From a virus: a DNA stretch of 33,514 nucleotides. The notes under the pieces were generated by a model. It was not told the DNA's origin and did not search any database. It saw only the letters and a program-made list of their open reading frames with translations. This document shows positions 1 through 33,514 of the stretch, piece by piece. Numbering within the stretch: the stretch's first letter is position 1; each line of letters begins with the position of its first letter. Made by a program: the position numbers and the translations under genes. The stretch lies in IMG/VR virus record IMGVR_UViG_3300031839_001235, positions 1-33,514 of that record. One strand, 5' to 3'.

Positions 1-2
1 GC

Positions 3-3000
3 GTGGGAGCTAAAGCTCTTGGCGGAGCAGCAAGGGCTCAACGGATAGCGACCACTGCCGGTGCCACTACTGCCGGTGTAGGCACGGGTGCTTCTGAGCA
101 AGCTGATAGGATAGCCGCTGCCAGAGCTAGAGGAGAGGACGTATCCGCTGATCAAGAAGATCTGGCCATAGCTCTTGGAGGATTGGTTGGTGCAACGGAA
201 GCTATTGCTCCTCTTGAAGTTTTAAAAAAAATTAGAAGATTTAGAAACCCCCAGAAGAATGAAGAAGCATTCAATGCTGTGACTAGCGCATTGAGAACTG
301 GCGGTATAGAAGGAACTCAAGAGGTGGCTGCTAGTTTAATGCAGAATGCCATCGAGGACGGAGTCTATTCTGACAACGTTAACTACACTGAATCTTTGTG
401 GGATGACTTTACTGTAGGCGCAGGTGCAGGTGCGCTATTAGATGCTATGACTAACGGCGTTAACCGCCGTAGATCAAGAGCTGTTCTTGAAGCTGAAAGA
501 GAACGAGAGCAAGTTTTTCGAGACGAAGAAGCCGCTGCTTCTCAAGAGCTTTATGACAGAGCCGAACAAGCTAAACGGCTAGCAGAAGAAGACGCTGTAA
601 AAGCATCCACTCCGCTAATGAGCGGCATGGAAACGTTTGATCAAGATCAAGTTCAATTCGATTCTACACAGCCTTACTCAGGCAGAAAAACAAACATGGT
701 TAATAGGGCTGCAGATTATGCTAGCCAGTTAGCAAGAGCCGCTATTCAAAAAAGTGGAGTTTTTCCTGAGTCAGGTAAGTTTGATATTGTCGAAGAGAAG
801 CTTCCTGACGGCTCAGTATTTAAGGTTGTTCATTCCGAAACAGGCCAACAGTTTGGTCAGCCAGAACAAGAAAGAGAATCTGCTATTCATTTGATGGCAA
901 ATCTTAATCAAGAGCTGATTAATAGGAAGGTTAACGGAGCCGTAATAGACTCTTTAGATCTTGCTCCGCAGGCGTATACACCTGAGCAAGCAGAAAGCTT
1001 GTATGTTATTGGTCAAAGATTAAATAGACCCAAGCGTTTTACTGTTACTTCTGGAGTGCTTAACGAAGCAGCCGGGACAACTCAGTCCCCAAAGGCTCCG
1101 TATCAAGAAGATAAGACAATAGATCAGCTCCATGTTCTTCAGTATGGAGTCCCGCCATACACAGACAGAGGTAAAAAACTTTACCGAGACCTGTCGAATC
1201 TGACTGCAGCTCAAGAATTAAACCTTGAAAGAAGAAAGCAAGGCCTTCCCGAAGTCCAAGAGTTTACGCTAGAAGAAGCTAGACAAGTATTGGGCGACAA
1301 ATATTCAAACGTTTTTGATGTATTGCTTGGCGTTAATGCGCCAGATATGACCGAGACAATAGAAAACTTCGGTACTGTTGGCGCTCGTTTAGCGCAAAGC
1401 AGGCAGGAGTATCAGGATCAAAAACAAACATTAGACCAAGTGTCTACTGTGCTGAATGAAAAAAACATAGTCTCTGATGTCAACAGTCCTGAAGTTAAGT
1501 ACTTGTTTGAGAAGATTGTTAATGAACCTGATGTAAGCAAGATGACTCCTTCTCAGCGAATGTATCTTGTTCAAGAGGTTAAAAAACTTCCTGTAGTTCC
1601 GGAGCCGGCAGCTCTTCCTGACTTTAGACCAAAGACTTATACCCAAGGACAATACAACGCAGCCGTTCAGTACGTTACTGAGACTGGTGATGGCACTGTT
1701 GAAAACATTGAAAGCCAGCTTGGCGACATTGGTTCAACTAAGCGTGTGAGAAAAGTTGCTTCTGATTTACAAAAGGCAATGAAGAACACTGGCCTAATCA
1801 ATGACAAAGACGAAGTTGCTACTCGCACAGCATTGCCATCTCCAGAGCAATACCAGCCAGAAATTAAGCCATATAAAGAAACAGTCTCAGAGGATGCTGC
1901 CCAATTAGAAAAGCTTCTTAGTGAAGACTTAAGGGGCATGGGTTTAGATGACATCCGAGTTAGGGTTCTCGACGAGTTAAAGATTGGCCCTGTTACTAGA
2001 GAAGGCGAGGTAATCCTTACCGGAAAACCAGAAGAAAGAGCTGATCCAAATGTTGAGGGCTACTATAAGCCAAGGGCAAACACTGTTTTTCTTGCTCTCG
2101 ATAGGATTAAACAAACAGCTAGAGATCAAACGCCAGAGTCCAGAAGAGAAGCATTAGCTGACATCTTAAACCATGAGGTTGTTCATGGCGTTAGGAACTT
2201 AGACTTGTGGACAGATAAAGAATGGCGCTTGCTAGAAAATTTAGCAAGAAAAAAAGCTGTTCCGGGAACTGGAAACGTTACGTTCTTCAATGATGTTCAA
2301 TCAAGATATGAAAACTTATCTGCTGTTGGCCAGATGGAAGAAGCTGTTGCCGAGCTTATTAGGTATGCGCGAAAAGATAAGAAGTTTGTTACTGGGAAGC
2401 CTAAGACTTTAGTCGATAGGATGTATAACTTCTTTGAGAAAACAGGCAACGCTCTTAACGGAACCGGATTCCAAAGCTTCGATGATGTTTTGTCTAGGCT
2501 TGAGAAGGGAGAAGTTGGCTCAAGAGAAAGAGATCAAATAAGAACGCTTAAGTCTACAGAGAAAAAGTTAGGCGCTGTTCCCGAAAGGGGTATAGGCCTG
2601 TACCGCGATGTTAGGAATCTTACTCCGCAAACTGGAGAGGAAGAGATAGCTGCTTCAAGGCAAAGAGATAGAGCAGCAGAGCAAGGCTTTGACACTGAGA
2701 CTCCTTATTATCATGGGACTGTAGCAGGGGATATTAAAAAATTCAGAAGCGACCTTTCTAACGTCACCGCTAGCATGGGAGGTACTGATAATTTAATAGC
2801 TGGTCATTTTACTTCAAACGTAGATTTTGCAAATCGATTTTCAAGGAGCGATGAATACGGGAGTGCGTTTCTAAAATCAGATGAAAGTCCCGCTGTCTAT
2901 CCCGTTTACCTGAGGAAAGGAAAATCTTTTGACGCAGGAAAAATTTCTAGAGAACGAGACCCCGAAGACGAGCTTCAGGTTTTGCAAGATGAGATAGACA

Positions 3001-6000
3001 ATCTCTCCAATCCTTATTACGAGGAATATGTAAGCAACCAAATGGCTAAAATGTCTTATGATCCTGATGATGTTGCTACTAAAAAATCTATCATGGAAGT
3101 TAGAAGAGATCAGCTTTCATCTATAGTAGAAGATATTTTTGCAAACCCAAGAGAAGTTGCTTTTGCAGAGCTAGAACAGTTGGCTCCATTTATTCGCAGC
3201 GCAGGATACGATTCCTACGTTGACTATGAATACGGACTAAACGAAGAACTTTCTAACGAGTTTGCTGATGGTGACACTCTTGGGCCTCTTGGGTCTACTG
3301 GAATTGCAGTCTTTAAACCCTCAGATATTAAGGGTGTCTACGCTCAGTATGATCCATCAGGAGTTCCTCAAGGTTACGAATACGAAGACGACATCTTATT
3401 CTCAAAGAAAAAAGATCTTAAGAGAACTAAGACTGGTCAGTATGTTGGCGCACCCAAAGAACTTAATACGCCTCAAAAGTTAGGAGCCCTCAGAAGATCT
3501 ATAAAAGGCTTGGCAGAAGAGGGAGAAGGTGGCCGGTTCTGGTATGAGCAAAGTGGAAAAGCTTTGCTAAACATCACAGGCGGTAACAGGGAAGAGGCAA
3601 ATAAACTTGCTCAAGCAATAGCAATTACATCTCCGCAAACTCCTGTACCAAGCAACTTTAACTATGCCGTTCAAGCTTATTATCAGAACCGTGCAGGTCA
3701 ACCAATCAAGACGGGCATGTATCCCGGTTGGATGAGTAAGGCGTTAGAGGATGTATTTGCTGGCGGGGAATGGGAAGGTAGGAAGACAAACAACTTCTAC
3801 AACAACGTCATGCGAGAGATTGATGCCACTATCGAGCAAGGCGTAACTACAGACATATGGATGATGAGAGCCTTTGGTTTTATGGGCGACTCACCAACAG
3901 ATGCTCAATATACCTTCGTTGAGAATGAAGTAAAAAGTCTGGCTAATGAATTGGGCTGGGAACCTCAACAGGTTCAGGCTGCAGTATGGGTTGCTATGAA
4001 AGCGCGTACTGAAAACAAGATGGTCAAGGCCAAGACGGAAAAGATATCTCAACGAAAGGGGTACATGAAGTATGAGGTAGATCCAAAGACCAAGAAGAAA
4101 ACAAGGGTTCTTTTAGATCCAGAAAAGCATAGACAGACATGGCTTAATGAGGCCATGAAGTATGATCCGACAGGCGCAGAAAAGGATCAAGCTAAGTTTG
4201 ATTACAGCGATGCTGCTAGGAATAACCTTGCACAGGTAAGCTGGGAAAGCATTCCGGGAGCTACATCTGGTCACCTTAGGGAGATATTTGATGCTCAATA
4301 TCCAGAGTTACAAGATTATCATGTGCAAATATCGAAGGCATTCCTTAACGAAGAGGGCAATGATATTGCTGCTCTTGAGCTTGGGGTTCTTTCTCCGGGA
4401 GATTTTGAAGCTCCGGGATATTTTGAGGACAGGGTTTCTCCGGGCACTCAAACGCAAGTAGTCTCTCCTAAAAGATACAAAGTTAATGCACCTGCCTTTG
4501 AGATAGAACCTTCGTCAGAAGACTTAATAAAAGCTTACGCTGCGGTTCGTGGCGTGCTTATGAAACAGGATGGCGTTGGATATCATCGACCATTTTACGA
4601 TAAGGGTTTAAGGAAAGGTGATCTTAACGGTATTGAGATAGATATTGGCAGGCCGTTTACTGAAGAAGAGACTGCAAATCTTGCTGAGATAATGAAAGAG
4701 TATTCTGGTCACGGAGAGTATAACCCCATAGGGTCAGACTCAGGAGCTAGGCTAATAAACTTTGATTACTTAGAAGTCGATAACAATGACTTTAACAACA
4801 TGGTTATCAAAGCATTAACCAACATGGAGTTTGCTAACGGAGAGTCAGCCACAGCGGGAAGGTTCGCCGCTCAAGCTGGATACTTAGGTAACGATTGGAA
4901 GGTAAATAAAAATGGCGAAAGTTATATCGAAAGTCTTGGAGAAATCTCACCCGATCTACAGCGAAGGGTTGAAGATATCATCCGTAGGTTACAGCCCAGA
5001 ATTGATGCAGTCGATAAAGACTTCTCAGAAAGGTATGGCTGGACAGAAAACCAAGAGATCAATGAAAGATACAAGCCAAAAGAAAACGCAGTAAAGCCAG
5101 ATGAGAGTATGCAACAGGATGAGGTTGTTGAATCTCGTCGTCGCACAGCATCTGAAGTTGCTGCTGCCTTCGGAGAAAGAAGCCCTCCGGGAACTATTAT
5201 GCACTCTGTGGATAACTCTCCAGAGGTGCAAGAAGCACTTATTGATCAAGAAATACTTGGCGAACCTTTTAGTCTTCAAACAAAAGGCTACTCTTTCGGT
5301 GACAAATTTATCTATCAGGTTGCCGACAAGCTCGTTGGGCTTAAAGATGCCGAAGCAAAGATAAACAAATACAGACAGAGCTTAGGGTTGAAACCCCTTA
5401 GTGCAAAAGAGTCTGCATATATCGGAGAAGAATCTATTGCCGGCATTCTTGGAAACAAGATGCGTAATTTCCAAGAGGAAAAAAAGAAACCTTTAGCAAA
5501 GAAAATTGCTGACTCAGGATACAGTCTGGATGAAGTTGATGAGTTTCTTATTCTTCGCCATGCCATAGAGCGCAATCAAAAAATTGCAGCCCGTGACAAT
5601 CAAAGAGATGTCGAGATCAATCCCGGATCTGGAAAGCTTAAGACAGGTCAAACCCTTACTAACAGTTTTGTTAAACGCAAAATGAAAGAGCGTTATGACA
5701 TGGACTGGGATGATGCTACTGGAACTTGGACTGGAGGTAACGCTAGAGCTAAACGCCTTATGGACGTTGCGGCAGATGTCGATGCCATAGTGAATGACAC
5801 AATAGGATTCACAGTCGAAGGAGGCTTGTTAGATAACGATTCTGCTGAAGCAATCAGAACGGCTTACAAATATTATGCCCCCTTAAGAGGAAAAGACATT
5901 GAAGATGATTACGCTGAAACTGCAATTATAGGAAGCAGTATAAGCACTAAGGGCAAAGAGTTTCTCAGGGCGATGGGGAGAGAGTCAGCGGCTCAATCCC

Positions 6001-8153
6001 CCTTGGGACATGTCTTATTAAATGCTGAACGCGCAATGGCTAGAGGAGTGAAGAACAAGCAGTTTGGTGAGCGCCTAGTCGATTTGATACGCAACAATCC
6101 TGACGAAGATTTTTGGAGGGTTATCTCTCCAGAAGATCCAAGGTACATGCGAGCCTTTGAAAAGAAATTTACTTATGTTGGCAATGATAAAGACTTACAA
6201 GGTCAGGCATTCAACGAAATACCAAAGGGCGCAGACAAGAAAGATTACATACAAAAGATTGTGCTTAAGCGAGACAACCTTGGCCCCGGATTTGATCAAG
6301 ATCTTATTGGCATTAAGCTAGATGGTAAGCAAGTTTACGTCGAGCTTGCAGATAAAAGATTAAGAGATGCCATACTTGGTATGGATGGCGGGACTGCAGA
6401 CAATATTATCCGCAAGTTTGGCGTTGTTAATCGATTCCTTTCTATGGTTAACACCTCGCTCAACCCTGAATTTGTTATTGGCAACTTCTCCCGCGATGTT
6501 CAGACAGCAGTGTTCAACATCCTTGGCGAGCAAGACATGTCAATGGGTAAGGCTAAAGACCAAAAGCTTGTAGCTAAAGTTTTGAAAGATGTTATTCCTT
6601 CTATGGGTACGTTTTACAAAGGATCAAGAAGGTACTCCACTAAAGACGGCACGTTTAAAGGTAATCTTTTTGGGATGAGTCCTAAGGATCAGGCTGACTT
6701 CAAAGAGTTTATGGAAGCTGGTGCCAAGGCAGATTGGTTTCATTCTAGAAGTCCAGAGGATCAATTCAAAACAGTTCAGTCAATGATTGAAATGGCTAAC
6801 GGAACGTTTAAAGGAAACTTCCAAAGAAGATTTCAAAATGTAATGCAGTTTGTTGAAGACTCTAATGCTGCTGTTGAGAATGCTGTTCGACTGTCTACGT
6901 TTAAAGCCTCAAGAGATGAGCTGCTTAACGCAGGAGTTCCTAGATCTGAGGCTGTTGCTCAGGCAGCTTCTCTTGCTAAGAACTTAACGATTAACTTTAA
7001 CCGTAAAGGTAACGCTGGAGACTTGATCAACGCTATATATTTATTCTTCAATGCTAGCGTTCAAGGCACTGCAAATTTTGCAAGAGGGTTGTTCGGGCCT
7101 AAGATGAATCCGTTTAGTCCTGAGGCTAGTCGAGTTAAACAGGGTGCTGTTACATCCTTGATTATGTTTGGTGCTCTGTCTGCATTAAGAGCAGAAGAAG
7201 AAAGCGAAGAGAACCCAGAGACCGGAAGGTCTTATTACTCAGAGATTCCAAACTACATCAAAGAAAGAAACATCGTTGTTATGGCCGAAGACGGCAAGGA
7301 TTACTACACTATACCGCTGCCGTATGGGTACAACGTTTTCCATGTTCTTGGGCAGAATGTTTTCGAGATGAGCAACGGTCACATGTCACCAATGAAGGCA
7401 ACGTCAAATATAACCAGCGCCTTCTTAGGTTCATTTTCTCCGGTAGAATTTTCATCTCCTGCGCCAACAATTACGCAGCCATTTGTAGAAATAGCTAAGA
7501 ATGAAAACTTCTTTGGCTCTCCTATATATCGAGAAAATTTTCCGACAGGGACTCAGGTTCCAGAATCTCAACTGTCTATGTCAACAACAAAGACTCCGTT
7601 CAGATGGATGGCCAATCTTGCAAACTCATTGACAGGTGGAAATGAACAAGAACCCGGAGCTGTAGATATTTCTCCGGATGTTTTAGAACATTTAGCAGAG
7701 TTTATGTTTGGTGGAGCTGGAAGTTTTTTCACAAGAAATCTTAATGCTATTGAAAAGTGGCAAAAGGGAGAGGACTTAGAAGTTAGAGAGATGCCTTTCA
7801 TCAGAAGAATAAAAGGCGAGCCTAATGAAAGAGCAAGCATGTCAGACTTTTATGAGAGGAAGGTTAAGCTTGAACAAAAAGAAGCTAGACTTGAAGCGTT
7901 AAAAGGATCAGAAAGATTAGCGTACAGAAGGAGCAACGCTGATTACTTGAGGACGCTAAGAGATCTTGAGATCGCAGAAAAACAATTAAGATCTTTAAGG
8001 CAACAACGTAATAAGCTAAAAGAATTGGCAGCTAGATCTCCAGCAAACGCACTAAAGTATGGAAAGGCTGAAGAAGAAATTTACGATAAGATGAACTCGA
8101 TATACAACAGGTTTAACAAAGCTTATGACTACAAGGTGGGCAGGACTAAGTAA
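3..8153 (+). CDS. Giant polyvalent virion protein with metallopeptidase and ADP-ribosyltransferase-like domains (5' partial)
   Basis: At least 2716 residues are open; the GTG at base 3 is only the first possible start and the frame probably continues left of the window. Seen: a zinc-peptidase motif HEVVH at residues 724-728 with acidic residues near 779-785 that could supply a third ligand; an ART-like region beginning YYHGT at 902 and ending with a VFKPSDIKG stretch near 1103 and DDILFS near 1129; a further conserved-looking block starting GRFWYEQSGK near 1177; a hydrophobic patch near 2381-2395; and a charged coiled-coil-like C terminus from about 2620. This domain order is typical of phage polyvalent proteins, which are packaged in the capsid and ejected with the DNA. 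The role is inferred: processing of virion or host proteins and ADP-ribosylation of a host target. It ends 8 bases inside the convergent YbcO-type gene. Confidence 0.85.
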   Translation: MGAKALGGAARAQRIATTAGATTAGVGTGASEQADRIAAARARGEDVSADQEDLAIALGGLVGATEAIAPLEVLKKIRRFRNPQKNEEAFNAVTSALRTGGIEGTQEVAASLMQNAIEDGVYSDNVNYTESLWDDFTVGAGAGALLDAMTNGVNRRRSRAVLEAEREREQVFRDEEAAASQELYDRAEQAKRLAEEDAVKASTPLMSGMETFDQDQVQFDSTQPYSGRKTNMVNRAADYASQLARAAIQKSGVFPESGKFDIVEEKLPDGSVFKVVHSETGQQFGQPEQERESAIHLMANLNQELINRKVNGAVIDSLDLAPQAYTPEQAESLYVIGQRLNRPKRFTVTSGVLNEAAGTTQSPKAPYQEDKTIDQLHVLQYGVPPYTDRGKKLYRDLSNLTAAQELNLERRKQGLPEVQEFTLEEARQVLGDKYSNVFDVLLGVNAPDMTETIENFGTVGARLAQSRQEYQDQKQTLDQVSTVLNEKNIVSDVNSPEVKYLFEKIVNEPDVSKMTPSQRMYLVQEVKKLPVVPEPAALPDFRPKTYTQGQYNAAVQYVTETGDGTVENIESQLGDIGSTKRVRKVASDLQKAMKNTGLINDKDEVATRTALPSPEQYQPEIKPYKETVSEDAAQLEKLLSEDLRGMGLDDIRVRVLDELKIGPVTREGEVILTGKPEERADPNVEGYYKPRANTVFLALDRIKQTARDQTPESRREALADILNHEVVHGVRNLDLWTDKEWRLLENLARKKAVPGTGNVTFFNDVQSRYENLSAVGQMEEAVAELIRYARKDKKFVTGKPKTLVDRMYNFFEKTGNALNGTGFQSFDDVLSRLEKGEVGSRERDQIRTLKSTEKKLGAVPERGIGLYRDVRNLTPQTGEEEIAASRQRDRAAEQGFDTETPYYHGTVAGDIKKFRSDLSNVTASMGGTDNLIAGHFTSNVDFANRFSRSDEYGSAFLKSDESPAVYPVYLRKGKSFDAGKISRERDPEDELQVLQDEIDNLSNPYYEEYVSNQMAKMSYDPDDVATKKSIMEVRRDQLSSIVEDIFANPREVAFAELEQLAPFIRSAGYDSYVDYEYGLNEELSNEFADGDTLGPLGSTGIAVFKPSDIKGVYAQYDPSGVPQGYEYEDDILFSKKKDLKRTKTGQYVGAPKELNTPQKLGALRRSIKGLAEEGEGGRFWYEQSGKALLNITGGNREEANKLAQAIAITSPQTPVPSNFNYAVQAYYQNRAGQPIKTGMYPGWMSKALEDVFAGGEWEGRKTNNFYNNVMREIDATIEQGVTTDIWMMRAFGFMGDSPTDAQYTFVENEVKSLANELGWEPQQVQAAVWVAMKARTENKMVKAKTEKISQRKGYMKYEVDPKTKKKTRVLLDPEKHRQTWLNEAMKYDPTGAEKDQAKFDYSDAARNNLAQVSWESIPGATSGHLREIFDAQYPELQDYHVQISKAFLNEEGNDIAALELGVLSPGDFEAPGYFEDRVSPGTQTQVVSPKRYKVNAPAFEIEPSSEDLIKAYAAVRGVLMKQDGVGYHRPFYDKGLRKGDLNGIEIDIGRPFTEEETANLAEIMKEYSGHGEYNPIGSDSGARLINFDYLEVDNNDFNNMVIKALTNMEFANGESATAGRFAAQAGYLGNDWKVNKNGESYIESLGEISPDLQRRVEDIIRRLQPRIDAVDKDFSERYGWTENQEINERYKPKENAVKPDESMQQDEVVESRRRTASEVAAAFGERSPPGTIMHSVDNSPEVQEALIDQEILGEPFSLQTKGYSFGDKFIYQVADKLVGLKDAEAKINKYRQSLGLKPLSAKESAYIGEESIAGILGNKMRNFQEEKKKPLAKKIADSGYSLDEVDEFLILRHAIERNQKIAARDNQRDVEINPGSGKLKTGQTLTNSFVKRKMKERYDMDWDDATGTWTGGNARAKRLMDVAADVDAIVNDTIGFTVEGGLLDNDSAEAIRTAYKYYAPLRGKDIEDDYAETAIIGSSISTKGKEFLRAMGRESAAQSPLGHVLLNAERAMARGVKNKQFGERLVDLIRNNPDEDFWRVISPEDPRYMRAFEKKFTYVGNDKDLQGQAFNEIPKGADKKDYIQKIVLKRDNLGPGFDQDLIGIKLDGKQVYVELADKRLRDAILGMDGGTADNIIRKFGVVNRFLSMVNTSLNPEFVIGNFSRDVQTAVFNILGEQDMSMGKAKDQKLVAKVLKDVIPSMGTFYKGSRRYSTKDGTFKGNLFGMSPKDQADFKEFMEAGAKADWFHSRSPEDQFKTVQSMIEMANGTFKGNFQRRFQNVMQFVEDSNAAVENAVRLSTFKASRDELLNAGVPRSEAVAQAASLAKNLTINFNRKGNAGDLINAIYLFFNASVQGTANFARGLFGPKMNPFSPEASRVKQGAVTSLIMFGALSALRAEEESEENPETGRSYYSEIPNYIKERNIVVMAEDGKDYYTIPLPYGYNVFHVLGQNVFEMSNGHMSPMKATSNITSAFLGSFSPVEFSSPAPTITQPFVEIAKNENFFGSPIYRENFPTGTQVPESQLSMSTTKTPFRWMANLANSLTGGNEQEPGAVDISPDVLEHLAEFMFGGAGSFFTRNLNAIEKWQKGEDLEVREMPFIRRIKGEPNERASMSDFYERKVKLEQKEARLEALKGSERLAYRRSNADYLRTLRDLEIAEKQLRSLRQQRNKLKELAARSPANALKYGKAEEEIYDKMNSIYNRFNKAYDYKVGRTK

Positions 8154-8166
8154 TATTTATTAGTCC
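8143..8166. terminator. Hairpin between convergent genes
   Basis: GGACTAA at 8143-8149 pairs perfectly with TTAGTCC at 8160-8166. The hairpin spans both stop codons of the converging genes (plus stop 8151-8153, minus stop 8148-8146). No clear T run follows on either strand, so termination is only inferred from position. Its left arm contains GACTAAGTA, the half-site of the palindrome arrays at 13128-13205 and 22601-22742. Confidence 0.45.
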
Positions 8167-8448
8167 TTCAGTAATCAATTGGCCCCACGTTCTTTCTAAG
8201 CCCCTCATCTGACAGCGAAGTAGCTCTTCTTTGCTTATGTTTGTTACATGCATTCTGCCATCGATAAGATCATGGCAGCTTGAGCAAGCATACACTGCAA
8301 GATAATCTGGCGACTTAATGGACATTCCTTTTGCCATGCTTGGCAAGTGAGCTAAGACAGTAGTCTCTGTGTTGTTGTTGCAGTAAGGGTAAATCTGCAG
8401 GCTACACATCTTGCCTTTCGCTGATTTCCTTATCTTTGAAGTCTTCAA
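8146..8448 (-). CDS. YbcO-type (DUF1364) putative nuclease
   Basis: This 100-residue protein resembles the lambdoid prophage YbcO family over its full length: a KIRKSAKGK start, C15 and C23, VLAH with H34, then CSSCH with C55, C58 and H59, and a C-terminal RGLERTWGQLITEGLI. The cysteines and histidines suggest a zinc-stabilised HNH-like nuclease fold that cuts DNA during phage recombination. The start is a TTG: the alignable N terminus begins there, and the first ATG (residue 14) would remove it. The TTG overlaps the stop of the upstream 49-aa gene as TTGA, a coupled arrangement also used at 12928. It is the last gene of the minus recombination operon. Confidence 0.85.
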   Translation of the reverse strand: MKTSKIRKSAKGKMCSLQIYPYCNNNTETTVLAHLPSMAKGMSIKSPDYLAVYACSSCHDLIDGRMHVTNISKEELLRCQMRGLERTWGQLITEGLINIT

Positions 8449-8594
8449 TCCTTACCTCGCTCTTCCTCTACCATATCAACAATCTTGGCAAAGCTCTCGT
8501 TGATACCTCTCAGCTCAGTGTAGATCCGGTCAAGCATGTTGATCGCTTCATCCACTTCATCTTGGTCAATAATGACCATTGTCTTCTTGTCCAT
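8445..8594 (-). CDS. Small acidic protein, 49 aa, unknown
   Basis: This frame runs from an ATG at 8594 to a TGA at 8447-8445. An AAGG-type ribosome binding site lies about 8 bases before the start. The product is charged (begins MDKKTMVIIDQDEVDEAINM, ends EEERGKD) with a regular pattern compatible with one or two helices. It overlaps the 52-aa gene upstream by 29 bases and the TTG start of the YbcO-type gene downstream by 3-4 bases, as expected in this compact operon. No family is recognised. Confidence 0.55.
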   Translation of the reverse strand: MDKKTMVIIDQDEVDEAINMLDRIYTELRGINESFAKIVDMVEEERGKD

Positions 8595-8724
8595 CAATCA
8601 TCCTTTTCCACAAGAATATTACACAGCAAATACCAAACACATAGTAAGCTGCTGCGTATTCAGCTCCAAAAGTTTTAGCCACCCACCACGCTGTTCCAAA
8701 CAATACGAACCCTGCTGTGTCCAT
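8566..8724 (-). CDS. Small two-helix membrane protein, 52 aa
   Basis: ATG at 8724, stop TGA at 8568-8566. Two hydrophobic stretches are visible, FVLFGTAWWVAKTF near residues 6-19 and AAAYYVFGICCVIFLW near 24-39, followed by a charged tail, so a small inner-membrane protein is likely. It starts 5 bases after the stop of the 119-aa gene. The ribosome binding site is weak, which lowers certainty. Function unknown; a holin or membrane-stress role cannot be shown from sequence. Confidence 0.5.
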   Translation of the reverse strand: MDTAGFVLFGTAWWVAKTFGAEYAAAYYVFGICCVIFLWKRMIDGQEDNGHY

Positions 8725-8729
8725 GTCGT

Positions 8730-9089
8730 TTACCCATTAGCATTTTGATACTCATAATCTTTAGGCGTTAATTCTGGGAGATTGGTTGCTGATCTGTCCT
8801 CGGATGGTTGTTGCCTCGTCCTAAAGAATCCATTGTACTCTGGATACATGTTCATAAATCTTCTGGAATAAAAAGCTCTGTAGTTATTGTTAAGCTTGAA
8901 GCTGTTCGTTCCGTCTCCACCTGAGTCAATCTCCCACCGTATCCTTTCAAACACAGCATTGACTGAATAATTCTTGTACCCTCGATGAATCATTTCAAAT
9001 GTAAACCCACAAAACAAGCGCCAGACTTCAGGATGCTGCCTATGAAAAGCAGCAACCTGATCCCGCATCTCCTCTTGTCTGGTTTCCAT
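8730..9089 (-). CDS. Conserved phage hypothetical protein, 119 aa
   Basis: The start METRQEEMRD at 9089 is chosen because its ATG overlaps the stop of the upstream 30-aa gene as TAATG; a longer frame from 9155 would read through that gene in another frame. The core (HPEVWRLFCGFTFEMIHRGY, then NAVFERIRWEID, then NNYRAFYSRRFMNMYPEYNGFFRTR) matches a hypothetical family I have seen near recombination genes in many phages. Aromatic and basic residues dominate; no catalytic motif is evident. Its place between NinB and YbcO-type genes suggests a DNA-metabolism accessory role, which is inference. Confidence 0.75.
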   Translation of the reverse strand: METRQEEMRDQVAAFHRQHPEVWRLFCGFTFEMIHRGYKNYSVNAVFERIRWEIDSGGDGTNSFKLNNNYRAFYSRRFMNMYPEYNGFFRTRQQPSEDRSATNLPELTPKDYEYQNANG

Positions 9090-9181
9090 TACGCTATTAT
9101 TGCGCCAAAAATTAAACCCAAACAGAATGCAGTAACCATTGCCCATCCTGTCCACTCTACTTTGTTCAGTTTATCTTTCAT
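9089..9181 (-). CDS. Single-pass membrane microprotein, 30 aa
   Basis: ATG at 9181 lies inside the last codons of ninB, and the stop TAA at 9091-9089 shares its final A with the ATG of the 119-aa gene (TAATG). The product has a charged N terminus (MKDKLNKVEW) followed by a hydrophobic segment TGWAMVTAFCLGLIFGAIIA that could span the membrane once. GGGG at about 9 bases before the ATG can serve as ribosome binding site. The exact fit between two genes supports it; function unknown. Confidence 0.55.
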   Translation of the reverse strand: MKDKLNKVEWTGWAMVTAFCLGLIFGAIIA

Positions 9182-9605
9182 CGTCATCCCCTTTTGGTTC
9201 TGGAACTGCAAACCCTAGTTCTGCAGCCGTGATAATTAATGTGTCGATAAGCTCTGCGTACTTGGCTCTATTAGCTTGGCTAGATCTTTTCAACGGTCTG
9301 CGTTTGAATCCAAGCCTAGTGTTTACTTCTTCTGAACCATAGGCTCGGCATAACATTTCCTCATGCATCTCGTCGTGAGTCATGCCACAGAACTTACCGA
9401 ACTCAGTGACCCACTTGTGGTAGTAGTTTTCCTGCTGACGAGTGCGCTTCTTCTTAGTCTTATCGACAATAATTTTCACGCCCAGATCAGCATTCTTTAC
9501 CAAATGCGTAACCTCATCCATCCTTGTGTCATCGATCTTTGCCAGCAATCTCATAAGATCCATGACTTCGTCGTGACTTAGAGGATGTATGTGGTACTCA
9601 ATCAT
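9171..9605 (-). CDS. ninB: NinB-like recombination protein
   Basis: 144 residues, the usual NinB/Orf length. Seen: VKIIVDKTKKKRTRQQENYYHKWV near residues 42-65, corresponding to the family block with R-x-x-x-Q-N-x-x-x-W, then FGKFCGMTHDEMHEEML, and a C-terminal LKRSSQANRAKYAELIDTLI with helix AAELGFAVPEP. Lambda NinB (Orf) binds SSB and single-stranded DNA and helps load annealing recombinases in place of host RecFOR. Neighbours fit: an SSB-like gene (ATGA overlap at 9602-9605) and an annealing protein lie directly upstream. The acidic tail GDDDER overlaps the 30-aa gene. Confidence 0.8.
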   Translation of the reverse strand: MIEYHIHPLSHDEVMDLMRLLAKIDDTRMDEVTHLVKNADLGVKIIVDKTKKKRTRQQENYYHKWVTEFGKFCGMTHDEMHEEMLCRAYGSEEVNTRLGFKRRPLKRSSQANRAKYAELIDTLIITAAELGFAVPEPKGDDDER

Positions 9606-9925
9606 AACCAGTCGTCATCCGATGTTGCGGGACGAGGTGCTGATCTCTGAGAAGGGTCTTTTCGTGGCCCAGAATAAACCTCATGCTTGCAGTATAGATA
9701 AGGTGTTCCGTCATTCTTGCTCTTCCCTTTCCACCCGCTAACATCAACTTGTAAAATGGGTTGTCGATTTTGCTCACGAGCCTGTTCGTGAATAGTGATC
9801 AAGGCTTGCAGCTGATCTTGAGTGATCATCAACTTGCCGACAAAGTCTGGATGGTTGTCTGCATTCTTCCGTGAGTTGTTGTTCAGGTAGAATGCTTCGC
9901 CCTTCGCTACGTTACTATTGCTCAT
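9602..9925 (-). CDS. Putative single-stranded-DNA-binding protein with SSB-like acidic tail
   Basis: 107 residues. The middle (GKLMITQDQLQALITIHEQA, then QPILQVDVSGWKGKSKNDGTPYLYCKHEVYSG) has the beta-strand pattern and W/Y/K content of small phage OB-fold proteins. A flexible P/R/S-rich linker leads to the tip SDDDWL, resembling the acidic hydrophobic SSB tail that docks partner proteins. It sits between the annealing protein and NinB with ATGA overlaps on both sides. The OB fold is inferred; no full-family match is claimed. The primase-helicase at 13255-15045 ends in nearly the same tip, DDDWI. Confidence 0.6.
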   Translation of the reverse strand: MSNSNVAKGEAFYLNNNSRKNADNHPDFVGKLMITQDQLQALITIHEQAREQNRQPILQVDVSGWKGKSKNDGTPYLYCKHEVYSGPRKDPSQRSAPRPATSDDDWL

Positions 9926-10626
9926 TTTCCTTCCTCTATTGTTTGAACTTCTGCTCGTCGCGCTTTGAACTTCGCAACATAATCTTTGTAGATCTCTGGA
10001 TGAGATGCCTTGATACCGTCCAAGACCTTTTTGTTTTCGGTGTGCAAAGACTTGAGTCCTGCAACGGTTTTAGTTTCATTGGCAAAACCAAGTGTGAGAT
10101 TGATGTATCCCTGAGCATCCTTCTCAGACATAGCTCCTTCCATAGCTTGCTCAACAGCTTCATCAAGCGTCTCAGTCTTGACGTTCTGATCCTGATCTAT
10201 CACTTCCTTCACAGCCTTTTTCTTGACTGGATCAGGATTTACGTTGCTGTCTGGCGGCAAGTCTTCTCCTGCATAGATGTAATGACCAAGCCCAAACATT
10301 GCCATGCACTTAACTAGGCACCTCATCTTTGAGTCACCAATGTCTCTTGCGCTAGGATTTGAGACTGCCGCATTCTTGAACCCAGACATGACAGGCAGCC
10401 ACATCGTTCTCTCTAGCTCACCAATACTTATTGTGCAGTGAACAGTTACGGTGCCATCTCCGTGTATCTCGTTGTCTAGAAAGCGATAGGTAGCCTCTGG
10501 ATATTCCTCCATGATGGCAGACCATGCCCAAGTCCAGCTCAGATAGCTAAGCCCATTCTTTTTTTGGATGTTGTTGGAACAGTTGACTGCTCTCAAATTC
10601 TCCCAGACTTCTTTATAAGTCGGCAT
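9922..10626 (-). CDS. Single-strand annealing protein, DUF1071/Sak3-type
   Basis: 234 residues. The N-terminal half carries the family landmarks: NCSNNIQKKNGLSYLSWTWAWSAIMEEYP near 15-43, a strand-rich VTVHCTISIGELERTMWLPVM, then AVSNPSARDIGDSKMRCLVKCMAMFGLGHYIYAGEDLP near 86-124, the helix and tip typical of Rad52-like phage recombinases. The C-terminal half is a charged helical region. It would pair complementary single strands in phage recombination, working with the Cas4-like nuclease, SSB-like protein and NinB of the same operon. AAGGGG lies 5 bases before the ATG. Confidence 0.85.
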   Translation of the reverse strand: MPTYKEVWENLRAVNCSNNIQKKNGLSYLSWTWAWSAIMEEYPEATYRFLDNEIHGDGTVTVHCTISIGELERTMWLPVMSGFKNAAVSNPSARDIGDSKMRCLVKCMAMFGLGHYIYAGEDLPPDSNVNPDPVKKKAVKEVIDQDQNVKTETLDEAVEQAMEGAMSEKDAQGYINLTLGFANETKTVAGLKSLHTENKKVLDGIKASHPEIYKDYVAKFKARRAEVQTIEEGK

Positions 10627-10635
10627 AAATACCCC

Positions 10636-10917
10636 TTAGGTTAATGGGTTTTTTGAAAAGCCACGGAAATCATTGCGCCATTGCTTGGCATAAATACCAT
10701 GCCGTTCGTATATAGCGTTCTCGACAATTTCCATCAGCTCGACAGGTTCTAGTTTTGCGAACATGCTGATTGGCAGAGAGACTGTTGGTCTTTCAGCGAA
10801 TCCATGTTGCCATGTAAATCCTATTTGATCTCCAGCGACAGATGCTTTCAGCATAGGTATCTTTGTTAGCTGCCAAAGACCTATCATCTTCCTGTAAAAA
10901 TCGTCATCAGTTATCAT
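10636..10917 (-). CDS. Hypothetical protein, 93 aa
   Basis: The ATG overlaps the stop of the upstream gene (ATGA at 10914-10917) and the stop lies 9 bases before the annealing-protein start. The sequence (MITDDDFYRKMIGLWQLTKI, then SLPISMFAKLEPVELMEIVENAIYERHGI) reads as a small soluble alpha/beta protein. No family is recognised. Operon position suggests an accessory role in phage recombination or replication. Confidence 0.7.
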   Translation of the reverse strand: MITDDDFYRKMIGLWQLTKIPMLKASVAGDQIGFTWQHGFAERPTVSLPISMFAKLEPVELMEIVENAIYERHGIYAKQWRNDFRGFSKNPLT

Positions 10918-11297
10918 GCAATCCTCTTCACTATAACGAAGGTATCTTTGTGAGTTGGCTTGGGCATCTTCAATGTATCAAGCTTCATAATTGCATTAAC
11001 CACAACAGGGATTCCTGCAGTCTTGGTGACAAACTTCATCCGAGGATGTTGACTTTTCCATTTGTAAAATACGGGCCTGTCGCTGCCGCGAATTAACATC
11101 ATGTGATTGATCTGTAGTTTGCCCAGACCTTTGAGTAGCCTTTGTCTCTGACTCTCTAGCTCCTTGGTATCTACCCCTTCAATCTCTTCTTTCGGCTCGT
11201 ACAATTGCTCTTCAAGCTGCATCCTTCCAAGCTCACGATGAGCATCGACATCCTCTTGAGTTGAGATTGGGCCTTTACTTTTGATTCGCTTTTTCAC
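10914..11297 (-). CDS. Hypothetical basic protein, 127 aa (GTG start)
   Basis: An open frame extends to 11576 but would lie inside the nuclease gene in another frame. The GTG at 11297-11295 is preferred because AAGGA precedes it by 8 bases and it overlaps the end of the nuclease gene by 23 bases, as do other junctions here. Residues 1-60 are charged and probably helical (STQEDVDAHRELGRMQLEEQ, ELESQRQRLLKGLGKL); the rest has strands (VFYKWKSQHPRMKFVTKTAGIPVVVNAIM). No family is recognised. Confidence 0.7.
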   Translation of the reverse strand: MKKRIKSKGPISTQEDVDAHRELGRMQLEEQLYEPKEEIEGVDTKELESQRQRLLKGLGKLQINHMMLIRGSDRPVFYKWKSQHPRMKFVTKTAGIPVVVNAIMKLDTLKMPKPTHKDTFVIVKRIA

Positions 11298-12165
11298 GTT
11301 TACTTTCCTTCCATTGTTCGCACCACTCGTTGACTCGACACCAGTTTTGCAAACAGCGGGTGCTTTCGCCGGTTCGCTTATCCACAAAGTGTCCAGCACC
11401 AAGGGATTCTGCATGAGCAACCGCATCGTTTTCGACGGTGTGCAGCTTGATTGCTCTGACTCTCCCTTTCTTTTGAACCGCAAAGACTGTTGGCTTATCC
11501 CACCGCTCATGAGCGTCACACTTGGGAAGCTCGCCTCCTGTTGCAAATTCAAAGTCTGCTTCTTGATGTAGGGCAACTCGCTCTTGAACGTAATTGTCCT
11601 GATCTGATTCTGACCACATAGGTATTGTGATCATTTTGATTGGTGAGTCTGGATAGTTTCCACCCTCTTCAGCTTTTCGCCTAGACCAATCACGGAGGAT
11701 TGCAATAATCCTTAACTGTTTGACAGGTAATTGTTTAGCGTGACGTACCATCCAAGCGTAACAGTTTAACTGTTTGTGCCACTCCTGCTTGTCGTTGATC
11801 ACTGACCAAACGCTTGTGACTTTGTAATCGCTAACGATTACTCCATCGTGCGTCAGGTGTTGCAGATCAATCGCCCCGCTAATCTTCCAGCCGTTTACTT
11901 CTGCGAATAACCTTTCTTCCGAGATACAGTCTGCGCCATGCACAGCGGCCTCGAACATTTGATGAACTGAAGTGCCGAATCGTGACCAAAGAAAGTCAAC
12001 AGCATCCTGCTCAATCTCATCGTCATGTTGACGTTGTAACTGGCTTACTCTTGGGCTGTCAATTAGCTGAGTGACTGACAGCAAACTGTCTCCCTTAGTG
12101 TAGTCACTAAAGGTCAGAGCGTTAAAGACAACCTCTGGCAGATTATGCTGGTTCGTTATTTTCAT
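11275..12165 (-). CDS. Cas4/RecB-like PD-(D/E)XK exonuclease with probable Fe-S cysteines
   Basis: 296 residues. Seen in order: H68 in RFGTSVHQMFE, E83/E84, D100 in SGAIDLQH, and the catalytic D113-Y114-K115 in IVSDYKVTSVW, which together fit the PD-(D/E)XK nuclease core. C216 (LPKCDAHERW) plus C271, C276 and C282 near the C terminus match the one-plus-three cysteine layout that holds a 4Fe-4S cluster in Cas4/AddB-type nucleases. It probably resects DNA ends to give single strands for the annealing protein of the same operon. Both ends overlap neighbours by about 23 bases. Confidence 0.85.
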   Translation of the reverse strand: MKITNQHNLPEVVFNALTFSDYTKGDSLLSVTQLIDSPRVSQLQRQHDDEIEQDAVDFLWSRFGTSVHQMFEAAVHGADCISEERLFAEVNGWKISGAIDLQHLTHDGVIVSDYKVTSVWSVINDKQEWHKQLNCYAWMVRHAKQLPVKQLRIIAILRDWSRRKAEEGGNYPDSPIKMITIPMWSESDQDNYVQERVALHQEADFEFATGGELPKCDAHERWDKPTVFAVQKKGRVRAIKLHTVENDAVAHAESLGAGHFVDKRTGESTRCLQNWCRVNEWCEQWKESKREKANQK

Positions 12166-12448
12166 TTGGCAACCTGTAAATTCTTATTCCATTGCCCTTG
12201 TCGGCCTCTCTTCTTTTCCTGACCGTGAATCTTTTATCCGGATTATCTAACTGGATTCGATGCACCCGTTGCCTGAGCGTGCTAATCTTTCGGATGAGAT
12301 GATCCTCATCATCGGTCTTAATGAAAAAGCTTTCTTCAGGTTCTAGATTCATGATTGCGTCTAAAATTTTTGGCTCTAACTTCTCGCTCTTGCGAACCTC
12401 TGGCAGAGGTACTCGCTCGATCAATATATCTTCGCTGTCTTTCGTCAT
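12143..12448 (-). CDS. Hypothetical protein, 101 aa, first gene of the recombination operon
   Basis: The ATG at 12448 is preferred over a TTG at 12478 because AAAGGA lies about 9 bases before it. The C-terminal half (PEESFFIKTDDEDHLIRKIS, then RVHRIQLDNPDKRFTVRKRR, then NGIRIYRLP) has the form of small phage proteins that may carry a winged-helix-like or DNA-binding fold, but no function is established. It overlaps the nuclease gene by 23 bases and heads the minus operon, divergent from rusA. Confidence 0.65.
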   Translation of the reverse strand: MTKDSEDILIERVPLPEVRKSEKLEPKILDAIMNLEPEESFFIKTDDEDHLIRKISTLRQRVHRIQLDNPDKRFTVRKRREADKGNGIRIYRLPNENNEPA

Positions 12449-12485
12449 AATAACTAATTCCTTTCTCTTCTTTGTCAATCAACCA

Positions 12486-12530
12486 TTGACTTATTTTGCT
12501 CATCATGTATTGTCCTGTCACTCAAGGACA
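12486..12530. promoter_or_regulatory. Divergent control region with inverted repeat TGTCCT-N8-AGGACA
   Basis: TGTCCT (12511-12516) and AGGACA (12525-12530) form an inverted repeat with 8 bases between, placed between the divergent minus recombination operon and rusA. TTGACT at 12486-12491 could be a -35 box for the plus strand, but the hexamer 16 bases later (TATTGT) is poor. Operator function is inferred from symmetry and position. Confidence 0.45.
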
Positions 12531-12536
12531 ATCGAA

Positions 12537-12551
12537 TATAAGGTATTTTCT
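12537..12551 (+). promoter_or_regulatory. Possible promoter box shared with 21577-21591
   Basis: TATAAGGTATTTTCT here matches TATAAGGTATCTTCT at 21577-21591 in 14 of 15 bases. TATAAG could act as a -10 box, with CTGTCA at 12515-12520 as a -35 at 16-base spacing. The rusA ATG follows at 12557, so a transcript would have almost no leader. Confidence 0.4.
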
Positions 12552-12556
12552 GTAGC

Positions 12557-12931
12557 ATGACAAGTATTTTTTTTATCATCAACGGAGAGCCGGCGAGCAA
12601 AGCAAACAGTCGCAGACTAGTAACCATCAAGGGCAGGCCGGCCTTTATCAAGAGCGCAAAGGCGTTGGCTTATGTGAAAAGTTTCGAAGAACAATGCCCA
12701 CAGATGGGTAACTCAATGTTAGAGGGTGACCTTGAGGCAACGATTAAAATTTATTACTCCTCGCGGAGACCAGATCTTGACGAGAGCGTCATTCTGGATT
12801 GCATGCAAGGGTTTATTTACAAGAACGACAGACAGGTTAGACGGAAGGTGATCGAATGGGGATTGGACAAAGAGAATCCAAGGGCAGAAATACTCGTTAC
12901 TTCAATCGATCAGTCGAGGGACGAATCTTGA
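12557..12931 (+). CDS. rusA: RusA-like Holliday-junction resolvase
   Basis: 124 residues, the normal RusA length. The catalytic block RRPDLDESVILDCMQGFIYKNDRQV gives D73, D75 and D91, matching the aspartates that bind metal in E. coli RusA; the N terminus IFFIINGEPASKANSRR fits the substrate-binding strand. It resolves four-way DNA junctions made during phage recombination, clearing branched DNA before packaging. It is the first gene of a plus operon with the primase-helicase. No strong ribosome binding site is seen; the message may be nearly leaderless. Its stop overlaps the next gene's TTG. Confidence 0.88.
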   Translation: MTSIFFIINGEPASKANSRRLVTIKGRPAFIKSAKALAYVKSFEEQCPQMGNSMLEGDLEATIKIYYSSRRPDLDESVILDCMQGFIYKNDRQVRRKVIEWGLDKENPRAEILVTSIDQSRDES

Positions 12932-13143
12932 ACCGAGCGATACTAGATTTGTTTGCCAGAGATGAAGACAAGCGTATAGATGCGATAGAGTTTTTTGCCA
13001 ACGAAAATCATAACGAGTTGGTAGAGAAGTTCGGCATAGATGCTGATGAGATTAAGCGGATGGTATTCTCAGCAATCAAGCATGAAGGGATTAGGAGGGA
13101 GAAGATGGCAAGAAATATTATCAGACACTTAGTAGGTTACTAA
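12928..13143 (+). CDS. Hypothetical protein, 71 aa (TTG start)
   Basis: The TTG at 12928 is preferred over an ATG at 12856 that lies inside rusA: GAGGG at 12916-12920 sits 7 bases before it and the start overlaps the rusA stop as TTGA. The product (LNRAILDLFARDEDKRIDAIEFF, then IDADEIKRMVFSAIKHEGIRREKM) is helical and charged, and may be a small DNA- or protein-binding helper. No family is recognised. Its last codons run into the palindrome array starting at 13128. Confidence 0.6.
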   Translation: MNRAILDLFARDEDKRIDAIEFFANENHNELVEKFGIDADEIKRMVFSAIKHEGIRREKMARNIIRHLVGY

Positions 13144-13205
13144 GACTAAGTAGTCTACTTATTTTTTTAAGTTAGTAGGTTTCTTAGCTAAGTAGCCTAC
13201 TAAGT
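13128..13205. repeat. Array of AAGTAG-N-CTACTT palindromes upstream of the primase-helicase gene
   Basis: Three units are visible: CTTAGTAG-G-TTACTAAG at 13128-13144; a perfect 7+1+7 palindrome TAAGTAG-T-CTACTTA at 13147-13161; and a 16-base near-perfect inverted repeat with arms 13172-13187 and 13188-13203 (14 of 16 pairs), whose right arm is CTAAGTAGCCTACTAA. The same unit recurs at 22601-22742 upstream of terL. Operator, origin or partition-type iterons are possible; a phage-encoded DNA-binding protein is the likely ligand. Confidence 0.8.
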
Positions 13206-13211
13206 GTGTGG

Positions 13212-13230
13212 CCCCTTCGGGGATTTTAAG
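13212..13230 (+). terminator. Short hairpin CCCC-TTC-GGGG followed by ATTTT
   Basis: CCCC (13212-13215) and GGGG (13219-13222) enclose TTC, followed by ATTTT. It lies between the palindrome array and the helicase start, so it could attenuate read-through from rusA. The stem is short. Confidence 0.3.
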
Positions 13231-13254
13231 AAGCTAACATGGGAAGGTAAGTGT

Positions 13255-15045
13255 ATGCAACAAGAAGTTTTAGATAATTTTTTAAAGACAATAACCCAAG
13301 AGGGCAGATATATTTGCCCCGTCTGCACACCAAGCAGGAAAAAATCTAACCAAAGAGAAAGAACTCTCAGCGTGTCATTCAAGGATGATGGCGTGGTGTT
13401 TCTCTGCCATCACTGCGAGATATCTGGTAAGCGGGGGGAATCTAAACCAATGTACATTGATCGGCCAAAAAAGGTGACGGCCATCAGCGTACCTAAAGAA
13501 AGTGATGACGGTATCATCGGTCAGTATCTAGGAGGAAGAGGTATTGATTACGAAAAAATTAAGGACAGGTTTAAGATCGTCACAGGTAAGCGTTACTTCA
13601 ATGCTAAGGGCGAGTTGGATGCAGGGGAAGTGCCCGCCATAGGGTTTGTTTATGGCGAGCGAGAGGCTGTTAAATGGAGACCTCTGAACGACAAGAGGTT
13701 TACTCAAGATGGAGCTGCAAGAACTTTCTGGGGCGTAGAGTTAGCCAAGAAGTTGGAGCCTAAAACGGTGGTCGTTTGTGAGGGCGAGATAGACTGTTTA
13801 TCTGTGGCTTCTTCTGTTATTGACGAGCAAATAGGTATACTAAGCGTACCGAATGGTGCTCCGCAGAGGGTTGCCAATCGAAGAATCGATCCCACGGAAG
13901 ACAATAAATTTAATTACGTCTGGGAAGCTAAGTCAGTCATGAAGTCTGCCGACAAGATTATATTGGCAACCGATAATGATGAGGCGGGAGAAGCGTTAAG
14001 GGAAGAGTTGGCAAGAAGAATAGGTAGGGCAAAGTGTTATCAGGTTACTTACCCCGAGGGCTCGAAGGACATGAACGATGTCCTCCAAAAGCATGGGTCG
14101 GAAAAAATCGTAGAGATTGTCCTCGACGCAGAGCCCATGCCACTGGAAGGGGTATATACCGTTGATGATTACAAGAGCGAGGTCAATCATCTGTATACGA
14201 ACGGTGTCATTGGCGGGCTATCAACAGGAATACCCATCGTGGACGAGTTGTTCACGGTGGTACAGGGTCAACTGTCTGTGATTACTGGGGTTCCGGGGTC
14301 AGGTAAGTCAGAGTTTATTGACCAGATAATGGTTAACTTGGCTCGTCAGTATGATTGGAAGTTCGCAGTTGCCAGCTTTGAAAATCCACCGCCCTTGCAC
14401 ATAGCCAAGCTTGCAGAAAAGATTGTGGGCAAACCTTTTTTTGATGGGCCAAACGGTCGGATGAGCAAGGAGGAAGCTGACAATGCCTTGCAATACATAC
14501 ACAATCATTGGATGTTCCTTGAGCAGAGGTCAGGTGAGTTAGTCACTATTGACTCGGTATTGGATCGAGCACAACAAGCCGTCATGAGAATGGGTGTGAG
14601 GGGATTAGTCATTGACCCGTACAATTACATCGCACAGCAGACATCCTCAGACAATGAGCACCAAAGTATTAATGATCTGCTTACACGGTTAGTTGCCTTC
14701 GCCAGAGCAAACGATGTTCATATCTGGTTCATTGCTCACCCCAGCAAGATGCCAACAGATTCTTCAGGGTCAACTGCTGTGCCAAAGGGAATGAACATAT
14801 CGGGCAGCGCCAGCTTCTTTGCCAAGGCTGACCTCGGTATTACGGTTCACCAGAACAAGGATCGGGACGTTGAAATTCATTGTTGGAAGGTGAGGTTCAA
14901 GTGGATAGGTAAGGTTGGCAAGGTAAAGCTAGCCTATGATGTGCCAACGGGTAGGTACTCCGAGCCAGTTTATCAACCATTGTCTATACCGGCATCGTTA
15001 CAGCCATCAAAAAGCTGGCATGAAAAAGATGACGACTGGATCTGA
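13255..15045 (+). CDS. Bifunctional primase-helicase, T7 gp4-like
   Basis: 596 residues from ATG 13255; GGAAGG 7 bases upstream supports this over a GTG at 13204 that lies in the repeat array. In order: zinc ribbon with C21/C24 and C51/C54; TOPRIM primase core with E176 in VVVCEGEIDC and D240-N-D242 in ATDNDEAG; then a RecA-like helicase with Walker A GVPGSGKS at 345-352, Walker B ending D454 (GLVIDPYNY), and an IAHPSKM motif. It unwinds DNA and lays down RNA primers at the phage fork. The acidic tip KDDDWI is comparable in position to the T7 gp4 tail that contacts DNA polymerase, and nearly matches the tail of the SSB-like protein. Confidence 0.93.
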   Translation: MQQEVLDNFLKTITQEGRYICPVCTPSRKKSNQRERTLSVSFKDDGVVFLCHHCEISGKRGESKPMYIDRPKKVTAISVPKESDDGIIGQYLGGRGIDYEKIKDRFKIVTGKRYFNAKGELDAGEVPAIGFVYGEREAVKWRPLNDKRFTQDGAARTFWGVELAKKLEPKTVVVCEGEIDCLSVASSVIDEQIGILSVPNGAPQRVANRRIDPTEDNKFNYVWEAKSVMKSADKIILATDNDEAGEALREELARRIGRAKCYQVTYPEGSKDMNDVLQKHGSEKIVEIVLDAEPMPLEGVYTVDDYKSEVNHLYTNGVIGGLSTGIPIVDELFTVVQGQLSVITGVPGSGKSEFIDQIMVNLARQYDWKFAVASFENPPPLHIAKLAEKIVGKPFFDGPNGRMSKEEADNALQYIHNHWMFLEQRSGELVTIDSVLDRAQQAVMRMGVRGLVIDPYNYIAQQTSSDNEHQSINDLLTRLVAFARANDVHIWFIAHPSKMPTDSSGSTAVPKGMNISGSASFFAKADLGITVHQNKDRDVEIHCWKVRFKWIGKVGKVKLAYDVPTGRYSEPVYQPLSIPASLQPSKSWHEKDDDWI

Positions 15046-15463
15046 TTTAAAAATAAACGATATCGGTAGCCCGCTCCTTCACAAGCATCACAAGGTGGAC
15101 GTAGAGGATGCGGGCAACGGTTTCGCTAGGTCGAAAGTAAGGGATCAATTATTTATTGACCACTTATTAATTAAAGATTTGATTAATGTTGACGAGCACC
15201 TTGAAGCTGAAAGAGTTATTGGCTTGGCGATGGGGGCTCAAGTCTATTTAAAAAGTCCTTCGATGAATCAAAGCAGCTTTGGCGGTGGGAAGCCTGACAT
15301 GATGTCGAGCGGCCTCATGCGCTACTCTCGCTACATGAGATGGGTAATTGATAATTGGGGATTAGAAGGTGAGCAAGTAATAACCCTTCATGTAATCGAT
15401 GACGTTCATACCAACGACTTCGCCCAGATCAGTCTGTTGAGAAAAGTTTTAAGCAGAAATTAA
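15029..15463 (+). CDS. Hypothetical protein, 144 aa
   Basis: The ATG at 15029 lies in the last codons of the helicase gene (17-base overlap); an ATG at 15020 in the same frame is the alternative. No strong ribosome binding site is seen, so coupling to helicase translation is likely. Features: KVRDQLFIDHLLIKDLINVDEHLEAERVIG, a G/S-rich FGGGKPDMMSSG, then MRYSRYMRWVIDNWGLEG. The helical middle could bind DNA or a replication protein; no family is recognised. Confidence 0.65.
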   Translation: MTTGSDLKINDIGSPLLHKHHKVDVEDAGNGFARSKVRDQLFIDHLLIKDLINVDEHLEAERVIGLAMGAQVYLKSPSMNQSSFGGGKPDMMSSGLMRYSRYMRWVIDNWGLEGEQVITLHVIDDVHTNDFAQISLLRKVLSRN

Positions 15464-15765
15464 TTTACCCAACTGGTGTGTTTTTCTGCCCAGAAAAATG
15501 AACCCCTAAAAAAACCCCGCAGCCCTTTGTTAATAAGGGTTAAATGCAAAAACCATTTAAGTCTAGCAAAACCTCCGCCTACTGCTGTGTTTTGTGCGCC
15601 TGTTGTAACGTTGTTACCAGCCTCGCTACCAATAGCAACGTTATGTTTTCCTGCGGTAACACAATTTCTGATAAAAATCTAGACCCTTAAATGCAGGGTT
15701 TCAAGGAATAAAAAATATGACCCCTAATTTCCTTGGGAAAGTTAGCTATTGAGCAGGCAATAAAA
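15464..15765. other. Non-coding convergent region with several hairpins
   Basis: No convincing gene is present. It holds: a palindrome TTTTTCTG / CAGAAAAA (15481-15498); CCCTT (15523-15527) pairing AAGGG (15535-15539); two AACGTT palindromes exactly 30 bases apart (15607-15612 and 15637-15642) with GTTACC / GGTAAC nearby; ACCCT (15683-15687) pairing AGGGT (15695-15699); and a 9-pair hairpin from CTAATTTCC at 15725 to GTTAG at 15746. Some probably end the plus helicase transcript. Confidence 0.5.
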
Positions 15766-15793
15766 AACCCCCACTCCTTTCGAAGCAGGGGTT
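15766..15793 (-). terminator. Rho-independent terminator of the MoxR/VWA operon
   Basis: On the minus strand AACCCC pairs with GGGGTT, with an inner CTT/AAG pair around a CGA loop, and the hairpin is followed by TTTTTTATT. It is the first strong terminator downstream of the minus operon that begins near 21330. Confidence 0.8.
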
Positions 15794-15876
15794 CTTTGGT
15801 GCGGGAAGGTAAGAGTGTGTGGTCTCTTGATTCAGAATATCTCATAGTCTGAGTCAACATGCAAGAGTGCGGCTGT

Positions 15877-15985
15877 GCCTGACCGTTGGTCATGAAGGGT
15901 GCCAGCTAACAGTCAGGCTTGCCAGTGCGCCGCCCACCGGCTAGGAGTGCTGGCTCTTATAACTTAACACAAGCCGGCTTAAGAG
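15877..15985 (-). ncRNA. Three tandem stem-loops in the operon 3' region (candidate structured RNA)
   Basis: Consecutive inverted repeats: CTCTTA/TAAGAG (15954-15959 with 15980-15985, enclosing the palindrome AAGCCGGCTT), GCCAG/CTGGC (15921-15925 with 15950-15954) and GCCTGAC/GTCAGGC (15877-15883 with 15912-15918, extended inward by GTT/AAC across one mismatch). They lie between the last small gene and the terminator at 15766, so on the minus strand they would form a structured 3' tail or small RNA. Not matched to a known RNA family. Confidence 0.45.
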
Positions 15986-15988
15986 ATG

Positions 15989-16195
15989 TCATAACAGAAG
16001 GCAGTAACCATGACCGTGCGTCTCTAAGAATGACTCTATCTCGTCGTCGTTCATGCCAAACCTCAGCAACCCGCCGATTGCATCGTCAATCTGGCCGTCT
16101 TCAATCAGATAAATTAAGTGTTGTATGCTCTCGTCAAAAGCCTCTTGACCAAACTCGTCAATAAAGCCGACAACAATTGGGTTTAAAGTACTCAT
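15989..16195 (-). CDS. Small acidic protein, 68 aa, unknown
   Basis: The ATG at 16195 overlaps the previous stop (ATGA) and has GAGGA six bases upstream. The product is acidic and helical (NPIVVGFIDEFGQEAFDESI, LIEDGQIDDAIGGLLRFGMN, DDEIESFLETHGHG). It is the last gene of the MoxR/VWA operon. No family is recognised; an adaptor or inhibitor role would be speculation. Confidence 0.7.
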   Translation of the reverse strand: MSTLNPIVVGFIDEFGQEAFDESIQHLIYLIEDGQIDDAIGGLLRFGMNDDEIESFLETHGHGYCLLL

Positions 16196-16380
16196 TGTTT
16201 ATCCTCGCAGTTTGGATTGGTTTGCCAATAGTCTGGCCAGTGTCCCGCGCATACCATCTCTCGATACTCTTTCTCCATTGCCAGCTCATGCTGGTAATCT
16301 TGCTCAGACACCCAGAGAAATACGGCGATCACCGCAACAATTACAAAGCCAGTTAAAACTTTACGTTCTTCTTCGAACAT
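16192..16380 (-). CDS. Single-pass membrane protein, 62 aa
   Basis: A short charged N terminus (MFEEERKVL) is followed by one hydrophobic segment TGFVIVAVIAVFLWVSE near residues 10-26, then a soluble tail with two cysteines (residues 44 and 58, MVCAGHWPDYWQTNPNCED). AAGGGGG lies 4-5 bases before the ATG. The layout (short head, one helix, longer tail with W/Y) would fit a small bitopic protein with the tail outside. Function unknown. Confidence 0.7.
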   Translation of the reverse strand: MFEEERKVLTGFVIVAVIAVFLWVSEQDYQHELAMEKEYREMVCAGHWPDYWQTNPNCEDKQ

Positions 16381-16389
16381 ACATCCCCC

Positions 16390-16701
16390 TTATGTTTTTA
16401 TCCTGATACCAATATCGATAAGCATAAGCTCTGCTTCTTTTTCATGAGTATCACCCGCATACCGATATCCATATGTTACGTCTCGTTCCCTGAGAATCTT
16501 AGCCAGCTCCTCTGTCATGTTGATAAACGTCACGCTTCTGAAATATGTCTCTGCTAAATTCTCGGGCGTGAGACCTTCTCTGGCAGCATAGACCTCGTCC
16601 CATGAGACAGAGGTTCCGTCCTTATCGTTGTGAACCTCGGATAATTCCGTTGTTCTTTCGACTGTATCTATTAGGCAGTCAATAATTTTTAACAAGCTCA
16701 T
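16390..16701 (-). CDS. Hypothetical protein, 103 aa
   Basis: The ATG at 16701 is chosen over 16731 because AAGGAG lies 7 bases before it, directly after the stable hairpin at 16714-16729. The product begins MSLLKIIDCLIDTVERTTEL and has mixed helices and strands (SVSWDEVYAAREGLTPENLA, RSVTFINMTEELAKILRERD). Not recognised. It follows the VWA gene and may belong to the same module. Confidence 0.7.
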   Translation of the reverse strand: MSLLKIIDCLIDTVERTTELSEVHNDKDGTSVSWDEVYAAREGLTPENLAETYFRSVTFINMTEELAKILRERDVTYGYRYAGDTHEKEAELMLIDIGIRIKT

Positions 16702-16713
16702 TTCATTCTCCTT

Positions 16714-16729
16714 GGGGGCCGAAGCCCCC
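16714..16729 (-). promoter_or_regulatory. Intercistronic C(UUCG)G hairpin
   Basis: On the minus strand GGGGGC and GCCCCC enclose the loop UUCG, giving the very stable C(UUCG)G tetraloop. It lies between the VWA stop and the AAGGAG of the 103-aa gene and has no T run, so it is likely an mRNA stabiliser or segment border, not a terminator. Confidence 0.65.
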
Positions 16730-16736
16730 ACTTAAT

Positions 16737-17993
16737 TTAGATCTTAATGATCTCACCAAACTGCTCGCAACCATCAAACTGCGGATCAGTGAAGTTAGTC
16801 AGCCAGAATACTGGGTAGTCTGGGACTGAAAACTTCTCACCGTAGTAAGCATTCGGGCCAACGTCAGCCAGTCCATCAGTGAAGTAGACCAGAGCATTGG
16901 GGTTCACATCGTTGTGCTCACACCAGTTGAATGGTGGGTTGAACGCAGTGCCGCCGCCGCCGTGCATCTTCAGGACGATGTCATCGCCCCGTTCGAACTC
17001 GTCAACGTGGTTGACTGTGAAGTCGCAATAGATCACATACACCTTAGTCGGCTTGATGTCAGCCACGATGTCATCGATGTGATGACTGATGATTGATAGT
17101 TCGTGATCATCCAGTGAGCAAGAGGTGTCAACTGCGACAACCAGCTCGCCCGTTGGCTCGGTTATATTCGACGGCAACCTCAGCCCCCGAGACAGTAGCC
17201 TCCGGTTAGGTCTGGCGTAGGTCTGATCAGTGACCACGCTATCGCGCAGAGCATCTCTCAGAATCTCATTCCAAGGTTGAGAGTCACCCTTCAGCGAATC
17301 GATCATGTCCCTAGCCTGACCAAGCGAACCCTGACCAGCTTTGCGCTCAGCCTGAGCGGCTTGGTTGACTGCTGCCGCAACAGACCGTTGCTCCTCAGCT
17401 TTGCCAGACTCGTCGAGCAGCTCGCCATCGTCATCAACCCCGTCTCTAACCTCACCCCAAGGCACGCCAGAGTCAGATTGTGAGGTTGCTCCAGAGTCAG
17501 ATTGTGAGCTGTCGTCATCGCCATCTTGGTCAGATGAAGGGTCAGATGAAGGGTCAGCCCCGTCAACAGCCTTGCTACCCTCTCCGTCCTCGTCCTGCTG
17601 AGGCTTGCTGATGTCAGAGTAGATCCGCTCAGCCGCCCAATCTCGATACTTGCGATTGAACAGTCCGTCATCTGGAAGGGTGAACCCAGCCTTAATCAGA
17701 CCTTCGTTGATCGCGTAATCACAGGCTTGATTCCAAAGCTTATGATCACGGCCATCTTTCCTCAGGTGGTGCCCGTATCCGATGTGAGCGCATTCATGAG
17801 CGAGCACACCGGCAACCTCAGGCACGGTCAGGCTATCTACCCAAGCAGGGTTGAAGAAAATACTCTTGCCATCAGTGGCCATTGTCGGCGTGTTGGCAGC
17901 ATCCTCGACAAGCTGCAATCGATAGAGCAAGCAGGCGTAGAAGGGGTGATCTGCAATCATGCGCTGTCGCGCCTTAGCTATTTGCACGTTCAT
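16737..17993 (-). CDS. Metallopeptidase-like/VWA protein (DUF2201 type)
   Basis: 418 residues. N-terminal domain with a zincin motif HECAH at 66-70, following VAGVLA; a low-complexity acidic D/S linker about 131-200; then a von Willebrand A-like domain with an intact metal site: D289-T-S291-C-S293, T349 in HGGGGTAF and D373 in FTDG. The order fits DUF2201 proteins, which are encoded beside MoxR AAA+ ATPases. The VWA domain would bind substrate or the ATPase through a metal ion; the peptidase half may be active or only structural. Start: CTAGGAG, in which the previous gene's stop TAG is embedded, lies upstream. The region looks more GC-rich than the structural genes. Confidence 0.85.
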   Translation of the reverse strand: MNVQIAKARQRMIADHPFYACLLYRLQLVEDAANTPTMATDGKSIFFNPAWVDSLTVPEVAGVLAHECAHIGYGHHLRKDGRDHKLWNQACDYAINEGLIKAGFTLPDDGLFNRKYRDWAAERIYSDISKPQQDEDGEGSKAVDGADPSSDPSSDQDGDDDSSQSDSGATSQSDSGVPWGEVRDGVDDDGELLDESGKAEEQRSVAAAVNQAAQAERKAGQGSLGQARDMIDSLKGDSQPWNEILRDALRDSVVTDQTYARPNRRLLSRGLRLPSNITEPTGELVVAVDTSCSLDDHELSIISHHIDDIVADIKPTKVYVIYCDFTVNHVDEFERGDDIVLKMHGGGGTAFNPPFNWCEHNDVNPNALVYFTDGLADVGPNAYYGEKFSVPDYPVFWLTNFTDPQFDGCEQFGEIIKI

Positions 17994-18002
17994 AGATATC
18001 TC

Positions 18003-18878
18003 CTAGTCAAAAAATCCAGTCAGTTTAGAAGCGATGTCACGGGCAGTGTCTGCCGCATTCTTACGTTCAGCAGGGTCATCGCGCAGCTTCTGGGGATCAA
18101 GGTCTCTAAGTCTTAAGATCAGATCATTCGATACCGCCGTCAATGCGGGGTCACCTGTCAGGTTGATGTTGGGCAGAGTCTCGGCCAACTCCTCAATAGC
18201 AGTGACCGTTGAGTCGCTGAACTTGGAGGCTCGCTGTTGACCCTCACCCTTGGTGCCGTGTCGATCAAGCCCATCGATAAAGCTGTTGAGCACCTTGCTT
18301 ACTCGGTCATGGACAGACTTCATACCAGCTTCGATACGGTCATTGACATCACGCTCAACCTCGGCGCGTATGGCCTTGACCCGATCATTGGGTAGATTGA
18401 CGCGAATGTCGTCACCGCTGGGTAGCTGGCGTAGCAAGTAGCTGATTGAGTACTTACCGACAATCGCCTCGACCTCAGGGTAATCAGAGGCGTTGAACGC
18501 AGACCCGAGTCTGAGCTGGTCATCTCTGACAATGTCTGGCCATTCTCGCCGCAGCTCAAGCTTCAGCTCGTCAAGCTTGTCAGACTTGGCTCTAAGGTCG
18601 CGCTCGAAGTTGTCGAGGTTATCGACAGTAATCAGGTGAACCCCATCCTCCCAAGGCACGCACCATTTGCGGATGACCGAATTACCCACTTGGCCGATTA
18701 GCTTGTTGAGTTCCTTGACCACGGCAACCTTGGCGAGTCGCTTGCTGACGCGAATGAATCCATCGTCAGCATTCTTGTCGACAGTGACCTCGTCGCTGAT
18801 ACGCTTGTCGGTGACTGTGTTGTTCCACTTGGTGCAAGTAACCTTGACCAGTAACGCGTTGTTCTGGATCTTATCCAT
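18003..18878 (-). CDS. Middle protein of the MoxR-VWA module, 291 aa (possibly DUF3150-like)
   Basis: Between the ATPase and VWA genes, where phage modules of this type often carry a DUF3150 protein. Seen: an N-terminal region with KRLAKVAVVKELNKLIGQVG, WCVPWEDGVHLITVDNLDNF near 72-91, and long helical charged stretches (RDLRAKSDKLDELKLELRREW, later DRVKAIRAEVERDVNDRIEAGM) likely to form coiled coil. No catalytic motif is seen. DUF3150 assignment rests on size, context and the PW-x-x-G-x-x-L-pattern only. A bridging or substrate-adaptor role is inferred. Its start is preceded by an SD hairpin (18884-18896). Confidence 0.65.
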   Translation of the reverse strand: MDKIQNNALLVKVTCTKWNNTVTDKRISDEVTVDKNADDGFIRVSKRLAKVAVVKELNKLIGQVGNSVIRKWCVPWEDGVHLITVDNLDNFERDLRAKSDKLDELKLELRREWPDIVRDDQLRLGSAFNASDYPEVEAIVGKYSISYLLRQLPSGDDIRVNLPNDRVKAIRAEVERDVNDRIEAGMKSVHDRVSKVLNSFIDGLDRHGTKGEGQQRASKFSDSTVTAIEELAETLPNINLTGDPALTAVSNDLILRLRDLDPQKLRDDPAERKNAADTARDIASKLTGFFD

Positions 18879-18883
18879 TGTTA

Positions 18884-18896
18884 AATCTCCTAGATT
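18884..18896 (-). promoter_or_regulatory. SD hairpin AATCT-AGG-AGATT
   Basis: Arms AATCT and AGATT pair perfectly around AGG, so the Shine-Dalgarno sequence CUAGGAG is half looped and half paired. The stop codon TAG of the MoxR gene (18892-18890) is part of it, so a ribosome finishing MoxR would open the hairpin for the next gene. Confidence 0.55.
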
Positions 18897-19987
18897 GCGA
18901 CACGTTGAGTGTCAATTTTGAATTGAACGTAGGCTTCAGAGGCCTTCAGATCTTTATCACGATTGGTGGCGATGAGGAAAAATACCGCGAGCAACTCTTC
19001 ATCAATGCGCCGCAAATAACTAACAGCGTTATCGACATTTCGATTGTCGCAACGTTGAGCCAGTATCGTGGCGATGGCGTACTTGGTTGCCAGCTCTCGG
19101 TCATCAGGCACATTGGCTGAGTCAGGGTCTCGCAGGATATGGCCAGCATCTGGAAGGTTGCGGACAATCTGCAAGAATCCAACGAACTCAGCGGCAGCAC
19201 CCTTACCCACTGCACCCTCAATGGCTGCGTGTTCTAAAGATTTGGGTAAACCAGCTTGCAAAATGGCAGAGACAGACTCCCAACCGCGAGGTGTAGCAGC
19301 GGCAGTGAACCCCTTGGGTATGCCACCCTCTGGGTATTCGTGAAGCAGTCCAGCCTGATCGATTGAACCGTCACCCTTTAGAATTGGCTTGCCACGGTTA
19401 GCGATGAAGGCGATCACCTCAGGTGCATAGCCAGCCGATCCCGCGAAGTTGACCCACTCGTCAACGTCAGGCACCACGTTGAGCTGCACGCTAAATCGGG
19501 TCATGAGGGCAGCGTCCTGTCGGCCATGAACGCCGGCACCATCACATGATCGATTAGACGCGGCGATGATTCTCCAACCCTCAGGCAAAACGTAGTCGCC
19601 AAGCTGTCTGTCATTGATTAGCTGGTACAACGATGATTGGACTGACACAGACCCAAGAAGCAGCTCGTCGGTGAACAGGATGCCGTGCTCGCCGTCACGG
19701 TCAACACGCGGTAACCAGTCGGGCAATGCAAACGCAGTGCGTCCATCGACAAGGTCAGGGATGCCTCGGGTATCGACAGCATCAAGCTGGGACGCTCGAA
19801 CGTCGATGAGACCCCACTGATTGCCGGTCTGCTCAGAGAGAGACGCAACGATTGACTGCACAATGGATGATTTACCCACGCCGAACGCACCCCAGAGAAA
19901 AACGGGGCGTACCTTGTGAGGGATAAGCGACTCCACAATGGTGGCCGCTTGGTTGAGTGACACAGTCGCAATGTTTGAATACTGCAT
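18890..19987 (-). CDS. MoxR-family AAA+ ATPase
   Basis: 365 residues. Walker A GAFGVGKS at 33-40, Walker B GILFTDE with D107-E108, sensor 1 N145 in RIIAASNR, and R164 in ALMTRF as a possible arginine finger. MoxR ATPases form hexamers that remodel or activate partner proteins together with a VWA protein, which lies two genes downstream. Known relatives mature enzymes (for example metal insertion), but the phage target is unknown; similar marine-phage genes have been annotated as cobS. Its start follows a hammerhead ribozyme (20019-20071) and an SD hairpin (19993-20007), so this gene heads an mRNA segment made by RNA self-cleavage. Confidence 0.9.
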   Translation of the reverse strand: MQYSNIATVSLNQAATIVESLIPHKVRPVFLWGAFGVGKSSIVQSIVASLSEQTGNQWGLIDVRASQLDAVDTRGIPDLVDGRTAFALPDWLPRVDRDGEHGILFTDELLLGSVSVQSSLYQLINDRQLGDYVLPEGWRIIAASNRSCDGAGVHGRQDAALMTRFSVQLNVVPDVDEWVNFAGSAGYAPEVIAFIANRGKPILKGDGSIDQAGLLHEYPEGGIPKGFTAAATPRGWESVSAILQAGLPKSLEHAAIEGAVGKGAAAEFVGFLQIVRNLPDAGHILRDPDSANVPDDRELATKYAIATILAQRCDNRNVDNAVSYLRRIDEELLAVFFLIATNRDKDLKASEAYVQFKIDTQRVAI

Positions 19988-19992
19988 GGTTT

Positions 19993-20007
19993 ATTACTCC
20001 TAGTAAT
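19993..20007 (-). promoter_or_regulatory. SD hairpin ATTACT-AGG-AGTAAT before MoxR
   Basis: ATTACT and AGTAAT pair perfectly around AGG; the Shine-Dalgarno CUAGGAG is held in the hairpin 5 bases or more before the ATG at 19987. The arms differ from those at 18884-18896 and 21077-21091 but remain complementary. Confidence 0.6.
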
Positions 20008-20018
20008 TGTGGTGGATT

Positions 20019-20071
20019 CCACAGACCCCGAAGGGGTTTCGGCTGGTATCCAATCAGCCTCATCAGTGTGG
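20019..20071 (-). ncRNA. Hammerhead ribozyme, type I (upstream of MoxR)
   Basis: On the minus strand all core parts are present in order: stem I CCACA (20071-20067), CUGAUGA (20066-20060), stem II GGCUG and CAGCC (20059-20055, 20045-20041) with a 9-base loop, GAAA (20040-20037), stem III A-CCCC and GGGG-U around UUC, C at position 17 (20024), then stem I UGUGG (20023-20019). The cleavage triplet is the canonical GUC; the cut falls between 20024 and 20023. The stop UGA of the 62-aa gene lies inside CUGAUGA, so cutting separates that cistron from MoxR. Confidence 0.93.
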
Positions 20072-20251
20072 GCGATGCTCTCGGCGCTTGAGTTCAGAAA
20101 AGCAGTAGAGGATTTCATCCTGATACTGTCCGGCCTTGGGGTTATCAGGCATTGCCGCCAGAGCCTGACGGCAGTCTTCGATGACGTACCTCAATGAATC
20201 GGTGCTGCGTTTCTTACATTCTCGGATGTAGTCGCTGTGCCAGTTGCTCAT
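20063..20251 (-). CDS. Small conserved phage protein, 62 aa
   Basis: Start at ATG 20251 with GAGGAGAG upstream; a longer frame to 20323 would overlap the 54-aa gene. The sequence (WHSDYIRECKKRSTDSLRYV, IEDCRQALAAMPDNPKAGQY, QDEILYCFSELKRRE) resembles a small helical protein seen in many phages, with three conserved-looking cysteines. Function unknown. Its stop codon is inside the core of the hammerhead ribozyme at 20019-20071. Confidence 0.75.
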   Translation of the reverse strand: MSNWHSDYIRECKKRSTDSLRYVIEDCRQALAAMPDNPKAGQYQDEILYCFSELKRREHRPH

Positions 20252-20262
20252 GATTTCTCTCC

Positions 20263-20427
20263 TCAGTGTAGATTTTTGATTAGGTATTGAATGCGGCGAG
20301 CTTCTTGCCAGAGTAACGCGCACTCATTGGACGTGTAGCGGGTTTGACCCGATAACTCTAACGCGACAATCTGCGGCGTTAGTTGGTTTAGTTGCTGGTT
20401 AAGTCTTAATTTGTCCATGTTGCTCAT
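20263..20427 (-). CDS. Small protein, 54 aa, unknown
   Basis: ATG at 20427 overlaps the previous stop (ATGA at 20424-20427), GAGGG lies about 7 bases before it, and the TGA at 20265-20263 precedes the next ribosome binding site. The product begins MSNMDKLRLNQQLNQLTPQI and ends EARRIQYLIKNLH; it reads as two helices. It exactly fills the gap between two coupled genes, which supports it. No family is recognised. Confidence 0.65.
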   Translation of the reverse strand: MSNMDKLRLNQQLNQLTPQIVALELSGQTRYTSNECALLWQEARRIQYLIKNLH

Positions 20428-20630
20428 GATTTCGCCCTCTCTACTCTCTCGAATGCTATCTCCAGCTCTCTGTTGAACACTGGATTGATTTCTCTCATCT
20501 CACGAAACAGGGACAGAATGAATCGCTCTTCACCCTTGATTTGATTAATGAAGTAAATGGCAACAGCGCCGCCCCCAAGGCAAACACCGAAACCGATAAG
20601 GCACAATTGAATGATCAGCTCATCTATCAT
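20424..20630 (-). CDS. Small single-pass membrane protein, 68 aa
   Basis: Residues 3-27 (DELIIQLCLIGFGVCLGGGAVAIYF) form one hydrophobic helix with a glycine cluster; the rest is a charged amphipathic tail (GEERFILSLFREMREINPVF, NRELEIAFERVERAKS). ATGA overlaps link it to genes on both sides. A membrane-anchored helper is likely; function unknown. Confidence 0.7.
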   Translation of the reverse strand: MIDELIIQLCLIGFGVCLGGGAVAIYFINQIKGEERFILSLFREMREINPVFNRELEIAFERVERAKS

Positions 20631-20782
20631 GACTGCACCTCATATGGTGATTGCTTGATCCACTTGTAAGGGACAGTGAACTCGCATTCGTGGCAGTAAA
20701 AGGCCAGCCCCTTTAAGACATTGCTATCGTCCAAGTCGCTCAGGTTATCGCTGAGGCAATGCTTGCAAACTATATAGTCCAT
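20627..20782 (-). CDS. Zinc-ribbon protein, 51 aa
   Basis: Start at ATG 20782 with CTAGGAG upstream; a frame open to 20848 would run back into the ribozyme. CKHC at 6-9 and CHEC at 32-35 make two zinc knuckles, and aromatic residues follow (FTVPYKWIKQSPYE). Such mini zinc ribbons often bind nucleic acid or RNA polymerase, but nothing here shows which. It is the first gene of the mRNA segment released by the ribozyme at 20804-20856. Confidence 0.75.
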   Translation of the reverse strand: MDYIVCKHCLSDNLSDLDDSNVLKGLAFYCHECEFTVPYKWIKQSPYEVQS

Positions 20783-20803
20783 CTTGATTCTCCTAGATTG
20801 GTT

Positions 20804-20856
20804 TCCTATACGCCTTGCGGCGTTTCGATCCGCACCACTGGATCTCATCAGTAGGA
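20804..20856 (-). ncRNA. Hammerhead ribozyme, type I (upstream of zinc-ribbon gene)
   Basis: Minus-strand order: stem I UCCUA (20856-20852), CUGAUGA (20851-20845), stem II GAUCC and GGAUC (20844-20840, 20831-20827) with an 8-base loop, GAAA (20826-20823), stem III A-CGCC and GGCG-U around a GCAA tetraloop, A at position 17 (20809), stem I UAGGA (20808-20804). All pairs are perfect. The triplet is GUA, an allowed but usually slower NUH site; the cut falls between 20809 and 20808. It lies just after the stop of the 70-aa gene. Confidence 0.92.
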
Positions 20857-20859
20857 TTC

Positions 20860-21072
20860 TTACACCCCGAGGATTTCGCTGGCGTACAGGCTTTCGTCCT
20901 CTTCCTTGATCTCGGCAACGATTTGCTTGAACACAGCGTACTGCTCTTGGGCCTCTCTAAGCCTCTCGATTAAAGCCTCGTCGCCTAGATAAGACTGGCT
21001 CAGTAGCTCACGTTGCGTTGCGTTGAAGGTGGCTCGGATAGCTTTAGCGGCAGTGATTTTGTGATTGATCAT
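20860..21072 (-). CDS. Small helical protein, 70 aa, unknown
   Basis: ATG at 21072 with CUAGGAG 8 bases upstream in a hairpin. The product (ITAAKAIRATFNATQRELLS, ALIERLREAQEQYAVFKQIV, AEIKEEDESLYASEILGV) is almost all helix with a heptad-like pattern, so a small coiled-coil protein is likely. First gene of the operon, between the type III and first type I ribozymes. Not recognised. Confidence 0.75.
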   Translation of the reverse strand: MINHKITAAKAIRATFNATQRELLSQSYLGDEALIERLREAQEQYAVFKQIVAEIKEEDESLYASEILGV

Positions 21073-21076
21073 GTTG

Positions 21077-21091
21077 ATATCTCCTAGATAT
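21077..21091 (-). promoter_or_regulatory. SD hairpin ATATCT-AGG-AGATAT, overlapping the ribozyme
   Basis: ATATCT and AGATAT pair perfectly around AGG, holding the CUAGGAG of the 70-aa gene. Four of its bases (21088-21091) are also stem III of the hammerhead at 21088-21142, so the ribozyme fold and this hairpin exclude each other. Confidence 0.6.
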
Positions 21092-21142
21092 GTTTCGACC
21101 TGCTGGGTCTCGTCAGTGCATCAGCATCAGATGCAGACATAT
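21088..21142 (-). ncRNA. Hammerhead ribozyme, type III (end of operon leader)
   Basis: Minus-strand order: stem III AUAUGU (21142-21137), C at position 17 (21136), stem I UGCAUC and GAUGCA (21135-21130, 21122-21117) with a 7-base loop, CUGACGA (21116-21110), stem II GACC and GGUC around CAGCA (21109-21097), GAA then stem III ACAUAU (21093-21088). All 16 pairs are perfect and the triplet is the canonical GUC; the cut falls between 21136 and 21135. Here stem III is open, a different topology from the other two. Cutting frees the upstream leader. Confidence 0.92.
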
Positions 21143-21323
21143 ATGAGCATTGAGTGACCGCCGCCCCGCCGACAATATCCTGTGCCGTTCAGTCCCCCTC
21201 AGCTCCGGTCTTACCGTCGACCACCTGCAGTACAGTGGCTCGCTTCACTGGGGAAGGGCTCTCGCCCCGCAGGATTCGCGTACTGTATGTCTGTCCAGTA
21301 CCGCTGGGCTCCTCGTCGCCCGT
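21136..21323 (-). ncRNA. Structured GC-rich leader RNA, probably released by the type III ribozyme
   Basis: Between the -10 box at 21335-21330 and the ribozyme cut. Minus-strand stems: GCG-G-TACTG with CAGTACGC (21304-21296 with 21285-21278, one bulge); an outer CCTGC/GCAGG (21273-21269 with 21228-21224) enclosing GGGC-GAGA-GCCC (21267-21256, a GNRA loop) and CAGTG/CACTG (21250-21246 with 21237-21233), that is, a three-way junction; GGTC/GACC (21220-21217 area with 21210-21207); and GACCG/CGGTC enclosing the rest. No coding frame fits. The 5' end near 21323 is an estimate from the -10 box. Family unknown. Confidence 0.6.
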
Positions 21324-21329
21324 GAGCGC

Positions 21330-21360
21330 ATTATACACACAGACTACATATGACACGCAA
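21330..21360 (-). promoter_or_regulatory. Sigma70-like promoter of the MoxR/VWA operon
   Basis: TATAAT on the minus strand at 21335-21330 is a perfect -10 box. TTGCGT at 21360-21355 may be the -35, but the 19-base spacing is long. It is the only good promoter upstream of the whole minus operon. Confidence 0.6.
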
Positions 21361-21576
21361 CACCTATTGAATGATTAATGACAACTAGCCACGAATATAT
21401 TGAGGAGCAGGGATTTATTAGGGGTTGAGATAGCCTGCCAATTGCTACGTTATTAAAACCAGTGGTACACAGAACACAGCAGTCGGGGGCATTATCCGGA
21501 TTTAGCCCCAGCCATTTGAGTTGTTTTTTTTGCATAAGTAGAAGCAAGACTTTAGGTGTGTCATAAGTCATTGATA

Positions 21577-21591
21577 TATAAGGTATCTTCT
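21577..21591 (+). promoter_or_regulatory. Second copy of the TATAAGGTAT box
   Basis: TATAAGGTATCTTCT matches the box before rusA (12537-12551) in 14 of 15 bases. It would serve plus-strand transcription toward terS. No good -35 is seen, so a phage-modified or non-sigma70 promoter is possible. Confidence 0.4.
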
Positions 21592-21730
21592 TTGTAAGAC
21601 GTTTTCTGTCATTACTTGACCAATGGCTAGGGGTAACCCTAAAACGCCTCAGAGGGGCTCAGAATGCGTCTAATCACTGTCAAGTATTTTGTGATAAATA
21701 TTTAAATCGCAAGGCACAAAGCATGTCGAA

Positions 21731-21744
21731 TGTCAACGTTGACA
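21731..21744. promoter_or_regulatory. Perfect operator-like palindrome TGTCAACGTTGACA
   Basis: Fourteen bases with full dyad symmetry, about 75 bases before the terS start. TGTCAA also occurs at 21679 and 22559, so it may be the half-site of a repressor or activator dimer. Confidence 0.5.
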
Positions 21745-21817
21745 GATCATAGCTTTATGTGCAGGGGGTTTCTCGTTCGGTAGAATCCGGTGATTAATCA
21801 TTGATGGGTAAATCAAC

Positions 21818-22294
21818 ATGGCCGCTAAAGATATGACTCCCAAACAACTGCATTTCTGTCGATGCGTAGCGTCAGGTATGACCCAAGCCGATGCCTACCG
21901 TGAAGCATACGAGCCCAGTGACTCAACCACGGCTGCGAGCATCCATACGCTAGCGTCAAGGCTGATGGGTCAGGTTGAGATTAGGTCAAGGGTGGATACG
22001 TTAATTGCTGCTAGGGAACGCGCTGTTGCAGCTTCTGCCCTCTCTGACAGAGAGAAAGTGCTGAGCAGGCTTCGAGGGTGGATGGATTCTGCAGAGCCCA
22101 CTGACACAGCCAAGCTTAGAGCTGCCGAGCTGCTAGGCAAAGCTGCTGGTCTGTTCACTACCGAGGTCAACGTGACCACCAAGGAGAGGGATGCATCTGA
22201 GGTGGCTGCTGAGTTGGAGCAGAGACTTGCAGGCCTGAGCTGGGAGGGTGTCGATGCTGCTCATGGGCCCGATGCCGGCGAGGACATCCACTGA
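21818..22294 (+). CDS. Terminase small subunit
   Basis: 158 residues. The N terminus KDMTPKQLHFCRCVASGMTQADAYREAY is the helix-turn-helix typical of TerS; a helical middle (REKVLSRLRGWMDSAEPTDT, AKLRAAELLGKAAGLFTTEV) fits the oligomerisation core, and an acidic tail ends HGPDAGEDIH. TerS rings recognise the packaging site and load the large subunit. The large-subunit gene follows after a 456-base non-coding stretch with repeats. Base composition is more GC-rich than terL. Confidence 0.88.
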   Translation: MAAKDMTPKQLHFCRCVASGMTQADAYREAYEPSDSTTAASIHTLASRLMGQVEIRSRVDTLIAARERAVAASALSDREKVLSRLRGWMDSAEPTDTAKLRAAELLGKAAGLFTTEVNVTTKERDASEVAAELEQRLAGLSWEGVDAAHGPDAGEDIH

Positions 22295-22557
22295 GCCCAC
22301 GCACTCGCATCGCACTGGCGCATGCATAGGCGCATTTGCCCACGCACGCACCTTGCCCGCCATGACCCCCACCCCCCCTGAGCGCACGGCGTGCATACAC
22401 ATACATATACATAGTAATACGCTCAAATAATTACCCTTTTTTCTGTCAGAAAACATGTCACATGTAATTTGTCACCCCTTTTGTTTTCAACTTTTGCACT
22501 GGGAGTCCCATGCCCTAAAAAAATTTTGCAAATTTTTGGCTTACTTGTTTGACTTAT
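22295..22557. other. Non-coding stretch between terS and terL, possible packaging site
   Basis: The first half is GC-rich with alternating purine-pyrimidine runs (GCGCATGCATAGGCGCA near 22318-22334, then repeated CGCACGCAC and CATACACATACATATACATA), the second half AT-rich with AAAAATTTTGCAAATTTTT near 22518-22536. No gene fits. A pac/cos or origin role is possible from position beside terS, not shown. Confidence 0.35.
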
Positions 22558-22585
22558 CTGTCAAGGGGGGGCAATATGCTATAAT
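22558..22585 (+). promoter_or_regulatory. Promoter upstream of terL
   Basis: TATAAT at 22580-22585 is a perfect -10 box; CTGTCA at 22558-22563 stands 16 bases before it as a weak -35. The palindrome array begins about 16 bases downstream, where a bound protein could block or control transcription. Confidence 0.5.
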
Positions 22586-22600
22586 CAAAGTGACAACTGC

Positions 22601-22742
22601 GTACTAAGTAGTCTACTAAGTCAAAGTAGGCTATGTCGTTTCCCTTGAAGGGAACGACAGTAAGTAAGCAATATCTTAGAAGTCTGCTTTTAAGTAGCCT
22701 GCTAAGACTAAGTAGACTACTAAGACTAAGTAGAGGGCTAAG
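22601..22742. repeat. Second array of AAGTAG-N-CTACTT palindromes, upstream of terL
   Basis: Units: TACTAAGTAGTCTACTAAGT at 22602-22621; a partial AAAGTAGGCTATGT from 22623; TTAAGTAGCCTGCTAA near 22690-22705; then two 18-base tandem units, GACTAAGTAGACTACTAA (22706-22723) and GACTAAGTAGAGGGCTAA (22724-22741). They match the array at 13128-13205. Spacing varies and there are no uniform spacers, so this is not CRISPR. Confidence 0.8.
22635..22658. repeat. 24-base near-perfect palindrome inside the array
   Basis: GTCGTT (22635-22640) pairs with AACGAC (22653-22658), and the centre CCCTT-G-AAGGG pairs with itself, with one unpaired T. Its sequence differs from the AAGTAG units, so a second protein, or an RNA hairpin in the terL leader, may use it. 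Confidence 0.55.
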
Positions 22743-22750
22743 TTTTAAGT

Positions 22751-24262
22751 ATGGCTATAGAAGATCGAATAGATCCTAATCTTTTAAAAAACATTGATAA
22801 GCTGCCAGTTAAGGATCAAGAAGAAATTCTTATTCTTTTGGAAGAGCTAGAAGATGCTGAAAAGAAAGAAAAGGCTAGGAATACCTTCATAGGGTTTGTC
22901 AATAAGGTTTGGCCGGCTTTTATTGAAGGGCGGCATCATAAGATCATGGCCAATGCTTTTGAACGTGTTGCCAAAGGAGAACTTAAAAGACTTATTGTTA
23001 ATATGCCACCAAGGCATACCAAGTCTGAGTTTGCATCGTTTTTATTGCCCGCATGGTTTTTGGGCAACTATCCTGAAAAGAAAATAATTCAAACCGCTCA
23101 CACCGCAGAATTATCTGTTGGTTTCGGGCGTAAAGTTAGAAACCTTGTAGACAGTGATGACTATAAGTCTATATTTCCGAATGTGCTGTTGAGGTCTGAC
23201 TCCAAGGCCGCTGGTCGATGGAGTACCAACAAAGGTGGCGAATACTTCGCTATTGGTGTTGGAGGTGCAGTTACAGGTAAAGGCGCGGATCTTCTTGTTA
23301 TCGACGACCCTCATAGTGAGCAAGAAGGTCAAAGCTCTGACCCTTCCGTCTTTGACCGTGTATATGACTGGTATACATCTGGGCCTCGACAGCGCCTCCA
23401 ACCCGGAGGATCGATCATTGTTGTTATGACTCGTTGGCATAAACGAGACTTAACAGGACAAATACTAAAATCATCCCTGCAAAGAGTAGGATCAGATGAA
23501 TGGGAACTTATAGAGTTCCCTGCTTTAATGCCGTCAGATGAGCCGCTTTGGCCTGAGTTCTGGCCTAAAGACGAACTAGAGGCTTTAAGAAACGAGCTAC
23601 CTGCTCCAAAATGGAACGCCCAGTACCAACAAAACCCAACCTCAGAAGAGGGCGCGTTAGTTAAAAGAGACTGGTGGAGGACTTGGGAGAAAGACAATCC
23701 TCCAATGTGCGAGTTTATTATCCAATCTTGGGATACAGCATTTCTTAAAACACAAAGATCTGACTTCTCGGCATGTACAACGTGGGGAGTTTTTTATCAC
23801 CCAGACAGCTCAGGTATTGAACAGCCAAATATTATTCTTCTGGATGCACATAAAGAAAGGCTAGAGTTCCCGGAGCTTAAGAAAAAAGCTTATGAAATGT
23901 GGGTTGATTGGCAACCTGATGCCTTTATCGTAGAAGCCAAAGCAGCAGGAACGCCCCTAATATTTGAGTTAAGATCAATGGGCATTCCGGTTTCCGAGTA
24001 TACTCCGTCCAGAGGTAACGATAAGATTTCTAGGGTAAACGCTGTATCAGATCTTTTTGCGTCCGGTATTGTTTGGGCACCTGAGTTAAGGTTCGCAGAA
24101 GAAGTTATTGAAGAGTTTGCTGCATTTCCAGCAGGGGAACATGATGACCTTGTTGACTCCTCTACGCAGGCATTGCTTAGGTTTAGACAGGGCGGATTCC
24201 TGAAGCTAAACAGCGATGAGGAAGACGAACCGTTTTATCCCAAAAAGGCTACCTACTACTAA
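22751..24262 (+). CDS. Terminase large subunit
   Basis: 503 residues. ATPase: Walker A-like MPPRHTKS at 85-92, Walker B LLVIDDPH with D185-D186, and coupling region VVMTRWHKRDL near 224-234. Nuclease: D328 in SWDTAF, E395 in FIVEAKAAG and D465-D466 in HDDLVD, the three acidic sites of the RNase H-like fold. It pumps DNA into the prohead and cuts it. The stop overlaps the next ATG (TAATG). No strong ribosome binding site is seen. Confidence 0.93.
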   Translation: MAIEDRIDPNLLKNIDKLPVKDQEEILILLEELEDAEKKEKARNTFIGFVNKVWPAFIEGRHHKIMANAFERVAKGELKRLIVNMPPRHTKSEFASFLLPAWFLGNYPEKKIIQTAHTAELSVGFGRKVRNLVDSDDYKSIFPNVLLRSDSKAAGRWSTNKGGEYFAIGVGGAVTGKGADLLVIDDPHSEQEGQSSDPSVFDRVYDWYTSGPRQRLQPGGSIIVVMTRWHKRDLTGQILKSSLQRVGSDEWELIEFPALMPSDEPLWPEFWPKDELEALRNELPAPKWNAQYQQNPTSEEGALVKRDWWRTWEKDNPPMCEFIIQSWDTAFLKTQRSDFSACTTWGVFYHPDSSGIEQPNIILLDAHKERLEFPELKKKAYEMWVDWQPDAFIVEAKAAGTPLIFELRSMGIPVSEYTPSRGNDKISRVNAVSDLFASGIVWAPELRFAEEVIEEFAAFPAGEHDDLVDSSTQALLRFRQGGFLKLNSDEEDEPFYPKKATYY

Positions 24263-24939
24263 TGGCGTTCTTGCAGAGCAATATTCCCTACTTTAAATGT
24301 TGGGTTAGACGAGAGTACACCCATAACAACCAGAAATATCATGGCGAGTTTTTGCATGCAATGGCTGTCGCTGTTACAACGATGCCAAAAAGATGCTTAA
24401 GTTTTCAGGTTATTTTTACTGGCGCTGAAACTTACGATGATGAAGAACAACAAAATGTTCATGGCGGAGCGATGTGGGCTAGAATGCCTATTACCGCTTT
24501 GGTGGGCGACACTCCTTTTGAAGAGTGGCCCAATGAATTACCCGTATGGGCGGCACAACCTTGGGATTGTATGTCGCATACTCATGCAGTTTATCAGATA
24601 GAAAGAGCAAGCCCAGCGCCTTGGTTTGCTAAAGTAGATGGAGAGTTTTACCCAGCAAAGTATTACTTTACTGTAGACTACACAGATAATGAGGTGGCGG
24701 ATGATCCAGCTCAGCATAAACAAAGCCATGTGCTAGAGTTGCTTAATGCTGGCGAGTACACGGGAAATATTGTTGCCCTGCCTAATAATAGAGTAAGGGT
24801 GACGCATCCAGCTTGGTTTGAAACTGGAGTTGGCGCTCCAGACTTTAGGCCTAATCAACGAACCTACAACTCGAAAGATGATGTAGAGTATATTCATGAC
24901 ACAAAGCGGGTTTTTGACAACCTGTACAGTGAGGATTAA
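24262..24939 (+). CDS. Conserved phage protein, 225 aa, unknown
   Basis: Coupled to terL by TAATG. Rich in W, H, Y and P (FKCWVRREYTHNNQKYHGEF, LPVWAAQPWDCMSHTHAVYQ, ASPAPWFAKVDGEFYPAKYY, THPAWFETGVGAPDFRPNQR), with an all-beta look and no signal peptide. I recognise it only as a type that sits between terminase and portal in some marine podoviruses. A head or packaging accessory role is inferred from position. Confidence 0.7.
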   Translation: MAFLQSNIPYFKCWVRREYTHNNQKYHGEFLHAMAVAVTTMPKRCLSFQVIFTGAETYDDEEQQNVHGGAMWARMPITALVGDTPFEEWPNELPVWAAQPWDCMSHTHAVYQIERASPAPWFAKVDGEFYPAKYYFTVDYTDNEVADDPAQHKQSHVLELLNAGEYTGNIVALPNNRVRVTHPAWFETGVGAPDFRPNQRTYNSKDDVEYIHDTKRVFDNLYSED

Positions 24940-25218
24940 ATGAAAAAAACTAAAGGTTACATGCTAGGTGGCAAGACTAAAGGAATGTCTAAGGGCGGTA
25001 AATTAAAAATGACCACCAATAAGCAGGGCAAAGAGGTTCCTTTCTTTGCTGCTGATGGCGTTGGCAAAATGAGTTCTGGGCGAAAAGTCCCAACGACTAA
25101 AGGTTATTTTATGGGCGGTAAGACTAAGGGCATGGCCAAAGGCGGCAAGACCGGAGGTAAAACAATAGCTCGCGGATCTGGCGCAGCAAGACCTCAAGAA
25201 TTTGGAAAGAATGGCTAA
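24940..25218 (+). CDS. Lys/Gly-rich repeat protein, 92 aa
   Basis: The sequence carries an internal duplication: KTKGYMLGGKTKGMSKGGK near residues 3-21 and TTKGYFMGGKTKGMAKGGK near 52-70. Very basic, few hydrophobic residues, so it is likely disordered and able to bind DNA or an acidic partner. It lies between the unknown 225-aa gene and the portal gene (TAATG overlap). Related small basic proteins occur at 32412-33207. Confidence 0.7.
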   Translation: MKKTKGYMLGGKTKGMSKGGKLKMTTNKQGKEVPFFAADGVGKMSSGRKVPTTKGYFMGGKTKGMAKGGKTGGKTIARGSGAARPQEFGKNG

Positions 25219-27689
25219 TGGCTATCGATAGAACTCTTCGCTCCAATCCACTGGTTGGAGAAGGAGGCGACATTGAGATTGAAATAGAAAACCCTGAGGC
25301 TGTTTCTATTGAAACAGAAGATGGCGGGGTTATTTTAGATTTTGATCCTGATGCAAGCACGCTAGCATCGCTAGGAATGCTTCCCCATGATGCTAACTTA
25401 GCAGACGTTGTCGATGATGCAGAGTTAAGTGTAATGGCATCTGAGCTTGTTGGGCAGTTTAAGTCTGACAAAGAAAGTCGTGCAGATTGGGAAAGAGCCT
25501 ATGTTGATGGCCTAGATTTGCTTGGCCTTAAGAATGAAGACAGAACCACACCGTGGGACGGTGCTTGTGGGGTCTTTCATCCATTGCTTTCTGAGTCTGT
25601 AATCAAGTTCCAGTCTCAGTCCATACAAGAGCTATTCCCAGCAAGCGGGCCTGTAAAAACTTCAGTTGTTGGCGCAATAACTGATGATAAAGAAAAGCAA
25701 GCTTACAGGGTTCAGAATTATTTAAACTACCTGCTTACAGAAAAAATGACAGAGTATCGCTCGGAAACCGAGAAGATGTTGTTTTCTTTGCCGTTAGCGG
25801 GCAGTGCTTTTAGAAAGATCTACTATGATCCCAGCATGGGCAGACCGTGCAGCATGTTTGTTCCAGCAGAAGACTTTGTTGTTAGCTATGGAGCGTCAGA
25901 CCTAACAACCTGTGAAAGAGCTACTCACATCATGAAGCGGACTTCTAATGAGATCCGCAAGCTTCAGGTGTCTGGTTTTTATAAAGACATAGAACTTGGG
26001 GCTCCTTCTAATGATGTTGATAGGATTGAGGAAAAATATAATAGGCTGACCGGAGACAGCGCCAGTTACGATCTGGACTCAAGGCACACTATCTTGGAGA
26101 TGCAAGTAAATTTAGACCTTGTAGGCTTTGAAGACGAAGAGGGCGGAGAGCCTACAGGCATTGCTCTGCCTTATGTTGTATCAATAGACCTTGGCTCTAG
26201 AGAAATATTATCTATACGGCGCAATTGGTATGAGGGCGATAACCTAAAAACAAAGCGTGAGCACTTCGTTCATTACCAATATATACCCGGATTAGGATTT
26301 TATGGGTTTGGATTGATCCACATGATAGGTGGACTAGCCAAATCGGCTACATCATTACTCCGTCAATTAGTAGACGCAGGCACTTTATCTAATCTTCCGG
26401 GCGGACTTAAGTCTAGAGGGCTAAGAATTAAGGGTGATGACACCCCAATCATGCCCGGAGAGTTCCGAGACGTAGATGTTCCGGGTGGAGCGATCAAAGA
26501 CAACATCAGCTTCATGCCATATAAAGAGCCAAGCAACGTTTTGTATCAGTTGATGGGCGATATTGTAGAAGAAGGTAGGCGATTTGCCTCCGCAGCAGAC
26601 GTTAAAGCTGCAGATATGAACGCAGAAGCCCCTGTTGGCACAACATTGGCCATACTTGAGCGGTCAATGAAGGTAATGAGCGCCATTCAGGCCCGATTAC
26701 ACGCCTCTATGCGCGTAGAATTAAGGATATTAAGTGGTCTTGTAAGGGATTTTGGGCCCGAAAAGTACCCATACCTGCCTGATACCGACGATTTAGTCTC
26801 TGAAGACTTCGATGATCGCGTAGATATCATTCCTGTCAGCGATCCTAACGCTGGAACGATGGCTCAAAGGATAATGCAGTACCAAGCAGCTCTGCAATTA
26901 GCGGCTCAAGCCCCAGAAATGTACGATATGCCGTTATTGCACCGTCAAATGCTAGATATATTGGGCATTCAGGACGCAGAAAAGATTGTTCCTACAGATA
27001 AGGACATGAAACCCACTGATCCTGTTAGTGAAAACATGGATATCATTAATGGTAAGCCTGTCAAAGCGTTTATCTACCAAGATCACGAAGCTCACATCCA
27101 GACTCACATGAGTTTGACGCAAAATCCGCAGGTTATGGAAATAATGGGCAAAAGCCCCAACGCAAAGAAAGCTATGGCGGAGATGTCGGCGCATGTACAA
27201 GAGCACTTGGCGTTCAAGTACAGGCAAGAAATAGAAAAAGAACTTGGAGTAGAGCTTCCAACCCCAGAAGAGTCGCTGCCTGAAGATATTGAGTACAGAA
27301 TATCCAGACTGGTAGCTCCTGCTGCGGCGCAAATTACAGGCAAAGCGGCAAGAGAGCAGCAAGCGCAGCAAGCTCAACAAAAAGCTCAAGATCCTATAGT
27401 GCAAATGCAACAACAAGAGCTTCAGATTAAACAGCAAGAGGTTCAGCAACGTGCTCAAGCCGAAATGGCTAAGATACAGCTAGATATGCAGAAACTTATG
27501 ATGAAATCAGAGCTGGATAGAGAGCGATTAGACCAGCAAGAAAGATTAGAGACTGCAAAAATTGGAGCAAAGATAGCTGAGACTAATTCTAAGGAAGAAT
27601 TAGAAGCTTCTAGGATAGCATCCCAAAATGAAATAGATGGGGCTAAGCTTGGTGTCCAAGTTGCTAAAGATATTATGGGAAATAAATGA
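25218..27689 (+). CDS. Portal protein
   Basis: 823 residues, in the range of P22-like and podoviral portals. Landmarks: SDKESRADWERAYVDGLDLLG near 91-111, TPWDGACGVFHPLLSESVIKFQSQSIQELFPASGPVKT, LPLAGSAFRKIYYDPSMGRP, and a central PVGTTLAILERSMKVMSAIQARLH helix. A Q/E/K-rich coiled coil occupies about 710-810. It forms the 12-mer ring through which DNA enters and leaves the head. It follows the terminase region and overlaps the next gene by ATGA. Confidence 0.88.
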   Translation: MAIDRTLRSNPLVGEGGDIEIEIENPEAVSIETEDGGVILDFDPDASTLASLGMLPHDANLADVVDDAELSVMASELVGQFKSDKESRADWERAYVDGLDLLGLKNEDRTTPWDGACGVFHPLLSESVIKFQSQSIQELFPASGPVKTSVVGAITDDKEKQAYRVQNYLNYLLTEKMTEYRSETEKMLFSLPLAGSAFRKIYYDPSMGRPCSMFVPAEDFVVSYGASDLTTCERATHIMKRTSNEIRKLQVSGFYKDIELGAPSNDVDRIEEKYNRLTGDSASYDLDSRHTILEMQVNLDLVGFEDEEGGEPTGIALPYVVSIDLGSREILSIRRNWYEGDNLKTKREHFVHYQYIPGLGFYGFGLIHMIGGLAKSATSLLRQLVDAGTLSNLPGGLKSRGLRIKGDDTPIMPGEFRDVDVPGGAIKDNISFMPYKEPSNVLYQLMGDIVEEGRRFASAADVKAADMNAEAPVGTTLAILERSMKVMSAIQARLHASMRVELRILSGLVRDFGPEKYPYLPDTDDLVSEDFDDRVDIIPVSDPNAGTMAQRIMQYQAALQLAAQAPEMYDMPLLHRQMLDILGIQDAEKIVPTDKDMKPTDPVSENMDIINGKPVKAFIYQDHEAHIQTHMSLTQNPQVMEIMGKSPNAKKAMAEMSAHVQEHLAFKYRQEIEKELGVELPTPEESLPEDIEYRISRLVAPAAAQITGKAAREQQAQQAQQKAQDPIVQMQQQELQIKQQEVQQRAQAEMAKIQLDMQKLMMKSELDRERLDQQERLETAKIGAKIAETNSKEELEASRIASQNEIDGAKLGVQVAKDIMGNK

Positions 27690-27883
27690 CAAAAGAAGTA
27701 GACATATTTGATTATTTGAGGTCAAATGTTAGAGATCAGATGAATGACATAAGTGATCACATTAGTGGTGGCGGATGTAAAGATTTTGCAGAGTACACAA
27801 AATGCTGCGGAATTATTCAGGGTTTAGCACAAGCTGAACGAGAGATATTAGACGCTAAGTCTCGATACGAGAACGCGCAATAA
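27686..27883 (+). CDS. Small protein, 65 aa, unknown
   Basis: Coupled to the portal gene by ATGA. Sequence begins MTKEVDIFDYLRSNVRDQMN and continues HISGGGCKDFAEYTKCCGII; helical with three cysteines in a short span (residues 31, 39, 40). Small proteins of this kind often follow portal genes in podoviruses; the role is unknown. Its stop codon is immediately followed by the tandem RNA hairpins. Confidence 0.7.
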   Translation: MTKEVDIFDYLRSNVRDQMNDISDHISGGGCKDFAEYTKCCGIIQGLAQAEREILDAKSRYENAQ

Positions 27884-27936
27884 CGACTCTAGGCGTTTTC
27901 CTAGTGCAAACGACTTCGGGCGTTTTCCCGATGCAA
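27883..27936 (+). ncRNA. Two tandem 27-nt hairpin units with compensatory changes, before the GroES-like gene
   Basis: Each unit is ACGACT, a 5-base arm, loop CGTTTT, the paired arm, then TGCAA. Arms are CTAGG/CCTAG in unit 1 (27883-27909) and TCGGG/CCCGA in unit 2 (27910-27936). The two units differ at six positions, and these form exactly three exchanged base pairs. Selection on RNA folding is strongly suggested. The ribosome binding site GGAGAG follows directly. Likely a regulator or protein-binding leader of the co-chaperonin mRNA. Confidence 0.8.
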
Positions 27937-27946
27937 AGGAGAGTAT

Positions 27947-28324
27947 ATGAGCGAAACTGCTCAGCAACTAGAGACCAAAGAGTCTCGAAACGCAAACCAA
28001 CTTCCTGAGCCTAAAGGCTATAAGATTTTGATTGCGCTACCAGATCCCGATTCAGAATATGATGGCGGGATAATTAAATCCAAGAAAACTCTTCAGGAAG
28101 AAGAGCTTGGTTCTATCTGCGGGATGGTTCTTAAAATGGGGCCAGATTGCTACAAAGATGCGAATAGATTCCCTTCTGGTTCTTTTTGTGAAGAGGGCGA
28201 TTGGATCATTATGAGGTCTTACTCAGGCACTCGATTCAAAGTTCACGGCAAAGAGTTCCGGTTAATAAACGATGACAGTGTTGAAGCTGTAGTTGAAGAC
28301 CCAAGGGGGATCGTAAAAGCATGA
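27947..28324 (+). CDS. GroES-like co-chaperonin
   Basis: 125 residues. From residue 20 the order fits GroES: LPEPKGYKILIALPDPDSEY, a G/K/S/T mobile-loop segment DGGIIKSKKTLQEEEL near 40-55, SICGMVLKMGP, GSFCEEGDWIIMRSYSGTRF, then KVHGKEFRLINDDSVEAVVE. Phage versions (as T4 gp31) replace host GroES so that GroEL can fold the capsid protein, whose gene lies nearby. The loop lacks the usual I-V-L triplet pattern except GII, so GroEL contact is probable, not certain. Translation is preceded by the tandem hairpins at 27883-27936. Confidence 0.8.
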   Translation: MSETAQQLETKESRNANQLPEPKGYKILIALPDPDSEYDGGIIKSKKTLQEEELGSICGMVLKMGPDCYKDANRFPSGSFCEEGDWIIMRSYSGTRFKVHGKEFRLINDDSVEAVVEDPRGIVKA

Positions 28325-29376
28325 GTGAAGTAATAGAAGATCAAGTTCCTGAGGAACAAGATAGTTCTCACAGCGCAGAAGAAAAATTTTTCGGCATAAA
28401 AACTACGCACGGAAAAAAGAAGCAAGCCGAAACGGGCTCTGAGTCTAGCGAGTACGAGTTTGAAATTGTTGATGACCGTCCTCAAGAAGACAGGAGACCC
28501 GCTAAAGCTTCGCAAAGTTCTAGTGATGACGACGAAGAGCTTGGCCAGTATTCTGATAAAGTTCAGAAAAGGCTTAATAAGCTTAAGTTTGATTATCACG
28601 AAGAGCGCCGTCAGCGAGAATCCGCAGAAAGAATGCGAGAAGAAGCTGTCAAGGTTGCTCAGCAATACGCAAATAAAGCTCAAGAGCAAGAGTCTCTAAT
28701 AAGTAGAGGCGAAGCAGCATTAGTTGAGCAGATCAGAGAAAGAGCCCACTTAAGATTAGAGCAAGCAAAAGAAGGCTACCGTAAAGCTTATGAAGAAGGC
28801 GATACGGATGGAGTAGTAAATACTCAAGAGCAAATGCTTAAAGCTCAATCAGAGTTATCTGAGATTGAAAGGTATAGAAACAACCTAAACAATCAAGCTC
28901 AGAACGCTCAGGCTTATCAACAACAAGCGTATCAGCAAGATATTGCAAGAAGAGCTGCTCAAAACGTAGCTGCTCAACAACAAGTTCAGCCACAAGTTAC
29001 ACCAGAAGCAGAGCAATGGGCTCAAAAAAACAACTGGTTTATGGCTGAAGGTTATGAAGATATGACTGCGTTAGCCTATGGGGCACATACGCAAGCTGTT
29101 CGATCAGGCATTGATGTAAGATCAAAAGAGTATTTTGATTACATAGATGGCAAAGTAAGATCAGCATTTCCAGATTACGATTGGTCGGATTCAAGCGATA
29201 CAAATGGCCGTAGCGCGACCGTGACGACTAATCGACCCTCGACGGTGGTGGCACCTTCCGCAAGGAATAATGGTGCTAAACCGCGCAAAGTACGGTTAAC
29301 GGCCACTCAAGTAGCCCTCGCCAAGCGACTTGGGTTAACAAATGAACAGTATGCCCGACACGCCGAGATGCTCTAA
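28321..29376 (+). CDS. Scaffolding protein
   Basis: 351 residues, coupled by ATGA to the co-chaperonin gene. An acidic, low-complexity N terminus (EVIEDQVPEEQDSSHSAEEK) leads to a long helical Q/E/A-rich coiled coil about 90-230, then a conserved-looking AEQWAQKNNWFMAEGYEDMT block near 232-251 and a basic C terminus (KPRKVRLTATQVALAKRLGL). This composition and place before the capsid gene are typical of podoviral scaffolds that guide prohead assembly and then leave. Confidence 0.82.
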   Translation: MSEVIEDQVPEEQDSSHSAEEKFFGIKTTHGKKKQAETGSESSEYEFEIVDDRPQEDRRPAKASQSSSDDDEELGQYSDKVQKRLNKLKFDYHEERRQRESAERMREEAVKVAQQYANKAQEQESLISRGEAALVEQIRERAHLRLEQAKEGYRKAYEEGDTDGVVNTQEQMLKAQSELSEIERYRNNLNNQAQNAQAYQQQAYQQDIARRAAQNVAAQQQVQPQVTPEAEQWAQKNNWFMAEGYEDMTALAYGAHTQAVRSGIDVRSKEYFDYIDGKVRSAFPDYDWSDSSDTNGRSATVTTNRPSTVVAPSARNNGAKPRKVRLTATQVALAKRLGLTNEQYARHAEML

Positions 29377-29389
29377 AAGGAGAATGGTA

Positions 29390-29845
29390 ATGGCAACAGA
29401 GCGCACCCCTAGAGAAAGCGACACGCGAAAAGAAGAACAGTATCGACCAGATGATAGTTGGTCACCGGCATCTATTTTGCCTGAACCCACGCCTCAAGAT
29501 GGTTGGACGTTCCGTTGGATTCGGACTAGTATTCTGGGTCAAGCTGACAATACAAATGTTTCTAGATCAATGAGAGAAGGTTGGATTCCTGTAAAGGCAG
29601 AAGATCATCCAGAGCTAGAAATTCAGTCAGACTTGAACTCAAGATTTGTAGGCAATGTTGAAGTTGGCGGTTTATTGCTTTGTAAAGCTCCTTCGGAGAA
29701 GATCAATGCACGAACCAGACACTTCGAACAGGTCGCATCAAATCAGATGGAGTCTGTTGATAACAACTTCTTGCGTGAAAATGACCCTCGTATGCCGCTT
29801 ATGAAACCTGAGCGAAATACGAGAACAACATTCGGCAGAAGTTAA
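29390..29845 (+). CDS. Conserved structural-region protein, 151 aa
   Basis: ATG 29390 is chosen because AAGGAG lies 7 bases upstream; the frame is open back to 29342 inside the scaffold gene. Sequence: TPRESDTRKEEQYRPDDSWS, then TFRWIRTSILGQADNTNVSR, MREGWIPVKAEDHPEL, and a C-terminal MPLMKPERNTRTTFGRS. A family member I have seen between scaffold and capsid genes in podoviruses; role unknown, possibly head assembly. Confidence 0.75.
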   Translation: MATERTPRESDTRKEEQYRPDDSWSPASILPEPTPQDGWTFRWIRTSILGQADNTNVSRSMREGWIPVKAEDHPELEIQSDLNSRFVGNVEVGGLLLCKAPSEKINARTRHFEQVASNQMESVDNNFLRENDPRMPLMKPERNTRTTFGRS

Positions 29846-29884
29846 ACTCGAAAGAGAGGCTTCTAATTAGTAAGGAGGCCAAAA

Positions 29885-30472
29885 ATGGCTATTACTGCAA
29901 CCCCAATGGGTGCAGAACCTACTGATACTCTTAGTGCTAGCGGCTCTTTTACAGGAAAAGTTCGGCATATTAAGATTGCAAGTGGTTACGGCACCGCTAT
30001 ATTTTACGGCGATTTTGTAAAACTCGTAGCAGCAGGAACTGTAGAAAAAGAAACTACCACTGACGCAGCAGGAACCCCTGCCTTTGTCGGTGTTTTTGTA
30101 GGTTGTTCTTACACAGATCCCAACACCAATCAACTAACGTTCTCTCAGTATTTCCCAGCGTCTACTGCCGCTTCGGATATCATGGCGTATGTTGTAGACG
30201 ATCCCAATGTATTGTTCCGCATGCAAGCGGACGGCTCTTTAGCCCAAACAAATCTTGGGAATAACATTGACGTAGCCTACACGGCTGGCTCAACTAGCAT
30301 TGGACGTAGCAGAAATGCTGCCGATGCAAGCACCGCAAACACAACAGCAACGCTGCCTTTCCGCGTTATTGATTTTGTTGACGGGCCAGACAGTGCTATA
30401 GGCGATGCTTACACGGACATCATTATGAAGTTCAACGTAGGTCATCAGTACGACAATACAACTGGCATTTAA
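29885..30472 (+). CDS. Head decoration-like structural protein, 195 aa
   Basis: AAGGAGG lies before the ATG. T/A/S/G-rich beta protein (GKVRHIKIASGYGTAIFYGD, FVKLVAAGTVEKETTTDAAG, TPAFVGVFVGCSYTDPNTNQ) that reads as a small beta-barrel of the kind that coats capsids. It lies directly before the major capsid gene. Decoration is inferred from composition and position. Confidence 0.65.
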   Translation: MAITATPMGAEPTDTLSASGSFTGKVRHIKIASGYGTAIFYGDFVKLVAAGTVEKETTTDAAGTPAFVGVFVGCSYTDPNTNQLTFSQYFPASTAASDIMAYVVDDPNVLFRMQADGSLAQTNLGNNIDVAYTAGSTSIGRSRNAADASTANTTATLPFRVIDFVDGPDSAIGDAYTDIIMKFNVGHQYDNTTGI

Positions 30473-30485
30473 GGAGAATTAAGTA

Positions 30486-31424
30486 ATGGCTATTTCAAGA
30501 GCGCAAATGCTTAAAGAACTCCTGCCGGGGCTTAATGCTCTTTTTGGCTTGGAGTACGAAAAATACGAAGATGAACACACTCTCATTTATGAGACTGAAA
30601 GTTCTGATCGTTCTTTTGAAGAAGAAGTAAAGCTGTCTGGATTTGCTGCTGCACCAGTCAAAGCTGAAGGCGCTGCCATCAGTTATGATTCTGCACAAGA
30701 ATCTTTCACGGCTCGCTACAATCATGAAACAATTGCTATGGGCTTTAGTATTACCGAAGAAGCTATGGAAGATAACTTGTATGACTCATTGTCTGCTCGT
30801 TATACCAAGGCTCTTGCCCGCGCTATGGCATACACTAAGCAAGTTAAGTCGGTATTCCCTCTTAACAATGGCTTCTCTAATAGTTATCAGTCTGGGGACG
30901 GTGTAAACCTGTTCACTGCTTCTGGTGACGGAGTTGCCGGTGGCGATGGTCACCCATTGGTTAGTGGCGGCAAAAACAACAACCGTCCTGTGACGGCTGC
31001 TGACCTCAATGAAACGTCTTTGGAAAATGCAATTATTGACATTGCTGCCTTCACCGACGAAAGAGGCTTGTTAATTGCTGCGCGTCCTCGTCGCTTGATT
31101 GTACCACCCGCTTTGATGTTTACAGCAGATCGTCTGTTGGAATCTACTCAGCGAGTTGGCACGGCGGACAACGACATTAACGCTATTCGTAACATGGGCG
31201 CAATCCCAGAAGGTTACAGCGTTAACCACTATCTGACCGATAGCAATGCTTTCTTTATCATTACGGATATTCCTAATGGTATGAAGCACTTTGAACGGAC
31301 TCCACTCGAAACTTCTATGGATGGTGACTTCGATACAGGTAACGTGCGCTATAAGGCGCGTGAACGTTACTCCTTCGGGGTTTCTGATCCACTTGGAATT
31401 TACGGGTCTCCCGGTTCAAGTTAA
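30486..31424 (+). CDS. Major capsid protein (HK97-like fold)
   Basis: 312 residues. Landmarks: MLKELLPGLNALFGLEYEKY, IYETESSDRSFEEEVKLSGF (E-loop region), NHETIAMGFSITEEAMEDNL, an A/G-rich HPLVSGGKN hinge, RPRRLIVPPALMFTADRLLE, and TGNVRYKARERYSFGVSDPLGIYGS at the C end, as in the Mu/T7-type capsids. A strong terminator follows at 31429-31452, as expected for a highly expressed capsid gene. AAGGAG precedes the ATG. Confidence 0.9.
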   Translation: MAISRAQMLKELLPGLNALFGLEYEKYEDEHTLIYETESSDRSFEEEVKLSGFAAAPVKAEGAAISYDSAQESFTARYNHETIAMGFSITEEAMEDNLYDSLSARYTKALARAMAYTKQVKSVFPLNNGFSNSYQSGDGVNLFTASGDGVAGGDGHPLVSGGKNNNRPVTAADLNETSLENAIIDIAAFTDERGLLIAARPRRLIVPPALMFTADRLLESTQRVGTADNDINAIRNMGAIPEGYSVNHYLTDSNAFFIITDIPNGMKHFERTPLETSMDGDFDTGNVRYKARERYSFGVSDPLGIYGSPGSS

Positions 31425-31428
31425 ACTT

Positions 31429-31457
31429 AAGGGGGGCATTAGCCCCCTTTTTGTTAT
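31429..31457 (+). terminator. Rho-independent terminator after the capsid gene
   Basis: GGGGGC (31432-31437) and GCCCCC (31442-31447) pair around ATTA, extended by A-T pairs, followed by TTTTTGTT. Placed 4 bases after the capsid stop. Confidence 0.88.
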
Positions 31458-31473
31458 ATTCTTTCCTGACAGA

Positions 31474-31489
31474 TGTTTCATGTGAAACA
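31474..31489. promoter_or_regulatory. parS-like site TGTTTCATGTGAAACA
   Basis: Sixteen bases with two perfect 7-base arms (TGTTTCA, TGAAACA). It differs from the bacterial parS consensus TGTTTCACGTGAAACA at one central base. It lies between the capsid terminator and the next structural gene. ParB binding is inferred; a promoter operator is the alternative. Confidence 0.55.
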
Positions 31490-31517
31490 CTGACAATCCC
31501 AAGACAGGAGAAATCAC

Positions 31518-31973
31518 ATGGGAACTACTACTTTTTCTGGCCCAATTAAAGCTGGAAACATTAAAGATACTACAGGATCTACTGTAGGTACTGATGTAGC
31601 TAACGTTGGGTCTGTTGTTATGGCTCAATCTGCTGTTTTAGATATTATTGGAGCAGATTCTTTAAATCAGCAAGTTGCCGTTATCCCGGCAAACTCTCAG
31701 ATTGTAGACGTTATCTTGAACGTTACGACAGTAAACAATGACTCCGGTGCTGCTACCGTAGCCGTTGGAACTTCTGCTGACGGAGATGCGTTTGTTGCTG
31801 CGACTAGCGTTAAAGCTTTGGCTACTACTCACGGTACTCTTGACACAGAAGCAACTGATGTAGGCTCAACAGACATTTATGTTTACGCCGATTTTGTTGC
31901 TGCAACTGAAGACGGAACTACCGGAGCTGCAACAGCTACTGTTCTTTACATCCAAAACAATAACCTTTCTTAA
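31518..31973 (+). CDS. Virion structural protein, 151 aa, beta-rich
   Basis: ACAGGAG lies 8-9 bases before the ATG. The product is G/T/V/A-rich (MGTTTFSGPIKAGNIKDTTG, VAVIPANSQIVDVILNVTTV, TVAVGTSADGDAFVAATSV, GAATATVLYIQNNNLS), with the beta-sandwich look of a capsid-surface or fibre-base protein. No catalytic motif. It shares length and style with the next gene. Exact role unknown. Confidence 0.7.
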   Translation: MGTTTFSGPIKAGNIKDTTGSTVGTDVANVGSVVMAQSAVLDIIGADSLNQQVAVIPANSQIVDVILNVTTVNNDSGAATVAVGTSADGDAFVAATSVKALATTHGTLDTEATDVGSTDIYVYADFVAATEDGTTGAATATVLYIQNNNLS

Positions 31974-31980
31974 TTGTATA

Positions 31981-32001
31981 GGGGACTACGTCCCCTTTAT
32001 T
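31981..32001 (+). terminator. Hairpin GGGGAC-TAC-GTCCCC followed by TTTATT
   Basis: Perfect six-pair stem with a 3-base loop and a short T-rich tail, between two structural genes. Likely an attenuator that lowers transcription of the following genes. Confidence 0.55.
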
Positions 32002-32011
32002 GGAGGACATA

Positions 32012-32419
32012 ATGGCTGATGCAGTAGCTACACAAACAATACAAGAAGACGGCAAGTTTGCTATCTTCCGCTTTTCTAATACCTCTGACGGAACGGGTGA
32101 GGCGGCTGTTACAAAAATTGATGTATCAGCTCTTAGCCCAGACCCCATGACAGGTAAAGCTTGTTCTGGTGTAAGCATCCAATACATTTGGTACGTCACT
32201 GTTGGCATGGGCGTTAAAATTTTATTTGATGCAACTACAGATGTGCTTGCTTGGGAGCTTAATTCCGATTGGGCAGACTCTATAGATTTTACTAGCTTTA
32301 GCGGCATTCCTAATAATGCAGGATCAGGTAAAACTGGAGACGTTGCGTTTACCACTGTAGGCGCTGGGTCGGGCGATACTTATAACATTGTCATGCAAGT
32401 TAAAAAAAGCTATGGCTAA
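32012..32419 (+). CDS. Virion structural protein, 135 aa
   Basis: ATG 32012 is chosen because GGAGG lies 5 bases before it. Beta-rich product (IQEDGKFAIFRFSNTSDGTG, VTKIDVSALSPDPMTGKACS, VSIQYIWYVTVGMGVKILFD, NAGSGKTGDVAFTTVGAGSG, TYNIVMQVKKSYG). It resembles small phage structural proteins of unknown place in the particle. Its last codons overlap the start of the next gene. Confidence 0.7.
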   Translation: MADAVATQTIQEDGKFAIFRFSNTSDGTGEAAVTKIDVSALSPDPMTGKACSGVSIQYIWYVTVGMGVKILFDATTDVLAWELNSDWADSIDFTSFSGIPNNAGSGKTGDVAFTTVGAGSGDTYNIVMQVKKSYG

Positions 32420-32624
32420 AGCAAAGAAAAAAGCTGCACCAAAAAAGAAAGCCAAGTCTCGTGTAAATGAGGCTGGCAATTATACAAAACCAGCCTTAAG
32501 AAAAAGATTGTTTAGTGAAATAAAATCTGGATCTAAGGGTGGCAAGAGTGGCCAATGGTCGGCAAGAAAAGCTCAAATGCTAGCAAAGCGTTATAAAGAT
32601 GCTGGCGGAGGCTATCGAGATTAA
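32412..32624 (+). CDS. Small basic protein with WSARKAQ motif, 70 aa
   Basis: ATG 32412 lies 8 bases inside the previous gene. An extremely basic start (AKAKKKAAPKKKAKSRV) is followed by NYTKPALRKRLFSEIKSGSK and GQWSARKAQMLAKRYKDAGG. The WSARKAQ-K-YK-GGGY pattern is common in small virus proteins but has no established function that I can cite. DNA contact is suggested by charge. Confidence 0.7.
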   Translation: MAKAKKKAAPKKKAKSRVNEAGNYTKPALRKRLFSEIKSGSKGGKSGQWSARKAQMLAKRYKDAGGGYRD

Positions 32625-32878
32625 TGGCTCTTAAAAAGTCTCAAAAGTCCCTTAAGAAATGGACAAAGGAAGAATGGGGAACTAAGTCTGGAAAACCCTC
32701 AACTCAAGGTAAGAAAGCTACAGGTGAACGGTATCTTCCAAAAAAAGCTAGGAAAGCTTTGACTGATAAAGAGTATGCGGCTACTTCTAAAAAGAAAAGA
32801 GCCGATACAAAAAAAGGCAAGCAGCATTCTAAGCAACCAAAGAAGATAGCTAAAAAAACTGCGAGGCATCGTAAATGA
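32624..32878 (+). CDS. Small basic protein, 84 aa (DUF5872-like)
   Basis: Starts with the A of the previous stop (TAATG). The pattern SLKKWTKEEWGTKSGKPSTQ, GERYLPKKARKALTDKEYAA and TKKGKQHSKQPKKIAKKTAR resembles a short domain found in phages and large DNA viruses (I believe DUF5872). About one third lysine/arginine. Packaged DNA-binding or internal virion protein is a guess. Confidence 0.7.
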   Translation: MALKKSQKSLKKWTKEEWGTKSGKPSTQGKKATGERYLPKKARKALTDKEYAATSKKKRADTKKGKQHSKQPKKIAKKTARHRK

Positions 32879-33207
32879 GTTTGACTGATGCAGAAAAAAA
32901 TCGTTTAAAAAAAGCAGGTGTTTCTGGTTTAAATAAGCCAAAAAGAACTCCTAGCCACCCAACAAAAAAGGGTGTTGTAGCGATAAGAGATGATGGCAAA
33001 GTTCGAATTATTAGATTTGGTGACCAAAAAATGGGTCACAATTATTCTGCAGAAGCTAGAAAATCATTTAAGGCAAGGCATGCCAAGAATATAAAAAAAG
33101 GTAAGACTAGCGCAGCTTACTGGGCGGATAAACTTTTTTGGTCAGGAAAAGGCGGCAGTAAAAAGAGTCCGCCAAAAAACCAAAAACAAAAATTTGGAGG
33201 CAAATAA
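32875..33207 (+). CDS. Conserved small phage protein, 110 aa
   Basis: ATGA overlap with the previous gene. SLTDAEKNRLKKAGVSGLNK, PKRTPSHPTKKGVVAIRDDG, KVRIIRFGDQKMGHNYSAEA and RKSFKARHAKNIKKGKTSAAYWADKLFW match a small family I have seen repeatedly in marine podovirus structural regions. Basic, with a conserved ARH-x-K-N core. Unknown function. A K/G/S-rich tail ends NQKQKFGGK. Confidence 0.75.
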   Translation: MSLTDAEKNRLKKAGVSGLNKPKRTPSHPTKKGVVAIRDDGKVRIIRFGDQKMGHNYSAEARKSFKARHAKNIKKGKTSAAYWADKLFWSGKGGSKKSPPKNQKQKFGGK

Positions 33208-33485
33208 TGGGTTTAAAATTATCAGATGTTTCTCCGATAGCATCCCTAATTAAAGGGGAGGGGTTAATAGAGCATGCAGGAATTATTCCATCGCTGCTTA
33301 CTAGAAGGCAAGATGATAAGCGAGAGGCTAGAGAAAAACTTGCAAAAGAAGCTGAGGATGCAGAGAAATTAAAACTAAAAGCAGCTATAGATGGGGCTGC
33401 AAAAATGCGTTCTGGAGGGCGAACCAGATCAAAACCCATTGATGGCGTAGCTATTCGCGGAAAGACTCAAGGTCGATTTGTGTAA
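33207..33485 (+). CDS. Small phage protein with KPIDGVAIRGKT tail, 92 aa
   Basis: TAATG overlap upstream and downstream. A hydrophobic N-terminal third (LSDVSPIASLIKGEGLIEHA), a charged helical middle (RREDDKREAREKLAKEAEDA-type pattern), and a C terminus SKPIDGVAIRGKTQGRFV, a signature of small structural-region proteins in podoviruses. Function unknown. Confidence 0.75.
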   Translation: MGLKLSDVSPIASLIKGEGLIEHAGIIPSLLTRRQDDKREAREKLAKEAEDAEKLKLKAAIDGAAKMRSGGRTRSKPIDGVAIRGKTQGRFV

Positions 33486-33514
33486 TGGCTACCAGCGGCA
33501 CATTTGCATTTAAC
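33485..33514 (+). CDS. Start of next structural gene (3' partial)
   Basis: The ATG overlaps the previous stop (TAATG) and reads MATSGTFAFN to the window edge. That opening is common in podoviral head-tail connector or packaged-DNA-stabilising proteins, which usually come here. Ten residues are too few for certainty. Confidence 0.5.
   Translation, partial: MATSGTFAFN

Follow-up and report, generated by a model that had tools for sequence, protein, structure and literature searches.

Three hammerhead ribozymes of two topologies in a MoxR operon of a marine-type phage, and a possible division of its transcript into a leader and three mRNAs

Organization of the operon

The window (by which we mean the whole stretch of DNA analyzed here, a virus record of 33,514 bases) encodes a terminase that is 54-56% identical to those of the Pelagibacter phages HTVC027P and HTVC023P; since the genomes of these phages are ~58-61 kb in length, the record is probably a fragment. 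The phage that carries the operon is of marine type. The operon comprises co-oriented, closely spaced genes (Table 1), and from its type III hammerhead to its last type I hammerhead the order is p70, the middle ribozyme, p51, p68, p54 and p62. An earlier reading of this DNA, made from the sequence only, had placed a five-gene segment between the two type I copies; this was wrong, as the list of open reading frames contains four small genes there. The small proteins gave no match to any Pfam or PHROGs family, a search of the viral contig collection for relatives of p51 found none, and the DNA of the operon had no match among 50,697 phage records. A strict promoter scan detected no site on either strand; a TATAAT sequence is present at 21335-21330. 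Start codons with Shine-Dalgarno sites follow the first, middle and last ribozymes after 15, 21 and 31 nt, respectively.

Table 1. Features of the operon, in window coordinates.
Feature	Position	Strand	Details and basis
Leader	21143..21325	minus	~160-183 nt; conserved; upstream of first ribozyme
Hammerhead, type III	21142-21088	minus	predicted cut 21136/21135; descriptor, Rfam Hammerhead_3 below gathering, relatives
70-aa protein (p70), segment 1	20860..21072	minus	ORF; in L002 and L006, absent from L003/L004
Hammerhead, type I, middle	20856-20804	minus	predicted cut 20809/20808; descriptor
51-aa protein (p51)	20627..20782	minus	ORF; two CxxC pairs
68-aa protein (p68)	20424..20630	minus	ORF; N-terminal half hydrophobic; absent from relatives
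54-aa protein (p54)	20263..20427	minus	ORF; in L002-L005, absent from L006
62-aa protein (p62)	20063..20251	minus	ORF, sequence; relatives exist
Hammerhead, type I, last	20071-20019	minus	predicted cut 20024/20023; descriptor; alignment in five relatives
Predicted 5'-terminal hairpin UGUGG(AAUCCR)CCACA of the MoxR mRNA after cutting	20008..20023	minus	fold
MoxR-like AAA ATPase, first gene of segment 3	18890..19987	minus	phrog_1297, E 3e-65; AAA_5
291-aa protein between MoxR and VWA genes	18003..18878	minus	ORF; co-occurs with MoxR/VWA elsewhere
DUF2201 metallopeptidase/VWA-like protein	16737..17993	minus	PF13203, PF09967

Shine-Dalgarno sites at 21091-21077, 20007-19993 and 18896-18884 share the sequence CTAGGAG, and in each of them palindromic flanks loop out the AGG (ATATCT[AGG]AGATAT, ATTACT[AGG]AGTAAT and AATCT[AGG]AGATT). 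Outside the operon, 22 start sites were checked and none has a palindrome of this kind; the third (18896-18884) is not kept in the related contig L003. CsrA-like sites in these hairpins were considered as a candidate reading.

Three hammerhead motifs on the minus strand

The sequence-only reading had located three complete hammerhead cores on the minus strand at the positions listed in Table 1, and these are borne out by a descriptor match at each. The cores carry CUGANGA, GAAA, the A-U pair that closes stem III, and H17, and the stems are 4-6 bp in length. All three stems are present in every copy; stem III is the open one in the type III motif, and stem I in both type I motifs. The cut sites that had been claimed fit H17 as read from the sequence, falling between C21136 and U21135, between A20809 and U20808, and between C20024 and U20023. 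When a strict type I/III descriptor was applied to the whole window it returned exactly these three matches and none elsewhere, while 300 first-order Markov shuffles yielded 13 matches, corresponding to ~0.04 per shuffled window. With a scored descriptor the three sites reached 39, 39 and 41 at a threshold of 24, and 100 shuffles produced two matches.

The Rfam covariance models, which had been suggested as a check, bear out the motifs in part: there was no match in the window at gathering thresholds, but relaxed thresholds gave a Hammerhead_3 match at 21087-21143 (41.1 bits, E 1e-6; gathering score 48.5). Under the same relaxed conditions RAGATH-1-hammerhead (RF03152, the model of which includes an upstream hairpin) matched both type I copies weakly (26.2 and 22.4 bits, E 0.28 and 1.9), below its gathering score of 56.3, and Hammerhead_1 matched the middle ribozyme with 18.8 bits. 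A gathering threshold is a database cut-off and no chemical feature; in 14 sampled loci, most of which hold at least two hammerheads by descriptor, only two ribozymes pass it. From the descriptor results and the weak Rfam scores together, we regard the presence of three hammerheads in the window as confirmed by sequence, and less so by Rfam. The motif at 21142-21088 shares its core, stems and topology with the type III family (RF00008) but scores under gathering and has a short stem II loop, CAGCA. The type I copies share the core, an open stem I and closed stems II and III with the type I family (RF00163) and RAGATH-1, whereas they score far under gathering and show no element-specific features beyond the core.

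Each ribozyme had been said to occupy a gap between genes. This does not hold for the last one, whose core UGA (20065-20063) also serves as the stop codon that ends the 62-aa gene; this ribozyme is therefore not simply intergenic. As a separate observation, loop II of the type III motif (CAGCA) is complementary to the loop I side (UGCUG) within 21136-21088. This pairing could form a pseudoknot of the sort published for hammerheads, and it is lost in the related contig L006.

Conservation and gene turnover in relatives

Relatives were found by a MoxR protein search of viral contigs, which gave six contigs that are 97-100% identical in MoxR and more distant ones at 39-48%; the descriptor found no hammerhead in the latter. 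Close relatives whose contigs extend far enough conserve both outer ribozymes, the type III and the final type I copy. The latter escapes the descriptor in L002-L004 because its core there reads CTGACGA and its stem II contains an insertion of 2 nt. The type III alignment contains four pairs changed on both sides, with 98.4% of cells paired, whereas a slid-partner control has no pair with both sides changed; as only four distinct sequences are represented, these compensatory changes are supportive, not strong alone. The stem II insertion, together with the published lack of activity of hammerhead-like RNAs that depart from the core at several positions (PMC3088659), would favor the idea that some copies, most of all the middle one or the bulged forms of relatives, have decayed and lost activity. 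We think this very improbable, as all three cores in the window fit the consensus and their stems are full.

The genes between the outer ribozymes vary among relatives while both ribozymes persist. Between them lie p70, p54 and p62 in L002, p70 and p62 in L006, and p54 and p62 in L003 and L004. The middle ribozyme is absent from all relatives examined and was seen only in the window, and comparison of gene content indicates that it goes with the p51-p68 insert. Such turnover raises the question of whether the ribozymes are mainly portable ends of gene cassettes, or products of spread and duplication, in which case cutting would gain the phage little. The middle ribozyme, occurring only beside two genes that are missing from relatives, speaks for this, as does the likeness of type I members among the matches listed in our survey (below), which is 0.73 within arrays and 0.58 between arrays and points to growth by duplication. 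However, the outer two ribozymes keep their pairing and core despite the gene turnover, and the three copies in the window share little beyond the core, which makes them unlike recent duplicates. We therefore consider this explanation unlikely.

Upstream of the first ribozyme, the leader (21325-21143) is conserved in relatives with a mean column identity of 88%, and the promoter-side sequence just upstream of it differs. This pattern fits a scheme in which the leader is the main product, with the type III ribozyme making the exact 3' end of an independent small RNA. The leader has no Rfam match, its folding energy is ordinary (z 0.41), and its covariation is unconvincing, with one pair changed on both sides and three pairs with broken cells; on these grounds a structured-RNA label is not justified yet. 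A small RNA as the main product is rather doubtful for the same reasons, and it would leave the two later ribozymes unexplained. A search with leader 17-mers returned seven unrelated matches besides the true relatives.

A model for processing of the transcript

We propose, with a probability of roughly three in four, that the three hammerheads act on a single nascent minus-strand phage transcript and divide it into a leader and three mRNAs. In a type III hammerhead the cut is near the 5' side, so that stems I and II remain on the downstream RNA; in type I it is near the 3' side, and stems II and III remain on the upstream RNA. The type III ribozyme would end the leader and start the mRNA of the first gene, and each type I ribozyme would end the mRNA upstream of itself. 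Four products are predicted: a free leader RNA, followed by mRNAs that contain one gene, four genes and the MoxR/VWA genes. The leader would carry a 2',3'-cyclic phosphate at its 3' end, position 21136, the three mRNAs would start with a 5'-OH, and every piece except the last would end in a cyclic phosphate. Because the type III body stays downstream and the type I body upstream, the p70 piece would be bordered on either side by ribozyme hairpins, and the piece with the small genes would retain a ribozyme body at the 3' end. The MoxR piece would start, at nucleotide 1, with the hairpin UGUGG(AAUCCR)CCACA; this hairpin reuses the 3' strand of stem I, and the base that varies in relatives lies in its loop. 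From this anatomy we infer self-cleavage and common transcription, with separate decay and translation of the pieces as the likely purpose.

The same region can be read as a set of regulated ribozymes, in which competing folds would decide both cutting and the openness of the ribosome site. For example, a further CCACA lies downstream of the last ribozyme and could pair with UGUGG, and the first ribozyme has bases of its stem III in common with the Shine-Dalgarno hairpin AUAUCU[AGG]AGAUAU. The minimum free energy fold of the middle ribozyme is the hammerhead fold, and those of the isolated first and last ribozymes differ from it; for the last, the minimum free energy structure of its 63 nt is a competing fold, in keeping with regulation, and the 5-bp hairpin and the MoxR Shine-Dalgarno hairpin persist in relatives. 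The Shine-Dalgarno hairpin of the first gene, however, is absent in L003/L004, where a different gene follows. Moreover, hammerheads usually cut co-transcriptionally, ahead of downstream competitors, and control by competing folds is on balance improbable. Cutting of the nascent transcript into a leader and three mRNAs is thus the reading that we retain. The sequence-only reading had already proposed an operon with three hammerheads of two topologies, its putative transcript from about 21323 being cut into a leader, a one-gene, a multi-gene and a MoxR/VWA segment, which would differ in stability and dose; the motifs stand and the segmentation follows from the anatomy, but the gene count and the novelty do not survive.

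Strings of ribozymes in phage operons were in fact described in 2011. Perreault et al. (PMC3088659) report multiple prophage hammerheads flanking genes or short gene blocks, and propose the processing of long phage RNAs into gene- or operon-length mRNAs. Triple and tandem prophage sets, in three tandem arrangements, cleave in vitro, and the Agrobacterium tumefaciens set also cleaves in E. coli (PMC3088659). The earlier statement that no described operon is organized in this way therefore fails, since that paper contains both the clusters and the same mRNA-processing proposal. Like these clusters, of which the triple set around ardA in A. tumefaciens is an example, the window has multiple same-strand hammerheads that border single genes or blocks of genes. 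It differs in its genes (a MoxR/VWA operon with small proteins) and in the conserved leader before the first ribozyme. PMC3088659 also describes HHphage of haloviruses HF1/HF2, a variant of the hammerhead that lies in an early region, 13 nt ahead of a phage start codon; it is described as a structural variant that may respond to salt, whereas the copies in the window are canonical. A 2023 paper repeats the statement that bacterial ribozymes are enriched near other ribozymes and Mu-like phage genes (PMC10085705).

Hammerhead arrays in other viruses

Our survey combined four motif scans of viral contigs with the relatives, amounting to at least 431 sequences (window included) and 3.84 Mb, grouped by blastn matches of at least 150 bp. 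As the loci were chosen by motif and only the matches listed were counted, the counts are not frequencies in nature. Among the matches listed, 257 unrelated viral groups have a hammerhead and 89 of them have two to eleven on one strand; hammerheads on both strands occur in only one locus. The earlier premise that hammerheads occur singly in phages and bacteria is contradicted by these 89 groups, as it is by the prophage clusters in PMC3088659.

Topologies are not mixed freely in these arrays. Types I and II share 0 of 73 arrays among the matches listed (permutation mean 49.6, minimum 37). Type III comes first in 14 of 17 mixed arrays listed (expected 7.2, P = 5e-4). This was seen first in the discovery set (12/13) and holds in only 2/4 of the later loci listed, so we treat it as a tendency for which independent testing is required; as an absolute rule it is rejected, with L305, L399 and L428 as exceptions. 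The arrangement in the window, type III followed only by type I, recurs among the matches listed in L273, L281, L296, L357 and L374, and L062 has the array III-III-I-I-I, giving at least six other groups in which type I follows type III. The resemblance of type I members within one array, given above, indicates that arrays grow by duplication; duplication alone may account for the separation of types I and II, but it does not account for the leading position of type III.

Positions relative to genes were also compared among the matches listed. The median distance to a gene end is 1 nt for type I and -2 nt for type II, and both types lie 20-24 nt before a start codon. A gene end is found at -150 to +20 nt for 81% of type II and 60% of type I copies, compared with 31% of random points, and for 44% of array-opening type III copies (n = 18; crude gene calls). 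These values fit an opening type III in the leader with the others at gene ends, within the limits of small numbers and crude gene calls. The coincidence of the core UGA with the stop codon of the upstream gene was considered as a general rule and rejected, the effect being weak (24/193 type I copies compared with 18/295 control CTGATGA sequences).

We put forward, tentatively and with less than even confidence, a rule in which type III tends to open an array, later members are all type I or all type II, and topology decides which product keeps the ribozyme body. The last element rests on the type III body staying on the downstream RNA, by which topology would decide which product retains the protecting structure. 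This topology rule, drawn from motif order, may be the new and unreported part of the present analysis, and it is the part worth following: if it proved true in an unbiased survey, an unexplained observation of 2011 would become testable. Phages may commonly use multi-ribozyme operons to shape the ends of their mRNAs independently of host nucleases, and most such operons escape standard annotation.

In bacterial genomes the type III pattern gave no match; a second pattern recovered 20 arrays from bacterial genome contigs, each homogeneous in type. In the bacterial sample L437-L516 (genome_contigs), selected with the CTGATGAGTCC...GGACGAAAC motif, many contigs are from Patescibacteria, and the multi-ribozyme arrays are mostly of type III only. 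In L062 (3548-237) the type III and type I copies share the stem sequences ACACCC/GGGTGT and CCCG/CGGG, and look like circular permutations of one ribozyme that arose via duplication. Finally, the contigs L085, L133, L171, L173, L253, L259, L277, L308 and L392 were selected solely for a hammerhead motif; they also encode relatives of the window's MoxR-like protein and, in many cases, of its VWA protein. In L308 the MoxR match is preceded, at a distance of 25 nt, by a type III motif, and the MoxR and VWA genes of L085 are surrounded by type II copies.

Follow-up and report, generated by a model that had tools for sequence, protein, structure and literature searches.

The region between ORF65 and groES

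The window (the whole stretch of DNA that we analyzed) is a virus record from IMG/VR, 33,514 bases long. The genes for the terminase (22751), the portal protein, a 65-aa ORF (ORF65), GroES, a 351-aa protein, and the major capsid protein are all in one direction. The features around groES are:

25218-27689, + strand: portal protein gene (phrog_1216), upstream neighbor of the 65-aa ORF
27686-27883, + strand: 65-aa ORF (ORF65), stop codon TAA at 27881-27883, upstream of the element
27937-27941, + strand: Shine-Dalgarno sequence (SD) AGGAG of groES, read from the sequence, immediately 3' of unit 2
27947-28324, + strand: groES (Cpn10), Pfam PF00166 (E=2e-6), phrog_3188 co-chaperonin GroES (E=2e-13)
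28321-29376, + strand: 351-aa gene after groES, phrog_28737, no function assigned, in a scaffold-like position
30486-31424, + strand: major capsid protein gene (phrog_371, Pfam PF25209)

The 65-aa protein had no match in Pfam or PHROG. ORF65 was conserved across all of the relatives that carry the element described below, and cultured relatives have small genes of similar size in its place.

Several other genes in the window were noted in addition. The minus strand contains a gene for a MoxR-like AAA ATPase (18890-19987) near one for a DUF2201 metallopeptidase/VWA protein (16737-17993); that is, a MoxR-VWA pair is present in a phage (16737-19987). A 2716-residue ORF (3-8153) that runs past the left end probably encodes a virion polyprotein. 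Small lysine-rich ORFs are found close to the capsid genes at 24940-25218 and 32388-33207, and the one at 24940-25218 has internal repeats (KTKGYMLGGKTKGMSKGGK).

Sixty-three nucleotides separate the TAA of ORF65 from the ATG of groES, and both of the 27-nt units that concern us are inside this gap. Unit 1 (27883-27909) is ACGACT-CTAGG-CGTTTT-CCTAG-TGCAA and unit 2 (27910-27936) is ACGACT-TCGGG-CGTTTT-CCCGA-TGCAA. The first-pass annotation described two adjacent 27-nt units whose six differences make up three exchanged base pairs (C-G/U-A, U-A/C-G, and A-U/G-C), and we found both the sequence and the coordinates to be right. The pattern ACGACTN5CGTTTTN5TGCAA occurs twice in the whole window, both times at this site, and allowing up to three mismatches gave three matches in the window compared to 0.09 expected.

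Each unit is a pseudoknot with two covarying helices

We found that each unit is an H-type pseudoknot with two crossing helices (P1 and P2), both of them supported by covariation across many lineages. The flanks and loops had been noted as unchanged between the two units. They are indeed identical, and both actually take part in a second base-paired helix. All parts are on the + strand, and were assigned from the sequence together with covariation in relatives (of P1 and P2 in the case of unit 1):

27882-27909, + strand: pseudoknot unit 1
27882-27885 with 27894-27897, + strand: unit 1 P1, AACG with CGTT
27889-27893 with 27900-27904, + strand: unit 1 P2 core, CTAGG with CCTAG
C27887-G27906 and U27888.U27905, + strand: unit 1 P2 extension
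A27886, 27898-27899, and 27907-27909, + strand: unit 1 L1, L3, and tail CAA
27908-27936, + strand: pseudoknot unit 2
27908-27912 with 27921-27925, + strand: unit 2 P1, AAACG with CGTTT
27916-27920 with 27927-27931, + strand: unit 2 P2 core, TCGGG with CCCGA
C27914-G27933 and U27915.U27932, + strand: unit 2 P2 extension
A27913, 27926, and 27934-27936, + strand: unit 2 L1, L3, and tail CAA

The general plan of a unit is a P1 of 3-4 bp, a short L1, a P2 of 5 bp plus U.U and C-G, and an L3 of 1-4 nt. L3 and P2 are followed by UGCA and then by the SD. The sequence from the pseudoknot to the start of groES is AGGAGAGTAT. When 19 gene starts of the window were scanned for generic pseudoknots, unit 2 was the best. 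The generic scan gave one weaker match, at 32000 (background rate 5%), and the leader of groES was the only site in the window that passed a model of the motif.

The first reading of the units was as plain hairpins with fixed contacts in the loop and flanks. This anatomy proved wrong, since the flank ACG/AACG pairs with the loop CGT/CGTT. In relatives, flank and loop change jointly (GCG:CGC, GGUG:CACC, CGUG:CACG, AUG:CAU, CGCG:CGCG). Because flank and loop covary, we dropped plain hairpins with fixed loops in favor of a pseudoknot.

We measured pairing and covariation in 32 diverse units. P1 was paired in 97.7% of cases and P2 in 88.4%, with the U.U layer scored as unpaired in the latter figure. 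Three of four P1 pairs and all five P2 core pairs had changed on both sides. The covariation score was 0.574, compared to 0.291±0.020 for shuffled and at most 0.159 for slid alignments, and the outcome was the same when the loop-8 and loop-6 classes were analyzed separately. In the P2 extension the C-G pair is invariant, and the U.U layer is replaced by A-U or G.U in some lineages. The unit search demanded P2 plus the bases G-AC and TGC and left P1 pairs 2-4 free; in the units that it recovered from the two main loop classes, P1 pairs 2 and 3 form in 38/38 and 52/52 and P1 pair 4 in 30/38 and 50/52.

The changes in P1 were also followed on a codon tree of groES that was built without the leader and had 183 rows, some of them possibly mis-parsed by a looser unit finder. 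Each P1 pair had 15-34 joint state changes on this tree. Independent pairs of rows co-changed at about 8:0, 11:0, and 10:0 for P1 pairs 2, 3, and 4 (sign test, p = 0.008, 0.001, and 0.002, respectively). Where the two sides of P1 both differed in an independent pair, the change was in the same direction nearly every time.

The fold is in RNA of the + (coding) strand, as indicated by the wobble pairs in P1, where G.U occurs 17 times and A.C once. A DNA element (an origin, packaging site, or recombination site) might also be built of tandem inverted repeats. However, this strand asymmetry disfavors it, as do the fixed spacing to the SD and an orientation that is always that of groES, and we consider a DNA site extremely improbable.

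In arrays with more than one unit, pairing is within a unit. The loop pairs with its own flank in 43 cases compared to 8 with that of another unit, and P2 arms pair with their own partner in 76 cases compared to none. The P2 sequences of adjacent units in an array differ nearly always, which would prevent mispairing between neighbors. The three swaps between the units in the window are probably a consequence of this use of different P2 sequences by neighboring units.

Leaders of related phages

We scanned IMG/VR by groES, by portal, and by the motif alone. This gave several hundred loci, and we tabulated all distinct gaps between ORF65 and groES (176 distinct). The suggestion that a functional RNA fold lies ahead of this phage groES was borne out: the fold recurs, with covariation, in related phages. 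The same array, with added covariation, is present before groES in about 160 distinct related sequences, and so the pattern is far outside what chance would give. The phages that carry it are uncultured and mostly marine; they make up a large group, with one to four small folds before groES. Nearly all of the gaps are 34-121 nt long (mostly 55-65) and consist almost entirely of stem domains.

There are three types of leader. The type in the window has two or three tandem units, and 23 arrays contain two or three pseudoknots. The commonest type has one plain 5' hairpin (for example CGCTAC-ataa-GTAGTG, CGTTAC-acaag-GTAACG, or CCGC-ataa-GCGG) and then one pseudoknot unit; 5' hairpin stems of at least 5 bp were found in 53 of 67 leaders compared to 18 of 67 shuffled ones. 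The third type has a single unit directly behind the stop codon (L295, L316). Counting against the role proposed below, some lineages vary bases that are otherwise fixed, such as L295 and L296, which are without U.U, and one group (L326, L347) has stems with UGCA and no recognized pseudoknot.

The stop codon of ORF65 is itself part of the fold, in that TAA supplies the first two bases of P1 in unit 1. In leaders of the window type a TAA stop accompanies CGTT in the P1 of the first unit, and a TAG stop usually accompanies CGC. A pseudoknot right at a stop codon could be a recoding signal (readthrough or frameshift) that fuses the 65-aa ORF to GroES. However, the frame of groES relative to that of the 65-aa ORF can be any of the three, 100 of 155 leaders have in-frame stops further on, and groES has its own SD and start. 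With frames and stops unconstrained, recoding has almost nothing to recommend it.

The element is tied to the start of groES

The element is a conserved RNA pseudoknot tied to the start of groES translation. Most matches to the motif (386/405) were less than 700 nt ahead of groES, the remainder being contig ends or chance, and the orientation always matched that of groES. In long records (up to 82 kb), a covariance model placed a strong match at the groES locus in 13 of 14 and a marginal match only in the remaining one; it found one locus per long record and none elsewhere. The possibility had been raised that copies precede other late genes. We found none; in IMG/VR the element precedes groES only. 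The UGC of the unit was 11-14 nt ahead of the start codon in most related leaders (127/153). The element remains at groES where an ORF has been inserted after ORF65 (L172, L437) and where ORF65 has been duplicated (L241, L249). The inserted small ORF in L172 and L437, between ORF65 and the RNA element, encodes a Cys-rich (zinc-ribbon-like) protein.

The element was absent from the cultured relatives examined (HTVC027P, HTVC023P, 023Pt_psg01, DSL-LC04, MinM2, and CRP-902). In these, groES either overlaps the gene before it or begins no more than about 15 nt from it. When we scanned GTDB contigs for the commonest variant, we obtained a single match, a 7.3-kb contig (L189) binned as a Cellvibrionales MAG that bears ORF65, the RNA element, and a phage groES. 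It is possible that this contig is a hint of the host, or it may be a binning error. Since this sole match carries the phage groES region, this one scan gave no sign of a host family of the element.

A probable role in initiation of groES translation

Based on these results we infer that the units are a leader element of groES in the phage late mRNA and control initiation of groES translation, and we put the probability of this at about 0.55. Lineages without the element have the layout of translational coupling. Those with it have a structured spacer and a separate SD for groES, so that groES probably initiates without dependence on the gene before it. With the space from the upstream stop codon to the SD taken up by the array, groES would be served by fresh binding of 30S at its own SD and not by termination-reinitiation, which would be the arrangement in the relatives without the element. 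At the position of the SD-proximal pseudoknot, the mRNA would contact both the 30S platform and protein S1, as it does in the leaders of rpsO and tisB. The rate of initiation might be set by docking and melting of this pseudoknot. Extra 5' domains could be spacers or insulators against the terminating ribosome.

We found no support for a thermometer-like sequestration or exposure of the SD. In RNAfold, which considers nested folds only, predicted accessibility of the SD was 0.51, compared to 0.53 with shuffled upstream sequence; that is, real leaders were no different from shuffled ones. A riboswitch-like RNA, in which tandem small aptamers sense a ligand and gate translation of groES, would resemble the element in having small H-type pseudoknots at the RBS, conserved unpaired bases, and tandem copies. 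However, the SD is outside the fold, the sequences of L3 and P1 are free, and the element precedes groES only, with no metabolic gene context. We consider this very unlikely.

The array might act on the mRNA and not on the ribosome. As a processing or stability element it would block 3'-5' or 5' end-dependent decay and so keep the portal portion apart from a stable groES-scaffold-capsid mRNA, and the tandem stable folds are found exactly in the one gap between low- and high-demand genes. However, for such an element the spacing to the start codon would not have to be held at 11-14 nt, and there is no long duplex for RNase III, so that this role seems improbable. There is also no U tract behind the stems on the + strand, and so no intrinsic terminator. 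We found no GC hairpin plus U tract on the + strand at 27880-27940, and neither a terminator nor a promoter on the + strand at the site of the element.

Since A-C, U-G-C-A, and U.U are nearly fixed, the fold may be read by a protein or by the ribosome. It is possible, though rather unlikely, that the array is a translational operator like that of T4 gene 32, bound cooperatively by a phage or host protein that represses or activates groES late. The near-invariant G-A-C and U-G-C-A in every copy exceed what pairing needs, copy number varies from one to four with identical flanks, and the U.U layer, in which we saw no pairs other than A-U and G.U, is retained. In addition, a phage pseudoknot operator of 28 nt is a direct precedent (PMC535899). 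However, there is no candidate protein, a single copy is enough in some lineages (L316, L295), and UUAAA repeats like those in the operator of T4 are missing.

Control of initiation by the leader remains our preferred reading. We tentatively suggest, in addition, that the one to four hairpin or pseudoknot modules, each closed by C-G and followed by CA, may be a new modular RNA family, so far in uncultured phages, and that the modules may be a cooperative switch, read by a protein or the ribosome, that times co-chaperonin synthesis relative to capsid assembly. In other phages, groES is needed for folding of the capsid. Many IMG/VR records with the element are related to the HTVC023P-type group, and GroES is part of the core genome published for that group (PMC9599517). 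Structured RNA control elements are little explored in uncultured marine phages, and this one has strong covariation support, is absent from Rfam, and is linked to one gene. It allows direct tests of how a phage sets the level of its co-chaperonin and of how a pseudoknot that abuts an SD affects 30S initiation.

Comparison with known leader RNAs

No named family had come to mind for the units from their sequence, and our search of Rfam 15 agreed with this: it gave chance-level matches only, none at the gathering threshold. We also found no publication describing the element in a search of the literature. Pseudomon-groES RNA (RF01721) is a candidate structured RNA before the chromosomal groES of Pseudomonas. 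It is like the element in preceding groES and unlike it in belonging to a chromosomal gene of Pseudomonas, and the Rfam search gave no match between the two.

The STAXI RNA motif (RF01728) is a pseudoknot tandemly repeated two to three times (PMC2864571). The tandem pseudoknots are alike. In contrast, STAXI RNAs are found in Enterobacteriales, near genes for ssb, topoisomerase, antirestriction, and integrase, and have UUCG tetraloops; we found neither a match to RF01728 nor DNA-handling gene neighbors for the element.

Two bacterial leaders have a pseudoknot at or upstream of the RBS. In the rpsO leader (S15 autoregulation), a pseudoknot sits on the 30S platform and is melted by S1 (PMC3858243). 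The position at the RBS, suited to the 30S platform, is the same. However, rpsO is a bacterial gene and its pseudoknot includes part of the coding sequence, whereas the fold described here ends before the SD and leaves both SD and start outside. In tisB, an H-type pseudoknot upstream of the RBS functions in standby and recruits S1 and 30S (PMC7708055). Its RBS is sequestered and about 100 nt away, and it works together with a single-stranded region, whereas the element, also an H-type pseudoknot upstream of an RBS, abuts the SD.

Another parallel in kind is the operator of gene 32 in T4. This operator has a one-nucleotide L1 over a 7-bp stem 2; the element likewise has a short L1 over stem 2, which here is C-G, U.U, and 5 bp. 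In both cases a pseudoknot in phage mRNA precedes the SD of one gene. The operator of T4, T2, and RB69 is an H-type pseudoknot of about 28 nt that is read by gp32 itself (PMC535899). It leads ssb, and its one copy is separated from the start by about 40 nt or more that include UUAAA repeats. In contrast, the element leads groES in one to four copies that abut the SD, and we saw no sequence relation between the two. The element is a new RNA family, and the general kind to which it belongs, the leader pseudoknots of phages, is already known, as in T4 gene 32.
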